Part shown: in pieces, positions 1 to 64,000 of the stretch
Numbering within the stretch: position 1 is the first letter of the stretch
Layout of the letters: each line of letters begins with the position of its first letter
Source of the DNA: Tissierellia bacterium
GTDB taxonomy: Bacteria; Bacillota; Clostridia; Tissierellales; Peptoniphilaceae
Reading direction: 5' to 3'
Length of the DNA: 64,000 bases
Assembly (NCBI GenBank): GCA_030540635.1
Contig: JAUNVW010000001.1
Location: 81,973-145,972, forward strand
The notes under the pieces: generated by a model
Told to the model about the DNA's origin: nothing
Databases searched by the model: none
What the model saw: the letters and a program-made list of their open reading frames with translations, nothing else
Position numbers and translations under genes: made by a program

Positions 1-696
1 TAATTCAACATCGACCTGCTTACTGTGGTGAAGATGGATACTTACATTCGTTGAACTCGTTGATAGGTCGACGCCTTCCACGATCTCATCATCCTTGTCG
101 ACTAATTCAATGGATCGATTGACGATATCATTTTCTGTTACGGTAGATAAATCCACCAATACCCTTGCTCGATCGACCCGCTGTAATCGGCTTGATGGGC
201 CCTTCATCGTAATGGAATTCGGGCTCAATTGAATATTATCCACGACCAATAATTTATCAGGTAATTCTCCAATTTTTTCAATCGTCAGCTGAATCGTTTT
301 TTGCTCCATATGATCTATATGAAAAGTGATTTCGTTACTACTGAGGCCAGCCAATTCCACTTCTTTCGGTAAGGTCACATGGATAGGAGCAATTTCATTT
401 TCCTCATCAATTTTTGACATATCGACACTTGCAATGATCTTGTTTCGATCAAGTCGATGGAGTATATTCCTTTTCCCCTTAACTTCAACATTTATTTTTG
501 GTTCTAAAGGTTGGAGGATAATGAGTCCTTTTTCTTCAACGCTTTTCATATTTTCCATAATAATAGGGATGTTTCGAATTTCCATCGTTATTTTAGGATT
601 TTCCGATCGCATGACGAAGGACCATAATAATATGGCTAATAATAGAGAAAATATTTTAACAAATGTTTTATTTTGTCGTGTGCTACTTTTCGTCAT
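1..696 (-). CDS. cdaR: CdaR (YbbR-domain) regulator of the c-di-AMP cyclase, 3' end outside window
   Basis: The reading frame is open from an ATG at 696 to the window edge (232 codons, no stop), so the C-terminus is missing. It has a short basic N-terminus, one membrane segment at about residues 14-30, then repeated beta-rich YbbR-type units about 85 residues long, expected outside the membrane. The start overlaps the cdaA stop by 14 bases, the usual cdaA-cdaR coupling. In the known family CdaR binds and modulates CdaA; glmM often follows, but that would lie beyond this window. The function is inferred from domain and neighbour. Confidence 0.85.
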   Translation of the reverse strand, partial: MTKSSTRQNKTFVKIFSLLLAILLWSFVMRSENPKITMEIRNIPIIMENMKSVEEKGLIILQPLEPKINVEVKGKRNILHRLDRNKIIASVDMSKIDEENEIAPIHVTLPKEVELAGLSSNEITFHIDHMEQKTIQLTIEKIGELPDKLLVVDNIQLSPNSITMKGPSSRLQRVDRARVLVDLSTVTENDIVNRSIELVDKDDEIVEGVDLSTSSTNVSIHLHHSKQVDVEL

Positions 697-1516
697 TTGT
701 TACCGTCCCCAATCCTTGAAAAAAACCTGTATTATCGACCGAATATAAATCCGTTAAAATTTCACGTAAAGTTTCTATATCTAAATAACGATCAATTTTT
801 CCATTTTCTGCCACGGATATGGATCCTGTTTCTTCCGAAACAATTAATGATAGACAATCCGATTTTTCCGATACCCCCATTGCCGCACGATGTCGAGTCC
901 CTAATTCTTTTGAAATCGTCTTATTGGTCGTAAGGGGTAAAAAGCAAGCAGCCGCTCGAATTTTTGATCCTTTTATGATCACAGCTCCATCATGGAGCGG
1001 TGTATTTGGTATAAATATATTAATTAATAATTCCGATGAAATCTGAGAATCCAAGCGAGTGCCCGTCTCTGCGACTTCCGTTAATCCCGTTTTTCTTTCA
1101 AATACAATGAGTGCACCAATTTTTTGACGGGATAAAGAGGCAACGGCCCGAATAATTTCTTCGACAATTTTATTAACCTCTTCTCCACGAATATCAATAA
1201 ATGATTTTTTCCATATATTTGAACGGCCAATATACTCTAACATCCTTCTTAACTCCGGTTGAAATACGATAATTATCGTAAAAATCCCGTAGGTCGTCAA
1301 TTGATCAAGTATCCAACTAATGGTGTATAGCTCTAGCCAATCACTTGCTAGTTTCACGAGAAATATCGCCAACAAGCCCTTAATTAACTGTTCTGCTCGA
1401 GTTTCTTTAATTAGATTATAAGTCTTATAAATAATAATACTAACAATGAGGATATCGACGATATCTAAAAACCTTAAATTATTCATTGTCGTTAAGAAAT
1501 TCGAAATTACTTCCAT
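683..1516 (-). CDS. cdaA: Diadenylate cyclase CdaA (c-di-AMP synthase)
   Basis: This membrane enzyme makes cyclic di-AMP from two ATP. About 277 residues: three N-terminal membrane segments within residues 15-90, then a DAC domain with the signature DGA at about 176-178 and RHR at about 208-210, both intact. I start it at ATG 1516 rather than the in-frame GTG four codons upstream, because other CdaA proteins begin near this point and GTGAGTG can act as a weak ribosome site. An extended -10 (TGATACAAT) about 40 bases upstream could give it its own promoter, separate from the HPr gene. It is coupled to cdaR downstream. Confidence 0.95.
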   Translation of the reverse strand: MEVISNFLTTMNNLRFLDIVDILIVSIIIYKTYNLIKETRAEQLIKGLLAIFLVKLASDWLELYTISWILDQLTTYGIFTIIIVFQPELRRMLEYIGRSNIWKKSFIDIRGEEVNKIVEEIIRAVASLSRQKIGALIVFERKTGLTEVAETGTRLDSQISSELLINIFIPNTPLHDGAVIIKGSKIRAAACFLPLTTNKTISKELGTRHRAAMGVSEKSDCLSLIVSEETGSISVAENGKIDRYLDIETLREILTDLYSVDNTGFFQGLGTVTNDEK

Positions 1517-1583
1517 AAAATCACTCACATCTTTATAAATTTTAATTCTTTTCTATTGTATCATATTAAGATGAATGGAAAAA

Positions 1584-1850
1584 TTAATAGGATTTTAATT
1601 CTTCTTCCACGAATTCAATAATCGATTCAAGGGCAACTTTTTCATCTTCTCCTTCGCAAATGATTTCAATCTCTGATCCTTTATAGGCACCCATTGTTAA
1701 TACCGACATGATGGATTTTCCATCATATTCATATCCATCTTTAATTAAGGTTACTTTTGCTTGAAATTTATTTGTTTCTTGAACAAATATAGAAGCTGGT
1801 CGGGCATGTAAACCAACTTCATTATTTATGACTACTTTACCCCTTACCAT
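1584..1850 (-). CDS. ptsH: HPr family phosphocarrier protein
   Basis: 88 residues, full HPr length. The phosphorylatable His15 lies in GLHARP, and the regulatory Ser46 lies in GKSIMS. It is therefore a true HPr-type protein able to be phosphorylated by Enzyme I and by HPr kinase, unlike Crh proteins, which lack His15. It stands alone between the MreB/Mbl gene and cdaA, without ptsI nearby. A clear Shine-Dalgarno (GGAGG) precedes the ATG. Whether it serves sugar uptake, carbon catabolite control or both cannot be told from this window. Confidence 0.92.
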   Translation of the reverse strand: MVRGKVVINNEVGLHARPASIFVQETNKFQAKVTLIKDGYEYDGKSIMSVLTMGAYKGSEIEIICEGEDEKVALESIIEFVEEELKSY

Positions 1851-1886
1851 ATTTTACCTCCTTCAAAATAAATGTTTTCCTACTTT

Positions 1887-1916
1887 AGGGAATAAATGGA
1901 TTCCCATTTATTCCCT
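1887..1916 (-). repeat. Perfect 13-bp-stem hairpin between the mbl-like gene and ptsH
   Basis: AGGGAATAAATGG and its exact complement are separated by the 4-base loop ATTC. The hairpin abuts the stop codon of the upstream gene. There is no T-run after it on the minus strand, so it looks more like an mRNA 3'-end stabiliser or processing site than a strong intrinsic terminator. Confidence 0.5.
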
Positions 1917-2968
1917 TAGTATTTAATGGCCCTCTGTTCAATGATTTTTCGTCTAGATTCCATTTCGCCCATCTCTGTATGATCCATTTGTTCCAATCGA
2001 TTCAAAACCTTTCCCGTTCCCCGAACGACACAAGTTACGGGTCCTTCAGCAATTTTTACTTTTAATCCAATGGTTTCTTCAATGCGTTTATCTAAACCTT
2101 GGATCATCGCTCCTCCACCGGTCATGATAACGCCCCGCTCAAATAAGTCTGCCGCAAGCTCTGCCGGTGTTTGTTCCAAAACTTCTCGAACAGTATCTAT
2201 TATTGCTTGAACCGGTCGTTCCATAGCTTCACTAATATCTGAAGATGATACATAAACATGCATGGGAAGACCATTGATTAAATTTCTTCCACGAACTTCA
2301 AATAGCTCATCGTCATCCTTTGGAAAAACGGATCCTATTTTTATTTTTATATGTTCTGCCGTTCGTTCGCCAATCATCATATTGTACTTATTCTTGATGT
2401 ATTCTGAAATTTCATGATCTAATTCATCACCGGCCACGGGAATCGATTTATTAATGACGATTCCACCGAGGGCAATTACCGCAACATCCGTTGTTCCACC
2501 GCCAATATCGATGATCATATTACCGCTGGTTTCAGAAATATCCACACCTGCTCCAATGGCTGCCGCCAATGGTTCTTCAATTAAATAAGTTTTATTGCTA
2601 CCGGCATATCTACTCGCTTGAATAACGGCTCGACGTTGAACTTGTGTGATTTGCGATGGCACGCAGATTAATAATTTCGGTCGTATTAATGATTTGCCGA
2701 CTGTTTTTTCAATAAAATACTGAAGCATCTTTTCTGTTGCGTTAAAATCCGCAATAACTCCGTCTTTCATTGGACGTTTCGCCGTTATATTCCCTGGGGT
2801 TCGACCGAGCATTTTCTTTGCCTCTTTCCCAACGGTGAGTATTTTATTTGTATAAGTGTCATAGGCCACAACCGACGGTTCATTAACGACGACTCCTTTT
2901 CCCTTAACATATACTAAAACTGATGCCGTTCCTAAATCGATTGCTAATTTTCTTCTAAACTGATCCAT
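1916..2968 (-). CDS. mbl: MreB/Mbl-type actin-like cell-shape protein
   Basis: About 350 residues from ATG 2968; a TTG three codons earlier sits too close to the AAAGG site. Actin-family motifs are intact: phosphate-1 IDLGTAS near residue 10, the EEPLAAAIGA catalytic segment, phosphate-2 DIGGGTTDV and the C-terminal adenosine motif GGGAMIQGL. The LVYVKGKG stretch resembles Mbl. It forms membrane-bound filaments that organise the elongation machinery. It lies outside the mreBCD cluster (39098-41445), and unlike the copy there it retains all nucleotide-binding residues. Assignment to Mbl rather than MreB or MreBH is not certain. Confidence 0.9.
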   Translation of the reverse strand: MDQFRRKLAIDLGTASVLVYVKGKGVVVNEPSVVAYDTYTNKILTVGKEAKKMLGRTPGNITAKRPMKDGVIADFNATEKMLQYFIEKTVGKSLIRPKLLICVPSQITQVQRRAVIQASRYAGSNKTYLIEEPLAAAIGAGVDISETSGNMIIDIGGGTTDVAVIALGGIVINKSIPVAGDELDHEISEYIKNKYNMMIGERTAEHIKIKIGSVFPKDDDELFEVRGRNLINGLPMHVYVSSSDISEAMERPVQAIIDTVREVLEQTPAELAADLFERGVIMTGGGAMIQGLDKRIEETIGLKVKIAEGPVTCVVRGTGKVLNRLEQMDHTEMGEMESRRKIIEQRAIKY

Positions 2969-3039
2969 AAGTATCAAACCTTTCGATTTCTAAACCTTTC
3001 TATCATTATATCCTAAAGTGAAATATTTTAAAAACAAAT

Positions 3040-3067
3040 AAAAAAATCGGCATTCAATAATGCCGAT
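3040..3067 (-). terminator. Intrinsic terminator after metK
   Basis: A perfect 9-bp stem (ATCGGCATT and complement, 4-base loop) is followed on the minus strand by seven T residues. It lies just after the metK stop, closing the ispD-ispF-metK unit. Confidence 0.85.
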
Positions 3068-3070
3068 CCA

Positions 3071-4252
3071 TTATCGATATTTTTTCAATTCTTCAACTTT
3101 ATCCAGGCGTTCCCAGGGTAAATCTAAATCATTTCTTCCAAAATGTCCATAGGCCGCAACTTGTCGATAAATCGGTCGGCGTAAATCGAAAGTATCAATA
3201 ATCGCAGCTGGTCTCATATCAAAATGTTTTCGAACAATTTCATCGAATTTTTCAAGATCGATGGTTTCTGTGCCAAAACAATCGACGAATACAGAAATAG
3301 GACGAGCCACTCCAATGGCATATGATAGACCGACTTCACATTTTTTGCACAAACCTGCAGCTACTAAGTTCTTCGCAATATATCGCGCCATATAAGCACC
3401 TGAACGGTCTACTTTTGTCGGATCTTTCCCCGAAAAGGAACCGCCACCATGATGTCCAAATCCACCGTAGGTGTCAACAATAATTTTACGTCCAGTTAAG
3501 CCAGAATCTCCCTTTGGACCCCCAATTTCAAATCGTCCTGTCGGATTAATGTAAAATCTTGTATTATCATCTAATAAATTATCATCGACAATTTCGTTGA
3601 TGACATGTTTTTTTACATCTCTTCGCAATTGTTCGGTACTAATTTTTGCATCGTGTTGTGTCGAAACAACGATGGCATCAATTCGCATTGGCTCTCCGTT
3701 ATCATATTCAATCGTCACTTGGGATTTACCATCGGGACGTAAATAAGCTAATGTTCCGTCTTTACGAACCTTGGCCAATTGTCGACACAATTCATGGGCG
3801 ATTTGTAAAGGTAAAGGCATATATTCACGGCTTTCATCGGTGGCATAACCAAACATCATACCTTGATCTCCCGCGCCAATTAAATCATAAATTTCATCTT
3901 TTTCCTTTTCTTTGTATTCTAAGGATTCATTCACCCCCATGGCGATATCCGGTGATTGTTCATTTATCGAAGTGATCACTGCGCAATTATCACAATCAAA
4001 ACCATATTTCCCACGATCATATCCAATATCTCTCACGATTTCTCGGGCAATCGTTTGAACATCAACATAGGTTTTCGTCGTAATTTCTCCCATAACAAGA
4101 ACTAATCCTGTGGTAACCGCACATTCACAAGCAACCCTTGCATCTTTATCATCTTCTAAAATTTTATCTAAAATACCATCTGCTATTTGATCACAAATTT
4201 TATCGGGATGACCTTCTGTCACAGATTCTGAGGTTATAAAAAGTTTTGACAT
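3071..4252 (-). CDS. metK: S-adenosylmethionine synthetase
   Basis: 393 residues. The enzyme makes S-adenosylmethionine from methionine and ATP. Family signatures are present: GHPDKICDQ at the N-terminus, [12 protein letters not shown] in the middle and the glycine-rich [14 protein letters not shown] loop. The start at MSKLF follows AAAGGTGG at proper spacing, so the upstream in-frame ATG is not used. It follows ispF after about 50 bases, in which TATAAT-like boxes are visible. No SAM riboswitch can be seen upstream. Confidence 0.97.
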
Positions 4253-4303
4253 TTTTCCACCTTTCTTCATTTATCTTATTCCTAATTATACATTATATCC
4301 TTA

Positions 4304-4798
4304 TTAATAATAATTTTCAATATCCTGATCTTTTTTCAATAAGCAAATGGCATTGGAAAATATCCCTTCTTTTCTCCCAACAAAACCCAATTCTTCTGTG
4401 GTCGTCGCCTTAATGGAAATTTGATCCATTGATATACATAAATCTTTGGCAATATTTGCCCTCATTTGGTCAATATAGGGGCGTAGTTTTGGACGTTGAC
4501 AAGCAATATTTGCATCGATATTTCCTATGATGTAATTCTTTTCTCTCATAAGATCATAAACTTTCCTTAGGAGGATCCGCGAATCAATATCTTTATACGC
4601 ATCATCGGTATCGGGAAACAAATGGCCAATATCTCCGAGGGAAAGGGCGCCGATAATTCCATCCATAATTGCGTGGATCAACACATCAGCATCGGAATGT
4701 CCCAATAAACCTTTTTCATTTTCAATAAAAACACCGCCGAGAATGAGATCTCGATTTTCCACGAGTTGATGAACATCAATACCAATTCCTATCCGCAT
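4304..4798 (-). CDS. ispF: 2-C-methyl-D-erythritol 2,4-cyclodiphosphate synthase
   Basis: 164 residues. This is the fifth step of the MEP isoprenoid pathway: cyclisation of CDP-methylerythritol 2-phosphate with release of CMP. Metal ligands are visible in GIDVHQL near residue 8 and in [11 protein letters not shown], and the [12 protein letters not shown]-terminal signature is present. It overlaps the end of ispD by 23 bases, indicating translational coupling with the enzyme that acts two steps earlier. Confidence 0.96.
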
Positions 4799-5483
4799 TT
4801 TTCCCTCCCATTATAATTTCGCCGAACAGCAAATCCTCTTTTGTCGTGATTTTAATATTCGAATAATCCCCCATGATAATCTTTACTTTCACACCGATAA
4901 TCTCCAATAATGAAGAATCGTCGGTAACATGAATTTCTTCATTAAACACTTGTTCATAGGCCTTCAATAATAAATCCTTTTGAAACACTTGGGGTGTTTG
5001 GATCTGATACAGTCGAGATCGTTCTGGAGTATATTCCACAAACTTGTTTTTATCTGCATATTTAATCGTATCTTTTACCGGTACACCACAAATAGCTGCC
5101 CCATTGATTTTCGCCGCCATTAAAGTTTTCTTTATAATTTCTTCCTTTACAAATGGTCGAGCTCCATCGTGGCATATCACATAATTACATTCTTTTTTTA
5201 AGGCTTTAATTCCATTATATGTCGATTCCTCTCTGGAGTCGCCTCCATGAATCAAGGTGATTTCTTTTTTATATTTTTTTAATAACTTTTGATATATGCC
5301 TTCGTCTTCCTCCCGGATTACAAGGATGATATCCTGGATTTCTTTTATTCCATCGAAGACATTCAATGTTTTTTCAATGACCATCTCATCACCGATGGTT
5401 AAAAACTGCTTTGGCGTATTTGTTTTCATCCGGCGAGAGGATCCAGCCACTGGAATTAAGGCCGTATTATGATCGTCCATCAA
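4776..5483 (-). CDS. ispD: 2-C-methyl-D-erythritol 4-phosphate cytidylyltransferase
   Basis: 235 residues. It transfers CMP from CTP to methylerythritol 4-phosphate. The N-terminal nucleotide-binding segment ([14 protein letters not shown]) and the HDGARPF motif are clear. The gene overlaps ispF downstream and starts 4 bases inside the end of the ArAE-type gene, so these genes are read together. Confidence 0.95.
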
Positions 5484-6490
5484 TTATTTCCTTCCTTTTT
5501 GTCCTTTAAATAATTCATTTTTTCGATGATAAGGGCATCTAAATTATTTATGATCATCAATAAATTCGCACGATATTGGAATTCTTCTTTGGTTGTAGCA
5601 CTATCTTCTTTATGAAACAATTCAATGATACAGTCGAGATCTTCTTTTAAACGAGATAATTCTTCCGGATGATAAAGATCATATTGTAATTTTTCCATAA
5701 TTCGCACAATATCATCATTTTGTTTACCAACAAAACTGGCATCACTGACATTATACCATAAGCTTTGTAAGATCTCGGCTTGTTTGCGACGCATCTCTAA
5801 ATGTTTCTTACGATCTTTAAAATCCTTATTAAGATAATTATCTTCAACATATACAATTTTTTCATAATATTGATCCAATTGGTATTGTAAACGCTTGATT
5901 TCTTCCTTAATATCATGATTCATGGCGCAAATTTTTAAATCTTGTTCTTCACCTTTGTCATAGATAAAACGCTTTGAAATCATTTTTAAAATATTATGGA
6001 GATCTCTTTCTATTTTTTCATGATAATATTCCAATGGGATATGCTTTAAGGGGATGATAATATTTAAAAGAACACCAACACCGGCGCCAATCAACATAAT
6101 TAAAAATTCATTTTGTACAATTTCCACACTAAACACACCTTCTGCCAAGATATGGGAAGCCAAAACAGCATTACTGGATAAACCTGATCGCATATTAAAA
6201 TATAAACCGATAATAACATATAATGCGAGGAATATGGCATAACCGTAAGCAGTAAATCCTATTGCTTTAAACACAATAAAGGTCAAGGATATCATCAATA
6301 TAAAGGCGATTAATCGTATCATTGAATCTTTTATTGTTTCTTTTCTTGTCATTTGAATCGTTAATATCGTTGTAATGCCTGCCGATGAGGTGTTTTTTAA
6401 GGATAATAATTCAGCTAATAATATAGACAACATTACGCCAATGGCAATTTCAACGATAATTCTTGAGGGTACATCTGATTTAAACTTCAT
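5480..6490 (-). CDS. ArAE_1/DUF939-type membrane protein (aromatic acid exporter family)
   Basis: 336 residues: about five hydrophobic segments in the first 150 residues, then a long charged, helical cytoplasmic half (about 170-336). This is the layout of Bacillus YqjA-type proteins of the ArAE_1/DUF939 family, where a membrane half-module is followed by a soluble C-terminal domain. The substrate is unknown. The gene lies between yacL and ispD and overlaps ispD by 4 bases (ATGA). Confidence 0.75.
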   Translation of the reverse strand: MKFKSDVPSRIIVEIAIGVMLSILLAELLSLKNTSSAGITTILTIQMTRKETIKDSMIRLIAFILMISLTFIVFKAIGFTAYGYAIFLALYVIIGLYFNMRSGLSSNAVLASHILAEGVFSVEIVQNEFLIMLIGAGVGVLLNIIIPLKHIPLEYYHEKIERDLHNILKMISKRFIYDKGEEQDLKICAMNHDIKEEIKRLQYQLDQYYEKIVYVEDNYLNKDFKDRKKHLEMRRKQAEILQSLWYNVSDASFVGKQNDDIVRIMEKLQYDLYHPEELSRLKEDLDCIIELFHKEDSATTKEEFQYRANLLMIINNLDALIIEKMNYLKDKKEGNN

Positions 6491-6523
6491 AAAACCTCCT
6501 TTTATCTATTTTACTCGATCCAA

Positions 6524-6554
6524 AGAAAAAAGGATACATCAATTGATGTATCCT
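6524..6554 (-). terminator. Intrinsic terminator after yacL
   Basis: The stem GGATACATC-AATT-GATGTATCC is followed by a T-rich run on the minus strand. It touches the yacL stop codon and separates yacL from the ArAE-ispDF genes. Confidence 0.85.
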
Positions 6555-7647
6555 AAACTTCTTGTATTTTTACGAAAATCATTTTTCCAGCCGCCGTTTG
6601 AAGGACGGAGGTCACAATTGTATCCACAGTTTCTCCAATTTTGTTTCGCCCATTTTCCACAACTATCATTGTACCGTCATCTAGATAGCCAATCCCTTGA
6701 TTAAGCTCTTTTCCCTCTTTGATGATTTTAACCCGGAGATTTTCACCGGGGAAGACAACTGGTTTCATGGCATTTGCTAGCTCATTAATATTTAATACAA
6801 GGATATTTTGTACATTTGCGACTTTATTCAAATTAAAATCATTGGTCAGGACTTTCGCATTATATTCTTGGGCCATTTTTAAGATTTTAGAATCCACTTC
6901 ATCAATTTCTGGGTATCGTTCATTATTTATGACGACTTGCGTGCCTAGTTTTTTTTGAATTAGCTTTAATACATCAAGGCCCCGTCGTCCCTTTTGACGG
7001 CGTAAATCATTATCAGAATCTGCAATATGCTGTAACTCCTCCAATACGAAAATAGGAATGATGAGGTCTCCTTCAAGAAATCCCGTATCGACAATATCCT
7101 TTATTCGACCATCGATAATCACCGAAGTATCTAAGATTTTTGGTGAAAAAGCCTCTCCTGTGCCATTCTTTTCTTTGCTACTTCTCGTAATATTAATGCT
7201 TTGAAATAAATTTTCTTTATTACTTAGAGCTATCCGTACACCCACATAACCAAGGACTAAGAAGATCAAAATCGATAAAATAACGGTGATAACATTACCG
7301 ACCATCGGTAATTCTAAACGATATAATGGCTGGGAAATCATAAAGGCTAAAATCAATCCGATGATTAGACCAATGGTTCCTGTTAAGATATCCTTAGTTG
7401 AAAATCTTTTTAAGGATTTTTCTAAGCGCGTAGTATAATCTCCTACAACATTAAAGAGCTTTGGCGTAATAATATAAAATATAAATGCAAAAAACAATAC
7501 TGATATTACAATGGACACAAAACGTATCCACTGCTTATCTGTCATGGGATGATAAGTATCAAATACCGACCACATAATAATAAATCCTAATAACGCGCCT
7601 AGGCCAGTTGCAATCATTCGTACAATTCTATTTGTCAATTTAATCAC
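6553..7647 (-). CDS. Membrane-anchored PIN/TRAM-domain protein (YacL family)
   Basis: 364 residues. There are four predicted membrane segments in residues 8-150, a PIN nuclease-type domain from about 170 to 290 with acidic residues in LDTSVIIDGR and ELQHIADSDND, and a TRAM RNA-binding domain at the C-terminus. The PIN acidic residues look intact, so ribonuclease activity is plausible but unproven for the family. Placement next to carD and the isoprenoid genes resembles other Firmicutes, where yacL precedes ispD. Confidence 0.88.
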   Translation of the reverse strand: MIKLTNRIVRMIATGLGALLGFIIMWSVFDTYHPMTDKQWIRFVSIVISVLFFAFIFYIITPKLFNVVGDYTTRLEKSLKRFSTKDILTGTIGLIIGLILAFMISQPLYRLELPMVGNVITVILSILIFLVLGYVGVRIALSNKENLFQSINITRSSKEKNGTGEAFSPKILDTSVIIDGRIKDIVDTGFLEGDLIIPIFVLEELQHIADSDNDLRRQKGRRGLDVLKLIQKKLGTQVVINNERYPEIDEVDSKILKMAQEYNAKVLTNDFNLNKVANVQNILVLNINELANAMKPVVFPGENLRVKIIKEGKELNQGIGYLDDGTMIVVENGRNKIGETVDTIVTSVLQTAAGKMIFVKIQEV

Positions 7648-7668
7648 CTCCCTTTATATAAAGTAATA

Positions 7669-7717
7669 AACTGTATCAATTTTTAGGGAGTTCCCGTAAC
7701 ATTTCATTGATACAGTT
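7669..7717. repeat. 12-bp stem, 25-base loop hairpin in the yacL leader
   Basis: AACTGTATCAAT at 7669-7680 is exactly complementary to ATTGATACAGTT at 7706-7717. The loop contains a small GGGA/TCCC stem. It lies in the intergenic space between carD and yacL and would be in the yacL mRNA leader or the carD 3' end. No T-run follows closely, so it is not a clear terminator. Confidence 0.45.
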
Positions 7718-7744
7718 ATATTGTAACATAAGATTATCTATAGA

Positions 7745-8245
7745 TTATGAATCATTTTTAATATGTCGATCGTAAATTTCTTTTTCGAATTGTTTCGTCA
7801 ATTCATCGGGATCTTTATCTAAAGCCAAAGCAATTTCAGATACTAACATTTTCTTCGAGGCATTTAGGATCTTTTTTTCGATCATCGATAGACCTTTTTG
7901 GGCATCGAGAATATAGAGATCTCGATAGACAATACAGACTTCGTCCAGTTTTCCTGATTTTAATTTATTGAGATTCGTTTTGTACCGTTTATTCCAATTT
8001 TTAATTTTATTTTCCGTTTCTTCTAAAATCAACTCTGACATTTTTTTTGCCTTATCGGTATCAACAATGGGACGAATTCCCATATCATTGATTTTATCCA
8101 CGGGAATGGAAATTTTTAATTCAGAAACCGGCATTTTTAAAATATAGTAAGATTTAACAGAACCTAAAATTTCCTTTTCTTCAATATCGGTTATGGTTCC
8201 CGCCCCATGCATGGGATATACGATTTTATCTCCAACTTTAAACAT
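7745..8245 (-). CDS. CarD/CdnL family transcription regulator
   Basis: 166 residues from ATG 8245, behind GAGGTG. The N-terminal CarD/TRCF RNA-polymerase-interacting fold starts with FKVGDKIVYPMHG, typical of the family, and a helical C-terminal DNA-binding half follows. CarD-type proteins bind the RNA polymerase beta subunit and stabilise open promoter complexes, often at rRNA promoters. A strong promoter precedes it. Confidence 0.9.
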   Translation of the reverse strand: MFKVGDKIVYPMHGAGTITDIEEKEILGSVKSYYILKMPVSELKISIPVDKINDMGIRPIVDTDKAKKMSELILEETENKIKNWNKRYKTNLNKLKSGKLDEVCIVYRDLYILDAQKGLSMIEKKILNASKKMLVSEIALALDKDPDELTKQFEKEIYDRHIKNDS

Positions 8246-8310
8246 CAAAACACCTCACTATATCCTATTATACGATAATCCAATAGAATAGTAAAGGTAT
8301 TAAATTTATA

Positions 8311-8338
8311 ATTATATCATAACTTCCATCCTTGTCAA
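8311..8338 (-). promoter_or_regulatory. Promoter of carD
   Basis: TTGACA and TATAAT are both perfect consensus boxes, separated by 16 bases and placed about 65 bases before the carD start. Confidence 0.75.
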
Positions 8339-8462
8339 GATATTTTTGATTTAATCCATTAATCGTAGAATCCATATATCCCTTTTTATTTATCGATAAT
8401 ATTTACTCTAATGCCCAGAAAAAAGTGAAATCTAAAAATTTATAAATAGTCTTCGATAATCT

Positions 8463-8573
8463 TTAATGCTTATTGATTTTTCTCCAATGTATTCTAGAAA
8501 ATCCTTTCTTCTCCAGTTGGTACAATTTATCCCTTAGAGGAGCCTTAATGAATAAAGTACAAGTGGCTTTCAT
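8463..8573 (-). CDS. Possible 36-residue small protein, unrecognised
   Basis: ATG at 8573 with GAGG ten bases upstream; the product is basic (many Lys, Arg and His) and starts MKATCTLFIKAP. No family is recognised. In AT-rich DNA such a frame can occur by chance, so the call is weak. It could also be the remnant of a larger protein. Confidence 0.15.
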   Translation of the reverse strand: MKATCTLFIKAPLRDKLYQLEKKGFSRIHWRKINKH

Positions 8574-8859
8574 CGTAATTAATCCTCAACTTTCTTTTCA
8601 ATGGATAATCACTCGTTCATCGTATCATTTATAAAAAAATGGAATGCTTTAATATCTTTTATTGAAAAAAAGATTGCACTTTTCCCATAGCCATGATTCT
8701 TTAAAAAGGATAAATCAATCCTTTTTATTGCATGGCCAAGATTTTCTGATGATATTTTGTTGGAATTTATAAATTTTCGGATATTTTTTCTTTATAAACA
8801 TTCTTTTTTTGTGGGGTTAATATAAATTTATGTATTTTGCCAATTTTCATGTCATTTAA

Positions 8860-8886
8860 AAAAGGATCGACAAATCGATCCTTTTT
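8860..8886 (-). terminator. Terminator of the copA-copZ-csoR operon
   Basis: The stem AAAGGATCGA / TCGATCCTTT has a 4-base loop and a T-rich tail on the minus strand. It overlaps the csoR stop. Confidence 0.8.
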
Positions 8887-9149
8887 CATTTAATATATTT
8901 ATCGATGATGTGGATGATTTCTTCAATCTTTTCATCACCATGTCCTTCCATGAGGGCATCGGCCACACATGTTTTCAAGTGGGCTTCTAAAATATCGACA
9001 TTGGACTTTCGGAGCATACCAATGATCGCTAGAATTTGCGTCGATATATCGACACAATATCGATCTTCTTCTAGCATCTTAATCACACCATCTAATTGCC
9101 CCCGTGTGATTTTAAGTTTTTTAAGAGCATTTTCTTTCCCTTTATTCAT
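8886..9149 (-). CDS. csoR: CsoR-type copper-sensing repressor
   Basis: 87 residues, all-helical CsoR/DUF156 protein. The Cu(I) ligand triad is present: Cys32 (YCVD) and the pair H57/C61 in HLKTC. In the known family, Cu(I) binding releases the repressor from an operator in the copper-efflux promoter. Here the gene is last in copA-copZ-csoR, 2 bases after copZ, and a GC-rich operator precedes copA, so the operon is very likely autoregulated. Confidence 0.93.
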   Translation of the reverse strand: MNKGKENALKKLKITRGQLDGVIKMLEEDRYCVDISTQILAIIGMLRKSNVDILEAHLKTCVADALMEGHGDEKIEEIIHIIDKYIK

Positions 9150-9151
9150 TT

Positions 9152-9352
9152 TTAACGAATACTTTCAACTTCAAACCCGATCCCATCAATCGCTTTTTTA
9201 ATGGATTCATCATCAGCATTACCTTCATAATAGGCTTCTTTTTTATTTAAATTCACTTCAACATTTTCTGTACCTTGTAACGATTCAAGGGCTTTCGTGA
9301 TTGATTCAACACAATGATTACACATCATTTCTGGTATTTTGATTGTTTTCAT
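9152..9352 (-). CDS. copZ: Copper chaperone CopZ (HMA domain)
   Basis: 66 residues, a single ferredoxin-like HMA domain with the metal-binding MCNHC motif at residues 10-14. It delivers Cu(I) to CopA and to CsoR. The gene lies between copA (10-base gap) and csoR (2-base gap). Confidence 0.93.
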   Translation of the reverse strand: MKTIKIPEMMCNHCVESITKALESLQGTENVEVNLNKKEAYYEGNADDESIKKAIDGIGFEVESIR

Positions 9353-9362
9353 ATTATTCCTC

Positions 9363-11723
9363 CTAATATTTTTTTCTTTTTAATCGTAATGAATTGGATA
9401 CAACAGTTACAGAACTAAAGGCCATGGCGGCACCTGCAATCATTGGATTGAGAAAACCAAAGGCCGCAATGGGAATTCCCACAATATTGTAGAAAAATGC
9501 CCAAAATAAGTTTTGTTTAATCGTCTTCATTACTCGATGGGATAAGCGGATCGCGGACACAATGGCATTTAAGTCACCAGAAATTATAGTAATATCCGAC
9601 GCTTCAAGGGCAATATCTGCCCCGGTTCCCACGGCAAAACCTATATTTGCTTCGGCCAATGCTGGCGCATCATTGATTCCATCTCCAACCATGGCAACGG
9701 TCTTACCCTTTTCACGTAATTCAATGACTTTATTGGATTTATCTTCAGGTAAAACTTCAGCAAAAATATTTTTTATCCCTAATTTTTCACCGATGGCCTG
9801 GGCCGTTCCTTTACTATCCCCCGTTAACATATATACATCGATATCCATATCATAAAGCGTATTAACAACATCTTGAGACATTTCTTTTATTGGGTCTGCA
9901 ACGGAAATAATTGCTTTTAATCCACCATCATAAGCTAAAATCATCGGTGTTTTACCTTCTTTTTGTAAACGGAAAAGATCATTTTTACCTTCGTTATAAT
10001 CAATATTCATTTCATCCATCAATGCTTGATTACCAATAAAAATCTTTTTGTTATCGATCGAAGCACTGACTCCTTTTCCTGTATATGCTTTAAAATTCTC
10101 AGGATCTTTCAATTGTATTCCTCTCTCTTTTGCTCCTTTTACAATCGCAGAACCTAAAGGGTGTTCACTATGGGATTCCACGGAGGCTCCGTAATACAAT
10201 GCATCCTGTTCTGAAATATCTTGGTAGATAAGAATATCGGTTAACTCTGGCTCTCCTTTTGTTAAGGTGCCTGTTTTATCTAAAATCATTGCATCGATTT
10301 TGTTAGCAATTTCTAACGATTCTCCTGATTTTATTAAGATGCCATCTTCTGCCCCCCGTCCTGTTCCGACCATAATTGCAGTTGGTGTCGCTAAACCAAG
10401 GGAACAAGGGCAAGCAATGACGAGCACAGATATAGCATTTACAAGGGCGGTATTGAATTCTTTTGTAACAAAGTAAGTGATTACCCATGTGATGAAGGCA
10501 ATAACTATTACCGTCGGAACAAATACTCCCGATATTTTATCGGCAAGACGTTGCACCGGTGCTTTTTGCCCTTGGGCATCTTCTACTAATTTTACAATTT
10601 GAGAAAGCATCGTATCTTGTCCGATACGGGTTACTTTCATCTCCACTGCACCATTTTTATTTACCGTTGCTCCAATCAAAAAGTCTCCTTGTTTCTTTTC
10701 CCGTGGCAGTGATTCCCCCGTAATCATCGATTCATCAACTGTAGTATGTCCTTCTAATACGACTCCATCTAGGGGAACTTTTTCTCCAGGGCGAACAAGA
10801 ACAATATCATTTAAGGCCACTTCCTCAATGGGCTTTTCAATATACTCCCCGTCGACTTTCACCCGGGCTTTTTTCGCTTGCAATTCAACGAGTTTATTGA
10901 TGGCATCAGTGGTTCTGTTTTTTGCACGTTCTTCGAAATATTTACCTAATAAAATCAAGGTAATAATCATTGCTGAAGATTCAAAGTAATATTCTGGAAT
11001 ACCTTGGATAACATGATATACCGAATAAATATAGGCTGCAGATGTTCCCATCGCGATAAGAACATCCATATTCGCTCCCCCGCCTTTTAATGATTTATAG
11101 GCGCCAATATAATATCGACGGCCAATATAAAATTGTACGACAGATGCCAATGCCATTTGCAACCAACCATTATCTAGGGGCGTTGGGATATTTGCCATGT
11201 GAAAAAACATATGGGAGAATAAGGGCAATGTAAATATTAAGGAAATCAAAAAGTCTCTCTTTAATTTTTGCATCTGTTCAAGGCTATGATTTCCTTCTTT
11301 GTTATTTTCTTCTATACTTTCTTTCGCCTTAAATCCAATTCCTTCAATCGCTTGGATGACTTCTTCTTTTGTCACTACACCGGCATATGTTTTAATAAAT
11401 GCTTGATTTTGTAATAATTGAACGTTTACCGATTCAATAGGTAGTTTTTCCAATACCTTTTCAATACGGCGAACACAGGCTTGACAAGACATTCCGTCTA
11501 TATCAAGCTTAATTTCGCGAATCGGCACATTAAAACCAACATTTTGTATTTTTTTTACGGCATCGAGCGGATCTGCATCGTCTTCAAGATCAAAGTTTGC
11601 GTAACCTTGCAATGAATTGACATAAACATTATGAATTTTTGGATCCTTACTTAATACCTTTTCGATTCGTTTCGAACAAGCTTCACAACTCATTCCTTCA
11701 ACGGTTAATGATAAATGTTTCAT
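9363..11723 (-). CDS. copA: Cu(I)-exporting P1B-type ATPase
   Basis: 786 residues. Two N-terminal HMA domains are present (CEAC at 13-16 and CQAC near 80). Eight membrane segments follow, with the intramembrane CPC motif in IACPCSLG, the TGES actuator loop, the phosphorylation motif DKTGT, the SEHPLG nucleotide-domain signature and GDGINDAP. All residues expected for Cu(I) export are intact. A strong Shine-Dalgarno (AGGAGG) precedes the ATG. It is the first gene of the operon with copZ and csoR. Confidence 0.96.
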
Positions 11724-11733
11724 AAGACCTCCT

Positions 11734-11752
11734 TACACCCCACCGGGGTATG
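11734..11752 (-). promoter_or_regulatory. CsoR operator before copA
   Basis: A GC-rich dyad, ACCCC-ACC-GGGGT, sits in otherwise AT-rich DNA directly downstream of the copA -10 box and before the ribosome site. It resembles known CsoR sites of the TACCCC-GGGGTA type. Binding there would block transcription initiation or early elongation. Confidence 0.8.
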
Positions 11753-11760
11753 CTATAATA

Positions 11761-11788
11761 ATTATAACATTCTGATAATCATTGTCAA
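11761..11788 (-). promoter_or_regulatory. copA promoter with overlapping Fur-like box
   Basis: TTGACA at 11783-11788 and TATAAT at 11761-11766 (minus strand) are separated by 16 bases. The plus-strand stretch 11773-11787, TGATAATCATTGTCA, differs from the Bacillus 7-1-7 Fur-family box TGATAATNATTATCA by one base and covers the -35 box. This is inferred from pattern only. Confidence 0.65.
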
Positions 11789-11840
11789 GGAATGTTTTAT
11801 AATCATTTTATGGGTATAAATAAATTAAGGAGTTGATTAT

Positions 11841-12083
11841 ATGAAATTAGAATTTTATTATAAACCTGAATGTCCCTATTGCCAAAAGGTAATTCGTGTT
11901 ATCGAAAAATATAAATTAGAAGATAAAATTGATTTTAAAAACATTAAAGAGGACGAAAAGCACCATCAACGATTAGTTGAAGATGGTGGACAAGATATGG
12001 TTCCATGTCTATTTATTGATGATCAACCAATGTACGAGTCTTCGGATATCGTTCAGTTTCTAAAGAAAGAATTTGTTCAGTAG
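11841..12083 (+). CDS. Glutaredoxin-like thiol protein
   Basis: 80 residues, thioredoxin-fold. The redox motif CPYC is at residues 12-15, and a cis-proline loop (MVPCLFID) lies near 54. It is similar in size to small glutaredoxins and to the N-terminal domain of glutathione S-transferases. It is divergent from the copper operon and may help thiol or copper homeostasis, but that is inference. GGAG precedes the ATG. Confidence 0.75.
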   Translation: MKLEFYYKPECPYCQKVIRVIEKYKLEDKIDFKNIKEDEKHHQRLVEDGGQDMVPCLFIDDQPMYESSDIVQFLKKEFVQ

Positions 12084-12113
12084 AAAGAAGCATAAAAATG
12101 CTTCTTTCCTTTA
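12083..12113 (+). terminator. Terminator after the glutaredoxin-like gene
   Basis: A perfect 11-bp stem (GAAAGAAGCAT and complement) with an AAAA loop begins in the stop codon and is followed by CTTTATTT. The T-run is only moderate. Confidence 0.65.
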
Positions 12114-12131
12114 TTTCGTAAGGATTTTCCC

Positions 12132-12890
12132 ATGAAAAAGAAAAACAAAGTATTAGCAAGTTTAATTGCATCTGCAGGATTATTATATTTCTATAATAAA
12201 AATCAATTATCAAGAATCAAAATTCGTCATTATCAAATACCAACCCGATATGATCTTCATCAACGAATTATACAATTATCTGATATTCACCAGAATCCTC
12301 ATTTGAATTACCATGGATTAGTCGAAAAGATTACTGCCATGAAACCCGATTATATTTTTATCACAGGGGACTCTATTGATCGCCGTTCAAAAGATGTTGC
12401 CATCATTGATTCCTTGTATCAACGATTAAATCAAATTGCCCCATTATATATTGTCCTCGGAAACCATGATTTACAAAGTGAGATCCACGAAGAATATTTT
12501 AAAATCGCGAAGAATTATCATGTTTTAATGGACGATAAAATATCCCTAAAACATTTTGATCTCTACGGTTTTAACCATATTCCCACAAAAAAAAGGGATT
12601 CCTTGGTTCTGGATCCCTATCGTTACTCGATTTTATTGGTGCATAATCCCGTCAACGGATTGGACTTTTTAGCGGATTTAACCCTGTCTGGACATACCCA
12701 TGGAGGCCAGATTCGTTTTCCATGGATAGGTGGGATAATTGCTCCAGATCAAGGCGTATTTCCCCATTATCAGAAAGGCTTTTATCCAAAAGGCAATGGA
12801 TTACTTTATATTGATTCAGGTCTAGGCTGTTCAAGAATTAATATTCGATCCTTAAATCCTGTTCAATTGACATGTATTGATTTAATATAG
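12132..12890 (+). CDS. Membrane-anchored metallophosphoesterase
   Basis: 252 residues with an N-terminal hydrophobic anchor at about residues 8-22. The full calcineurin-type metal motif series is present: LSDIH, GDSIDRR, LGNHD and GHTHGGQ, plus the HN in LVHNP. The family (YaeI/YkuE type) includes phosphodiesterases acting on lipid or cell-envelope substrates; the substrate here is unknown. The end overlaps the convergent minus-strand gene by 9 bases. Confidence 0.85.
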   Translation: MKKKNKVLASLIASAGLLYFYNKNQLSRIKIRHYQIPTRYDLHQRIIQLSDIHQNPHLNYHGLVEKITAMKPDYIFITGDSIDRRSKDVAIIDSLYQRLNQIAPLYIVLGNHDLQSEIHEEYFKIAKNYHVLMDDKISLKHFDLYGFNHIPTKKRDSLVLDPYRYSILLVHNPVNGLDFLADLTLSGHTHGGQIRFPWIGGIIAPDQGVFPHYQKGFYPKGNGLLYIDSGLGCSRINIRSLNPVQLTCIDLI

Positions 12891-13862
12891 AAGCAGTTCA
12901 TTTCCAATATCCATAATTCTACCTTTGTATAAATACCTTAATCCATTGCTATCAATAATTTCCGATAACACATCCCCCCTTTTCTTATACTCCATAATTA
13001 TCAAATTGGGGTATCGATATTTTATTCGATCATCCCAGTTTTGAATGCTCGGGGGATATAAACTTTTATGATTTGCTTCAATTTGAAGGGGATTGAATGT
13101 AATATTTAAACGGTCTAAGGATAATTCAGAATCAAAGAATGTCGTTAATACTATGTTTTTCTCAAAATCCATCATTTCATATATCGTTAATTGATGGGCG
13201 GAAAAATGATATTCGATCAAATATACTTTTTGAGAAAATGGCTCTTTCTTTAATAAAGAAAACTTTTTTTGATTCGTCGAAAATATTTCTCGCCACCCAT
13301 TATCTCCCCCAAGATTTTTTTCGGATATCCCATAAAGCTTCGATGTCATATATTTTTCAATATTCCCTAATTCCAAATATCGAAGCTGATGGGTCCTTGG
13401 ATCTTCTTTAAAATCATGATAGTAAACCATTCCAAAGCTAGATACAAAGTGATGATAAAGAGATGTCGTTATTTCTTTATGGATTGTTCTTTCATATTGG
13501 TGATTACGAAATATCGGATAGGGGTCCCATTGGGATTGTCGATAAATATACTTCTTTGGTGCAATAAAAATCAGCTCTTCCGCTTCTATAATTTCCATGG
13601 GCTTCTCTTCTTTCCAGGAGTATATCTTAAATTCTCGATCTTTTTTTGTGAGAATATAAATCTCATTCCTTTCTATAATCCCATGGATGATCTCATTTTT
13701 TGAAAACTTTTTATATCCTTCTTCTCGCAAAAGATATTGACCATATTTGTTTATACCTATGGTGAATAGTTCTCCCTTAATCTTTCGATAAGGTGTAATT
13801 TCTTGAAAATTGGAATATTTTTTTCGATAATCCCGTAGATTAATGATTATCCCTCCTCCCAT
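12882..13862 (-). CDS. Unrecognised protein downstream of thiN
   Basis: 326 residues if started at ATG 13862. No family is recognised. The sequence is rich in Lys, Ile and Tyr, has no membrane segment or signal peptide, and alternates short beta-like stretches, suggesting a beta-propeller-like or repeat fold. The ATG lies 16 bases inside thiN and has no good ribosome site. A strong GGAGGAGGG lies inside the first codons and points to ATT or ATC (13842-13847) as an alternative near-cognate start. It is the last gene after the TPP riboswitch, thiT and thiN, so it would share their thiamine control. Confidence 0.6.
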   Translation of the reverse strand: MGGGIIINLRDYRKKYSNFQEITPYRKIKGELFTIGINKYGQYLLREEGYKKFSKNEIIHGIIERNEIYILTKKDREFKIYSWKEEKPMEIIEAEELIFIAPKKYIYRQSQWDPYPIFRNHQYERTIHKEITTSLYHHFVSSFGMVYYHDFKEDPRTHQLRYLELGNIEKYMTSKLYGISEKNLGGDNGWREIFSTNQKKFSLLKKEPFSQKVYLIEYHFSAHQLTIYEMMDFEKNIVLTTFFDSELSLDRLNITFNPLQIEANHKSLYPPSIQNWDDRIKYRYPNLIIMEYKKRGDVLSEIIDSNGLRYLYKGRIMDIGNELLLY

Positions 13863-14497
13863 GCTTCCAGTTCTTTTCCTCTTATTGGATCCTCCGCTTG
13901 AATTAAAATCCCATATCCTTCATGCACCTTGATCAGGGCTTTTTCGTCTCGAATCTCATTGGAAATCGTTAAGGTTTCTGCCAATTGAACATGGCGATGA
14001 TTCAGCGGATAAGCAACACCTTCCATGGAGATTTCCATAGATGTCAAGGGAATTATCGAGAGGTATTTGTGTTTTGCCAATATCCATTGGGTTTCTTCAA
14101 GCCATGAGATCTCATTATTTTCATTTAGGATAATTAAGGATCGTTGTTCATCGTACATTTTCTTTAAAAGCATAATATTAGCCAATTCATGATCTAAGCG
14201 TCCACCAAGAAATCCCAAGGCATATATTGTCGATTGATCGGGTGTGTATTTCAATGCCAATTCAAAATCTGTATAATCTTTCTTTTTGGGGAAATGAATC
14301 ATTTTATCTTTTGGGATATTCTCACAATCCTTTGGGTCAATGGAATCAAAATCACCAATATAAAGATCTGGACGTTGGTATTGGTTTTTAAAATGCCTAG
14401 CCCCTCGGTCGCAAGCAATGACATAGTCTGAAATCTTCATATATTCATTAAAAAGCCGGGGAGAAATTCCCCCCGGACCGATAATTAAACAATTCAA
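13847..14497 (-). CDS. thiN: Thiamine diphosphokinase
   Basis: 216 residues. It converts thiamine and ATP to thiamine diphosphate and AMP. Family motifs are visible: ACDRGARH near residue 30, IGDFDS near 48, KKDYTDFELAL and GFLGGRLDH. It overlaps thiT by 4 bases, so uptake and activation of thiamine are coupled, under a TPP riboswitch. Confidence 0.94.
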   Translation of the reverse strand: MNCLIIGPGGISPRLFNEYMKISDYVIACDRGARHFKNQYQRPDLYIGDFDSIDPKDCENIPKDKMIHFPKKKDYTDFELALKYTPDQSTIYALGFLGGRLDHELANIMLLKKMYDEQRSLIILNENNEISWLEETQWILAKHKYLSIIPLTSMEISMEGVAYPLNHRHVQLAETLTISNEIRDEKALIKVHEGYGILIQAEDPIRGKELEAWEEG

Positions 14498-15036
14498 CGT
14501 CGATTCACCCGACTAATCGGTTTAATAATTAAAAATGTAATAATTAAACATATGATCACATTAGGGATAATATAGGTCAGATTATACATAAATGATGCAA
14601 TAATAGGATTCACATCTTGTGGTAAATATTCTCTGAAAAATACATATCCTGAAACTACTGCCGCTAACAATCGTCCGATGGATCCAAGGATCAGTCCACT
14701 AATCATGCCCAGATTAATCGTTCCTTCGTCGGTCTTTTCATTTTTACCAATTCCTGCAAGGCCAAACATACCATAGGACAATATATAATCCAGGAATACT
14801 TGAATCGGTGTCAAAAACACCGGATCGATCATAAAATCAATAACACCGTATAAAGCTCCTAAAATGATTCCCGGTCCCAATCCCCATCGCAATGCGAACA
14901 AAAATAAGGGGACATAACCTCCCAGCGTAATTGAACCGCCCTGGGGCATTTTATAAAGGCGAATACTATTTAGTATTACGGCCAAGGCTAACATAATGCC
15001 ACCTTCAACAATCATCCGAACTTTATTATCTCTCAT
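14494..15036 (-). CDS. thiT: ECF transporter thiamine-binding subunit ThiT
   Basis: 180 residues with about six membrane segments. ThiT is the substrate-binding S component that captures thiamine and works with the shared ECF energising module, which is not in this window. It is identified from the arrangement of hydrophobic segments with the GG-Y-PLF-ALRWG stretch, together with the TPP riboswitch immediately upstream and thiN downstream. Confidence 0.88.
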   Translation of the reverse strand: MRDNKVRMIVEGGIMLALAVILNSIRLYKMPQGGSITLGGYVPLFLFALRWGLGPGIILGALYGVIDFMIDPVFLTPIQVFLDYILSYGMFGLAGIGKNEKTDEGTINLGMISGLILGSIGRLLAAVVSGYVFFREYLPQDVNPIIASFMYNLTYIIPNVIICLIITFLIIKPISRVNRR

Positions 15037-15052
15037 AACAAATCCTCCTTAC

Positions 15053-15083
15053 AAAAAAATCCATTTGCCGACGCAAATGGATT
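15053..15083 (-). terminator. Expression-platform terminator of the TPP riboswitch
   Basis: The 11-bp stem AATCCATTTGC/GCAAATGGATT has a 4-base loop and a run of T on the minus strand. It is placed between the aptamer and thiT, as expected for transcription attenuation. Confidence 0.88.
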
Positions 15084-15094
15084 CTCTATCATAA

Positions 15095-15172
15095 CACTTT
15101 CCTACGCCGGTATTATCCGTATCAGGTACAAGGGTCGTTTAAAAAAACTCTCAGCGAAATGCTCCCCTAGTG
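15095..15172 (-). ncRNA. TPP riboswitch (THI element)
   Basis: On the minus strand the conserved THI-box elements appear in order: ACTAGGGGAGC, GCTGAGAG, ACCCTT, ACCTGATACGGATAATACCGGCGTAGGAAAG. It starts 2 bases after the rpe stop, so part of the operon upstream can read into it. Thiamine diphosphate binding is expected to favour the downstream terminator and shut off thiT-thiN. Confidence 0.95.
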
Positions 15173-15174
15173 AA

Positions 15175-15822
15175 TTATATTAATTTATAATATTGATGGA
15201 TTTTATTTCGAATATCGGGACCAAATACATCCGATCCTGAAACGACAAGATCGCAACCAGCGTCTACAATCGATTTGACATTTTTAGTCTTAACCCCTCC
15301 ATCAACTTCCAATAGTATATCATGACCACTGGAATCAATCAACTCACGGCATTTTTTTATTTTATTTAAGATCTGAGGAATAAAGCTCTGGCCGCCAAAT
15401 CCAGGATTAACACTCATCAATAATATTTGATCCAAATCCTCCATTAAATATTCTAAGACCTCTAGTGGTGTCCCAGGATTTAATGTAATTCCAGCTTTAC
15501 ATCCTAAGTCCTTAATTTGTTGCAATAAGCGATGGGGGTGCTTTGTTGCTTCTACATGGAACATAATAGTATCCGATCCAGCATCTGCAAAATCCTCGAT
15601 ATAACGTTCAGGTTCATCGATCATTAGGTGGACATCAAAGACCATGGTGGTCAATGGTCGTATTTGTTTAATGATCGACGGACCATAGGAGATATTTGGT
15701 ACAAAATGACCATCCATCACATCAAGATGTAAATATTTGATCTTTTCTTCATTTAAAATATTAATTTGTTCCCCTAAATTAGTAAAGTCTGCCGCCAATA
15801 GTGACGGTGCTAATTCAGCCAT
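15175..15822 (-). CDS. rpe: Ribulose-phosphate 3-epimerase
   Basis: 215 residues, a TIM barrel. It interconverts ribulose 5-phosphate and xylulose 5-phosphate in the pentose phosphate pathway. The signatures APSLLAADF-type N-terminus, HLDVMDGHFVPN, HLMI, NPGFGGQ and VDGGV are all present. It follows rsgA by 2 bases, the usual Firmicutes order prpC-prkC-rsgA-rpe-thiN. Confidence 0.96.
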   Translation of the reverse strand: MAELAPSLLAADFTNLGEQINILNEEKIKYLHLDVMDGHFVPNISYGPSIIKQIRPLTTMVFDVHLMIDEPERYIEDFADAGSDTIMFHVEATKHPHRLLQQIKDLGCKAGITLNPGTPLEVLEYLMEDLDQILLMSVNPGFGGQSFIPQILNKIKKCRELIDSSGHDILLEVDGGVKTKNVKSIVDAGCDLVVSGSDVFGPDIRNKIHQYYKLI

Positions 15823-15824
15823 TA

Positions 15825-16682
15825 TTACCTCCTCATAGATTTAAATTCATGGAAAAATAATTGATAGGATTGATATCGACTTTCGGAAATTTCGCCTTCT
15901 TCCACAGCTGTTTTTACACCACAAGAGGGTTCTTTTAAATGATTACAATTATAAAATTTGCACACTTTGTCTTGAAACTCAGGGAAATAGTTCTTAATTT
16001 CCTCTTCTTCTTTTATAAAGTCTAAAGATAAGGAACTGAACCCCGGTGTATCCATGATGAAAGAATCCCTGCCAATTTTTTTTAATTCAATATGTCTTGT
16101 GGTCTGCTTTCCTCTACCTGTTTTATCACTAATTGTCCCCGTTTCAAAATTAAAACCAAATAAAGCATTTAATAAAGTCGATTTTCCGGCACCAGAAGGA
16201 CCTGCAACGGCTGTGGTTTTATTATTGAGTTGATTTTTGATTTCAAAAGGTATCTTATTCCTCGAAGAATGATAGCAGCTAATGCCAATTTTTTGGTACA
16301 TCTTTTTCCAATATTCTATTTCTTGATCCGTCGCTAAATCGGCTTTAGTAAATACTAATATCGGCTGAATCTTTGATCGATAAGCCATCAATATATACTT
16401 ATCAAGTAATGCGGACTGAAGTTCTGGTGAATGGATGGCATTAATAATGAGAAGTATATCAATATTAACTACGGGGGGACGTAATAATCTGGAATATCGC
16501 GGTTGAATTTCTTCAATTAAGCCTAAATCTTCTTCATCGGACATGCGAATACGTACAATATCACCAACGAAAGGTCGTTTATTCTTTTTGCGAAAGGCCC
16601 CCTTTCCTTTGCAGATAATGGTTTTTTCTGCTGTTTCAACAAAAAATAGTTCTCGTTGAATTTTTACAATTTTTCCTTCGAT
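15825..16682 (-). CDS. rsgA: Ribosome-assembly GTPase RsgA, apparent AUC start
   Basis: GTPase that helps mature the 30S subunit. The circularly permuted GTPase motifs (TKAD, GPSGAGKSTLLN, DTPGF) and the C-terminal zinc motif with Cys and His (CKFYNCNH) are present. The first ATG (16544) would drop the N-terminal OB-fold. The frame, however, stays open upstream and encodes a normal OB-fold beginning EGKIVKIQ. The only codon at correct distance from a strong GAGGTGAT site is ATC at 16682, matching the family start M-E-G. I therefore extend it to 285 residues, close to the family length (about 290-300). Confidence 0.85.
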   Translation of the reverse strand: MEGKIVKIQRELFFVETAEKTIICKGKGAFRKKNKRPFVGDIVRIRMSDEEDLGLIEEIQPRYSRLLRPPVVNIDILLIINAIHSPELQSALLDKYILMAYRSKIQPILVFTKADLATDQEIEYWKKMYQKIGISCYHSSRNKIPFEIKNQLNNKTTAVAGPSGAGKSTLLNALFGFNFETGTISDKTGRGKQTTRHIELKKIGRDSFIMDTPGFSSLSLDFIKEEEEIKNYFPEFQDKVCKFYNCNHLKEPSCGVKTAVEEGEISESRYQSYQLFFHEFKSMRR

Positions 16683-16695
16683 TTGATCACCTCGA

Positions 16696-18690
16696 TTAAT
16701 TCGTTTCCGCTAATACATCATTGATGTATATTTTAAATTTAGCATCTCGTTCATCTTCTAAACTAATGGTGATATCTCCTTCTGATGCTGAACGCATATC
16801 TTCATATACTTTTATTTCGTCACCATTTTTCTTGACTTTTATAATCGTAACTTTATATTCCCCTTCTTGAACAGGTTGTATTATATTGAAATTATATTTT
16901 TTCTTTTTTGAACCTACGGTATTCGAACTGCTCGGATTATCATCCGACTCATTATTCGGCTTTTCTTCATTTGATTCCTTTGGTCCCCGACTAACAATTA
17001 GATCAACAGTAGAACCTTCTTCTAGGGTCGTACCTTCACGGAATTGTTGCCAAAGAATATGATCTTCTTCGATCTCATCATCATATCGACGATCTATGGT
17101 TCCAACATGAAGACCAATTTTTTCTAATTGTATTGAGGCATTGCGAATATCACTGCCAATTAATTGAATCATCTCTACTTTTTTATCCTCTTTTCCTTTG
17201 GATATCACAATATCAACCTTTTGGCCCGGTGATACCATTGCTCCATAGGCCGGTGCATGGTCAATAATTTGACCTTCTCCAAAAGAATCCGAATATGCCT
17301 TTGAAATTTCACCAATATTTAAATCGAATTTTCGTAATTCTACCCGTGCATTCTCTATGGTCAAACCCGCTAAATTTGGTACACTTACTTCAGTTTGACC
17401 ATTGGATACTTCTAAGGTTACCGTGGAACCTTCTTCCACCAATGTATTTTGTTCAGGATCTTGTGAAATAACTAAACCTTCTCGAATATCGGCATTATCG
17501 ATGCGATCGATCTTCGTTTTCAGGCCTTGTTCTTCTAGTATTTGAACGGCTTTGTCTTCTTCAAGATTTACAACTATTGGCACTTTAATTTCTACAGTTT
17601 CATCTTCCGTTGAATTTTTCTTAAATATCGATCGTCCAAATAAAAAGGTCATAAAAACTAAGAAGGCCAATAAAACGGGAAGAATGTATCGGACAAAAAA
17701 TGAAGGCTTCTTTTCTTCTTCATCATCTTCGTTGGAATCCATCGTATAAACAGATTCTGTTATCTTTTTCTTCGGCGGATAAACGGCTTGGGATAATGTC
17801 TTTTGATCCTCAATATTTTCGCCAATTTTTGCAGTTTTTTCCGTATCTTGGGAAATATAATAAAAATTCCGATAATCCTCTAGGGCTTCTTTGATTTCCG
17901 ATGCCGATATAAATCGATCGGCGGAATCTTTTTCTAGAGCTTTTATTATAATTTGATTTAGACCATCGGGAATCCCATCGTTGTATTCCTTCGGTGGTAT
18001 TAAATCATCCTGAATATGTTTTAATGCAATACCAACGGCATTAGATGCATCATAGGGCACTCGGCCCGTTGCCATTTCATATAATACAACGCCAAGGGAA
18101 TAAATATCCGATTTCTCATCAATGAATTTACCTTTCGCTTGCTCCGGCGATATATAATGGACTGTACCTAAAACCGTCGAAGTATAAGTAATTGTGGATG
18201 TCGACGCGATGCGGGCAATGCCAAAATCGGTTACTTTTAGATTACCTTCGGAATCAATTAACATATTTTGAGGTTTGATATCTCTATGGATAATATTATT
18301 TCGATGGGCACAATCCAATGCTTCGGCGATTTGAACACCGTATTTTGCTACCTCATCGGGATCTAAAGGGCCTTCTTTTTGAATAATTTCTTTTAAAGTC
18401 GTCCCATTGACAAATTCCATGACGATGTAATTATACTTCTTATTGTCGATACTGGAGGAGCCAACATCGTAAACGGAAACAATATTCGGATGGGATATAC
18501 TCGCCGCCGATTGGGCTTCCATGGCAAATTTCTTTAAAAAATCATCATCGTCCATATATTGATCCTTAAGAACTTTCACTGCCACATAACGATTTAAGAT
18601 CGTGTCTTTCGCTTTGTAGACTTTAGCCATGCCACCGATTCCCACTTTTTCTTCAATATAGTATCGGTTTCCAAGGGTTTTACCAATCAT
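16696..18690 (-). CDS. prkC: PASTA-domain Ser/Thr protein kinase
   Basis: 664 residues. The cytoplasmic kinase domain (1-270) has GIGGMAKVYKA, AVKVL, HRDIKPQN near 135 and TDFGIAR; the activation loop is Ser/Thr-rich. One membrane segment lies near 330-355. Three extracellular PASTA repeats (about 365-575) are followed by a Ser/Asn linker and a short beta-rich tail of about 70 residues. Such kinases sense muropeptides and phosphorylate division, translation and cell-wall targets. The start overlaps the prpC stop by 4 bases. Confidence 0.96.
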   Translation of the reverse strand: MIGKTLGNRYYIEEKVGIGGMAKVYKAKDTILNRYVAVKVLKDQYMDDDDFLKKFAMEAQSAASISHPNIVSVYDVGSSSIDNKKYNYIVMEFVNGTTLKEIIQKEGPLDPDEVAKYGVQIAEALDCAHRNNIIHRDIKPQNMLIDSEGNLKVTDFGIARIASTSTITYTSTVLGTVHYISPEQAKGKFIDEKSDIYSLGVVLYEMATGRVPYDASNAVGIALKHIQDDLIPPKEYNDGIPDGLNQIIIKALEKDSADRFISASEIKEALEDYRNFYYISQDTEKTAKIGENIEDQKTLSQAVYPPKKKITESVYTMDSNEDDEEEKKPSFFVRYILPVLLAFLVFMTFLFGRSIFKKNSTEDETVEIKVPIVVNLEEDKAVQILEEQGLKTKIDRIDNADIREGLVISQDPEQNTLVEEGSTVTLEVSNGQTEVSVPNLAGLTIENARVELRKFDLNIGEISKAYSDSFGEGQIIDHAPAYGAMVSPGQKVDIVISKGKEDKKVEMIQLIGSDIRNASIQLEKIGLHVGTIDRRYDDEIEEDHILWQQFREGTTLEEGSTVDLIVSRGPKESNEEKPNNESDDNPSSSNTVGSKKKKYNFNIIQPVQEGEYKVTIIKVKKNGDEIKVYEDMRSASEGDITISLEDERDAKFKIYINDVLAETN

Positions 18691-19421
18691 TTCTTATCCC
18701 CTCCATGTCGATAAATGGTCACCGTTGTATTGTCGATTCCTCCATAATCGTTGGCCATTTCTATCAACTCGTAGCACTTTTCTTTTAAATCGGTATCTTC
18801 TTCCAACACTTCAACAATATCTTCTTCATCGACTTGATTATTTAAACCGTCCGAACATAACAGTAAATAGTCACCGGAGGATAAATCCAAGGCGATCATT
18901 TCTGCCTCTACCTCTTCGGCAACTCCAATACTTCTGGTAATCACATTTTTTTGTGAGAATTCTTCTGCTTCCTCTTCCGTAATCATTCCTGAAATTAATA
19001 AATCATTCACCAAAGAATGGTCTCTCGAAATTTGCTTAAAACCATATTTATTTAAAATATAACATCTTGAGTCACCGACATTAACGACAAAAACCGTATC
19101 ATCTTTGATTAAGGCACCGACGATCGTCGTTCCCATATTGGACATCTCTTCATTTTCCAATGATTTCTCATACACTTTTTCATTGGAAGAAGAGATCGCC
19201 CGTTTAATTTCTTCAAATGGTTGATTGAGATCGACATCTTCTTCTTTAAAATAGCGGATAAATTCTTTTACGGCTAAAGAAGAAGCGATCTCCCCGGCTT
19301 TATGTCCTCCCATGCCATCGGCAACGACCAATAATAGAAAGTCTTTATTTTCATAATGATCATAGGAATCTTCATTTAACTTACGCAAAATGCCAGTATC
19401 ACTTAATGATTCGTATTTCAA
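18687..19421 (-). CDS. prpC: PP2C-type protein phosphatase
   Basis: 244 residues. It opposes PrkC. The PP2C metal motifs are present: ED near residue 17, VVADGMGGH near 33, VGDSR near 115, RDHSLV, SDGL and the C-terminal DNTTV. The gene overlaps both rlmN and prkC by 4 bases. Confidence 0.95.
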   Translation of the reverse strand: MKYESLSDTGILRKLNEDSYDHYENKDFLLLVVADGMGGHKAGEIASSLAVKEFIRYFKEEDVDLNQPFEEIKRAISSSNEKVYEKSLENEEMSNMGTTIVGALIKDDTVFVVNVGDSRCYILNKYGFKQISRDHSLVNDLLISGMITEEEAEEFSQKNVITRSIGVAEEVEAEMIALDLSSGDYLLLCSDGLNNQVDEEDIVEVLEEDTDLKEKCYELIEMANDYGGIDNTTVTIYRHGGDKK

Positions 19422-20455
19422 GACATCACCTCTTTATTATCTCTTCGTAATTGACCACATGCGCTTTCAATATCCCTTCCTTGAGACTTTCGAATGGTCG
19501 TATGAATGCCTCTGGCCTTTAATTTCTTTGAAAAATCTTCAATTTCCTTTGTGTTCGAGGATTTACCCCCAAATTCGGCAATGGGATTTAAGGGGATTAA
19601 ATTGATATGAATATTTTGATGGTGGAACAATCTCACCAGTTCATCAATATGTTTTTCTTTATCATTGATTTCATGGATCAACGTATATTCATAACTTACC
19701 CTTCGTCCCGTTTTTTGATAAAAATATTCACAAGCCTTAATTATATCTTCAACGGAATACCTTTTGGTAATTGGCATAATCTCTCTTCTTTCTTCATCAA
19801 AGGGATTATGTAGGGATATCGTTAGATTAATAGGTATCCCCCGTTCTGCTAAATCATAAATTTTCGGCACAATGCCACAGGTCGATAATGTCATTCGTCG
19901 TATCGACATATTATAACCATCTTTATCTCCCAGAATTTCTATAAATTTTAAGATTTCATCGTAATTATCCAAAGGCTCACCGATACCCATGATCACCAGA
20001 TTAGAAATCCTTTTTCCTACAGATTCTGATACGAGATAGATTTGATTTAACATCTCATATGCTTTTAAATTTCGGATAAAACCGGCTTTTGTCGACGCAC
20101 AAAAGGAACATCCCATGCGACAGCCAACTTGGGAAGATATACATATGGTGTTTCGATTTTCATACTCCATATATACGGCCTCCACAATATTTAAATCTTT
20201 CAATTCAATGAGAAATTTTTTTGTTCCATCTTCCTTTGAGGAGAAAACACGATAAATACGGTCTTTTTGTATCTCCCCATATTCTGTTAATTTCTCCCGG
20301 AGATTCTTTGATAAATTCGTCATTTCATCAAATTTCATCCAGTGATTTTTATGGATATTTTCAAAAATTTGATTCCCGCGATAGGGTTTCTCTCCCATAT
20401 CCTTAAGCGCATTTTTTAATTGTTCCTTCGTTAAATCATTAAATCGATAATTCAT
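19418..20455 (-). CDS. rlmN: 23S rRNA A2503 methyltransferase (radical SAM)
   Basis: 345 residues. The radical-SAM cluster motif CRMGCSFC follows SSQVG, and the C-terminal catalytic cysteine lies in ESACGQL. It adds a C2 methyl to A2503 of 23S rRNA and A37 of tRNAs. I start it at ATG 20455 because the ATG four codons upstream is part of the GAGGT ribosome site. A TGGTATAAT extended -10 lies about 20 bases before the start and may begin the rlmN-prpC-prkC-rsgA-rpe transcript. Confidence 0.95.
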   Translation of the reverse strand: MNYRFNDLTKEQLKNALKDMGEKPYRGNQIFENIHKNHWMKFDEMTNLSKNLREKLTEYGEIQKDRIYRVFSSKEDGTKKFLIELKDLNIVEAVYMEYENRNTICISSQVGCRMGCSFCASTKAGFIRNLKAYEMLNQIYLVSESVGKRISNLVIMGIGEPLDNYDEILKFIEILGDKDGYNMSIRRMTLSTCGIVPKIYDLAERGIPINLTISLHNPFDEERREIMPITKRYSVEDIIKACEYFYQKTGRRVSYEYTLIHEINDKEKHIDELVRLFHHQNIHINLIPLNPIAEFGGKSSNTKEIEDFSKKLKARGIHTTIRKSQGRDIESACGQLRRDNKEVMS

Positions 20456-20524
20456 AATATACCTCATTCTAAATTATACCACAAACGGCTGAAAGGAACA
20501 GTATTCTAAGGAAATTTCAGTTGA

Positions 20525-21745
20525 TCACTTCTGAAATTTTGAGATAAAAAAACCAGTATAAGCCTCCTGATAAGGCATTGTCTTTATAAATGGATTGTCA
20601 TCATTGAACGCATAAATCGGAACGGCTTGTAAATCTTTCATTATTTCCTTCCGTATATTTTCATTTTCATCTTTTAAGATGGTACAGGTGCTATATACTA
20701 AAAATCCACCTTTTTTGACATATCGTATCCCTTGTTGAACCAATTTTTTCTGTGTTTCTACTAATTCCTCGATATCTTCTCGAGTTCTTCGAATTTTAAT
20801 TTCCGGTTTTTTCCCCGCTTCCCCTAAACCAGAACACGGGGCATCAATAAGGACATAATCAAATTGATCCTCCCATGGCTTATGAAATATTGTACCATCC
20901 CGATGGGTGATTTCTATATTCTTACAGTGTAAGCGTCTAAAATTATCCATCATCCGATATTTTTTTTGGCCATGTATATCATTGGCGACAATATGGCCAG
21001 TATTTCCCATAATATGGGATAAATGGGCGGTTTTACCTCCGGGAGCAGCGCATAAATCTAAAACTAAACTATTTTTTTTTGGCGCTAAAATCTTCGATGT
21101 CAATATTGACGATGCCCCCTGGACCGTAATCCATCCATTTTTAAAAACCTCTGTCGAAAAGATATCTTTCGGATTACAAAGAATAAAAGCCTCTTCTAAA
21201 GATGGAATCTCTTTTAAAATATAGCCTTTCGATTGTAGTAAATCGATGGCTTCTCTATTAATGATTCGAATGACCATCTCTTTTTCTTGCAAAAATGATT
21301 CCAAAATCTTTTTAACCGTTTTCTTTTTGTATTCTTTGATCAGTAAATCATAAACATCATCGTGGACGGAATATAATATTCGTGGATCATTGATCACCAT
21401 ATCATGGGATTTCCTTAAATAATTTCTCAAAATGGCATTGACATATTTTCGATCCCTTCGATCAGCCAATTTGTTGGCTTCATTGACCACGGCATATTCT
21501 GGAATTCCATCGAAGAAATCCAAATGATAAATACTCATTCTTAAAATATTTTTGGTCCTTTGATCCTCTCGATTTTTATGGGATAATACTGAAATATAAT
21601 GATCCAATAATCTAAGATTTTCGATGATGCCATAACAAGTTCTTACAACGAGGTCAGAGTATTCCCCATGATTCAATAATTCTCCTAAATAGCCTCCATT
21701 TTCTACATCTTCTAAAATTTGAAGGATTTTTCTTCGTTCACTCAT
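20525..21745 (-). CDS. rsmB: 16S rRNA C967 methyltransferase RsmB
   Basis: 406 residues. The N-terminal NusB-like RNA-binding domain (1-140, with VVNEANKLADRR) is followed by a Rossmann-type methyltransferase (DLCAAPGGKT). The two cysteines for m5C chemistry are in PCSGLGE and STCTI. It is downstream of fmt and a metallopeptidase, as is usual in Firmicutes. Confidence 0.95.
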   Translation of the reverse strand: MSERRKILQILEDVENGGYLGELLNHGEYSDLVVRTCYGIIENLRLLDHYISVLSHKNREDQRTKNILRMSIYHLDFFDGIPEYAVVNEANKLADRRDRKYVNAILRNYLRKSHDMVINDPRILYSVHDDVYDLLIKEYKKKTVKKILESFLQEKEMVIRIINREAIDLLQSKGYILKEIPSLEEAFILCNPKDIFSTEVFKNGWITVQGASSILTSKILAPKKNSLVLDLCAAPGGKTAHLSHIMGNTGHIVANDIHGQKKYRMMDNFRRLHCKNIEITHRDGTIFHKPWEDQFDYVLIDAPCSGLGEAGKKPEIKIRRTREDIEELVETQKKLVQQGIRYVKKGGFLVYSTCTILKDENENIRKEIMKDLQAVPIYAFNDDNPFIKTMPYQEAYTGFFISKFQK

Positions 21746-21759
21746 ACTATTCCTTTCAT

Positions 21760-21789
21760 AAAAATAAAGGTGATTTTATCACCTTTATC
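21760..21789 (-). terminator. Hairpin terminator between the YugP-like peptidase gene and rsmB
   Basis: The stem ATAAAGGTGAT / ATCACCTTTAT has a 3-base loop and TTTTTATG on the minus strand. It overlaps the peptidase stop and could reduce read-through into rsmB. Confidence 0.75.
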
Positions 21790-22465
21790 TTCTACGATTA
21801 TTAATCAAAATTAAACGTAATAATTGGGTAAGTGCTACTAAAGTCGATGCGATATAGGTAAACGCCGCTGCTTTAAGCACTTTTGTTGCTTGTCCATATT
21901 CTTGCTGATCGACAAAATCACCTTGACTTAAAGACGCCATTGCTCGTCGTGAAGCGTTTATTTCGACGGGCAATGTAATGATTTGAAAAGCCACGGTAGT
22001 TGTAAATAAAAGTATTCCAGCTGTTACTAGTTTTGGCAGACTAAAAAATATTCCTGCTAAAAATAGAATCCAAACCATTTGTGAAGAAAAATTAACCACT
22101 GGAACTAAGCTATTTCTTAAACGTAATGCCATATATCCTTCCTGATCTTGAATTGCATGACCTACTTCATGGGCAGCAACGGCAATGGAAGAAATACTCG
22201 AACTATTATACACAGGTTCCGATAAAGAAATGCTTTTTTTATTGGGATCGTAATGGTCGGTCAACTGACCCCTTACGGGTATTACCGGAATATCACTTAA
22301 TCCATGGCGATCAAGGATAATCCTTGCGACTTCACCACCAGTATAACCATTTTTATTCGGTATTTTTGAAAATTTCGAAAAGGTGGAACTCACTTTATAT
22401 TGGGCATAACTTGCAATTAATAATGCCGGGATTAGTAATAAAATGGTCGAATCATAAAAAAACAT
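21785..22465 (-). CDS. Membrane zinc metallopeptidase (YugP-like)
   Basis: 226 residues from ATG 22465, which GGAGG serves. There is one membrane segment at the N-terminus, then the zinc motif HEVGHAIQD at about 112-120 and two or three further hydrophobic segments. This is the DUF2268-unrelated YugP family, of unknown substrate and commonly located between fmt and rsmB. The catalytic HExxH is intact. Confidence 0.85.
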   Translation of the reverse strand: MFFYDSTILLLIPALLIASYAQYKVSSTFSKFSKIPNKNGYTGGEVARIILDRHGLSDIPVIPVRGQLTDHYDPNKKSISLSEPVYNSSSISSIAVAAHEVGHAIQDQEGYMALRLRNSLVPVVNFSSQMVWILFLAGIFFSLPKLVTAGILLFTTTVAFQIITLPVEINASRRAMASLSQGDFVDQQEYGQATKVLKAAAFTYIASTLVALTQLLRLILINNRRR

Positions 22466-22479
22466 AATAACCTCCAATT

Positions 22480-23418
22480 TTATTGATGGAGTAAAATACC
22501 TTCTTCGAAATCATTTCCCAACAAATAAGAGGATACATCCATTTTTCTTTTGTTGGGAAATTGGATTTCCGTCAAAACAATATAACCGTCTTGGCAAGAT
22601 ATCTTTATACCATCATCTTTTACTTGTACCACTTTTCCATTGCTGTGATTATTATATTCATGAATTGTGTACATGTTATGAATTTTTACATTCTCTCCAT
22701 GGTAATTAAAAAATACTCCTGGCCACGGGGAAAACCCACGCATTTTATTATATATTTTTTCCGGTGTTTCATTAAAATCAATCCGTCCCATTTTTTTCTG
22801 AATCATTGAACAATAGGTCGCTTCATTTTCATTTTGAATCTTACGATTTAAATATCGTTCATCAAATCTATGGATCACTTTAACAATTAACTCTCCACCT
22901 AATTTTGCCAAACGATCATGGAGAGAATCCGCCCGTTCGTCTTTACCAATGGGAAGGGATTCTTGGAGCAAAATATCGCCTGCATCTAATCTTTCTTCCA
23001 CGAGCATAATGGTAACTCCAGAAACTTTATCGCCATTGATAATTGACCATTGAATCGGTGCCGCTCCCCGATGTTTCGGTAATAAAGAGGAGTGAATATT
23101 TAAAATACGATCTTTAAATCGTCGGAGCAACCGCTCTTTAATCACTTGTCCATAGGCAACGATAACGATAAATTCTGGATCAATTTCATTTAATGTCTCA
23201 TAAACTATATCGCTATTAATATCCTCTGGCGTTATTACCGGGATTTTATGCTCCATTGCATATCTCTTTACCGGCGTCGGAAGTAATTTGTTCTTCGATC
23301 GTCGTTTATCTTGTCCTGTGATTACAAGTTCAACATCGATATCTTCGTCTTCATCGAGGGCTTTTAAGCTCTCCACTGCGAAATCAGGAGTTCCAATAAA
23401 TACTACAGATTTCTTCAT
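22480..23418 (-). CDS. fmt: Methionyl-tRNA formyltransferase
   Basis: 312 residues. It formylates initiator Met-tRNA using 10-formyltetrahydrofolate. The catalytic segment NIHSSLLPKHRGAAP and the C-terminal tRNA-binding domain (SPWPGVFF) are clear. The start at MKKSV follows AAGGAGGAAGA and overlaps the def stop by 4 bases (ATGA), so formylation and deformylation are co-translated. Confidence 0.96.
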   Translation of the reverse strand: MKKSVVFIGTPDFAVESLKALDEDEDIDVELVITGQDKRRSKNKLLPTPVKRYAMEHKIPVITPEDINSDIVYETLNEIDPEFIVIVAYGQVIKERLLRRFKDRILNIHSSLLPKHRGAAPIQWSIINGDKVSGVTIMLVEERLDAGDILLQESLPIGKDERADSLHDRLAKLGGELIVKVIHRFDERYLNRKIQNENEATYCSMIQKKMGRIDFNETPEKIYNKMRGFSPWPGVFFNYHGENVKIHNMYTIHEYNNHSNGKVVQVKDDGIKISCQDGYIVLTEIQFPNKRKMDVSSYLLGNDFEEGILLHQ

Positions 23419-23918
23419 TCTTCCTCCTTTTCCTGCTCCTCTAACCATTGAACAAGTTCTGGATCATCTTTTGCCAACTTTTTATCTATATACAATACGC
23501 CGTTGAGATGATCATTTTCATGTTGAATTACCCGGGCAAAATAATCGCTTGCTTCAATTTCATGGCTTTGGCCATCTTCATCTTGATACCGCAATCGGAT
23601 TTTTGTCGGTCTTTTAACAAATCCAGATTGTTCCGGCACCGATAAACATCCTTCAATATCAATTTCTTCATCGTCGTTTTTCTCTATTATTTCTGGATTT
23701 ATAAAAACACGCAAGCCTTTATCATCCCTAAGATCGATAACAAATAATCGGCGCAAAACCCCTACTTGGGGAGCCGCAATGCCGACGCCTTCGGATTCCT
23801 TCATCGTTTCGGCCATATCTTCAATCAGCATTTTTATCCGCTCATCTATGATTTCGATTTTCCTCGATTTTTTTCGTAGGAGGGGATCTCCTTCTTTACG
23901 TATATTCCGAATAGCCAT
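23415..23918 (-). CDS. def: Peptide deformylase
   Basis: 167 residues. It removes the N-formyl group from new proteins. All three metal or active-site motifs are present: GVGIAAPQVG, EGCLSVPE and QHENDHLNG. It sits between priA and fmt, with GGAGG before the ATG. Confidence 0.97.
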   Translation of the reverse strand: MAIRNIRKEGDPLLRKKSRKIEIIDERIKMLIEDMAETMKESEGVGIAAPQVGVLRRLFVIDLRDDKGLRVFINPEIIEKNDDEEIDIEGCLSVPEQSGFVKRPTKIRLRYQDEDGQSHEIEASDYFARVIQHENDHLNGVLYIDKKLAKDDPELVQWLEEQEKEEE

Positions 23919-23936
23919 ATTGACCTCCTTCTATAT

Positions 23937-26306
23937 TTATAGAAAAGATATTGGATCAATCATAATATTAATCCGTATACCTTCAAATCTTAAATGATGT
24001 GTGTTTAATAATAATACCCGTTTCATCGTCTTTTTAATTTCTTCCAAATGGGAATGGATTTTATAATGAAGATCAAAACGGTAGTAGTTATTTACCCGCT
24101 CAATGGGCGAGGGATTTGGCCCTGTCATTAATACCGAAATTTTGTTGTTTTTCAATTCATTTTGTATATGTTTACTGATTTCCATCGCCGTATGTCGTGC
24201 CGTGAATCGATTTTTATGGGCAATATTAATCTTCAATATAGTACAAAAGGGAGGATAATCATATAATTTCCTATTCTTTATTTCGTTTGTATAAAAGAAA
24301 TCATAATCATTTCGAGCTGCTGCTATAATCGGTATTGATGTTGGCTGATAACTTTGAATTAAAACTTCCCCTTGACTTGTACCCCTTCCTGCACGTCCGG
24401 AAACCTGGGTGATCAGTTGAAAAGTTCTTTCATAGGCCTGATAATTTCCCATGTTTAATGAGATATCTGCCGCGACAACTCCCACCAAACTAACTTTTTC
24501 AAAATCCAAACCTTTCGATAACATCTGAGTACCAATGAGGATATCTATTTCTCCCTTGCGCATCTTCTCATCCACATTATCATAATGCCTTCGATGATGG
24601 GTCGTATCGGAGTCCATTCGATAAACATTCGCCGATGGAAATATTTTCTGTATTTCTTCTTCCAGCTTTTCCGTTCCACCGCCAAATTCCTTCAAATGTT
24701 CACTGCCACAATTCGGACAAATCCTCGGAAGTTTCTTTGTCCTTCCACAAAGATGGCATAATAATCTTCCCTTCGATTTATGATAGGTCATCGAAATATC
24801 ACAACTATCACATTCAATGACATAACCGCAGCGCCGACAAAGAACAAAGGAGGAATGTCCTCTTTTGTTGAGAAATAATATACTCTGTTCTTTTTTTTCT
24901 AGACGTTTTTGTATCTCCTGGGCCAGGGGTTCTGAGATCATACCGTAATTACCATGATGCATTTCTTCTCGCATATCGATAATTTTCGTATGGGGTAAGC
25001 CCCGACTTGTAGCCCGCTGTTTCATCTCCAAAATTGTAAATTCCTTTTTCTTTCCTCGATAATACTCCCTAACCCCAGGTGTCGCAGAACCTAATACTAA
25101 TTTTCCTCCATGGTAATCCATACGCCTTTCCGCAATTTCAAGAGCATTGTATTTCGGATTTTGCTCCGAACGATAGGATAATTCATGGGCTTCATCGATA
25201 ATGATGATACCAATATTTTCCAGAGGCGAAAAGATTGCCGATCGTGCACCTATGACAATGCGAACTTTTTTTTCTTTAATTAATCGATATTGTTCAAAAC
25301 GTTCATTCAAGGTTAATTTTGAATGAATAACTGCAACTTTTCCATCGAATCGACCGGCAAATCGATGGATGGTTTGTGGCGTTAAACTAATTTCCGGAAC
25401 TAATATTATTGCCGTTTTACCCATCTTTAGTGTTTTTTCCACTAATTGTAAATATACCTCCGTTTTTCCTGATCCCGTTACACCATGGAGTAGATATTTT
25501 CCATCGTTTTTCATGATTTTATCGTAACAATCTTGCTGTATGGCGTTTAAACGATGTTTTTTATAAACTTCTTTTTCTCCTATAATTTTTCTCGAGATTC
25601 TACGATTTTCTATTTTAATAGCCCCTTTATCGTAAAGGGATTGAATGGACGAATAAGATACCTGTAATTTTTTCATTAATTCTTTTTGCGATATCCATTG
25701 ATCTTTTTTTAAATATTTTAAAATTTGAATCTGGCTCTTGGCATTTTTCGGCAATTCTCCAATTTGAATACGGCCAGTACTGGAGATGTATTTTTCATAT
25801 TGATAATCCATATGACGGCTTAATCCATATTCATGGATAATTTCCTTGTCCTCTACCCGTTTTAATAAATCTTTACGAGAAAGTGAAGGGAAAGTTTTTT
25901 GAATCTCTTTCCATGTCCTCTTTTTCTCTAAATATTGTAAGAGTTCATCATCGGATTTCTTCTCGGTATAAAACAATTCTTCGATATTCTGCCAATTCCC
26001 CGGTGGAAGTACCGTCTGAAAAGCCGAAGATAAATCCGATAAATAATAATCTTCCATATAAAAAGCCAGTTCAATTAATTCCTCATTAATAATGGGCTCT
26101 TCATCAATAATATCAAGAATTTCTTTAATTTCAAAGGGATAATCTTTCCTCATATCTTTCCCAACAATTAATCCCATTTTCGTTTGATTGCCACGGCCAA
26201 AGGGGATGATCACACGACTACCCACTGCTATTTTTTTTGGAGAATGGTAAGTAAATAGATGGTGATTTATTCGGTTTTTATGATTAATGATAATTTTATA
26301 ATTCAC
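23937..26306 (-). CDS. priA: Primosomal helicase PriA
   Basis: 789 residues, starting with GTG behind GGGGAG. The N-terminal DNA-binding domain is followed by a superfamily-2 helicase with Walker A GVTGSGKTEVYL and DEAH in IIDEAHE, then a zinc-binding insert with paired cysteines (CRRCGY, CDSC, CHLCG, CPNCG). It restarts stalled replication forks by reloading DnaB. The size is typical. Confidence 0.96.
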   Translation of the reverse strand: MNYKIIINHKNRINHHLFTYHSPKKIAVGSRVIIPFGRGNQTKMGLIVGKDMRKDYPFEIKEILDIIDEEPIINEELIELAFYMEDYYLSDLSSAFQTVLPPGNWQNIEELFYTEKKSDDELLQYLEKKRTWKEIQKTFPSLSRKDLLKRVEDKEIIHEYGLSRHMDYQYEKYISSTGRIQIGELPKNAKSQIQILKYLKKDQWISQKELMKKLQVSYSSIQSLYDKGAIKIENRRISRKIIGEKEVYKKHRLNAIQQDCYDKIMKNDGKYLLHGVTGSGKTEVYLQLVEKTLKMGKTAIILVPEISLTPQTIHRFAGRFDGKVAVIHSKLTLNERFEQYRLIKEKKVRIVIGARSAIFSPLENIGIIIIDEAHELSYRSEQNPKYNALEIAERRMDYHGGKLVLGSATPGVREYYRGKKKEFTILEMKQRATSRGLPHTKIIDMREEMHHGNYGMISEPLAQEIQKRLEKKEQSILFLNKRGHSSFVLCRRCGYVIECDSCDISMTYHKSKGRLLCHLCGRTKKLPRICPNCGSEHLKEFGGGTEKLEEEIQKIFPSANVYRMDSDTTHHRRHYDNVDEKMRKGEIDILIGTQMLSKGLDFEKVSLVGVVAADISLNMGNYQAYERTFQLITQVSGRAGRGTSQGEVLIQSYQPTSIPIIAAARNDYDFFYTNEIKNRKLYDYPPFCTILKINIAHKNRFTARHTAMEISKHIQNELKNNKISVLMTGPNPSPIERVNNYYRFDLHYKIHSHLEEIKKTMKRVLLLNTHHLRFEGIRINIMIDPISFL

Positions 26307-26322
26307 AAAATCTCCCCACAGG

Positions 26323-26345
26323 AAAACCGGCTTATTGCCGGCTTT
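26323..26345 (-). terminator. Weak terminator after coaBC
   Basis: The GC-rich stem CCGGC/GCCGG with a 5-base loop is flanked by A and T runs (minus strand GCCGGTTTTCC). It lies in the 38-base gap between coaBC and priA. The stem is short, so read-through is likely. Confidence 0.5.
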
Positions 26346-27504
26346 ATAATAAGTCTAATATTCGATCTGCTAAATCTTTTTTCGACATTAAATCTAATTT
26401 TTCCACATCATCACCGATAATTGTGCATATATTCGTATCGACATTAAAACCTGCACCCTTTTGGGTAATATCGTTGGCGATAATATAATCCAAGGACTTC
26501 TTTTCTTTTTTAATCCTGGCATTTTCCATTAAATTTTCCGTTTCTGCAGCAAAACCAATTAATTTTTGATGGCTTTTTTTTCCCGCGAAATACATTAAGA
26601 TATCTGGATTTTCTTCTAGTTCCAAGATCAAATCTTGATCTTTTTTCTTAATCTTCTGATCGTATCTCACCTTCGGTCGATAATCCGACGGCGCCGCCGC
26701 CATAATTAAAGCATCGGCATCGTCAAAATATTCATCAATTTTACGCATTAATTCATTGGTTGAGTGGATATATTCTGTTGGCCAATGGGATTTTAATGAT
26801 GTGGGACCTGAAATTAAAAGGACGTCTGCCCCTCTTTTCCACGCTTGTTCTGCTATGGCATACCCCATTTTACCGCTGGAATCATTGGTTAAATAACGTA
26901 CCGGATCAATTCGCTCAACAGTAGGCCCTGCCGTTACAATGATTTTTTTATGGCGCAAATCTTTCACCGTCATTTTTTTCTCAAGGACAGGCACAATATC
27001 TTCCGGCTCTGCCATACGTCCTTTTCCAACGGTATTACAAGCTAAACGTCCTATTTGAGCTTCGATGAATTCGTGGCCCCATTCCTTTAATTGCTCAATA
27101 TTTTTTTGCGTTGCAGGGTGAGACAACATATTATCATTCATCCCCGGAGCAAATAAAACAGAGCCATTATAGGCTAAAAAGGCGGAACTCAATAAATCAT
27201 CGGCGATTCCATTGGCTGCTTTTCCAATAAAATTTGCCGTTGCTGGAGCAATAATAAAAGCATCGATATCTTTAACCAATTCAATATGCTCGACTAAATC
27301 ATGATGGCCTTTATGAAACATTTCTGAATACACTTTCGTTCGCCCCATGGTTTCAAAAGTCAAAGGTGAAACAAATTCCTTTGCATTTTCCGTCATTATT
27401 ATTCGCAAGTCATAATCTTTTTTTACTAATCGCGAACATAATTCCAGAACTTTATAAAGGGCAATACCGCCGGTTATACCTAAAAGAATTTTTTTCTTAT
27501 TCAT
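26344..27504 (-). CDS. coaBC: Bifunctional phosphopantothenoylcysteine decarboxylase/synthetase
   Basis: 386 residues. Two coenzyme A steps: CoaC (N-terminal, FMN-dependent) with PGMNDNM and the CNTVGKGRMAEP lid, and CoaB (from about 180) with AGPTVERIDPVR and NDSSGKMG. The ATG at 27504 overlaps the rpoZ stop, giving coupled translation; an in-frame ATG seven codons upstream lies inside rpoZ and has no ribosome site. Confidence 0.95.
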   Translation of the reverse strand: MNKKKILLGITGGIALYKVLELCSRLVKKDYDLRIIMTENAKEFVSPLTFETMGRTKVYSEMFHKGHHDLVEHIELVKDIDAFIIAPATANFIGKAANGIADDLLSSAFLAYNGSVLFAPGMNDNMLSHPATQKNIEQLKEWGHEFIEAQIGRLACNTVGKGRMAEPEDIVPVLEKKMTVKDLRHKKIIVTAGPTVERIDPVRYLTNDSSGKMGYAIAEQAWKRGADVLLISGPTSLKSHWPTEYIHSTNELMRKIDEYFDDADALIMAAAPSDYRPKVRYDQKIKKKDQDLILELEENPDILMYFAGKKSHQKLIGFAAETENLMENARIKKEKKSLDYIIANDITQKGAGFNVDTNICTIIGDDVEKLDLMSKKDLADRILDLL

Positions 27505-27694
27505 AAGGTTTGATTTCAACAACATCGCCTTCCATTATTTCTTCTATGGCAATGGTTACTGGATTACGTCGATTTGTTTTCACAAGGGGCTCCGATCCAT
27601 CAATGATCTTTCGTGCCCTTTTCGATGCCATCATGCACAGGGCATAACGGGAATCATCAATTTTTTCTAATTCTTCAAAGGATGGATTAATCAT
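27497..27694 (-). CDS. rpoZ: RNA polymerase omega subunit
   Basis: 65 residues, the short Firmicutes form. The conserved DSRYALCMMASKRAR segment that grips the beta' C-terminus is present. It overlaps gmk and coaBC, the usual gmk-rpoZ-coaBC order. Confidence 0.94.
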   Translation of the reverse strand: MINPSFEELEKIDDSRYALCMMASKRARKIIDGSEPLVKTNRRNPVTIAIEEIMEGDVVEIKPYE

Positions 27695-28283
27695 GGTGTT
27701 GAACTCCTTTCACATTACGTACCCGTAATTTTTCCGCTTGGATAATTGCGTCGATTTTATCGACGGTATGGCTAATTTCATCATTAACAACGGCATAATC
27801 GTATTTATCAATAAACGATAATTCTTTCTTTGCATTTTCCATTCGTAAATTAATTTGTTTTTCATCTTCCGTCGATCGCCCTACAATTCGGCGCCTTAAC
27901 TCCATAAGATCTGGGGGTAACAAGAAAATATAAACAGCATTATCAAAATTTTCTTTAACTTGTAAAGCTCCTTGTACATCAATTTCCAATATGACGATTT
28001 CGCCGTTTTTGATTTGTTCTTTTACATATTTTTTTGGTGTACCATAATAATTTCCATGGACCTTAGCAAATTCAAGAAAATCTCCATCTTCTATCCTTTG
28101 ATTAAAATCATCTAAAGATAGAAAATAATAATTTTCTCCATCTTTTTCATTGGGCCGTTTCTTCCGAGTAGTCGCGGAAATTGAATAACGAATATCATCT
28201 CGATCTTTCATTAGTTCTTCACAAACCGTACCTTTACCTACTCCCGATGGACCTGACAATACCAATAAAAATCCTGTATTCAA
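27687..28283 (-). CDS. gmk: Guanylate kinase
   Basis: 198 residues. It phosphorylates GMP to GDP. The P-loop GPSGVGKGT, the GMP-binding region (SATTRKKRPNEKDGENYYF) and the lid (RRRIVGR) are present. It follows remA by one base and overlaps rpoZ. Confidence 0.97.
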   Translation of the reverse strand: MNTGFLLVLSGPSGVGKGTVCEELMKDRDDIRYSISATTRKKRPNEKDGENYYFLSLDDFNQRIEDGDFLEFAKVHGNYYGTPKKYVKEQIKNGEIVILEIDVQGALQVKENFDNAVYIFLLPPDLMELRRRIVGRSTEDEKQINLRMENAKKELSFIDKYDYAVVNDEISHTVDKIDAIIQAEKLRVRNVKGVQHHD

Positions 28284-28284
28284 A

Positions 28285-28545
28285 CTACATATCCCCTTTC
28301 TTTATTCCCTGGCCGTCAAATCGTTGACAAATTGTTTCTGGTTGTATCGCTGAAATGATGATTTTTCCATCATCGGTAACAATTACCGAACGCATCTTCC
28401 GTCCAAAAGTGACATCAATGGCAATACTTTTCTCCTTCGCCTGTTGAATCATGCGTTTCATTGGCGCAGATTCCGGGTTTAGAACTGCGATTATCCGGTC
28501 TTTTACAATATAATTGTCAAAACCAACACTTATTAAATTACTCAA
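28285..28545 (-). CDS. remA: RemA-like regulator (DUF370)
   Basis: 86 residues, full family length. It is a small DNA-binding protein; in Bacillus RemA activates biofilm-matrix and osmoprotection genes. It is identified from the N-terminal SVGFDNYIV and the central segment (TFGRKMRSVI). The start overlaps yicC by 8 bases. Confidence 0.92.
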   Translation of the reverse strand: MSNLISVGFDNYIVKDRIIAVLNPESAPMKRMIQQAKEKSIAIDVTFGRKMRSVIVTDDGKIIISAIQPETICQRFDGQGIKKGDM

Positions 28546-29413
28546 TATTTTGCACCTGTTCTTTTAATTGATCAATATAGGATTTAATGGCCACGGCGTC
28601 CCTTGTTAAACCGGCATGATTGGATTTTGAGCATATCGTATTGGCTTCCCGATTCATCTCTTGAAGAATAAAATCTAAAGTCCTTCCTTTAGCCTTTTTT
28701 TCATTTAATATTTCTTTAAAATATTGAATATGGGATTTTAGCCGTGTTATTTCTTCATGGATATCTGACTTTTCTGAAAATATCGCTACTTCAGTGAGAA
28801 CTCGTTGTTCATCATAATCTTGATCTTGTATCATTTCTTCAATCTTCTTTCGTAATCGATGCTCATATTCCCTATTAATAATTGGTGCATCTTCTTCTAA
28901 TTTGGTCACTGAAATACTCATTAATTGTAGATTTTGTCGCAAATCTTCTTCAAGGGCATTTCCTTCCTTGCGTCGCATAAATAAGACCTGATCCATGACT
29001 TGATCGGTTAGCTTTAGAATTGCTTCTTTCATCTTCGTCTCATTAATTTCTTTCGATTCCAAGGAATAAATTTCTTTAAATTGGAAAAAATCTTGTAAAC
29101 GAGGTTTTTCATAATTGTATTTTTCGGCTAACTTCGTCAAGGATCTATGGATATTATCCCACAGTCGTTCATGAATGATAAATTCATAAACATCCGATTC
29201 TCCTTTACGATAATATAATGATACCTCTATTCGACCCCGATGAATTTTCTCTGAAATTTTCCTTCGTATATTTTCTTGAAATGGCGAAAACACTTCCGGC
29301 CCTCGCATAATAAAATCAAAATACCGATGATTTACCGTCTTTATCTCCATGATCAGCGACCATTCATCGATTTGTATCTGACCCCTGCCAAAGCCAGTCA
29401 TAGAATAAACCAT
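28538..29413 (-). CDS. yicC: YicC family endoribonuclease
   Basis: 291 residues. The N-terminus MVYSMTGFGRG and the C-terminal FILQEMNREANTICSKS signature are typical of the YicC family, members of which have been shown to cleave RNA. It is the first gene of the yicC-remA-gmk-rpoZ-coaBC unit behind a consensus promoter. Confidence 0.93.
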   Translation of the reverse strand: MVYSMTGFGRGQIQIDEWSLIMEIKTVNHRYFDFIMRGPEVFSPFQENIRRKISEKIHRGRIEVSLYYRKGESDVYEFIIHERLWDNIHRSLTKLAEKYNYEKPRLQDFFQFKEIYSLESKEINETKMKEAILKLTDQVMDQVLFMRRKEGNALEEDLRQNLQLMSISVTKLEEDAPIINREYEHRLRKKIEEMIQDQDYDEQRVLTEVAIFSEKSDIHEEITRLKSHIQYFKEILNEKKAKGRTLDFILQEMNREANTICSKSNHAGLTRDAVAIKSYIDQLKEQVQNIE

Positions 29414-29437
29414 TCTTCCCCTCCCATCTTTCTTTTC

Positions 29438-29466
29438 ATTATAATGAATCCCTTGGGAAACATCAA
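29438..29466 (-). promoter_or_regulatory. Promoter of the yicC-remA-gmk operon
   Basis: TTGATG and TATAAT are separated by exactly 17 bases on the minus strand, and the -10 lies about 25 bases before the yicC ATG. The spacer contains TTCCCAAGGGA, a small dyad. Confidence 0.7.
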
Positions 29467-29565
29467 GGAATTATTACATTTTCTTAACACTTTTTTAAAG
29501 TACATTTTTTCCTCGTCGTTTTATAATCCCATATTAAAGAGGAGGATCATTTCTCTCGATGACTT

Positions 29566-29598
29566 AAAGAAAACCACTATCTCGATGAGATAGTGGTT
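29566..29598 (-). terminator. Terminator after tRNA-Thr
   Basis: A 12-bp perfect stem AACCACTATCTC / GAGATAGTGGTT with a 3-base loop lies 2 bases after the tRNA CCA end. The tail on the minus strand is TTCTTTAAG, moderately T-rich. Confidence 0.7.
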
Positions 29599-29600
29599 AT

Positions 29601-29676
29601 TGGTGCTATCGGAGGGAATCGAACCCCCGACCTGCTGGTTACGAATCAGCTGCTCTACCGACTGAGCCACGATAGC
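29601..29676 (-). tRNA. tRNA-Thr (anticodon CGT)
   Basis: 76 bases including an encoded CCA. The acceptor stem GCTATCG/CGATAGC, D-arm GGCTC..GAGC and T-arm GGGGGTTCGATTCCCTC are intact. The anticodon loop TTCGTAA reads ACG. The last anticodon-stem pair (31-39) is A-C, a mismatch. The 333-base gap between yicC and ridA holds this tRNA, its terminator and the yicC promoter. Confidence 0.95.
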
Positions 29677-29721
29677 ATATATTAAATTATACCGATTTTA
29701 AGGAAAAATTGCAATAAAAAT

Positions 29722-29748
29722 AAAAAAGGAGGTTGCCCTCCCTTTTTT
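29722..29748 (-). terminator. Terminator after ridA
   Basis: The inverted repeat GGGAGG-GCAA-CCTCC with flanking A and T runs ends in TTTTTT on the minus strand, immediately after the ridA stop. Confidence 0.8.
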
Positions 29749-30115
29749 ACTCAACAAATGCCACGGCTTCGATTTCAACTACTGCATCTTTCGGCAGTTT
29801 TGCCACTTCGACACAGGCACGAGCTGGTTTGTGATCGCCAAAGAATTCTGCATAAACTTCGTTTATTGTCCCAAAATCATTAAGATCTTTTACAAAAACA
29901 CTAACTTTTGCAATATCTTCTAATTTTCCTCCACCGGCTTCCACTACTGCCAAAACATTGTCCAGGGATGCTTTTGTTGCCTTTGCAGGATCTGTTTGTA
30001 ATTCTCCATCAACAATTGGTAATTGTCCAGAAACATAAATTTGATTTCCCGCTTTAGTACCTTGGGAATATGGTCCAATCGCTGCTGGTGCTTTGTCGCT
30101 GTGTAAAAACTTCAT
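29747..30115 (-). CDS. ridA: RidA family enamine/imine deaminase
   Basis: 122 residues. It is expected to hydrolyse reactive 2-aminoacrylate-type enamines formed by PLP enzymes. The family signature AIGPYSQG near residue 12, the catalytic Arg in PARACVEV and the final VEIEAVAFVE are present. It has its own terminator and lies 17 bases after rsfS. Confidence 0.93.
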   Translation of the reverse strand: MKFLHSDKAPAAIGPYSQGTKAGNQIYVSGQLPIVDGELQTDPAKATKASLDNVLAVVEAGGGKLEDIAKVSVFVKDLNDFGTINEVYAEFFGDHKPARACVEVAKLPKDAVVEIEAVAFVE

Positions 30116-30132
30116 AAGTATTCACTCCTTTA

Positions 30133-30444
30133 TTAATTCCACAATCGCTCAAGATCGTAGTATTTCCTATCTTCTGGCATGAAGATATGTACTATTATAT
30201 CATTTAAATCACATAGAATCCAGTTTCCTGGTCGATAACCTTCAATGCCCAATAGTTCGTAGTTTTCCTTTGTGGCGAGTTCTTCAATTTCATCGGCAAT
30301 AGCTTGTGTCTGATTTGGATTTTTTCCGGTCACGATTATAAAATAATCGCCAATGGTATTTTTCCCTTGAACATCAATGATTTCAATATTTTCTGCGATT
30401 TTATCCTCACAGGCTTCTACAATTTTTTGTAATTTATTTTCCAA
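30133..30444 (-). CDS. rsfS: Ribosomal silencing factor RsfS
   Basis: 103 residues. It binds L14 and blocks 30S-50S joining in starvation. The DUF143 core is visible (GDYFIIVTGKN, WILCDLNDIIVHIF, YYDLERLW). It overlaps yqeK by 11 bases and is the last gene of the obg cluster before ridA. Confidence 0.94.
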   Translation of the reverse strand: MENKLQKIVEACEDKIAENIEIIDVQGKNTIGDYFIIVTGKNPNQTQAIADEIEELATKENYELLGIEGYRPGNWILCDLNDIIVHIFMPEDRKYYDLERLWN

Positions 30445-31018
30445 ATTTTCCCTCCTGAATCAATTGATTGCGACATCTCATGGTGTCGATACTGATACAC
30501 TCCCTTTGTTTAATTAAATATTCAATGCTGTGATTTAAAGTATGGGCAAATCCTAAATCTAAATCTTTCTTTGCAAAGGATCTTAATTGATCAACATCAG
30601 GATATTTGCGATTTGGTTCTAATTTATCCGCTAAATATAAAATTTTCCCAAGATTTGAAAAATCTTTACATGCTGTGGAATGGAAAATAATTGCATGTAA
30701 AACCCCATCATCTGTTATTCCATATTCTTGTTCTGCAACAATTGCTCCGTATAGTCCATGAATAATCTTCATGTTCTTAAAGACTTCTTCCCCATCATAT
30801 CGCTCAACATATTCGGTGATGATATCGTGATATCTTTCCTGATATTTCTTTTCATTCCCTTTACAAAAATCATGGAATAAGGCGCTAATACATGACTTTT
30901 CTTCATTGACATGATAAAGTTTTGCATAGACTCTTATTTGTTTTTCAACGCGTAATACATGGGATACACCCTCGGGAGACAGATTTTTCTTTAGATCCTT
31001 TATAATCTTCTCTCTCAT
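30434..31018 (-). CDS. yqeK: YqeK-type HD-domain hydrolase (Ap4A hydrolase)
   Basis: 194 residues. The HD superfamily metal motif is visible as H in SHVLRVEK, HD in LFHDFCKG, and later HGLYGA and HSTA. The family hydrolyses diadenosine tetraphosphate symmetrically to ADP. It overlaps nadD by 4 bases and rsfS by 11. Confidence 0.92.
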   Translation of the reverse strand: MREKIIKDLKKNLSPEGVSHVLRVEKQIRVYAKLYHVNEEKSCISALFHDFCKGNEKKYQERYHDIITEYVERYDGEEVFKNMKIIHGLYGAIVAEQEYGITDDGVLHAIIFHSTACKDFSNLGKILYLADKLEPNRKYPDVDQLRSFAKKDLDLGFAHTLNHSIEYLIKQRECISIDTMRCRNQLIQEGKFGK

Positions 31019-31611
31019 CGATATAATTTCCTTTCTTTGATGAATTCTCCAACCTTTTGTGGTACAAGATAACGGATTTCCCGATTGTTTCTCCTCTTCT
31101 CTCGAATCATTGTTGAAGAAATTTCCAAATAATAGAAAGGAAATTCAATTATATTATACCCTAATTTCCTTAATCTATCCAAATCCTTAGAAAAACCATC
31201 GAGGGAACGCTTCGCTACAAGGAAACTGATTTTGTTTTTTAATTCAGAACTCCGATGCCATTTCGGTAATTCTAATAATGCATCTTCCCCTAGGATAAAA
31301 AACAGTTCATCCTTCGGATACTTCCGCTGCAAATACTCGATGGTATCTATCGTATAGGAGAGGGAATCTTTCCTAAGTTCAAAGTCGTCAATAATAAATT
31401 GATCATTATCTTGAATCCCTAATTCCACCAGTAATTTCCTTGTGTCTTTCTCTAAAATATTTCGATTTTGTTTGAAATTTGGCTGTCCCGCAGGAATAAA
31501 TATCACTTGATTCAAATCTTGGGATTCCAACGCTTCCTGGGCCAATTGTAAATGAGCATTATGGATAGGATCAAAGGTCCCACCCATAATTCCAATTTTA
31601 CGGTAAGACAA
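31015..31611 (-). CDS. nadD: Nicotinate-nucleotide adenylyltransferase
   Basis: 198 residues. It makes deamido-NAD from nicotinate mononucleotide and ATP. The nucleotidyltransferase motif GGTFDPIHNAHL near residue 10 and ISSTMIR near 168 are present. It overlaps yhbY by 14 bases. Confidence 0.95.
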   Translation of the reverse strand: MSYRKIGIMGGTFDPIHNAHLQLAQEALESQDLNQVIFIPAGQPNFKQNRNILEKDTRKLLVELGIQDNDQFIIDDFELRKDSLSYTIDTIEYLQRKYPKDELFFILGEDALLELPKWHRSSELKNKISFLVAKRSLDGFSKDLDRLRKLGYNIIEFPFYYLEISSTMIREKRRNNREIRYLVPQKVGEFIKERKLYR

Positions 31612-31885
31612 TGGTAGCTTCCTTCGCCGGGCGATATATTGTTAAGATGTTCCCAATATATTGAACAAAATCAGCATTTAAATTCACAAGTAATGTGTCA
31701 ATCAATTGATCACGATCATCTAAATTATTATTAAGTATCTTGATCTTAATGAGTTCACGTGAATTTAATGCTTGATCTAGGGCAATAATGGTTTCATTTT
31801 TTACGCCGTCTTTTCCAATATTCAAAACCGGTTTCGTACCGTGGGCTAATTTCTTTAAATATGCCCGTTGGTTTGAATTAATCAT
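31598..31885 (-). CDS. yhbY: YhbY-type CRM-domain RNA-binding protein
   Basis: 95 residues, a single CRM domain. The opening LKKLAHGTKPV and the NIGKDG loop are typical of the family, which associates with pre-50S ribosomes. It is 12 bases downstream of obg. Confidence 0.92.
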   Translation of the reverse strand: MINSNQRAYLKKLAHGTKPVLNIGKDGVKNETIIALDQALNSRELIKIKILNNNLDDRDQLIDTLLVNLNADFVQYIGNILTIYRPAKEATIVLP

Positions 31886-31897
31886 AATATCACCTTC

Positions 31898-33163
31898 TTA
31901 TTCATAATATTCAAATTCAATTTCACCCATGACGACAATTTGACCTTCTTCAATCCCCTTTTCCCGAAGTCCATCGACAATTCCTTTATCGATTAATACC
32001 TTTTGGAAATGCTTTAGTGATTCATTGACATTAAAATCTGTACGATAAATCAAGTGATCGATTAAGGGTCCTTCTACAACATAGGTATCATTTACTCTTT
32101 TTATTTGATAATCTGGTTCCTTTTTCTCTTCCACTGGCACATAAATTTCATCGAAGAAATCATAATCATAGTCCATATCTTTGATTTCATTCCAAATCGT
32201 ATATTTTAATTTTTCCATATTTTCTGTCGTTGCTGCCGATACTGGTATAATAAGATGATCTGGTAATTCTTGTTTTAATGCTTGTAAATGTTCTCGCCCA
32301 CCGGGTAAGTCCATTTTATTGGCAACGATAATTTCTTTTTTCTTTTTTAATCTTTCATTATACTGACCCATTTCTTCCCGAATCAATCGGTAATCATCCA
32401 ATGGATCTCGGCCCTCATGTCCAGAAATATCCAGTACATGGACTAAAACGGCACAACGTTCAATATGTTTTAAAAATTCCATGCCTATACCCTTTCCATC
32501 GCTTGCCCCTTCGATTAATCCTGGGATATCGGCCATGACAAAGGATTTGCCCGGTTCAATTTCCACCACACCTAAATTCGGATTTAAAGTTGTAAAATGG
32601 TAATTGGCAATTTTAGGATTGGCATTGGTCATAATCGATAAAATCGTCGATTTACCGACATTGGGTAATCCCACCAATCCAACATCCGATAAAAGTTTGA
32701 TTTCTAATTTTATCGTCTTTTCTTCACCTGGTCCACCAGGTTCTGCAAATCGAGGGGCTTGTCTTGTGGAACTTTTAAATTTCGCATTGCCTTTGCCTCC
32801 CCGTCCTCCTTTACAGATAATAAATTCATCTCCTGGTTTCTTCATATCATAAATCACTTGATCAGTATCAAAGTCCTTAATTAATGTGCCCTTAGGTACT
32901 TTTAAATAAAGATCTTGGCCGTCCTTTCCATACTGCATTTTTGTACGGCCATTCTCTCCATTTTCGGCCTTATAATGGCGTCGATACTTAAAATCACTTA
33001 ATGTCCGTTGACCTTCATCACAAACAAAGATGATGTCCCCACCTTTTCCGCCATCTCCACCAAAGGGACCACCGGAAGGTTCAAACTTTTCCCTTCGAAA
33101 GGCAACGGCACCGTCACCACCTTTACCAGCTTTTAAATCGATTCTGGCAATATCTACAAACAT
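31898..33163 (-). CDS. obg: GTPase Obg (CgtA)
   Basis: 421 residues. The glycine-rich Obg fold (1-158) is followed by a GTPase domain with GLPNVGKST, FTTLNPNLG, DIPGL and NKMD, and a C-terminal OCT domain (about 340-421), as in Firmicutes forms. It is required for 50S assembly and stress control. It lies after rpmA, separated by a terminator, and may have its own promoter. Confidence 0.97.
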   Translation of the reverse strand: MFVDIARIDLKAGKGGDGAVAFRREKFEPSGGPFGGDGGKGGDIIFVCDEGQRTLSDFKYRRHYKAENGENGRTKMQYGKDGQDLYLKVPKGTLIKDFDTDQVIYDMKKPGDEFIICKGGRGGKGNAKFKSSTRQAPRFAEPGGPGEEKTIKLEIKLLSDVGLVGLPNVGKSTILSIMTNANPKIANYHFTTLNPNLGVVEIEPGKSFVMADIPGLIEGASDGKGIGMEFLKHIERCAVLVHVLDISGHEGRDPLDDYRLIREEMGQYNERLKKKKEIIVANKMDLPGGREHLQALKQELPDHLIIPVSAATTENMEKLKYTIWNEIKDMDYDYDFFDEIYVPVEEKKEPDYQIKRVNDTYVVEGPLIDHLIYRTDFNVNESLKHFQKVLIDKGIVDGLREKGIEEGQIVVMGEIEFEYYE

Positions 33164-33224
33164 AAAATAACCTCCGCTTCTTAAAATATCTACCCGTGAT
33201 CAATAAGATAAAACAGATTCAAAA

Positions 33225-33252
33225 GAAAAAACCCTTGAATCATCAAGGGTTC
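33225..33252 (-). terminator. Terminator after rpmA
   Basis: The stem ACCCTTGA/TCAAGGGT with a 4-base loop is followed by TTTTTTC on the minus strand, 7 bases after the rpmA stop. It splits the ribosomal protein genes from obg. Confidence 0.82.
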
Positions 33253-33258
33253 AACATT

Positions 33259-33540
33259 CTATTCGGCAGGATAAACAGAAACCTGTTTTTTATTCTTACC
33301 TATTTTCTCAAATTTCACAACGCCGTCGGAAGTCGCAAATAATGTATCATCTTTACCGCGTCCTACATTTGTTCCTGGATGGATCTTTGTACCACGTTGT
33401 CTCACAAGGATGTTACCTGATAACACAAACTGGCCATCTGCTCTTTTTGTGCCTAATCGTTTTGCCTTAGAATCCCGACCGTTTTTTGACGATCCCACTC
33501 CTTTTTTACTGGCAAAAAATTGTAAATTCATCGTTAACAT
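33259..33540 (-). CDS. rpmA: Ribosomal protein L27 with cleavable N-terminal extension
   Basis: 93 residues. The N-terminus MLTMNLQFF before ASKKGVGS is the Firmicutes extension that Prp removes between Phe9 and Ala10; without cleavage L27 cannot reach the peptidyl-transferase centre. The [10 protein letters not shown] core is normal. Its Shine-Dalgarno (AGGAGGTG) is part of the end of prp. Confidence 0.97.
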
Positions 33541-33544
33541 CTCA

Positions 33545-33865
33545 TTACACCTCCTTGTAATGGATTCCGATATGATTCGGATAAACTTCTCTAATATTCT
33601 GTAATCCCAGTTCCAAAGAAGCTAGGATCAAATTTACATCTTTAGAAATTCCATCATGATGGATTTGAATTACCGCTTGTTCTTCATCCATATCATAATT
33701 CAATGGATATTTTAATAGATGGGTAATGGTATTAATGGTATTTAACGTCAGTGCTGATACAGCAGCACATACAATATCTCTACCATAAATATCAAATTCT
33801 GCGTGATTGTGAATGATCATCTCTCGAATTACAGTATTCGTTTTTTTGATTTCGACATCAATCAT
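33545..33865 (-). CDS. prp: Ribosomal-processing cysteine protease Prp
   Basis: 106 residues. The catalytic pair is visible as His21 (HNHAEF) and Cys33 ([12 protein letters not shown]). It cleaves the L27 extension. It lies between rplU and rpmA in the conserved order, overlapping the rplU stop by one base. Confidence 0.95.
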
Positions 33866-34176
33866 TACTTTTCAATCGTATTAATTTTAATTTCAGTAAA
33901 AGGTTGACGATGACCTTTTTTACGTCGATATCCTTTTTTCGCTTTGTATTTAAAGGCAATGATTTTTTTGCCTCTGCCTTGACTTACAACTTCCGCTGTT
34001 ACTTTAGCTCCATCAATAAATGGTTTACCAACCAATGTATTGTCACCATCTTGAATGAAAAGTACTTCCGAAAATTCTACGGTATCGCCTTCTTTGGCTT
34101 CTAATTTTTCTACCTTTAGAACTGTACCTTCTTCAACATTATACTGTTTTCCACCTGTTTTAATAATCGCGTTCAT
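33865..34176 (-). CDS. rplU: Ribosomal protein L21
   Basis: 103 residues from ATG 34176; an in-frame GTG three codons earlier is part of the GAGGAGGTG site and is not the start. The family N-terminus ([12 protein letters not shown]) and the C-terminal [12 protein letters not shown] are clear. It is the first gene of rplU-prp-rpmA behind a leader RNA. Confidence 0.96.
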
Positions 34177-34253
34177 TTCGTGCACCTCCTCATACTAAGA
34201 CTCGCCGAAACTAGGTGACTATGCTTTAATACCCGAATCGAGCGGTTACACAC
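34177..34253 (-). promoter_or_regulatory. Putative L21 leader RNA
   Basis: The 77-base untranslated leader between the promoter and rplU contains two short GC-rich hairpins (ACCGCTCGATTCGGGT and TCACCTAGTTTCGGCGA on the minus strand). They are unusual in this AT-rich DNA and resemble the autoregulatory L21 leader of Firmicutes. The match is from memory, not from a covariance model. Confidence 0.5.
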
Positions 34254-34259
34254 TGAAAT

Positions 34260-34288
34260 AGTATATCTTAAATTTTACAAAAAGTCAA
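34260..34288 (-). promoter_or_regulatory. Promoter of rplU-prp-rpmA
   Basis: TTGACT and TATACT with 17 bases between them on the minus strand, abutting the nitroreductase stop codon. Confidence 0.8.
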
Positions 34289-34798
34289 TCAATATCGAGT
34301 AATAATTTCTTCTGGCGATTTTCTAATTCCATGATCCTTCGACGCTCTACTGTCCTTTGCCGGATAACCAATTGCGATTAAACCAATAACGGTCAAATTC
34401 TCATTAATCTGAAAATCTTCCACAAATTGTTCCATATTAAATGCACCGATCCAAATCGTTCCCATTCCTTTGTCGGCAGCAGATAACATGAGATAATTCG
34501 CAAAATTTGTCGCTGATATGGTTCCACCATCGATGGATTGATAGGATCTTTTCCTTGTTTTTTGGTTATCATAAGCTAAAACCAAGTATTTATCGGCACC
34601 ATAATCTTGGGTCATGGATTTTTTCAATTTTTTCTTTGCTTCTTCGGACTCAATGATCATCAGACGTTGAGGCTGATCATTTTGAGAGGTCGGCGCCAAC
34701 ATCGCTTCGTCCAATACTTTCATCAGTTCTTCCTCAGGAATTTGTTCTTTCTTAAATTTACGGACGGAATATCTTCTTTTTGCCAATTCTTTAAACAC
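34289..34798 (-). CDS. Nitroreductase family protein
   Basis: 169 residues, an FMN-binding oxidoreductase of the short nitroreductase type. The N-terminal RRYSVRKFKKEQIPEEEL, the APTSQNDQP loop and the AADKGMGTIWIG segment are typical. The substrate is unknown. It is placed between the RNase E/G-like gene and rplU, where many clostridia have no gene. Confidence 0.88.
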   Translation of the reverse strand: MFKELAKRRYSVRKFKKEQIPEEELMKVLDEAMLAPTSQNDQPQRLMIIESEEAKKKLKKSMTQDYGADKYLVLAYDNQKTRKRSYQSIDGGTISATNFANYLMLSAADKGMGTIWIGAFNMEQFVEDFQINENLTVIGLIAIGYPAKDSRASKDHGIRKSPEEIITRY

Positions 34799-34804
34799 CT
34801 TTTA

Positions 34805-35767
34805 TCAACTCCTTGTAAACTCCATTAACCCTAAATTACTCATTCCATGGTATTGAACTTTAGGATCCTCGGTCGAATGATAAATCGTTTCTTCCAAGGA
34901 TTGCCTTTCATCGTCGGTCATATTGATCATATCACATATAATGATCCCCTTGGTGTCACGAAGTTTTAGTAGCCAAAGAATCTCTTCTAAGGCCTCTCGA
35001 TTGATTTCTAAAGTATCTTTTTGAGATTGTTTTGAATTAATATCAATAACGGTCATCGCATGGGTCTTTTCCCATATTATTTCAGCACCAGAGGCTAAAT
35101 CAATACGCTTCATCTTACATTTTAGAAGATCCTTGCTTATATTTTTATCGTATTCATATTTATAATCTTTGATCAACTCAATCTCTCGATCTTTTACTAT
35201 ATTGTTCAACTGTTTTTTTATTTCTTTGTCATTGGTAATGATTACCGAGGATTTTCGTTGTAAAAGATCATAGATTTCCATACGTGAAGGGAGGACCAAT
35301 CGGGGAATTGGTAGAAAATTTTTTTCTTTCTTTAATTTTTCCCATAACTCATCAAAATAATATTGAATATCCTTGGGAATTTTTTCTAGCGAAATATCTT
35401 TTTTATTCTTTTTATAATAATTTCCCAGGGGATAAAAGAGATACTCGTTTTTTTTGAGAAAAATATTATCAATACAGCGATCCCTTTTATCTCCTTCCTG
35501 AATTTTTATTATTTGTACAAAAATTTCATCGCCAACTTTCCGATGGATAACGGGATTTTTTAAGAATCCTATTTTATCCTGATCCAATTCGACGAAATAA
35601 GCATCGATATTGGGAATATATTTTTGAATTCTTCCAAAATATATATTGTATAAACGATGATCATGGGGGATATAATGAATTTCCTCCAATCTTGTGCCGA
35701 CATATCCTGCAATGATTTTCTCTTTTCGATGATCGATAAAAACATAATTTTTATTCACCATATCCAT
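34805..35767 (-). CDS. rng: RNase E/G-type protein lacking the zinc-link region
   Basis: About 320 residues from ATG 35767, behind GAAGG inside the end of mrdA. The S1-like part (GRIQKYIPNIDAYFVEL) and the DNase I-like catalytic part (VIDINS, then IICDMINM, GLMEFTR) are present, so the metal-binding Asp/Asn residues of RNase E/G appear kept. The protein stops right after GLMEFTRS: the CPxC zinc-link and the small domain needed for tetramer formation are absent. Family members are normally 400-500 residues. It is probably an RNA-processing enzyme of altered architecture. Confidence 0.75.
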   Translation of the reverse strand: MDMVNKNYVFIDHRKEKIIAGYVGTRLEEIHYIPHDHRLYNIYFGRIQKYIPNIDAYFVELDQDKIGFLKNPVIHRKVGDEIFVQIIKIQEGDKRDRCIDNIFLKKNEYLFYPLGNYYKKNKKDISLEKIPKDIQYYFDELWEKLKKEKNFLPIPRLVLPSRMEIYDLLQRKSSVIITNDKEIKKQLNNIVKDREIELIKDYKYEYDKNISKDLLKCKMKRIDLASGAEIIWEKTHAMTVIDINSKQSQKDTLEINREALEEILWLLKLRDTKGIIICDMINMTDDERQSLEETIYHSTEDPKVQYHGMSNLGLMEFTRS

Positions 35768-38700
35768 CAGAGCCTTCTTGATCCTCGAATTGTTCTTCTT
35801 GGTTGGGATTGGCATATAATTTTAATGATTCTGCAATAATATCCCTGGTCATGGGCGCACAATTTGCCGATCCTCCCCCTTGTACGATTAAGGTTGCCAC
35901 CGCAATTTGAGGATCATCATAGGGGGCAAAACCGATCATCCAAGCGTAATTATCATAATCCTTACCCGTTTCTGGATTTTTACCGTCCACTTCTGCCGTT
36001 CCGGATTTTACGCCTATTTCAACGGGAAGGGTGTTAAATACCAATCGGTCAGAACCGCTATTTGCCGCCATTTTTAAACCTTCACGGATAACTTGAAGAT
36101 GATCATAATCTTTTAATTCGATACGATTTGAATTGTGCTTATTTTCATACAGTAATCGCCGATTATCAGGAGTTGTTATTTTTTCCATCACCGTCGGCTG
36201 GACCCGGTATCCATCATTGGCAAAAATCGTCATGAAATTTGCCATTTGCAAGGGCGTATAAGCATTTTGTCCTTGGCCGATGACCACATTTAATGTGTCC
36301 GCCGTTGTCCAATGGGCCTGATCTAAATAATCATATTTAATCACATCGCACAGGGATGCCTTGAATTTTGGTACGATTTTTTCTGATTCATAACCTAATT
36401 CTTCTAATCGTTCAATGATCTCCGTTCGGCTGAGCTTTGTCATACCATCCATCCAGCTCACGATTTGATCGATATCCGATTGAATATTTTCCGCTGTTTT
36501 ATCACGATCATCTTTTTGAAAATTCTTTAAATGGCGATCAAGAAAATTGCGAAATATATTTTTCGACGCCGATAATTTAATCATAGGATCGGGTAATGTT
36601 CCTTCGGATTCCCTTGGGGTTGAAATCTCAATTCCCGTTCTTTTACCCAAACCAAGTTTTCTCGCCGTTTTTAAAATATCTTCAATATCCAATTCAATAC
36701 CCAATGAACGATTTGACATTTGTGATTTTCCGAGGACCAATGAATAAAAGTAGTAGTTGCACGAATCCCTCAACGCTTCTCTAACCGATTCATGACCATG
36801 GGTACCTTTATAGGAGTTCCAAATCCAACAACCGAAATTTTTATCGCCAACGGTTATATAGCCATCGCATTTAATCGTCGTATCGGGATTCATTCCTTTT
36901 TCCAAGGCGGCCAATGCAGAATTTAATTTAAATGTAGATCCCGGTTGGATAACCGATTGGGTTGCAATATTGTAAAGGGGCCTCGCTGCCAAGGGATTAC
37001 GTTCATCCTTTGGAAATAAAGATGCCCAGTCCGAGGAAGAGATACCTGTAGCAAATAAATTAGGATCGAAAGATGGTACAGAAGCCATAGCTAATATACC
37101 GCCGGTTTTCACATCCATAACAACTGCTGCTGCTGATGTGGCTTCTTCGTATAATCCGCCAGAGGATGGTTGAGATAAATATTTATCTCCCCAAGGCGAT
37201 CGATAAATCTCTCCCGTTTGAAGGGAATGTAGAGTCTTTTTTAAACTCTCTTCTGTTTTTCGTTGAATATCTAGATCCATGGTTAAATAAACATGATTTC
37301 CAGATTTCGCTTCTACTTTATCTAGTAATTCCGTTCGATTGCCATAGGAATCCACTAAAAAAGATTCATACCCATCGGATCCAACTAAGGCAGATTCCTG
37401 GGATTGTTCCACTCCCGTTTTTCCGATCAATGCATTGGTTTTATATCCTTTTTTCGTTAAGTATTCATCTTTTTCTTGCTCCGTTGCAATTTTTCCTAAA
37501 TAACCTAAAACATGGGATCCAAGGGTTCCATTGGGATAATAGCGCACCGGTTCAACGGCAACAGAAATCCCCGATTTATCCTCAAAGTTTTCTTCAACTT
37601 GAGCGACGCCACGTTCCGATAAATTATAGGCGATATTTAAACCTTCATACCGTCTTGCTCCCTGTTTTTCTAATCGATTATAGATACTGATTAAATTATA
37701 TCGGTCATAATCCCCATAATCATTCACATCATAGGTTTCAAATATAGCTTCTTTTAAATCATCCAGCTCCGGTTCTTTTTCAAAGTGGTAACGTTCATAA
37801 AAATCACTATAATTTTTTAAACTGGTGTAAATCCATTCGGAAACCGAGATCCCGGGGTTGATATTCTCTCTAATGTTAATATTTTGAGCGATATATTTAA
37901 TATCTTCATCGCATATTAAATCCTTTAATACCTCTTGTTCCCGTAAATCATCGATAAATTCTTCCATCGGATTTAAACTCATTTCATCTTGAGAAGAAAT
38001 GAAGATACGAGCTTTTAAATTCGACGGATCAGATTCATCGATTTTAACATTATATTTATTAATTCCTTTTTTCTTCAATAATTCGATGCCCTTTTGTGCC
38101 GGCACAATCAATTCATTATCATTATTAAATTTTGCGCTTTCCAGTAATTGATCCAGTGTCTGTTGCTCTACAATCGTCACAAAATCTTCCTTTGGCGCTG
38201 TTTCCATGGTAATATTATCGTAAATCTTTGATAATTTTGATTTTTGTTCAATATATTTACGCACATCAAGCAATCCCATGGGTTCTAATACGAGATCGCC
38301 TTGGACATTGTGTTTTTTCATAATCTCGTAAGCAACTTTCCTTGCTCCTGGATGTTCTAGAATTTTTCGTAGGGAGGCATCATCTTCTTCAAAGAATTCT
38401 TCAACAACTTGATACACATTATCCCCTATCGCATAATCCCGGTCTTCTAAAGCCGTTCTTGTGCTTTCATTATCCATGAATACATAGACACTTCCCTTTT
38501 TTTCAATATCTAAAAAAAGGCCCTTGGACTTCAATGCATCGATGGCCCGCGTGATCACATAAAAGTGATAATCCCCATAATTTGTTTTTTCGACGACTTT
38601 CCCCCGCAAAATTTCTGGCAACAAGTGATTTTCACGGATAATTTCTATGACTTGTTCATCGGGATCCTGATCATGATCAAGAAATACTTTAAGATCGTTA

Positions 38701-39089
38701 TAATTAAACATATTTAATTGAAGGGGATAATTTTCCGTGAATCGTGCCCCTTCATCTTCTAATATCCGGGTTAGTTTTAATAATTGCTTATTCTTAATCT
38801 CTTGGTCTTGAATATTAAATTCATCTTTATATATCGTCGCGGCAAAAGAGGTCCTCGTCGTCGCTAAGACCTTTCCTTCTCGATCGTAGATATTTCCTCG
38901 AGGCGCTTTTATTACCACTTCTTTTACCCGATTGTTTTTTGAAATATCCTCGTAGTATTTCCCTTTTATTAAAGTCAAATGTCCTAAAGCCAGAAGTAAA
39001 ATCGTCATCATCACTGCGACGATGACGAGAATAATTGAAAATCGATCGGATTCATTTAAACGCTCAAAAAATTGATTTATTTTTTTCAT
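35751..39089 (-). CDS. mrdA: Class B penicillin-binding protein 2, outsized
   Basis: 1,112 residues; typical PBP2 proteins have 600-700. After one N-terminal membrane segment and the PRGNIYDREG motif, an extra region of several hundred mostly acidic residues (about 110-480) precedes the RRYEGLNI / VGYPNG-like pedestal. The transpeptidase motifs are intact: STFK near 718, SCN near 775 and KSGT near 1026. A further insert lies between SCN and KSGT (about 250 residues apart). It cross-links side-wall peptidoglycan together with MreBCD, which lies just upstream. Large PBP2 forms are known in clostridia. Confidence 0.93.
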   Translation of the reverse strand: MKKINQFFERLNESDRFSIILVIVAVMMTILLLALGHLTLIKGKYYEDISKNNRVKEVVIKAPRGNIYDREGKVLATTRTSFAATIYKDEFNIQDQEIKNKQLLKLTRILEDEGARFTENYPLQLNMFNYNDLKVFLDHDQDPDEQVIEIIRENHLLPEILRGKVVEKTNYGDYHFYVITRAIDALKSKGLFLDIEKKGSVYVFMDNESTRTALEDRDYAIGDNVYQVVEEFFEEDDASLRKILEHPGARKVAYEIMKKHNVQGDLVLEPMGLLDVRKYIEQKSKLSKIYDNITMETAPKEDFVTIVEQQTLDQLLESAKFNNDNELIVPAQKGIELLKKKGINKYNVKIDESDPSNLKARIFISSQDEMSLNPMEEFIDDLREQEVLKDLICDEDIKYIAQNINIRENINPGISVSEWIYTSLKNYSDFYERYHFEKEPELDDLKEAIFETYDVNDYGDYDRYNLISIYNRLEKQGARRYEGLNIAYNLSERGVAQVEENFEDKSGISVAVEPVRYYPNGTLGSHVLGYLGKIATEQEKDEYLTKKGYKTNALIGKTGVEQSQESALVGSDGYESFLVDSYGNRTELLDKVEAKSGNHVYLTMDLDIQRKTEESLKKTLHSLQTGEIYRSPWGDKYLSQPSSGGLYEEATSAAAVVMDVKTGGILAMASVPSFDPNLFATGISSSDWASLFPKDERNPLAARPLYNIATQSVIQPGSTFKLNSALAALEKGMNPDTTIKCDGYITVGDKNFGCWIWNSYKGTHGHESVREALRDSCNYYFYSLVLGKSQMSNRSLGIELDIEDILKTARKLGLGKRTGIEISTPRESEGTLPDPMIKLSASKNIFRNFLDRHLKNFQKDDRDKTAENIQSDIDQIVSWMDGMTKLSRTEIIERLEELGYESEKIVPKFKASLCDVIKYDYLDQAHWTTADTLNVVIGQGQNAYTPLQMANFMTIFANDGYRVQPTVMEKITTPDNRRLLYENKHNSNRIELKDYDHLQVIREGLKMAANSGSDRLVFNTLPVEIGVKSGTAEVDGKNPETGKDYDNYAWMIGFAPYDDPQIAVATLIVQGGGSANCAPMTRDIIAESLKLYANPNQEEQFEDQEGSDGYGE

Positions 39090-39097
39090 AATTTCAC

Positions 39098-39589
39098 CTA
39101 CAATCGAAATCTCGGAAATTGGAATAATCGTTTAAAGAGATAAAATACAGGAATATAAAGTAAGGTGTTCAATAAAATTTCAATAAATATTGGTCCCTTT
39201 AAATAATAGAGAATACCAATGGGATCTTGCAATATTCGCGATAAAATTACGGTGTATATCATGTATATAAAGGTACTAAATGCCGTTAAAATCAACCCTG
39301 TTCGAATATCTTCTTTATTAATACCCGCATTGGAATTACCAATGAGAAAACCAAGAACAAAATAAATTAACGCCTTGACTCCTAGAACTCGTCCCAATAA
39401 CATATCTTCTAATAAACCGATTATTAATGCAGAGAAACCTCCAATATAAGGTCCAAATCCAATGGCTAATCCAATGATTACCGGAAGACTAATATTGGGA
39501 TAGGTACCAATGAAACTTATCCTTGAAAAAAATGTCCCTTGTAAAATTAAATTCACCACAACAACGAAAACAATTTTAATTCGATTCAT
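39098..39589 (-). CDS. mreD: Rod-shape protein MreD
   Basis: 163 residues from ATG 39589, which AGGAGG serves 9 bases upstream; in-frame upstream sequence lies inside mreC. Five to six membrane segments are predicted. It overlaps mreC by 14 bases and precedes mrdA, the usual order. It is called by position and topology, since MreD sequences are poorly conserved. Confidence 0.88.
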   Translation of the reverse strand: MNRIKIVFVVVVNLILQGTFFSRISFIGTYPNISLPVIIGLAIGFGPYIGGFSALIIGLLEDMLLGRVLGVKALIYFVLGFLIGNSNAGINKEDIRTGLILTAFSTFIYMIYTVILSRILQDPIGILYYLKGPIFIEILLNTLLYIPVFYLFKRLFQFPRFRL

Positions 39590-40442
39590 CCCTTGGCACC
39601 TCCTGATCCATAATAAATACACGATATAATTTCGTAAAATCAATTGGTGAATCCACTTTAACATATTTCATGAGACCGTCTTCTTCTTGCTCGACCTCTG
39701 TGATTTCGCCAATATAAATATCCCTTGGATATATTCCACCAAGTCCTGATGTGAAAATCTTATCTCCAACTTGAACATCCCCATCGTGTTGATACATATA
39801 ACCATTAATACCATGATCTGCTGAACCTGAAATTACACCAATATCACCGGTTCTTTGAACACGGAATGATACATTGGAATTTTCATCGATAATTGTGGAT
39901 ATTTTCGAAAAATTTAATCCTACTTGATACACTCTGCCAATGAGTCCTTCCACAATATCTCCTTGATCATCTACGGCTTGAACAATAATATCATTTTCTT
40001 TTATCCCTTGAACTTTTCCTTTATCAATATTGAATCGAATGAAGTAATTCGTCGGCTCTTTTCCAGAAATGTAAGCTCGTTTTAAGGATATCTTTGATTT
40101 ACTCAGTAATTCGTATTCCTCCTTTAAGGCATCTTGGCGATTAATAACACCTTCCATAACACCAACTTTTTCCTTTAATTCTTTGTTTTCACGAACCAAT
40201 TCACTATACTCTTCCCGTAATTGTTTCGATCCAAAGATCTGTTGGAAACCTTCGGTTAATTTAGAGGTCGTAAAGTAGACGATTTTCGTAATTGGCGTTG
40301 TCATCGTCCCTAAAGCGTTGCTACCAATGGACATGATCTGATTGTTCTTCTGAGAAACGCCAATGGTAATCATTAATAATAATGTCGTAATTGTGAAAAT
40401 TATTTTCTTTCTTAATGAATGATTGTAATGAAATCCTTGCAT
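39576..40442 (-). CDS. mreC: Rod-shape protein MreC
   Basis: 288 residues. An N-terminal membrane segment (about 14-30) and a coiled coil (about 65-105) are followed by a beta-rich extracytoplasmic domain including GLIGRVYQVG, VSFRVQRT and FTSGLGGIYP. It scaffolds PBP2 and MreB at the membrane. Confidence 0.93.
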   Translation of the reverse strand: MQGFHYNHSLRKKIIFTITTLLLMITIGVSQKNNQIMSIGSNALGTMTTPITKIVYFTTSKLTEGFQQIFGSKQLREEYSELVRENKELKEKVGVMEGVINRQDALKEEYELLSKSKISLKRAYISGKEPTNYFIRFNIDKGKVQGIKENDIIVQAVDDQGDIVEGLIGRVYQVGLNFSKISTIIDENSNVSFRVQRTGDIGVISGSADHGINGYMYQHDGDVQVGDKIFTSGLGGIYPRDIYIGEITEVEQEEDGLMKYVKVDSPIDFTKLYRVFIMDQEVPRDESN

Positions 40443-40443
40443 A

Positions 40444-41445
40444 TTATCGACCTGATTTCTTTATATTGACGCGTAATCCAATGCCACGACCAGTTATTGT
40501 AAGGGGATCTTCAAAATCTTGTACCGGCAATTTTATTCTTTCTTGGATATATTCCTTTAAACCATCCAATTGTGAAACTCCACCGACAAATAAAATCCCT
40601 TCTTCTAAAATATCTTTACTGATCTCCGGCGGTATCATCTCCAATACTTTTCGTATCGACTTTACGGCATCCTCTGCCAATTGTAGAATCGGCTCTCGGA
40701 TTTCCTCGCCATGAACTTCGATAATTTCCGGCATTCCCTTTACTAAATTCCGACCCGTTACATCCATTTTTCTTGATAATTTCTTGGGATCCAATGTCGC
40801 TAATTCTTTTTTGATTCTTTCACAGCTGTCTTTTCCAAGTAATAGATTATGTTGCCTTTTTATTATTTCTTGAATTTGGCGATCAATATATTCTCCACCT
40901 ATGGGTAAGGATTGTCCGGTAATGATACCTCCTAAAGATACGATGGAAGTTTCCAATCGGCCCGCGCCGATATTACACAATAAATGACCCTTTGGCGCCA
41001 TAATCTCCAAATCCGCACCAAGGGCAGAGGCAATATTTTCTTCAATTAAATGGGCGTCTCTTGCCCCTGCATGTAAACAAACATCTTCAACGGAGCGTCT
41101 TTCCACATCGGTTAAAGCTAAGGGACAAGTCACCGTCACTTTTGGTTGAAATAAAGAATATCCTCCCACCGCCTTTTGGAGGAAATAAGACAGCATAGCT
41201 AAAGTTATTTCGAAATCGGCTATTACGCCATTTTCGATCGGTGAAACGGCAACGATATTCGCCGGCGTTTTTCCAATCATATTTTTCGCTTCTCGACCAA
41301 CGGCAAGTACTTCATAGGTATTAATATCTAATGCCACAATGGATGGTTCATCAATAATGATCTTTCCATGGCGGTCAGCGATTAATGTTTGATCGGTACC
41401 TAAATCGATACCTAAATCATTGGCATATATTTTAAAACCTTTCAT
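40444..41445 (-). CDS. mreB: MreB-family protein with degenerate nucleotide-binding motifs
   Basis: 333 residues, clearly homologous to MreB over its length. The key actin-fold motifs differ, however. Phosphate-1 is DLGTDQT instead of DLGTANT. The EEP catalytic segment is EENIASALGA. Phosphate-2 is NIGAGRLET (about 158-166) instead of DIGGGTTE, and the adenosine motif is GGVSQL instead of GGGA. The gene is first in mreB-mreC-mreD-mrdA, with AGAGG before the ATG. ATP hydrolysis is doubtful; it may copolymerise with the intact Mbl/MreB at 1916-2968. Confidence 0.85.
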   Translation of the reverse strand: MKGFKIYANDLGIDLGTDQTLIADRHGKIIIDEPSIVALDINTYEVLAVGREAKNMIGKTPANIVAVSPIENGVIADFEITLAMLSYFLQKAVGGYSLFQPKVTVTCPLALTDVERRSVEDVCLHAGARDAHLIEENIASALGADLEIMAPKGHLLCNIGAGRLETSIVSLGGIITGQSLPIGGEYIDRQIQEIIKRQHNLLLGKDSCERIKKELATLDPKKLSRKMDVTGRNLVKGMPEIIEVHGEEIREPILQLAEDAVKSIRKVLEMIPPEISKDILEEGILFVGGVSQLDGLKEYIQERIKLPVQDFEDPLTITGRGIGLRVNIKKSGR

Positions 41446-41460
41446 TTGATGAATCCTCTC

Positions 41461-42156
41461 TTAAAAATAATTCTCTTCTTTCATACTTAAATAATCATCT
41501 TGGGTTACGATAATATGATCGTGGACCTGTATTCCTAAAATATTTCCAGCTTCAGCTAAACGCTTTGTCACGGAGATATCCTCACGACTCGGGTTCCGAT
41601 CTCCCGAAGGATGATTATGTGCAAATATTATGGCATTGGCTGAACGTCTTATCGCTAAACGAAAAGCCTCCCTAGGATGAACAATCGAAGCATTGAGGCT
41701 TCCCTTGGAAATTTCATCAATGGTGATCAATTGATTCTTCGTATCGAGTAACAAGGCATAAAATCGTTCTTGTCGCTGATCCGGTAAACGGCAACGGACC
41801 AATTCAGCCGCTAAATCTGGACGATTAATTTTTTGAATCTTACGCTGCTGATAAAGCCGGGTCAAACGCTGACCCAATTGCAATGCCGCAATGATTGTAC
41901 AGGCTTTTGCCGGTCCAATACCTTTCAATTCAATGAGTTCCTCAACGGTTATATCAATCGGATTGTAATGATTTTTTAATTCCCTCATTAGTTTTTCTGC
42001 CAATTCCATAACCGGTTGAGTTGAGCTCCCTGTTCTTAAAAGAATAGCCGCCAATTCTTCATCGGATAAATCTTCTCCTCCGGCCATTAACTTTTCACGT
42101 GGTTTCTCATGCTCATGACGTTCTTGTACTTTGGAATAATTCCTTTTTATTGTCAA
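41461..42156 (-). CDS. radC: RadC family JAB-domain protein
   Basis: 231 residues. An N-terminal helix-hairpin-helix (LKGIGPAKA) is followed by a C-terminal JAMM/MPN+ metalloprotease-like core with FAHNHPSGDRNPSREDI. The role is unknown; it is not needed for recombinational repair in tested species. It starts with TTG in a TTGA overlap with the upstream gene. Placement next to mreB matches many Firmicutes. Confidence 0.92.
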   Translation of the reverse strand: MTIKRNYSKVQERHEHEKPREKLMAGGEDLSDEELAAILLRTGSSTQPVMELAEKLMRELKNHYNPIDITVEELIELKGIGPAKACTIIAALQLGQRLTRLYQQRKIQKINRPDLAAELVRCRLPDQRQERFYALLLDTKNQLITIDEISKGSLNASIVHPREAFRLAIRRSANAIIFAHNHPSGDRNPSREDISVTKRLAEAGNILGIQVHDHIIVTQDDYLSMKEENYF

Positions 42157-42659
42157 TGAATTCCCGCCTTTAATAGATTTCTTAAGTGTTTTGTTAAAAA
42201 ATGTGCCATAATACCGACAACGATTCCCGTTGGTATCCCGACCATGGTCAAAATTGGAAAATATACAAATATTTTATTTGTTCCCAACACATATCGCGCG
42301 ACCACCATTTGAGAAAGTAAATGACTAATACTGCCTAATACCGAAATACCAATAAATGATAAATATTTCCTGAAATATTCATAGGCCAATCCCATAACCA
42401 ATACAGAGATTATGCCCCCTGAAACCGAATAAAAAAAACCCGTCACCGATCCTGTTAACAACATGAGTAAAAAAGATTTTAATAATGCAACAAATAAACC
42501 GTCTTTCATTGAATATAAAGCAATGATTGACAAAATAATAATATTACTCAAGCCGATTTTTGCACCGGGAATCATAATACTTAAATTAATCATTTGTTCA
42601 AATAGGGAGAGAACCAAAGAAAATGTCGTTAATATGCCAAGATATATATATTTCTTCAT
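42153..42659 (-). CDS. Gx transporter family membrane protein
   Basis: 168 residues with five or six membrane segments. It contains the IPGAKIGLSNI segment and GSVTGFFYSVSGG, typical of the Gx transporter family (formerly called heptaprenyl diphosphate synthase component I). It forms a pair with the NusG-II gene, ending on one base of overlap. The substrate is unknown. Confidence 0.82.
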   Translation of the reverse strand: MKKYIYLGILTTFSLVLSLFEQMINLSIMIPGAKIGLSNIIILSIIALYSMKDGLFVALLKSFLLMLLTGSVTGFFYSVSGGIISVLVMGLAYEYFRKYLSFIGISVLGSISHLLSQMVVARYVLGTNKIFVYFPILTMVGIPTGIVVGIMAHFLTKHLRNLLKAGIH

Positions 42660-43027
42660 TAGTAATTAATCACATCTATTCTAGTATCCTTACCTTTTAT
42701 TTCGACGAAAAATCGATTCGGTAAACAAATGATGATCTCACCAACTTCTGAAATAGGACCTTGTTTTACACATCGCTGATCTCGGCAATTGGCTTTTACA
42801 ACTTCGATCTTACCATCTTCAATATGAACCTCATCAAATCCATAAGGACTATCAATGGGGATATTCATGACGGTATGATCATCATATTCAATGGCTTGAA
42901 TTTCCTCTCCATTAACTTGTATTGAAAGATATTTCCCTTGAAAGTTTTCTTTAATATCGGTTTTCAAAAAGACAAAAAAAGCCAATAAAACAGCGACAAT
43001 GATGACGACAAAATCTCCTTTTTTCAT
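42659..43027 (-). CDS. NusG domain II-containing membrane-anchored protein
   Basis: 122 residues from ATG 43027, served by GGGAG. One N-terminal membrane segment (about 6-24) is followed by an extracytoplasmic beta domain with the NCRDQRCVKQG cysteine motif of the NusG-II family. The family is commonly paired with the Gx transporter; the function is unknown. The two cysteines could form a disulfide. Confidence 0.85.
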   Translation of the reverse strand: MKKGDFVVIIVAVLLAFFVFLKTDIKENFQGKYLSIQVNGEEIQAIEYDDHTVMNIPIDSPYGFDEVHIEDGKIEVVKANCRDQRCVKQGPISEVGEIIICLPNRFFVEIKGKDTRIDVINY

Positions 43028-43110
43028 AAGCTTCTCCCAATAATTATTCTTATAATAGTTTATCATTTATTCGATCGATCATCAAGAAAGCATGCGTCAT
43101 TGCAACTTTA

Positions 43111-43140
43111 TTGATTCTATTTTTTTTGATATACTATAAT
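43111..43140 (+). promoter_or_regulatory. Possible promoter of the PspC gene
   Basis: TTGATT and TATAAT with an 18-base spacer, about 23 bases before the PspC ATG, with AAAGGTGG as its ribosome site. Confidence 0.55.
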
Positions 43141-43162
43141 CAACAAGAAAGGTGGTTATTAA

Positions 43163-43384
43163 ATGAAACGATTGTATCGATCTACGGAAGATAAAATGAT
43201 CGGCGGTGTTTGTGGCGGTATCGCCGAATATTTTGGAATTGATCCCAGTATTGTACGAATACTTCTCCTCTTTTTATTTTTATTTGGCGGAAGTGGCGGT
43301 CTCCTTTATCTCTTATGTTGGCTCATCTTGCCAACGGATCGTGATTTGTACGAAAAAGAGCAACAAAATCATTACAATGAATAG
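43163..43384 (+). CDS. Stand-alone PspC domain protein
   Basis: 73 residues. A PspC domain spans nearly the whole protein: LYRSTEDKMIGGVCGGIAEYFGID, then one or two hydrophobic segments and a charged tail. PspC proteins are membrane-stress related; the single-domain form is common in Firmicutes. It is one of few plus-strand genes here. Confidence 0.9.
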   Translation: MKRLYRSTEDKMIGGVCGGIAEYFGIDPSIVRILLLFLFLFGGSGGLLYLLCWLILPTDRDLYEKEQQNHYNE

Positions 43385-43388
43385 AATT

Positions 43389-43420
43389 AAAATAACAGGC
43401 AGAGAGTCGCCTGTTATTTT
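43389..43420. terminator. Bidirectional terminator between the PspC gene and murE
   Basis: A perfect 12-bp stem AAAATAACAGGC / GCCTGTTATTTT with an 8-base loop; the stem ends in A/T runs, so it can work in both directions for the convergent genes. Confidence 0.8.
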
Positions 43421-44859
43421 AATCCATTGAGCTTTTCTAGCTCTTTTTTTATGGTTTCTTTTTCATGATATGGCTTTTCATATCCATCGTATTTCATTAT
43501 TCGTTCTTCGGATTTACCGGCGAAAATAATAAAATCATCTTCCTTTGCTAGGCTTAGGGATTTAGCAATAGCATCTTTTCGATTTTCAATGATATGGTAT
43601 TTTGTATCCTTTGAGAAACCTCTTTTTATGTCCTTCACAATATCTTGAAATTTCGCTTTTTTGGGATCATCTGTCGTTATAATAATTTCATCGGCATATT
43701 TAGATGCAACTTCTCCCATCTTTTCCTTAATCTCCCGGGTGCGATCTCCTGCTACTCCAAAGACCAACAAGATTTTTCCATTCGTTTCAATGGAAGATAA
43801 TAAATTTTCCAAAGCATCGGGGGTATGGGCAAAGTCAATGATCAAATGTAAGCCCAGGGTATTATCCACTTGTTCAAAACGTCCCGCTGCACCGGAAAAA
43901 TTCTTAAGATTCTTAGTTAAAGACCACTGATTCGTTCCAAGACAATAGCCCATGGCCGCCATCATATTATAAAGATTGTATTTGGTCATAATGGGAAAGT
44001 TAAACTTTTTTTCATGACCGCAAATCGAAAGAAGAGCGTCCATTTTATTGCCTTGAATTTTATAATGTAAAGCACATATATCCGCATCTTTTGAAAAACC
44101 ATAACTTATCATCTTATAATTTTCTCGGCCTTGGAGTTCTTGATAAAGCCTTCGTCCATAGGGATCATCAATATTTATAACTCCACCAGTTTTCGCACGG
44201 TAAAATAATTTCTTTTTTGCTTCATAATAATTTTCCATGGTTTTATGAAAATCCATATGTTCCATGGTGAGATTGGTGAAAATTCCCCAATCAAAATCAG
44301 ACCCCTCGACGCGATCCAGTGCCAATGCATGGGAAGATACTTCCATAATCACAGTCGATGCACCTTGATTTAAGAGCTTCTTGAAAATTTTTTGAAGTTC
44401 ATCTCCCGATGGCGTCGTATGGGCTAAAGGAATCTTCTGATCTTGGAATAAAACACCATTGGTCCCTATGACCGCCCCCTTCGCTATGATTTCTTTTAGC
44501 ATATAACTAATGGTTGTTTTTCCATTTGTGCCAGTGATTCCAATCAATTGAAAATGACGAGAAGGATTCCCATATAAAGAGGCGGCAAATTCCCCAAGGG
44601 TTTTTCGACCATCTTTTACATGAAGATATGCAACTTTTTCCCGTTGTTCTACTGGTTTTTCATGGATAATACATGGCGAACCTTTTTCAATGGCTTCTTC
44701 AATGAAATGATGTCCGTCGACTGTAAATCCTTTGATTGCACAAAAGGCGGTTTTATTATTAACTTTTCTCGAATCTTCCGTAATGGCATCGAGGGAGATT
44801 TCATCATCTCCGACAAAAGAAATATAAGGTATATTTTTAATAATTTCTTTAATTTTCAT
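43414..44859 (-). CDS. murE: MurE-type UDP-MurNAc-tripeptide synthetase, non-DAP-like
   Basis: 481 residues from ATG 44859 behind GGTGAT. The Mur ligase ATP site GTNGKTT and the carbamylated lysine region are present. The third-residue pocket is unusual: where meso-DAP enzymes have DNPR and GKGHE, this has DDPK and AGKSEE. It therefore probably adds L-Lys, L-Orn or another diamino acid as the third peptidoglycan residue. It stands alone, not in a mur-ddl cluster. A TGATATAAT extended -10 lies upstream at about 44877. Confidence 0.88.
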   Translation of the reverse strand: MKIKEIIKNIPYISFVGDDEISLDAITEDSRKVNNKTAFCAIKGFTVDGHHFIEEAIEKGSPCIIHEKPVEQREKVAYLHVKDGRKTLGEFAASLYGNPSRHFQLIGITGTNGKTTISYMLKEIIAKGAVIGTNGVLFQDQKIPLAHTTPSGDELQKIFKKLLNQGASTVIMEVSSHALALDRVEGSDFDWGIFTNLTMEHMDFHKTMENYYEAKKKLFYRAKTGGVINIDDPYGRRLYQELQGRENYKMISYGFSKDADICALHYKIQGNKMDALLSICGHEKKFNFPIMTKYNLYNMMAAMGYCLGTNQWSLTKNLKNFSGAAGRFEQVDNTLGLHLIIDFAHTPDALENLLSSIETNGKILLVFGVAGDRTREIKEKMGEVASKYADEIIITTDDPKKAKFQDIVKDIKRGFSKDTKYHIIENRKDAIAKSLSLAKEDDFIIFAGKSEERIMKYDGYEKPYHEKETIKKELEKLNGLK

Positions 44860-44922
44860 TGTAATCACCGTTTGTTATTATATCATATTTTTTCTACAGA
44901 AGAATAAATCTACCAAAAGGAC

Positions 44923-44951
44923 TTGACGAAAGTTTTTATCTTTGCTATTAT
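44923..44951 (+). promoter_or_regulatory. Promoter of the tRNA-Ser/SRP RNA unit
   Basis: TTGACG and TATTAT with a 17-base spacer, ending 12 bases before the tRNA. Confidence 0.75.
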
Positions 44952-44963
44952 ATTATAGGTAAT

Positions 44964-45054
44964 GGAGAATTGGCCGAGTGGCTGAAGGCGCACGATTGGA
45001 AATCGTGTAAACGTGATGAGCGTTTCGAGGGTTCAAATCCCTCATTCTCCGCCA
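44964..45054 (+). tRNA. tRNA-Ser (anticodon GGA)
   Basis: 91 bases with an encoded CCA. The long variable arm (AACGTGATGAGCGTT) is characteristic of class II tRNA-Ser. The anticodon loop TTGGAAA reads TCC/TCT. The acceptor stem GGAGAAT/ATTCTCC is perfect. Confidence 0.97.
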
Positions 45055-45055
45055 T

Positions 45056-45322
45056 TTGCACTAGACGGGGAACTAGCGATGCCCTGTAACCTGCAATCGC
45101 TATAGCAGGGTTGAATTCCCGGTTAAGGATTCATGAATTTGAAGTCTGCCCTTATTAAGTGGTGTTGACAAATGGGTCTTGCGCAAAAAGAAGTCATGAA
45201 CCTGGTCAGGTCCGGGAGGAAGCAGCCATAAGTGGCCCCTCTTTTGTGCCGCAAGGTAGCCTGTTTCGAGCCAACTGGTAAGGTAACGTTCTGGTCCATG
45301 AACTCGATGCCGGGTGTGCATA
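45056..45322 (+). ncRNA. ffs: SRP RNA, large type with Alu domain
   Basis: About 267 bases. The S-domain core CCTGGTCAGGTCCGGGAGGAAGCAGCC (in part 45201-45227) is the universal Ffh-binding helix 8. The 5' end has the Alu-type CCCTGTAACC and CTATAGCAGGG pair, and the ends TGCAC and GTGCA close the molecule. The long form with an Alu domain is typical of Bacillus and Clostridia. It lies only a few bases after tRNA-Ser, so both are probably cut from one transcript. The 506-base gap between murE and the DsrE-like gene is fully explained by this and the tRNA. The exact ends are estimated. Confidence 0.93.
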
Positions 45323-45334
45323 CATATAAAATAA

Positions 45335-45362
45335 AGGAGCTGTCTTGCGACAGCTCTTTTTA
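45335..45362 (+). terminator. Terminator of the SRP RNA
   Basis: The stem GGAGCTGTC-TTGC-GACAGCTC with a TTTTTAT tail lies shortly after the SRP RNA 3' end. It may also slow read-out from the convergent DsrE-like gene. Confidence 0.88.
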
Positions 45363-45365
45363 TGC

Positions 45366-45704
45366 TTAAAATACGATGACTTCAAAGTTTTTTTCAATGA
45401 AAGGCTTCATTCCAGCGTGATCATTCATATCATCGAGTAGTTTCAAGCCTAGTTTTTCATTGATCTCGAATACGCCCATCATTTTTGAACAGGCTTTACA
45501 AGCCCCTTCTATAATCTTTTCATTTTTCGCTTTTTCATAGAGTGGATTTTTCTCTTCTTCGAACACTTGAGGTAATTGAACAGATGCCCCTTCAAAGATA
45601 ATTTTAACTTCATGACCTTCTTTTTTCAAATCCAAGGCATTCATTAATACATGCATGAAACACATTTTTTCTTTCTCCATCACATAAAATAATACTTTTT
45701 TCAT
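45366..45704 (-). CDS. DsrE-like small cytoplasmic protein
   Basis: 112 residues from ATG 45704 (GGGAG site; the preceding TTG is too close). A DsrE/DsrF-type alpha/beta fold is suggested by KKVLFYVMEKE, HVLMNALDLKKEGHEVKIIFEG and the CKACSKMMGV cysteine pair near 68-71. It may take part in sulfur transfer or be a redox sensor; the function is not known. It is the last gene of the gltX-cysS-thyX-degV series. Confidence 0.7.
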   Translation of the reverse strand: MKKVLFYVMEKEKMCFMHVLMNALDLKKEGHEVKIIFEGASVQLPQVFEEEKNPLYEKAKNEKIIEGACKACSKMMGVFEINEKLGLKLLDDMNDHAGMKPFIEKNFEVIVF

Positions 45705-45753
45705 CAAACTCTCCCCTTTTATTCGCTGTATATAGCCACGGAATCATGACTTT

Positions 45754-46602
45754 TTACTCAATGCCAAAGATACCTATCCCTACGAGTCCTGGACCTGTAT
45801 GGATACTAAGGGTCGGCGCGATTTCTGTTTCCAGATACAATTTCCCTTGATCAATGACATCGCTTAACTGCTCCTTAACAATATCACGATCGACAGGATT
45901 GTTACCGTGACAAACTGCAATTAAATAATCCTTAAATTGTGAAACCTGCTCTTCGGCCAATTTCACCAATCGCCGTAATGTTCTTTTATCCCCTAGATTT
46001 TTTTCTACAGTATAATAAATTCCATCGGTACCACAGGATATGATTGGCTTAACCTTTAATATTTCTCCAATCATTCCCTGAACTTTACCAATTCTACCGC
46101 CCTCAATGAGGTATTTCAGTGTTTTCACACTAAAAAACACCTTGGAATCCTTGATTTTATCACGAATAATACGGATAATTTCCTCAAAACCTCGTCCTTC
46201 TTTCACTAATTGTGCCGCATAAATGACGAGAAACCCCGTTCCAATGGAGATATTCTTTGAATCAATGACTTCCACGGGAATATCGACCATTTTCCTTGCT
46301 TGATCCGCCACAGAATTCAAAGAGGATAAATGTTCCGATATGGTAATAAAGATAATCGACTCATATCCTTCCTTTTGCAATTCTTCATATTTGTTTTTCA
46401 ATTCTCCTATTGATGGCGTTGAAGTTGTTAATCGCGTTTCTTCCATTTTTTGATACACTTCTTCCGGGCTTATATCGATACCATCGAGATAGGATTTACC
46501 ATTGATATTTACCCAAAGGGGCACTAAATGGATATCCAATTGTTCCGCCAGCTCTGTTGAAACATCACCGCCGGTATCTGTTAAAATCGCAATCTTTTCC
46601 AT
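45754..46602 (-). CDS. DegV family fatty-acid-binding protein
   Basis: 282 residues. DegV proteins bind fatty acids and, as FakB, present them to a fatty acid kinase. The N-terminal ILTDTGGDVSTEL, the TSTPSIGEL hinge, SKNISIGTGF, LIEGGRIGK and the final HTGPGLVGI are all typical. It follows thyX after 15 bases. Confidence 0.92.
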   Translation of the reverse strand: MEKIAILTDTGGDVSTELAEQLDIHLVPLWVNINGKSYLDGIDISPEEVYQKMEETRLTTSTPSIGELKNKYEELQKEGYESIIFITISEHLSSLNSVADQARKMVDIPVEVIDSKNISIGTGFLVIYAAQLVKEGRGFEEIIRIIRDKIKDSKVFFSVKTLKYLIEGGRIGKVQGMIGEILKVKPIISCGTDGIYYTVEKNLGDKRTLRRLVKLAEEQVSQFKDYLIAVCHGNNPVDRDIVKEQLSDVIDQGKLYLETEIAPTLSIHTGPGLVGIGIFGIE

Positions 46603-46617
46603 AATTGTTCTCCTTTT

Positions 46618-47370
46618 TTAAATCCCATTCTCCTCTAAGTTTTTAAAATAAGCCCTTACTTCCTTTATCTTATTGCAGGTCATCGGTCCTTCTGGACAAG
46701 GTCCTTGTAGGCATGGCGGTCCTTGTTTATGGAATAAGGTGGGATATATATTTTGTACTTGATTTAATACTTGAATCGCTAATTCTCGAATTTCCCATTG
46801 GGCGCGATTGCAACATCGATGCCTAAAAAAATTCATTAACGATCTTGCATTCATCGTAAATACAATTTTCGTTTCCGTTCCATTGGGAAATACATAACGT
46901 GCATCTTCAATGGATACTTTCTCAACTTGCTTCTCATCTTTTCCACTTTTTTCCATATATTCTTCCTCCAATATATGGACAATTTGATCATAAGCTGCCA
47001 TGGATTGTTCCATATGTTTTTGATAAATTTCGTAGGCTTTCTTATTCTTACGAATTGCTGGTGGTACAATGTATTGAAAATCATCGACTTTCACATATCG
47101 CTGGGATTGTTGAGAGTAAGATGCCAAACGATGGCGAACAAGTTGGTGGGTCAATGTCCGCGAAACTCCTTCGACGGCAAAGGTAAAGCTAACATGTTCC
47201 AGTGGAGATTCGTGACCCATTTCAACTAAACGATCCAAAAAGGCCTTTGTTTTCTCTGGACTAAGACCTTCTTCAATATCTGTTGCCCCAGATTTTGAAT
47301 AACAAAGTTTTGCACAAGCGGCGATTAATTTCTCGCCATCGGGAGTATATCGGATAAGCTCTACTTTCAT
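46618..47370 (-). CDS. thyX: FAD-dependent thymidylate synthase
   Basis: 250 residues from ATG 47370, which shares a base with the cysS stop (TAATG) and has a GGGAG site. It makes dTMP from dUMP using FAD, folate and NAD(P)H. The ThyX motif [13 protein letters not shown] lies near 79-91. No thyA is seen in the window. Confidence 0.96.
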
Positions 47371-48770
47371 TATTTTTTCTCCCACAATACACCATCTCTT
47401 GTATCTTTTAACACAATCCCCTGTTCTAGTAGCTGATCTCGGATTCGATCGGCTGTTTCAAAGTCTTTATTTTTACGGGCCTTGCTTCGCTCTGCGATCA
47501 AACGTTCAATATCATCTTCTAAGGTATCATCTTTTTCTTTCCAAAGAATACCTAGGCACCAGGAAAAATCATTGATGGCTTTTTCTACATATTCAAGAAA
47601 TTCCTTTGATGAATTTTCATCAAGATGGATATTGGCGTATTTAATTAATTCATACATCGCCGTTAATCCATCGGCTGTATTTAAATCATCGTCCATGGCT
47701 TCTTCAAATTCATTGCGAATTTTATCGATAGCTACAATTTTATCCTTTTCTTCTTCCGTTAAAGAACCTGTCGCTTTTTCCAATAAACGTTCGACATTGA
47801 ATTTACCATTATACAATCGTTCCAAACCATTTTGACTTTGAATTAAAACTTCTTCGGAAAAATTAATGGGATTTCGATAATGGACTCCTAATAACCACAT
47901 CCGGACAATCTCCAAATCAAATTTTTTCTCAATATCATTAAGCAAGAAGAAATTACCTTTAGATTTACTCATTTTTTCATTGTCGACGGTAATCATTCCG
48001 TTGTGCATCCAGTATTTTGCCATTGGTTTATTGGTTAATGTCTCCGATTGAGCCACTTCATTTTCATGATGGGGAAAAGATAAATCTTCACCACCGGCAT
48101 GGATATCGATGGTATCGCCCAATAAAGTTTGACTCATTACTGAACATTCCAAATGCCAACCCGGTCGTCCAGGTCCCCAAGGACTGTCCCAAGCCGGTTC
48201 CGATTCATCTTTTCGTTTTTTCCATAAAGCAAAATCCATCGGGTTTTTCTTTTCATCGGAAACGGAGATCCGTGAGCCTGCAACAAGTTCCTCAATATTT
48301 TTCTTTGATAATGCCCCATAATTTTTAGCCTTTGAAACATCAAAATACACATTTCCGTCCACTTCATATGCTGCACCTTTTTTCTCCAATCTCTGTACGA
48401 AATCGATCATTTCTGGGATAAATTCCGTCGCCCTTGGATGTATCGTATCTTCTTCGTCAAAACCTAAAGAAATGGAATTTTTTATATAGGCATCAATATA
48501 TTTTTCTGTGATTTTATGGAAATCTACATTTTCAACTTTTGCTTTTTCAATGATTTTATCGTCAATATCTGTGAAATTAGAGATATATTTCACATCATAA
48601 CCTTTATACATTAAATACCGGCGAAGTGTGTCAAATACCACCATTGGTCTTGCATTGCCCACATGAATATAATTGTAAACCGTAGGCCCGCAAACATAGA
48701 TCCCCACTTTATCTTTTTTCAGTGGTTCAAACTTCTCTTTTTGTCGTGTGAGTGTATTATATACTTTCAC
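47370..48770 (-). CDS. cysS: Cysteinyl-tRNA synthetase
   Basis: 466 residues. The class I signatures HVGNARP (HIGH-like) near 38 and KMSKSKGN near 269 are present, along with the zinc ligands Cys28 (CGPTVYNY), Cys209-type (ECSVMS) and HHENE. It overlaps thyX by one base and follows gltX by 14 bases, the usual gltX-cysS pair. Confidence 0.97.
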
Positions 48771-48784
48771 AAGGCCCTCCTTTT

Positions 48785-50242
48785 TTAATCCAGTTTTTTT
48801 AATCGTTCGAGTAATTTATCTTTTCCTAAGATTTCAATAATATTAGCCAATTCTGGTCCATGGAGATTTCCTGAAATCATGGCCCGTACTGGCATAAATA
48901 AATTCTTGCCTTTAATCCCCGTTTTCTTTTGAATTTTCTTCATCACACCCTTTGAGAATTCTTCATCGACTTCATCGATTCCATTTAATTCTTCCACAAA
49001 GGCATCCCGTAGAACTTTCGCATTATCATCCATTAACTTTTTCCCATCTTCTTCCATTTCCATATCTTCAAAGAGGAAACGAGATTGTGGGACGATGTCG
49101 GAAAGTTTTGATAGGGAGTCTTGGAATGTTTTTGCAATAAATTGCAATTTATCCTCAGAAATATCCCCATCGATAAAACCTGCATTTACTAAATACGGTT
49201 TTACTTTCTCTGAAAATTCTTTTATTCCTAATTTTTTAATATAATGGCTATTGACCCAGTCAAGTTTGTCGACATCAAATACGGCTCCACTTTTTTGCAC
49301 GCGATCGAAGGTAAATTGTTCGATTAATTCCTCCATGGAAAGAATTTCATCATTTGTTTTTGGTGACCAACCAACAAGGGCTAGATAATTAATCAAAGCC
49401 TCGGGTAAATATCCTTTTTCTCTGAAATCTTCAACGGAAACATCATCATTACGTTTTGATAATTTCTTCCCGGATTTATTTAAAACCGTTGGTAAATGGA
49501 TATATTTTGGAATATCCCATCCAAATGCCTGATAAATTAAGATATGCTTAGGCGTTGATGAGATCCATTCATCCCCACGAACCACATGGGTAATGTTCAT
49601 TAAATGGTCATCGACTACTACGGCAAAATGATAGGTGGGAAATCCATCGGATTTAATCAAGACTTGATCATCCATATCGTCGGTATTAATCGTTATTTTC
49701 CCTTTAATTACATCTTCAAAAACCACATCTTTGTTCGCCGGAAGTTTTAAGCGAATAACATGTTCTTCACCCTCGGCCACTCTTTTTCGAGCGTCTTCTA
49801 AAGAAATTCCTCGACATAAACCGTCGTATTTTGGCATTTTCCCATCGGCTCTTTGTTGATCTTTAACGGCATCGATACGCTCCTTCGAACAAAAACAATA
49901 ATAGGCATCCCCGGATTTTAAAAGCTGATCAATATATTCATCATAGATACCTTCTTTAACGCGTTCGGATTGAATATATGGTGCACAATTTCCAATTTCT
50001 GATACTTCGTCTTCCGTTAAAGTTACGCCTTCATTATTTTCAACGCCGGCCCAATGTAATTCGTGAATTAAATTTTCGATGGCCCCTTCCACAAAACGAC
50101 TGCGATCCGTATCTTCAATTCGCAGTAAAAAACTCCCTTTTTGTTGCATGGCATATAAATAATTATAAAGCGCCGTTCTCAATCCACCAATATGCAAATA
50201 ACCGGTTGGACTTGGCGCAAATCGTAGTCTTACTTCCTTCAT
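48785..50242 (-). CDS. gltX: Glutamyl-tRNA synthetase
   Basis: 485 residues. Class I motifs APSPTGYLHIGG near 9 and KLSKRNDD near 255 are present, with a helical anticodon-binding domain at the C-terminus. Bacteria of this group often use it also to charge tRNA-Gln before amidation. An extended -10 (TGATATAAT) lies at about 50278-50286 upstream. Confidence 0.97.
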   Translation of the reverse strand: MKEVRLRFAPSPTGYLHIGGLRTALYNYLYAMQQKGSFLLRIEDTDRSRFVEGAIENLIHELHWAGVENNEGVTLTEDEVSEIGNCAPYIQSERVKEGIYDEYIDQLLKSGDAYYCFCSKERIDAVKDQQRADGKMPKYDGLCRGISLEDARKRVAEGEEHVIRLKLPANKDVVFEDVIKGKITINTDDMDDQVLIKSDGFPTYHFAVVVDDHLMNITHVVRGDEWISSTPKHILIYQAFGWDIPKYIHLPTVLNKSGKKLSKRNDDVSVEDFREKGYLPEALINYLALVGWSPKTNDEILSMEELIEQFTFDRVQKSGAVFDVDKLDWVNSHYIKKLGIKEFSEKVKPYLVNAGFIDGDISEDKLQFIAKTFQDSLSKLSDIVPQSRFLFEDMEMEEDGKKLMDDNAKVLRDAFVEELNGIDEVDEEFSKGVMKKIQKKTGIKGKNLFMPVRAMISGNLHGPELANIIEILGKDKLLERLKKLD

Positions 50243-50379
50243 TTTTCCTCCTTAATTTGATTCTATTCGTTGAATTAATTATATCAGAAAATAGAGATTA
50301 TTTCATTCACATATTTTCTACAAAGTTATTTTATAAACTAGGTGTAAACATAAAAACTTATACAGAAAGGACGTATCTT

Positions 50380-51102
50380 ATGGCAATTTTTGGTTTATTT
50401 CTCATATTATTTGGCGCTCTTGCCATTGTAAATGAATTCATTTCGATTAATTTCTGGCATTATTTCTCCCTTTATTGGCCATTACTCTTTGTTATTGCTG
50501 CTATACATCGAATTATCCTAAGACGTAAAAATGATTTTCTATCTTGGGGTAGCCTCGTTTTATTTTCATTGATTCAAATACAAAGGCTCCAATTATTCCA
50601 TGGGAATATTTGGAAAGTATTTCTCGGTATTTTTATCATTTATTTGGGTTATCAATTAATCTTCCCCCAAAAACGAAGATCAATTTATACCTTTACGACG
50701 GATTCGAGGAAAGATGATTCTCTTACTTCTGATGAGCAAACAAATCAGTATCGATCCAATTCGAATAACAATGATCGTGAAGAAGTTTTAGACACCGATA
50801 TGCTCGATGAGTCGATTACCTTTAATCACAAAGATTATAAAATACAATCCCAAACTTTTTCTGGTGGCAATATTGATCTCATTTTCAGTCAATGTCGTTT
50901 AAATTTTCTAGATACTGTACCAATGAATTATATTACCAATCTAGAATGCCGATTGAAAGCCTCCCAATTGATTATCCAAGTCCCCGATGATTGGGAAGTC
51001 AATTTTGATGACGGAAGACTGGGTAAATCTTCCTTTGACCATCCAAATTATATATTAAATATTAAAGAAAAATCCATGGGCTCAAATATTGTCATTGTGT
51101 AA
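50380..51102 (+). CDS. LiaF-like transmembrane protein
   Basis: 240 residues from ATG 50380 behind AAAGGA. Four hydrophobic segments fill the first 95 residues (LiaI/LiaF-type module), a polar linker follows (about 100-140), then a beta-rich C-terminal domain (FSGGNIDLIF, LIIQVPDDWEVNF) of the LiaF/cell-wall-active-antibiotic response type. LiaF normally inhibits LiaRS; no LiaRS-like pair is adjacent. The open frame upstream of the ATG is antisense to gltX and is not counted. Confidence 0.8.
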   Translation: MAIFGLFLILFGALAIVNEFISINFWHYFSLYWPLLFVIAAIHRIILRRKNDFLSWGSLVLFSLIQIQRLQLFHGNIWKVFLGIFIIYLGYQLIFPQKRRSIYTFTTDSRKDDSLTSDEQTNQYRSNSNNNDREEVLDTDMLDESITFNHKDYKIQSQTFSGGNIDLIFSQCRLNFLDTVPMNYITNLECRLKASQLIIQVPDDWEVNFDDGRLGKSSFDHPNYILNIKEKSMGSNIVIV

Positions 51103-51103
51103 G

Positions 51104-51142
51104 AAAAGGGAGAAACGATTGATTCGATTTCTCCCTTTTTTT
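51104..51142. terminator. Bidirectional terminator, LiaF-like gene / proS
   Basis: The stem AAAAGGGAGAAA / TTTCTCCCTTTT has a loop of about 14 bases and T-runs on both strands, between convergent genes. Confidence 0.8.
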
Positions 51143-52851
51143 TATCGGTAATTTTTCGTTGCCTCTAACACACGTTCGATGGCATCATGCACATTTATTT
51201 CTTCATTTTCCATTTCTTTCCTTGTCGAGTACTCGACGACTTCGTCTTTTGCCCCGCGACCGACGGTAATGCGAAGGGGAATTCCGATTAAATCTCGATC
51301 ATTAAATTTTACACCGGGACGTTCTTTACGATCATCCAATAATACTTCCACTTTTTTTTCTTGTAATTCTTCATAGATCTTTTCCCCAAGGGCCATTTGC
51401 CCTTCATCTTTCGTGGAGATCACGGTAATAATCACATGATAAGGGGCGACAATCATCGGCCAGATAATACCATTATCATCATGATTTTGTTCGATGATGG
51501 CCGTAACAGAACGGGTAATCCCAATTCCATAGGACCCCATCCAAAACTCTTTTTCTTTACCTTGTTGATCTAAAAATCCTGCTCCTAAAGATGTGGAGTA
51601 TTTTTTACCCAATTGAAAGATATTTCCAACTTCGATTCCTCGAGCTGTTTTGAACGCTTCCCCCGTTACTGGGCAAATATCCCCTTCTTGTACCAATAAT
51701 AAATCTTCTGCAATTTCTCCGTCAAAATCACGTTTATAATTAACATTTATTAAATGGTATTCTTCTTCATTGGCACCAACAACGATATTTTTCATCTTTG
51801 TTACCGACTCATCAATGATCACGCGAATATTTTCATTTTCCAATCCCACTGGTCCTGTATAGCCTTCAAAGGATCCAATTGCACGAATTTCATGGGCTTC
51901 CATCATGCGAATCTCATGTTCTGGAACCGATAAATAGGCGACAAGTTTTGCCATATTAAGTTCTCGATCTCCAGGGATAAATACAAGGACCTCTTGATCT
52001 TTTACCATTAAATCGACGGCTTTTACACAATGCATTTCATCATAATCCAAGAAGGATGATACTTCGGCGATGGTTTTACAATTTGGTGTATGGACTTTCT
52101 CAACCTCTCGTTCTTCTACCCCTTCTTCATGGATTTCTAAATGCACTTGTGCTTTTTCATCTGTCGCCGCATAATCATCGCTATAATAAATCGCACCTTC
52201 ACCGGTACTTGCCAATGCAACGAATTCATGGGAAGCATTGCCACCCATGGCACCAGAATCTCCTTCAACGATTTTATAATCCAATCCTAAACGATCAAAA
52301 ACTTGTTCATAACATTTCCACATATTTTCGTAGGAAGCTTCCATGGCCTCTTGATCCATATCAAAGGTGTAGGCATCCTTCATCAGAAATTCCCTCGCTC
52401 GATTAATCCCAAAACGAGGTCGTTTTTCATCTCGATATTTCGTTTGAATTTGATAAATATTTAAGGGTAATTGTTTATAGGATGTAATCTCGTTGGTAAT
52501 TAATTGGGTGAAATACTCTTCTGCTGTCGGGCCTAAGCAAAACTCACGATCATTGCGATCTCTCAATTTAAACATTTCCGGTCCAAAAGTATCCCAGCGT
52601 CCAGACTCTACCCAGATTTCTTTCGGTTGTAATGCACTCATAAGGATTTCTTGTCCACCAAAACGATCCATCTCTTCCCGCACAATATCCTCAATTTTAC
52701 GTACCACTCGATAACACAAGGGTAAATAGGAGTAAATTCCCGAGGCGGAACGTCGAATCATTCCTGCGCGAAGCATTAACCTATGGGACGGAATTTCCGC
52801 ATCCTTTGGTTCCTCTTTTAATGTTGGCATATACATTTTTTCCATTCGCAT
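51142..52851 (-). CDS. proS: Prolyl-tRNA synthetase (bacterial long type)
   Basis: 569 residues. Class II synthetase with the large insertion (editing) domain between motifs 2 and 3, as in bacterial ProS. Motif 2 (RDEKRPRFGINRAREFLMKD) and motif 3 (GIGITRSVTAI) are present, and the C-terminal anticodon domain is complete. The start codon lies 7 bases after AGGAGG. It is controlled by an upstream T-box. Confidence 0.96.
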   Translation of the reverse strand: MRMEKMYMPTLKEEPKDAEIPSHRLMLRAGMIRRSASGIYSYLPLCYRVVRKIEDIVREEMDRFGGQEILMSALQPKEIWVESGRWDTFGPEMFKLRDRNDREFCLGPTAEEYFTQLITNEITSYKQLPLNIYQIQTKYRDEKRPRFGINRAREFLMKDAYTFDMDQEAMEASYENMWKCYEQVFDRLGLDYKIVEGDSGAMGGNASHEFVALASTGEGAIYYSDDYAATDEKAQVHLEIHEEGVEEREVEKVHTPNCKTIAEVSSFLDYDEMHCVKAVDLMVKDQEVLVFIPGDRELNMAKLVAYLSVPEHEIRMMEAHEIRAIGSFEGYTGPVGLENENIRVIIDESVTKMKNIVVGANEEEYHLINVNYKRDFDGEIAEDLLLVQEGDICPVTGEAFKTARGIEVGNIFQLGKKYSTSLGAGFLDQQGKEKEFWMGSYGIGITRSVTAIIEQNHDDNGIIWPMIVAPYHVIITVISTKDEGQMALGEKIYEELQEKKVEVLLDDRKERPGVKFNDRDLIGIPLRITVGRGAKDEVVEYSTRKEMENEEINVHDAIERVLEATKNYR

Positions 52852-52870
52852 AATAAAACCTCCTTACAAT

Positions 52871-52899
52871 AAAAAAACTTCCGTCTTTGAAGACGAAAG
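52871..52899 (-). terminator. T-box terminator before proS
   Basis: The stem CTTTCGTCT / AGACGGAAG (one mismatch) with a 4-base loop is followed by seven T on the minus strand. It is the alternative to the antiterminator formed with the T-box sequence. Confidence 0.85.
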
Positions 52900-53078
52900 C
52901 ATCGCGGTACCACTTCATTTAATCATATGATTCACTCAATTGACTTAAGGCGTCATAACCTTCGGCTTTATCACCGAATTCTCCAAGTTAGGTTCATAAA
53001 GATTCATAAAAAGCTTACACCACCGCTTTCTCTCTGAATATGAAAGACTTTATTACTGTTCTCTTCGCAGAATATACA
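52871..53078 (-). ncRNA. T-box leader (tRNA-Pro-sensing) of proS
   Basis: On the minus strand the leader shows AGTAATAAAGTC and CAGAGAG stem-I elements, GGTGGTG(T)AAGC, a likely specifier CCT (Pro) at 52990-52992 within GAACCTAA, and the T-box AGTGGTACCGCG just before the terminator. Uncharged tRNA-Pro would stabilise antitermination and switch proS on. The 297-base gap between proS and the permease gene consists mainly of this leader. Confidence 0.92.
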
Positions 53079-53084
53079 ATTTGT

Positions 53085-53113
53085 ATTATACCAGATATTT
53101 TGTCATGGATCAA
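53085..53113 (-). promoter_or_regulatory. Promoter of the proS T-box transcript
   Basis: TTGATC and TATAAT with a 17-base spacer on the minus strand, placing the start of transcription near 53078. Confidence 0.75.
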
Positions 53114-53148
53114 CAAGGAACGGGATTCCCGTAGAAATCCCGTTTATA

Positions 53149-54258
53149 TTAATATTCCATTAAACCATTTTCCAACATCATCTGACGATAGTACTCCTCG
53201 CCTTTCTCCGTTAATTGGAAAATTTTATCTTTTGTAATATAGTTCTCTTTAAGAAGATATTGAATTGTTTTTTCATAGGCAAAATCTTTCATTCTCAAAT
53301 GCCTTTGCATATTATCATCGCCCACTTCTTCTTCAGCATCTTCTTGATTTTGATGGGATTTTATATGGGTAATGATTAATAAACGATTCATGTATCTTCG
53401 TTGCTCCCGTTTATTCACGATGTCCCGTATAAATCCTTCCGGTTCAAATAGTTTTGCGATTAAAAACGTTAAAAGACCAACAAAGGCCACAACTCCGGCA
53501 ATATTTACATTAAAGTGAATGGCGATAAAATAACCGACGGTCGTATTAAATACAGCGATAGCAGCCGATAATAATAATGTCTGAAATAAGTTTTTTGTCA
53601 ACTTAATCGCCGTTGCTGCTGGGGCTACTAGGAAAGATATGACTAAAATACTCCCCACAGCATCAAAGGCCATGACGGCATTTAAACTAATTAATGTCAT
53701 CAAGGAATAATGAATCAAGGGAACGGAAAAACCACTCATGATCGCAAAGGCTTTATCAAAGGTACTTAATTTCAATTCTTTATAAAAAAGTACAATATAA
53801 AGGATATTTAAAGTCAATATAATAATCCCTTGCTTCAAAGCCATCGGCATTTCTATGAGTCCTAGAAAAACTGTCCGATGCAGTGGTGCTAAAATAACTT
53901 CCCCCATAATAACCGAATCCACACATAAATGGACATTACGAAGATATTTACTCAACAAAATAACACCGATTGAAAAAAACAACGGAAAAACAATTCCCAA
54001 TGCCGCATCCTCATGGACACGTTTTGTTTTCATTAGTATTTCAACAGATACCACCGTTAATAGTCCAAAGATTAAAGCTCCGACGAATAACAAAGGAGAA
54101 TCTAGACTTTTTGATATGAGATATCCCAAGACAATCCCCAACAAAATAGAATGGGATATGGCATCGGCCGTCATCGAAAGATCCCTTAAGACAAGAAATA
54201 CGCCAATAATAGAAGTCGAGAGTGCCGTTAAAAGCAAGATTAAATAAACTTCTGTCAT
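53149..54258 (-). CDS. Metal ABC transporter permease fused to a C-terminal winged-helix domain
   Basis: 369 residues. Eight membrane segments of the ABC-3 type (MntC/TroD/ZnuB) fill residues 1-275, followed by about 95 soluble residues (from VNKREQRRYMNR) shaped like a winged helix, with DKIFQLTEKGEEYYRQM as the wing. The fusion resembles extended TroC/MntC permeases of Firmicutes and spirochetes. It starts by ATGA overlap with the preceding permease gene; in-frame sequence upstream to 54393 belongs to that gene in another frame. The metal may be Mn, Zn or Fe. Confidence 0.88.
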   Translation of the reverse strand: MTEVYLILLLTALSTSIIGVFLVLRDLSMTADAISHSILLGIVLGYLISKSLDSPLLFVGALIFGLLTVVSVEILMKTKRVHEDAALGIVFPLFFSIGVILLSKYLRNVHLCVDSVIMGEVILAPLHRTVFLGLIEMPMALKQGIIILTLNILYIVLFYKELKLSTFDKAFAIMSGFSVPLIHYSLMTLISLNAVMAFDAVGSILVISFLVAPAATAIKLTKNLFQTLLLSAAIAVFNTTVGYFIAIHFNVNIAGVVAFVGLLTFLIAKLFEPEGFIRDIVNKREQRRYMNRLLIITHIKSHQNQEDAEEEVGDDNMQRHLRMKDFAYEKTIQYLLKENYITKDKIFQLTEKGEEYYRQMMLENGLMEY

Positions 54259-55133
54259 TTCGCATACCTCCTTCGTCGAATCATCGTTTGTATCACACCA
54301 TTGGTACCAAATACCAAACTGAGTAGCGCAAAAAGACTCATAATAATGACAATAGCCGGTCCTGTCGATATCCCAGAACCCATCGTCGACCATAGGGTAC
54401 CGATAAATGAAGATACCCCCCCAATGATTGTGGCAATGATAATTACATTTTTATACTTATCGGTCCACTGCATTGCTGTTACAGTCGGTGCAATAAGGAT
54501 TGAGGAGATCAATATGGATCCTACAACTTTCAAACCTGCTGCAATGACGGCAATGGTCATCAGTATAATGATAAAATTAATAAAATTACGATTAAATCCA
54601 CTGACCATTAAAAATTCCGGATCAAAAACATATAGTTTTATTTCTTTATAAAACAACAATAGAAGGCAAATAGCAAGGATAGATACCGAAATAATCAATT
54701 TTATATCTTCCCGCGTCATAAATGCTGCTTGACCAAAGATATAATTGGACAAACCGCTTTGGGAAGCACCTTGATACTTGACATTTCCCTGAATATAAGA
54801 TTTTAACGCCATACCCAGGCCAAAAAAACCAGAAAGTACAACGGCTAATGAAGTATCGGATTTCCTTTTTTCCGTATGATCAACTAAAGAAATGATAAAA
54901 TAAGCGATCATACCCGTAGCGACGGCACCAGCTAGTAAAATATAAGGCGATCGCGTACTGAAAATCATAAAGGCCAAAATTATCCCTGGAAAGCCCGAAT
55001 GACCGATGGCATCTCCAATTAAGGACTTCTTATTTAACACCGTTACCGAACCAACCATAGCTCCAGCAATGCCCAGTAAAAAAGTCCCCGTTAATACTAA
55101 AATAAAGATTGAATTACCAAATATTTCTTTCAT
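54255..55133 (-). CDS. Metal ABC transporter permease
   Basis: 292 residues, about eight membrane segments, ABC-3 family (GDAIGHSGFPGI, VVGSILISSILIAPT). It pairs with the second permease, both translationally coupled to the ATPase gene. The lack of a soluble tail distinguishes it from its partner. Confidence 0.9.
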   Translation of the reverse strand: MKEIFGNSIFILVLTGTFLLGIAGAMVGSVTVLNKKSLIGDAIGHSGFPGIILAFMIFSTRSPYILLAGAVATGMIAYFIISLVDHTEKRKSDTSLAVVLSGFFGLGMALKSYIQGNVKYQGASQSGLSNYIFGQAAFMTREDIKLIISVSILAICLLLLFYKEIKLYVFDPEFLMVSGFNRNFINFIIILMTIAVIAAGLKVVGSILISSILIAPTVTAMQWTDKYKNVIIIATIIGGVSSFIGTLWSTMGSGISTGPAIVIIMSLFALLSLVFGTNGVIQTMIRRRRYAK

Positions 55134-55849
55134 TTGATCATCTTCTTTTGATAGGCCTTGTTAATATTTTCTTCAGTAAATATTTCATCCACCGGACCCG
55201 CTGCTACAATTCGTTTATTAATAATTACGACATGATCAAAATATTCTTTTACGGTGTTCAAATCATGATGGACAGCTACAATGGTTTTACCTTGCTCTTG
55301 AAACTCCTTAACCGTATCCATAATGATCCGTTCGGTCACCATATCAACGCCTGCCAATGGTTCATCCATAAAATAAATATTCGCTTCCGAACAAAGGGAA
55401 CGAGCTAAAAACACTCGTTGTCGTTGTCCTCCTGACAATTGGGAAATTTGTCGATCTTTAAAATCAGACATTTCCATTTTTTCCAAGGATTGTTTTGCAA
55501 TTTCTAAATCTTTCTTACCTGGTCGCTTAATCCAACCTAAGTTTTGATATCGTCCCATAGTTACAACATCAATGACCGTTGTTGGAAAATCCCAATTCAC
55601 CGAAGCTGATTGAGGAATATAGGCAATGTCTTTACGCGCTTCTATATTATTTTTCCCCTGGATTTTTACAAAACCTGAAACTGGCTTCATTAAACCGAGA
55701 ATCCCCTTCATCAATGTTGATTTACCGGCGCCATTGGGACCAATAATCGCCGTACGACTATTGGCCACAATATCAAGATCAACATCCCAAAGTACCGGTT
55801 TGTCACTATAGGATAAAGTGAGATCTTCCACCTGAATAATGGAATTCAT
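55130..55849 (-). CDS. Metal ABC transporter ATPase
   Basis: 239 residues. Walker A GPNGAGKST, Q-loop PQSA, signature LSGGQRQRVFLAR, Walker B YFMDEPLAGVD and the switch His in AVHHD are intact. It energises the two-permease importer. Confidence 0.94.
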   Translation of the reverse strand: MNSIIQVEDLTLSYSDKPVLWDVDLDIVANSRTAIIGPNGAGKSTLMKGILGLMKPVSGFVKIQGKNNIEARKDIAYIPQSASVNWDFPTTVIDVVTMGRYQNLGWIKRPGKKDLEIAKQSLEKMEMSDFKDRQISQLSGGQRQRVFLARSLCSEANIYFMDEPLAGVDMVTERIIMDTVKEFQEQGKTIVAVHHDLNTVKEYFDHVVIINKRIVAAGPVDEIFTEENINKAYQKKMIK

Positions 55850-55871
55850 AACACCACTCTCCTTTTTCTAA

Positions 55872-56822
55872 TTATTTTAAATTTTCGACAATTAAATCTG
55901 TATTATGTTTATACATATCAATATAAGTATCCCCTGACTTACCTTCCGGCGCTAATGAGTCACTAAATAATTCTTGATCATCGCCAGAAACAACTTTCAC
56001 CTCAAAGCCTTTTTTTGCCGCTGCTTCTTTCAGGGACTCCATTCTTTTTGGATCCGTCGTCGATTCAGCAAAGATTGCCTTCACTTGATGATCGACGATG
56101 AAATTTACCGTATTGTCCATTTCACTAACAGCAACTTCTGCATCGGTACTTACGCCCTGGGGAGCGATAACCGGCATATCATATCTTCTTGAAAAATAAT
56201 TAAAGGCATCGTGGGGAGTAATTAAATATCGATTTTCATCGGGGATTTTTGCTAATTCTTCTCGATTATATTTGTCCAGTTCATCGAGCTCTTGCAAATA
56301 ATTTTCCGTATTTTCTTGATACATTTCTTTATTTTCCGGTAATAATTTTTGCAATTCCTCCGAAGCTACATCAACGGCCTTCTTATATAAATCAATATCA
56401 AACCAAAAATGAGGATCATCAATAATTTCCCCATCTTGATCAAATTCCCCAATATCACTTTCATCAAAATTCTTTGCGACAGCAACTCCTCGATCTTCCA
56501 GTAAATCAACCATTTTACCTTCGAAATGTAAACCGTGATAAAGGATCAAATCTCCCTTAGATAATTTATCAAGATCTTCTGGCTTTGCCACATACAAATG
56601 GGGATCTTCACCGGCGGGAATAATCATCTCTCGAGCAACCGTATCCCCTGCGATTTGATAAACCATATCATTTAAGAAAGACGTCGTCACCGTTACAACG
56701 GGTTTGTCGCTACTTTCTACTTCTTGGTCTTTATTTAAATCTTGTGTGCTACAACCAACGGCGATCACCGCGATTAGTATAAGTACTAAGGTTATAAACT
56801 GATTTTTTTTGTGTAATTTCAT
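55872..56822 (-). CDS. Metal-binding lipoprotein of the importer (TroA/MntA/ZnuA type)
   Basis: 316 residues. The signal peptide ends in AVGC (lipobox, Cys24). Cluster A-I fold ligands: H in GEDPHLY, H in YHGLHFEG, H in DPHFWFD, H in TPHDAFNYF and the acidic D near the C-terminus (VSGDDQEL). This is the metal set of Mn/Zn/Fe importers; there is no His-rich loop, which would be expected for ZnuA. It is first in the operon. Confidence 0.92.
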   Translation of the reverse strand: MKLHKKNQFITLVLILIAVIAVGCSTQDLNKDQEVESSDKPVVTVTTSFLNDMVYQIAGDTVAREMIIPAGEDPHLYVAKPEDLDKLSKGDLILYHGLHFEGKMVDLLEDRGVAVAKNFDESDIGEFDQDGEIIDDPHFWFDIDLYKKAVDVASEELQKLLPENKEMYQENTENYLQELDELDKYNREELAKIPDENRYLITPHDAFNYFSRRYDMPVIAPQGVSTDAEVAVSEMDNTVNFIVDHQVKAIFAESTTDPKRMESLKEAAAKKGFEVKVVSGDDQELFSDSLAPEGKSGDTYIDMYKHNTDLIVENLK

Positions 56823-56889
56823 AATTAACTTCCTTTCCTATGATTTCGTCAATGGATTTATGAAACATTCCATCCACTAGACAAGTAGA

Positions 56890-56918
56890 ATTATATCATA
56901 ATTGATAATCATTATCAA
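56890..56918 (-). promoter_or_regulatory. Importer promoter with perfect Fur-family operator
   Basis: TTGATA at 56913-56918 and TATAAT at 56890-56895 (minus strand) are separated by 17 bases. Plus-strand 56902-56918, TTGATAAT-C-ATTATCAA, is a perfect palindrome and contains the exact Bacillus 7-1-7 box TGATAATNATTATCA recognised by Fur, Zur or PerR. It overlaps the -35 and spacer, so repression by metal-loaded repressor is expected. Confidence 0.85.
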
Positions 56919-57167
56919 GAGCTTTATCTACCTTTGCCCTATTTTTATAATTATATCATATTCATAATCGGTCGGCGGTCAAGATCATTTTCATCGATTA
57001 TTGAAATTTTAATTCCATATTATTTAAAACTTTTTTAAAAATCAATGAACAATTTAAAAAATACAAAAACCATCCTTGAAAAATAAATTTTACTTAAAAT
57101 AGACCTCAAGGATAATATCATCAAGGATGACCATTTCTATTACTTTAAACCGCAAACCAAAATATAC
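56919..57167. other. AT-rich intergenic stretch without a gene
   Basis: Between the importer promoter and the tRNA-Lys terminator. The only structure seen is CATCCTTGA at 57071-57079, which can pair with either TCAAGGAT at 57106-57113 or TCAAGGATG at 57121-57129. No reading frame with a ribosome site was seen. Confidence 0.5.
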
Positions 57168-57197
57168 AAAAAAAAAAGAGGCCTAGCCTCTTTTTTT
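57168..57197 (-). terminator. Terminator after tRNA-Lys
   Basis: The short GC stem GAGGC-CTA-GCCTC is flanked by a run of ten A and seven T, so it works on the minus strand for the tRNA and possibly in the other direction. Confidence 0.8.
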
Positions 57198-57201
57198 AGA
57201 T

Positions 57202-57277
57202 TGGTGCGCCTTCAGGGGCTCGAACCCTGGGCCTATTGATTAAGAGTCAACCGCTCTGCCAACTGAGCTAAAGGCGC
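57202..57277 (-). tRNA. tRNA-Lys (anticodon CTT)
   Basis: 76 bases with an encoded CCA. The acceptor stem GCGCCTT with AAGGCGC, D-arm AGCTCAGTTGGCAGAGCG, anticodon loop CTCTTAA and T-loop GGTTCGAGCC are intact. It reads AAG. Confidence 0.97.
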
Positions 57278-57322
57278 TTACCAATCTCTATTATACTCCT
57301 CGATATCTCTTTTCGCAAGACC

Positions 57323-57649
57323 CTATTCCAATTCATGGATAACTGCAGTATTCGTCGATCCTAGAAATATATTATATTTAAAACCCGTATCCGCATCAAT
57401 ATATTCAATCATATTATTATTACTATCATAAGTAAAATCCATTTTAGCTTTATATCGCAAAATTTCTTCTCCATCGATATTGTAAATAATAATCACCCGA
57501 TTTAATCCTAAATTTGCTCCGGATTTAAGATTCTTTTTCCAGCGCATAATGCCTGAACGATTAAAATAAAAAATAATCGAGAATAAAAGGATCAACACCA
57601 AAATTAAAGATATTATCCCTTTTTTTTTATAGATCGGTTCATATCTCAC
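57323..57649 (-). CDS. Unrecognised small membrane protein
   Basis: 108 residues with a basic N-terminus and one membrane segment (about 12-30), then a beta-like extracytoplasmic tail (IYNIDGEEILRYKAKMDF). No family is recognised. It overlaps the preceding YcxB-like gene by 11 bases, so it belongs to the same transcript as the two-component genes. It ends shortly before tRNA-Lys. Confidence 0.7.
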   Translation of the reverse strand: MRYEPIYKKKGIISLILVLILLFSIIFYFNRSGIMRWKKNLKSGANLGLNRVIIIYNIDGEEILRYKAKMDFTYDSNNNMIEYIDADTGFKYNIFLGSTNTAVIHELE

Positions 57650-58121
57650 CTCTATTTTTCTTCATATATGGATTCAAAATCTCTTCCAAATCTTCTTTTT
57701 CATGTACTGCAAATATCCGTAATGGAATAAAAATGAAGGAACGATCTTTTTTAAAAAATAAAAATTCACGATCCATTGTAATTTCATCGAAATCTCCATA
57801 TCGGTATTCCGATTCACCATTCATATTCATAACAGATATTCTTTCTTTACCGAAATAAATATCGTAATCTTCTTGATAATAGCTGGTATTTTTAAGAGTT
57901 TTTTTAGGTAATAACCATAATTGATATACAAGACCGATTATTCCCAATAGGGAAATTATCCGTACTAAAGTTGCTATTAATTTATTTGGAACGAAAAAAG
58001 AGGCGATAAAAATCAAGGGAAAGATAATAAAATCCACTTTTCCAATGGCACCAGATAAACCAATGGCTTTTCTCATTCCTCGCCGAAATTCTTCCGGTGT
58101 ATATATAAATGTTTTATTCAA
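57639..58121 (-). CDS. YcxB-like membrane protein
   Basis: 160 residues. The probable start is TTG 58121 (AGGAGTAGGAA upstream), because the in-frame ATG at 58214 lies 85 bases inside the preceding gene. Two central membrane segments (about 32-75) are followed by a YcxB-type domain (YQEDYDIYFGKERI, FFKKDRSFIFIPLRIF). The family's function is unknown. It overlaps the next gene. Confidence 0.7.
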   Translation of the reverse strand: MNKTFIYTPEEFRRGMRKAIGLSGAIGKVDFIIFPLIFIASFFVPNKLIATLVRIISLLGIIGLVYQLWLLPKKTLKNTSYYQEDYDIYFGKERISVMNMNGESEYRYGDFDEITMDREFLFFKKDRSFIFIPLRIFAVHEKEDLEEILNPYMKKNRGEI

Positions 58122-58129
58122 ATTAATTC

Positions 58130-59614
58130 CTACTCCTGTTGATATTGTACTGGTAAACGCTCCGTTTTTTGGAAGCTTTTCTCCCATTTTTCTGAATACG
58201 TCCCCATAGCCCATTCTGCCATGATAATCGAATCTTTTTCTGAAATGGGAATGGTGGCCAACAAATCGTCATTATGAACTAAATCATAAATTTTTAATTC
58301 ATCAATATCTTGAACAATCAAAATACGACCATCTGGCGAAGAAATGGCATCCAGTGCCCGAGGTGCTAAATTTTTTACATTTGTCCATCGTATCGGTAAA
58401 TCTGGCCAATTGGCTATTTCTATATTCGGCACAATATTGATTTCTATATTTCGATGTATGACATCTTCTTCTTTTTCATCATTCATTTTAATACTTGTTA
58501 AAAATTTCCATTTGCCATTATTACGTTCTAGACCTATATTGCGTTCTGTGTTTTCATTAAGGATATGCTCCATATCAACTTCCGATCCTGAAAAAGATTC
58601 TTCAATATTTCGCACAATTTGCTCTTCTAAAACTTGTAGACCATCATCCCCCGCAATTTCTTTAATGGTAACGGGTTTGTTTTCTCGTAAGTGATCGACA
58701 TCGAAAATTCGATAATCTAAAGAATCATCATTGTTTTGAATTTGTAATGCCGTAAAATTTGGTCCAATATAGGCAATTTCTATAGGTAATGTACTTATTA
58801 ATTGATTTTTTGATCGTCCATTTCCTTCAATGAAGGGATCTGCCGAAATAATTTGATGGGCTTTCCTCGGATCCAAATCTTCATCGAAAGAATATTTTAC
58901 TGTCCAAAAGCCATCGGCTCGAGGAAGAAAGATATTCTTTCCTTGATATATGGATAAATGATTCTTTTCATCAATGCGTAATAGATAGGTTCGATAGGAG
59001 ATTTCCCTTGAGGAATCTTCATAATGAACTCGTTTTACCCCAAGTAGAACGGCTAAATCTTTTTCTCGATTTTTATCGGAATATTCCTGGGTTGAATAAT
59101 ATAAATCTTGATAAGATTTTACAATCGCCTTAGGAACTTCTTTGCTTTGTCGATGATATAAGTAAATATATCCGTTATAGACAATTGCTAATTTATCATC
59201 ATTGATTTTAAAGATATCTTGGTAAAAGCGTTGCCCATCGGAAATCGTAACAATGGTGACATTATCTTGATTCAGATAATCGGGCATTTCTACATCATTA
59301 TATTTGTATTTTAAATAAGACGATAGATTTACATATTTCGTTTTAAAGGAAGGCTTTATCGAGAATCGATCTCCTTGAGCCACGAGTTGATCGGAGATAT
59401 ATAGCTTTTTTTCTTCGATGCTATCTCCGACATTCTCCCCTAAGGATTGATAGGATTCCATCTCCCAAATTCCTTGGAGAGGAAGGGCCAAATTACGAGG
59501 CGGAATATTTTTATCGACAATATTTTCATCCCCCTTTTGCGTAAACATAATGACGGTAACAATGGATAGGATCATTACTAGAATTCCTACAATGATTCGG
59601 TTTTTATACTTCAT
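58130..59614 (-). CDS. Unrecognised anchored extracytoplasmic protein downstream of a histidine kinase
   Basis: 494 residues from ATG 59614 behind AGGTGA; it starts 11 bases inside the kinase gene. One N-terminal membrane segment (about 8-24) is followed by a large beta-rich extracytoplasmic part. There is no lipobox. The segment with NLAPRALDAISSPDGRILIVQD looks like a beta-propeller blade. Position and topology recall YycH/YycI regulators of WalK, but no real sequence match was seen. Confidence 0.7.
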   Translation of the reverse strand: MKYKNRIIVGILVMILSIVTVIMFTQKGDENIVDKNIPPRNLALPLQGIWEMESYQSLGENVGDSIEEKKLYISDQLVAQGDRFSIKPSFKTKYVNLSSYLKYKYNDVEMPDYLNQDNVTIVTISDGQRFYQDIFKINDDKLAIVYNGYIYLYHRQSKEVPKAIVKSYQDLYYSTQEYSDKNREKDLAVLLGVKRVHYEDSSREISYRTYLLRIDEKNHLSIYQGKNIFLPRADGFWTVKYSFDEDLDPRKAHQIISADPFIEGNGRSKNQLISTLPIEIAYIGPNFTALQIQNNDDSLDYRIFDVDHLRENKPVTIKEIAGDDGLQVLEEQIVRNIEESFSGSEVDMEHILNENTERNIGLERNNGKWKFLTSIKMNDEKEEDVIHRNIEINIVPNIEIANWPDLPIRWTNVKNLAPRALDAISSPDGRILIVQDIDELKIYDLVHNDDLLATIPISEKDSIIMAEWAMGTYSEKWEKSFQKTERLPVQYQQE

Positions 59615-61007
59615 CGATTTCACCTACCGGTATCATGACCGTTACTTTTGTTCCTTCGTCTACCTTCGATGTGATTTTCATCTTTCCATTATGAAGTTTT
59701 ATGATTTCTTCACATATTGAAAGACCTAAACCCGTATGGGAGCGGGAACTACTTCCTTTATAAAACTTATCGGTGACATTGTCAATTTCTTCCTTTGGAA
59801 TTCCAATACCGGTATCGATAACATCGATCAGTATATGCTCCTCTTTTTTTTCTAAATTAACCATGACTGTCCCGCCTTTATTCGTAAATTTTATGCCATT
59901 ATCGACGAGATTTATTAAAACTTGTCGCATCCTCGATTCATCCGCCAAAATAATAATATGTTCTGGATCATAATTGGCGACAAGATCAATTCCGCTGGAT
60001 TTACCTCGGGGAGTTAATTGTTTTACTATATCAATGACTATTTGGGTAATGTCAATTTGATTCCTTTCCATGGTAATTCTACCGGAAGTAAATCGAGAAA
60101 AATCCAATAATTCTTCCACCATATCGGATAATCGAGTACATTCGCCTTCAATAATTTTCAAACCCTCTTTAACCATTTGTGTATCTTCTGGATCATATTC
60201 CAGCGTTTGGGCCCATCCATTGATGGAGGTTAAAGGTGTTCTTAATTCATGGGATACAGAGGATATAAAGTCATTTTTTAATTGTTCTTTTTCCTTGATA
60301 TTGTCTGTCATTAAATTAAGGGTATGTCCTAATTTCCCGATTTCGTCATAATTATTTTCCTTAGCCCTCACCGACAATTGCCCATCGGATAGTTTCTCCG
60401 CGACATCAATTAGTTCATTAATGGGTTTTACCACAGAGTTTGCCATGAGTACGGAGATTAATCCGGTAATGATAATGGCGGTAAAACCGAAGGCGAAAAA
60501 TGTTACATAGCGATGGAAGATTAGATATTCAACTTCTTCTAAAGATGTTGTCAATCGAATGATTCCCACTTGTTCCCCTCGAGAAAATAAGGGTCTTGTA
60601 ATGGACATGACACGGTGATCAGTATGGAGTGGTTGTCCAACATAGGACCCATCGGTGCCATCTTTCGCCTTTTCCACATCTGGTGTTGTTAACTGCTTGC
60701 CAATTTCTGGAGATGCTATGGAATCATATAATACAAGGCCGGAATTATCGAGGATTTGTACTTGATTTTCCGCTTGTCGATAGAATTGATCTTTCTCTTG
60801 AATAATCACATCCTCCAAACGATAATCGGCTAAATAAGTAGAATAAATATCCGCTGAATAACGGATTTGATTTTCCATAATGCCAGCAATGGAGGAATAA
60901 TAATAGTATTTTACCGAATATAGGGAATAGGCCTCAAAGATAACAATTGTACACAAGGAAAGAAAAAGGAAATATCCAACAATTTTCTCTTTAATCGTAC
61001 GATTCAA
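59604..61007 (-). CDS. Sensor histidine kinase
   Basis: 467 residues. Two membrane segments (about 10-30 and 167-189) enclose an extracytoplasmic sensor domain of about 135 residues; then HAMP (190-245), HisKA with His253 in SHELRTP, and an HATPase domain with N-box NLVDNGIKF, DTGIGIPKEE and GLGLSICEEI. It is 8 bases after the response regulator gene. The architecture is WalK-like, but no PAS domain is present. Confidence 0.94.
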   Translation of the reverse strand: MNRTIKEKIVGYFLFLSLCTIVIFEAYSLYSVKYYYYSSIAGIMENQIRYSADIYSTYLADYRLEDVIIQEKDQFYRQAENQVQILDNSGLVLYDSIASPEIGKQLTTPDVEKAKDGTDGSYVGQPLHTDHRVMSITRPLFSRGEQVGIIRLTTSLEEVEYLIFHRYVTFFAFGFTAIIITGLISVLMANSVVKPINELIDVAEKLSDGQLSVRAKENNYDEIGKLGHTLNLMTDNIKEKEQLKNDFISSVSHELRTPLTSINGWAQTLEYDPEDTQMVKEGLKIIEGECTRLSDMVEELLDFSRFTSGRITMERNQIDITQIVIDIVKQLTPRGKSSGIDLVANYDPEHIIILADESRMRQVLINLVDNGIKFTNKGGTVMVNLEKKEEHILIDVIDTGIGIPKEEIDNVTDKFYKGSSSRSHTGLGLSICEEIIKLHNGKMKITSKVDEGTKVTVMIPVGEIDEV

Positions 61008-61015
61008 GGGATCAC

Positions 61016-61705
61016 CTATTCTTTATACCAGCGATATCCTGTTCCCCATACCGTTTCAATGTATTTGGGCTTACTCGGATCATCTTCAATTTTCGCACGT
61101 AAACGCCGAATATTAACATCGACAATTTTATCGGCTCCTTCGTATCCTTCGCCCCAGTTTAAATCCAATAATTCAGATCTAGTAAAAGCCTTCCCTGGAT
61201 TTTTCATAAAGAGGGATGCCATGGAAAGCTCTGTCGGCGTCAATACGATTTCTTCCCCATTTTTATAAAAAGTTCTCGAGTATAAATCAATTTTAAACGG
61301 TGGATTATCGATTATATTTGAATCCTTACCATCATCTTTATCTAAACGTCGGATTAGGGACTTAATACGAAGTGCCAATTCCCGGGGATTAAAAGGCTTC
61401 GATAGATAATCATCGGCTCCCCGTTCCAATCCCGCTATTTTATCTTCTTCTTGAGTTTTTGCCGTCAACATAATAATGCCAATTTCCGGTACTTTTTCCC
61501 GTAGAATTGAACAAACTTCATAGCCATCAATACCCGGGAGCATAATATCTAAAATTGCCACATCTGGGTGATCACGCAAGGCTATCTCCACTCCTAATTC
61601 CCCGGTTTCTGCTTCTAGAACTTCAAATCCTTCACGTTCTAGATTAATCCTTGTGAATTTTCGAATATTTTCTTCATCTTCTACCAGTAATATCCTATTT
61701 TGCAT
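61016..61705 (-). CDS. OmpR-family response regulator
   Basis: 229 residues from ATG 61705 behind AGGAG. The receiver domain has the acidic pair ED (10-11), phospho-acceptor Asp53 and Lys near 102. The C-terminal OmpR winged helix ends in VWGTGYRWYKE. It is the partner of the downstream kinase; the gene target set is unknown. Confidence 0.95.
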   Translation of the reverse strand: MQNRILLVEDEENIRKFTRINLEREGFEVLEAETGELGVEIALRDHPDVAILDIMLPGIDGYEVCSILREKVPEIGIIMLTAKTQEEDKIAGLERGADDYLSKPFNPRELALRIKSLIRRLDKDDGKDSNIIDNPPFKIDLYSRTFYKNGEEIVLTPTELSMASLFMKNPGKAFTRSELLDLNWGEGYEGADKIVDVNIRRLRAKIEDDPSKPKYIETVWGTGYRWYKE

Positions 61706-61743
61706 TTGAATACTCCTAACTTTGTACACTTCTATCTTTAATA

Positions 61744-64000
61744 CTACTCTAATCCTCGGACAAATGCAATGAAATCGCCGATTTCACCTTCAATCCATTC
61801 TCGATCATAATCCAATGAATAAACCCTTCGATTTCGAAGATTTTGAATCTCCAATTCTATTTTTCTCCCCGGATAAATTTGATCCATGGCAAAGCCGTAA
61901 AAATTTAATTGAGGAGCATAGATTTTTTTTATTTCTTCACCAATGGAGGATAGTTTGAAATCAATAATTTTTATTTTTTGTCCATCGATGATTAAACGAT
62001 CGATGATTCCATTTAGATATTCTCCACAATAATGTAAATGAAAATCCACCTCTTTTTCTCCGATTTCAGGATTGGGATTGCAAAAAATATAATTTTTGAA
62101 ATACATTTCCAAAGGTGAAATATCCCGGGATGATAATTGAAATTTCTCCTTCAATTTATCGATGGTTTTTCCATAATCTCCATCATAAATTTCTGCGAAC
62201 CCATGGACAATTGTTCCGTCCATAGATTTTATATCTTTTTTTTGAATCTCTTCCCGAGATCGCTGTTTTTTAATCCAGTCTAGGGCATCCGGTTCCTCTA
62301 AATAATCCATAAGCATCGATGCATTTAAGCGATCCATAATTTTCGTTTCCTTTTTTTTGTTTGTAATCACAAATTTTTCAATATCATGGACGGATCGTCT
62401 AGGGATATCGATGGTATAATCATCGACTTGTGGACGGGTAATTTCACCCTCATCATATAATTCCATGATTTTTTTATAGGAGTTTTTTAGGAATCCAGAC
62501 TTCTGACCGCCAATTCCTAAGGCGCAATTTGTTTTTGCCCGCGTCATAGCCACATAATAGAGATTATCGTTTTGTAAATTCTCTTCCTCCTTTTGACACT
62601 GAATAATCTCTTCATAAAGGGGATGATGGGCCATGGTTTTCATGGAAAATCCATAATTTTTATGATGGACAAATCGAGATGAACGGAAGCGATTCGTCTT
62701 TCCTAATCGAGGAATTAATACTGAATCAATGGAAAGTCCCTTGGATTTATGAATAGTCATCAATCGTACAATATTGGAATTTTCATCTTCCACCTGTAAT
62801 TGGGGATAATCTTTCCCTAAGGCCCTGACATAATGGTAAAAATCGTAAAGGGACCAGGACATCTCATCACCGTATAAAGCCAATTGTAATAATTGATATA
62901 AGTTTCCTTGATTTTGAATATCCTCCTTGAGATAATGATAATATTCGAAATATTTAAAATCTACCAGGATTTGATAAATACCACGAAATAAAGAATCATC
63001 CAATATTTCAACATAACGCTTCGTTATAATGTCTATATCTTTAATTCCAAGGTCTTTTTCTTGAGAATAACGATAAAAATCCGATGGCGAATAGCCATAA
63101 AACAGACCACCGGCAATTCCAAAGAGAGATTCATCATCTCGATAGAGTAAATACGATAAAAATGCGAGGATCTCTCGTATGGGTTCTTGATATAAAAACT
63201 CTTTTGAACCAAGGATATAAAAAGGTATCCCCTTTTGTTTCAAATATTCACCGTGGATTTTAAAAGAATTTGAAGCCCGTACTAAATAGGAAAAATCTTT
63301 AAATTCTTTTCCTTGGTGAGTTTTCCAAGAAATAAATTCGGAGAAAAAACGAGCTTCCTCTTCTTCATCGATATCTTTTCCATCGTTTGTAATATACATA
63401 CCTTGATGTTCATCCTTTGTTACGGCCTTTAATCCATCGTAACGATCCCCCATAATCTCCGAAAACAGGGTATTGATGGGATCCATTAGGTTTTTTGTCG
63501 CCCTAAAATTTGTTTCTAAAAGTAAAACATGTCCATCGCTCTTTTGTATATCTTCCATGGTTTCATAGAATATATTCACCGATGCTCCACGAAAGGCATA
63601 GATCGATTGTTTGGGATCTCCCACGACAAAGAGATTCTTCCGATCTAAAGGCTTTCTTTTCGAACATAATGCATAAAAAATATTTTTTTGAATTTCCGAA
63701 GAATCTTGGTATTCATCGACCATAAGATAACGATACTTCGATTGCAATTCTTTTTTTACCGAATCAATTTGAAGAAGATCATAACATAAGAGTTCCATAT
63801 CGTCATAATCGATGAAGGATCTCGAGGCTTTGTATTCATCAAAACGGTACAGGATATTTTCAAAAATCTTAAAAGTTTTTTCATAAAGAGGAATATTTTC
63901 CCGATCTTTATTAATAAACCAATTCTTAAAGAGATTCATAATCCCTGTCTCCCCTTGAATTGTCTCAATAATATTACTACGACTAGTAACAAAGGCCTCG
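61744..64000 (-). CDS. addA: AddA helicase-nuclease subunit, N-terminus outside window
   Basis: The frame is open to the window edge (752 codons), so the Walker A region is missing. Superfamily-1 helicase motifs (MVDEYQDSSEIQ, GDPKQSIYAFRGA, TIHKSKGLS, VAMTRAK) are followed by a C-terminal nuclease domain of about 250 residues with GIIDRLI and IIDFK, the AddA-type metal motif. With AddB it processes double-strand breaks. It ends 38 bases before the response regulator gene. Confidence 0.93.
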   Translation of the reverse strand, partial: EAFVTSRSNIIETIQGETGIMNLFKNWFINKDRENIPLYEKTFKIFENILYRFDEYKASRSFIDYDDMELLCYDLLQIDSVKKELQSKYRYLMVDEYQDSSEIQKNIFYALCSKRKPLDRKNLFVVGDPKQSIYAFRGASVNIFYETMEDIQKSDGHVLLLETNFRATKNLMDPINTLFSEIMGDRYDGLKAVTKDEHQGMYITNDGKDIDEEEEARFFSEFISWKTHQGKEFKDFSYLVRASNSFKIHGEYLKQKGIPFYILGSKEFLYQEPIREILAFLSYLLYRDDESLFGIAGGLFYGYSPSDFYRYSQEKDLGIKDIDIITKRYVEILDDSLFRGIYQILVDFKYFEYYHYLKEDIQNQGNLYQLLQLALYGDEMSWSLYDFYHYVRALGKDYPQLQVEDENSNIVRLMTIHKSKGLSIDSVLIPRLGKTNRFRSSRFVHHKNYGFSMKTMAHHPLYEEIIQCQKEEENLQNDNLYYVAMTRAKTNCALGIGGQKSGFLKNSYKKIMELYDEGEITRPQVDDYTIDIPRRSVHDIEKFVITNKKKETKIMDRLNASMLMDYLEEPDALDWIKKQRSREEIQKKDIKSMDGTIVHGFAEIYDGDYGKTIDKLKEKFQLSSRDISPLEMYFKNYIFCNPNPEIGEKEVDFHLHYCGEYLNGIIDRLIIDGQKIKIIDFKLSSIGEEIKKIYAPQLNFYGFAMDQIYPGRKIELEIQNLRNRRVYSLDYDREWIEGEIGDFIAFVRGLE

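Follow-up and report, generated by a model that had tools for sequence, protein, structure and literature searches.

The window, by which we mean the whole stretch of 64,000 nucleotides analyzed here from a contig of a Tissierellia bacterium, contains an operon whose conserved core is a three-gene signalling unit: a response regulator (RR), a sensor histidine kinase lacking a PAS domain (HK) and an extracytoplasmic, lipoprotein-type protein of 494 aa, designated P494. Taken as a whole, the data are best explained by a three-component system of the cell envelope, which has probably taken over the Wal role in those lineages where the classical WalRK was lost.

The operon is encoded on the reverse strand. 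Its first gene (61016..61705) specifies an OmpR-family response regulator of 229 aa (Pfam: Response_reg, E-value = 1.7e-29; Trans_reg_C, E-value = 5.2e-26), which the RR tree described below classifies as a WalR of the C. difficile-type lineage. The second gene (59604..61007) encodes HK (467 aa), assigned by its Pfam domains and by the trees to the WalKs of the same lineage. HK exhibits two transmembrane helices around an extracytoplasmic part of about 130 aa, together with HAMP, HisKA and HATPase domains; the Pfam search revealed no PAS domain, in agreement with the earlier note on this sequence. The third gene (58130..59614) encodes P494, an anchored extracytoplasmic accessory protein representing a conserved lipoprotein family found behind HK. 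A YcxB-like two-pass membrane protein (57639..58121, 160 aa from a TTG codon) and a 108-aa one-pass protein (57323..57649) complete the array, which is followed downstream by a tRNA-Lys(CTT) gene (57202..57277) on the same strand. The earlier note had described five tightly packed ORFs ending before this tRNA gene, and all of the frames were recovered, with 8-base gaps (RR/HK and P494/YcxB-like) and 11-base overlaps (HK/P494 and YcxB-like/108-aa gene). The start codons as called are TTG for HK, ATG for P494, TTG for the YcxB-like gene and GTG for the 108-aa gene. Profile searches, proposed in the earlier note for the three proteins behind the kinase, were informative for the YcxB-like protein (PF14317, 28.9 bits for a curated cut-off of 23.3, E-value = 9.8e-7); the 108-aa protein is weakly DUF3139-like, below the cut-off (E-value = 0.0038, 18.2 bits, cut-off 27.3), and P494 gave no match.

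An AddA-like helicase/nuclease gene (61744-63939, reverse strand) ends 38 bases upstream of the RR start, so that the transcript may start further upstream and possibly include the AddA-like gene. Promoter-like sites around the operon are no commoner than in shuffled sequence. The tRNA-Lys gene is preceded by a promoter-like site of its own (57318-57290) and followed by a strong terminator-like hairpin (57197-57171). Where the 108-aa gene begins (57618-57649, reverse strand), a good Shine-Dalgarno sequence accompanies an ATG at 57641 in another frame. The frame from this ATG crosses an A9 run and reaches a stop after 9 codons, and the long 108-aa frame begins at the GTG; either the start codon or the assembled A-run is thus uncertain, and a homopolymer error or a frameshift at this place is possible. 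Elsewhere in the window, a Zn/Mn-type ABC importer (ZnuA-like binding protein, ATPase and two ABC-3 permeases) is encoded at 53149-56822 on the reverse strand. The last of its ABC-3 permease ORFs (414 aa) exhibits a C-terminal extension resembling a winged-helix tail of the DtxR/MntR type, and a palindrome resembling a Fur-family operator (TTGATAATCATTATCAA, ~56899-56920) precedes the ZnuA-like gene.

The gene order RR-HK-P494 is kept in nearly all of the approximately 85 loci that we read in the order and class of the window, far more often than chance would give for RR, HK and P494. At one locus (L059), the RR gene is relocated behind P494. A single-sequence search detected P494 in 66 of 101 genomes and a profile search in 75 of them, including every one of the 61 genomes sampled from the window's family, with one copy each. 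A sample of the class yielded 48 positive genomes out of 293, of which a few of the weakest are signal-peptide matches. The genes ahead of the core vary, encoding a ROK kinase, an RNA pseudouridine synthase or a polysaccharide deacetylase. The deacetylase gene directly precedes RR-HK-P494 in at least 11 loci/genomes (L037, L040, L042, L046, L047, L049, L062, L068, L071, L072 and L090; Pfam E-value of 1e-31 or better). As a separate observation, five loci from one genus of the class (L132, L134-L136 and L145) exhibit a gene of 780-820 aa after P494 in the same direction.

The last two genes of the window operon behave differently from the core. A YcxB-like gene beside P494 was found in one other genome only (L033/L004, 32% identity), and the 108-aa gene had no match in any other P494 locus compared. 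In the earlier note all three proteins behind the kinase were taken to feed signals to it as a complex, and a check of the five-gene order in relatives was proposed; P494 retains its place beside HK by this check, whereas the last two genes do not. The extra proteins might still pass signals to the kinase as a complex. The tight packing, with its short gaps and overlaps, would suit a single membrane complex of all five gene products; given the narrow distribution of the last two genes, and the unrelated genes that other lineages hold at this position (such as a membrane protein of about 100 aa behind P494 in 19 loci, unrelated to the YcxB-like and 108-aa genes of the window), such a complex is very unlikely. 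The best explanation for the YcxB-like and 108-aa genes is that they are late local additions, the former being a lineage-specific passenger or an extra subunit.

A lipobox is present in 53 of the 59 aligned P494 copies (51 by pattern, two by eye). Five copies, namely those of the window, of its nearest relatives (L031 and L032) and of L066/L077, exhibit a hydrophobic helix without cysteine instead, and one further row of the alignment is truncated. To judge from the alignment, P494 is ancestrally a lipoprotein, and the window copy has lost the lipobox cysteine and is anchored by a transmembrane helix. P494 did not match any Pfam or NCBIfam family at E-value<=1, nor did PADLOC return anything, and a P494 profile searched against PDB sequences gave nothing significant (best E-value = 0.022). 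An AlphaFold2 model based on the P494 alignment reached a pLDDT of 87.6, and the C-terminal domain modelled alone a pLDDT of 93.3 with a pTM of 0.91. The model of this domain can be aligned along its entire length with several beta-propellers (amine dehydrogenase, N2O reductase, Kelch and TolB), with Z-scores of at most 6.9 that are below the trust level of the aligner. All fold matches of this domain by Z-score were propeller-like and under 8, and a Foldseek search with it returned nothing significant. In the fold search with the whole model, which mixed the two domains, the N-terminal stretch 43-158 exhibited a weak barrel-type match (5yvf, Z = 6.2, 90 residues). We provisionally describe P494 as a predicted barrel-like N-terminal domain followed by a C-terminal domain that leans toward a propeller. 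Short forms keeping the N-terminal ~170 residues were also observed (L146 and L147; G001, G002, G007-G009, G013, G039, G045, G057 and G060), all of them in genomes that also hold a classical WalK.

In C. difficile, the essential operon walA-walR-walK-truA2 encodes a WalK without PAS domain, and its lipoprotein WalA has been called unique to C. difficile (PMC9210968; PMC10601699). WalR controls envelope genes there, with pgdA among the top targets (PMC9210968). WalRK of this species is treated as "the" WalRK and considered a target for antibiotics, and its phenotypes are the reverse of those seen in Bacillus and Staphylococcus (PMC9210968, PMC10601699). Using a segment of RpoB, we located a named genome of C. 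difficile and searched it with the window HK. The best match is WalK itself (E-value = 1.4e-76, 257.9 bits, 35% identity), aligned over its full length (residues 6-459), while the next match (E-value = 7.4e-38, 130.7 bits) covers the catalytic part only. The matched kinase sits in an operon of a 459-aa lipoprotein, RR, HK and TruA, corresponding to walA-walR-walK-truA. Against HK_WalK, the C. difficile genome has no match spanning the protein, the best (320.7 bits) being read through stop codons.

Phylogenetic analysis agrees with this homology search. In the HK maximum-likelihood tree, the P494-linked and C. difficile-type kinases fall on one side (support 100/99), and the classical WalKs form a group of their own (100/99). 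Constraining the tree to join the C. difficile-type and classical kinases costs 77.6 log-likelihood units (AU test, p = 5.1e-6). The WalKs of S. mutans and L. plantarum, for which solved chains exist, are on the classical side of the main branch (100/100), their exact sister among the other kinases not being fixed. The RR tree likewise unites the P494-linked and C. difficile-type regulators (100/99), and joining the C. difficile type with the classical one is rejected (AU test, p = 1.2e-4). Both trees were built without actinobacterial sequences. The phylogenies show that, by descent of their sequences, the window RR and HK share a lineage with C. difficile WalRK, apart from the classical PAS-containing, YycI-linked WalRK. 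In the RR tree the C. difficile type is enclosed by P494-linked regulators, a nesting that fits an exchange of the lipoprotein in the C. difficile branch. Where the partner differs, the sensor domains exhibit a small excess of divergence (25 vs 29% at 42-46% catalytic identity) among pairs that are non-independent. A homology between P494 and WalA, which carries FG-GAP-like repeats, was considered and is not supported: hhalign aligns the signal peptide only. The lack of detectable homology and the opposite operon ends of the two genes mean that the accessory parts are not demonstrably orthologous. Three loci in a single genome of Tepidibacter thalassicus (L344-L346) each encode a C. difficile-type RR/HK pair: one pair is accompanied by both walA and truA, another has truA beside it and a stop within its kinase frame, and the third lacks both genes.

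The earlier note had likened the gene order to that of walRK-yycHI while pointing to differences in sequence and size, and the separate clades and the lack of any YycH/YycI match for P494 in Pfam/NCBIfam bear out that the operon is not walRK-yycHI itself. One could still regard it as a strongly diverged classical WalRK-YycHI, with P494 as a diverged YycH. The broad layout of RR, HK and a large anchored protein is the same, and the catalytic half of HK finds its best family score against HK_WalK (254.7 bits). That score misses the cut-off of 725, with only residues 241-461 in the best aligned stretch, and the window RR obtains 192.5 bits against the YycF equivalog with its cut-off of 340. The classical WalKs of clostridia also score less than 725, yet they match HK_WalK over the full length at 430-574 bits, and their loci carry PAS, YycI and MBL genes (domains checked at example loci). 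Moreover, several genomes hold such a PAS/YycI classical WalRK elsewhere as well: it was found at a separate locus in G065, G074, G096, G122, Tepidibacter thalassicus, Acetoanaerobium pronyense and Sedimentibacter. It is accompanied by a P494 operon in the first four, and by C. difficile-type pairs in T. thalassicus and A. pronyense. Together with the missing PAS domain and the AU rejection, this coexistence makes a diverged WalRK-YycHI highly improbable. A different descent is suggested by MtrAB-LpqB of Actinobacteria, which exhibits the order RR-HK-lipoprotein. The operon would then be its clostridial ortholog, with P494 in the place of the propeller lipoprotein. HK lacks a PAS domain, the P494 C-terminal model is propeller-like, MtrA and MtrB are among the better family scores, and MtrA is the second-best PDB match of RR. 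Both scores are nevertheless under their cut-offs (MtrA, 200 of 300 bits; MtrB, 195.6 of 450), and P494 has no Pfam match at all, the LpqB domains included. We consider this orthology unlikely.

The distribution of the classical system bears on the function of the P494 operon. Calling classical WalK at >=425 bits in the 61 genomes of the window's family, we found it in 30 and missed it in 31. All 31 genomes lacking classical WalK keep an essentially complete P494 (one copy is split by a stop and one lies at a contig edge), but among the 30 genomes with classical WalK, 10 have P494 shortened to ~170 aa (Fisher p = 3e-4, the genomes representing about seven genera and hence fewer independent events). 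This pattern points to a stronger constraint on the P494 system in genomes where it is alone. Elsewhere in the order, four genomes (G061, G072, G081 and G098) hold P494 without a clear classical WalK, and two (G075 and G088) have neither, which counts against our preferred reading. The assembly containing the window is 1.3 Mb and 69% complete, which leaves the absence of classical WalK from this genome unproven. P494, RR and HK could alternatively form a three-component sensor for another stimulus, such as an antimicrobial peptide, a metal or a nutrient, with the kinship to C. difficile WalRK reflecting old common descent. The accessory protein does differ from WalA, and the classical WalK kept in about half of the family genomes may cover the Wal role there. 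Weighed against the universal presence of P494 in the sampled family, its integrity wherever classical WalK is missing, the deacetylase neighbors and the essential, envelope-directed C. difficile relative (PMC9210968), another stimulus seems somewhat unlikely.

The three-component envelope system thus remains our preferred reading. An envelope role is suggested by the essential envelope function of the C. difficile relative, by pgdA among its top targets (PMC9210968) and by the deacetylase genes beside the P494 operon. P494 would lie on the outer face of the membrane, adjoining the HK sensor domain, and may report the state of the cell wall, either through an envelope ligand that it binds or through a restraint on HK. 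P494 likely tunes the kinase in envelope/peptidoglycan control, and RR, like its C. difficile counterpart, would adjust genes for peptidoglycan and envelope. Where classical WalRK has been lost, possibly also in the window genome, the P494-type system probably carries the essential Wal role.

A broader reading, to which we give about an even chance, is that Clostridia hold two old and separate Wal-type systems, one being the classical WalRK-YycHI with its PAS domain and the other an RR-HK-lipoprotein system whose kinase has no PAS. The "WalRK" of C. difficile would be the second of these rather than the ortholog of the Bacillus system, left as the sole essential one after loss of the first; P494 would have been exchanged for WalA in Peptostreptococcaceae, and the window genome would represent a further lineage that has the second system only. 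If true, this would account for the inverted C. difficile phenotypes, and species with both systems would be natural test cases. The label "WalRK" in C. difficile is worth rechecking with a denser tree, and so would be inferences drawn from Bacilli if its system is a different, coexisting lineage. The earlier note had pointed to an undescribed system. RR and HK fall within the lineage of C. difficile WalRK and are to that extent not new, but we did not find a P494-type operon described in the literature searched. Within that literature, the novel elements are P494 as a conserved partner family and its link to C. difficile-type WalRK, as well as the evidence that the C. difficile-type lineage differs from and coexists with classical WalRK. 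P494 would add a new family of kinase partners; every genome sampled from the window's family carries it, as does roughly one in six of the class sample.

Lipoproteins have been described before as partners of two-component systems, for instance in MtrAB-LpqB, whose lipoprotein LpqB contains a propeller (PMC13068155). This system resembles the window operon in gene order, and its propeller would have a counterpart in P494 if the lean of the C-terminal domain toward that fold holds; the differences are scores below the MtrA/MtrB cut-offs and the LpqB domains, which were not found in P494. The propeller lipoprotein AOT13_14265 of Parageobacillus has also been proposed as the third component of a two-component system (PMC13068155), a part comparable with that suggested here for P494. 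The classical walRK-yycHI(J) operon is similar in that RR and HK are followed by envelope accessory proteins; its intracellular PAS domain, full-length HK_WalK match, YycI/MBL accessories and separate clade all set it apart from the window system. In C. difficile, the FG-GAP-repeat lipoprotein WalA is encoded first and truA last, whereas the window operon, without truA, encodes P494, unrelated to WalA by sequence, third. Common to walA-walR-walK-truA2 and the window operon are the PAS-less HK, an OmpR-type RR of the same lineage and a lipoprotein gene within the operon.
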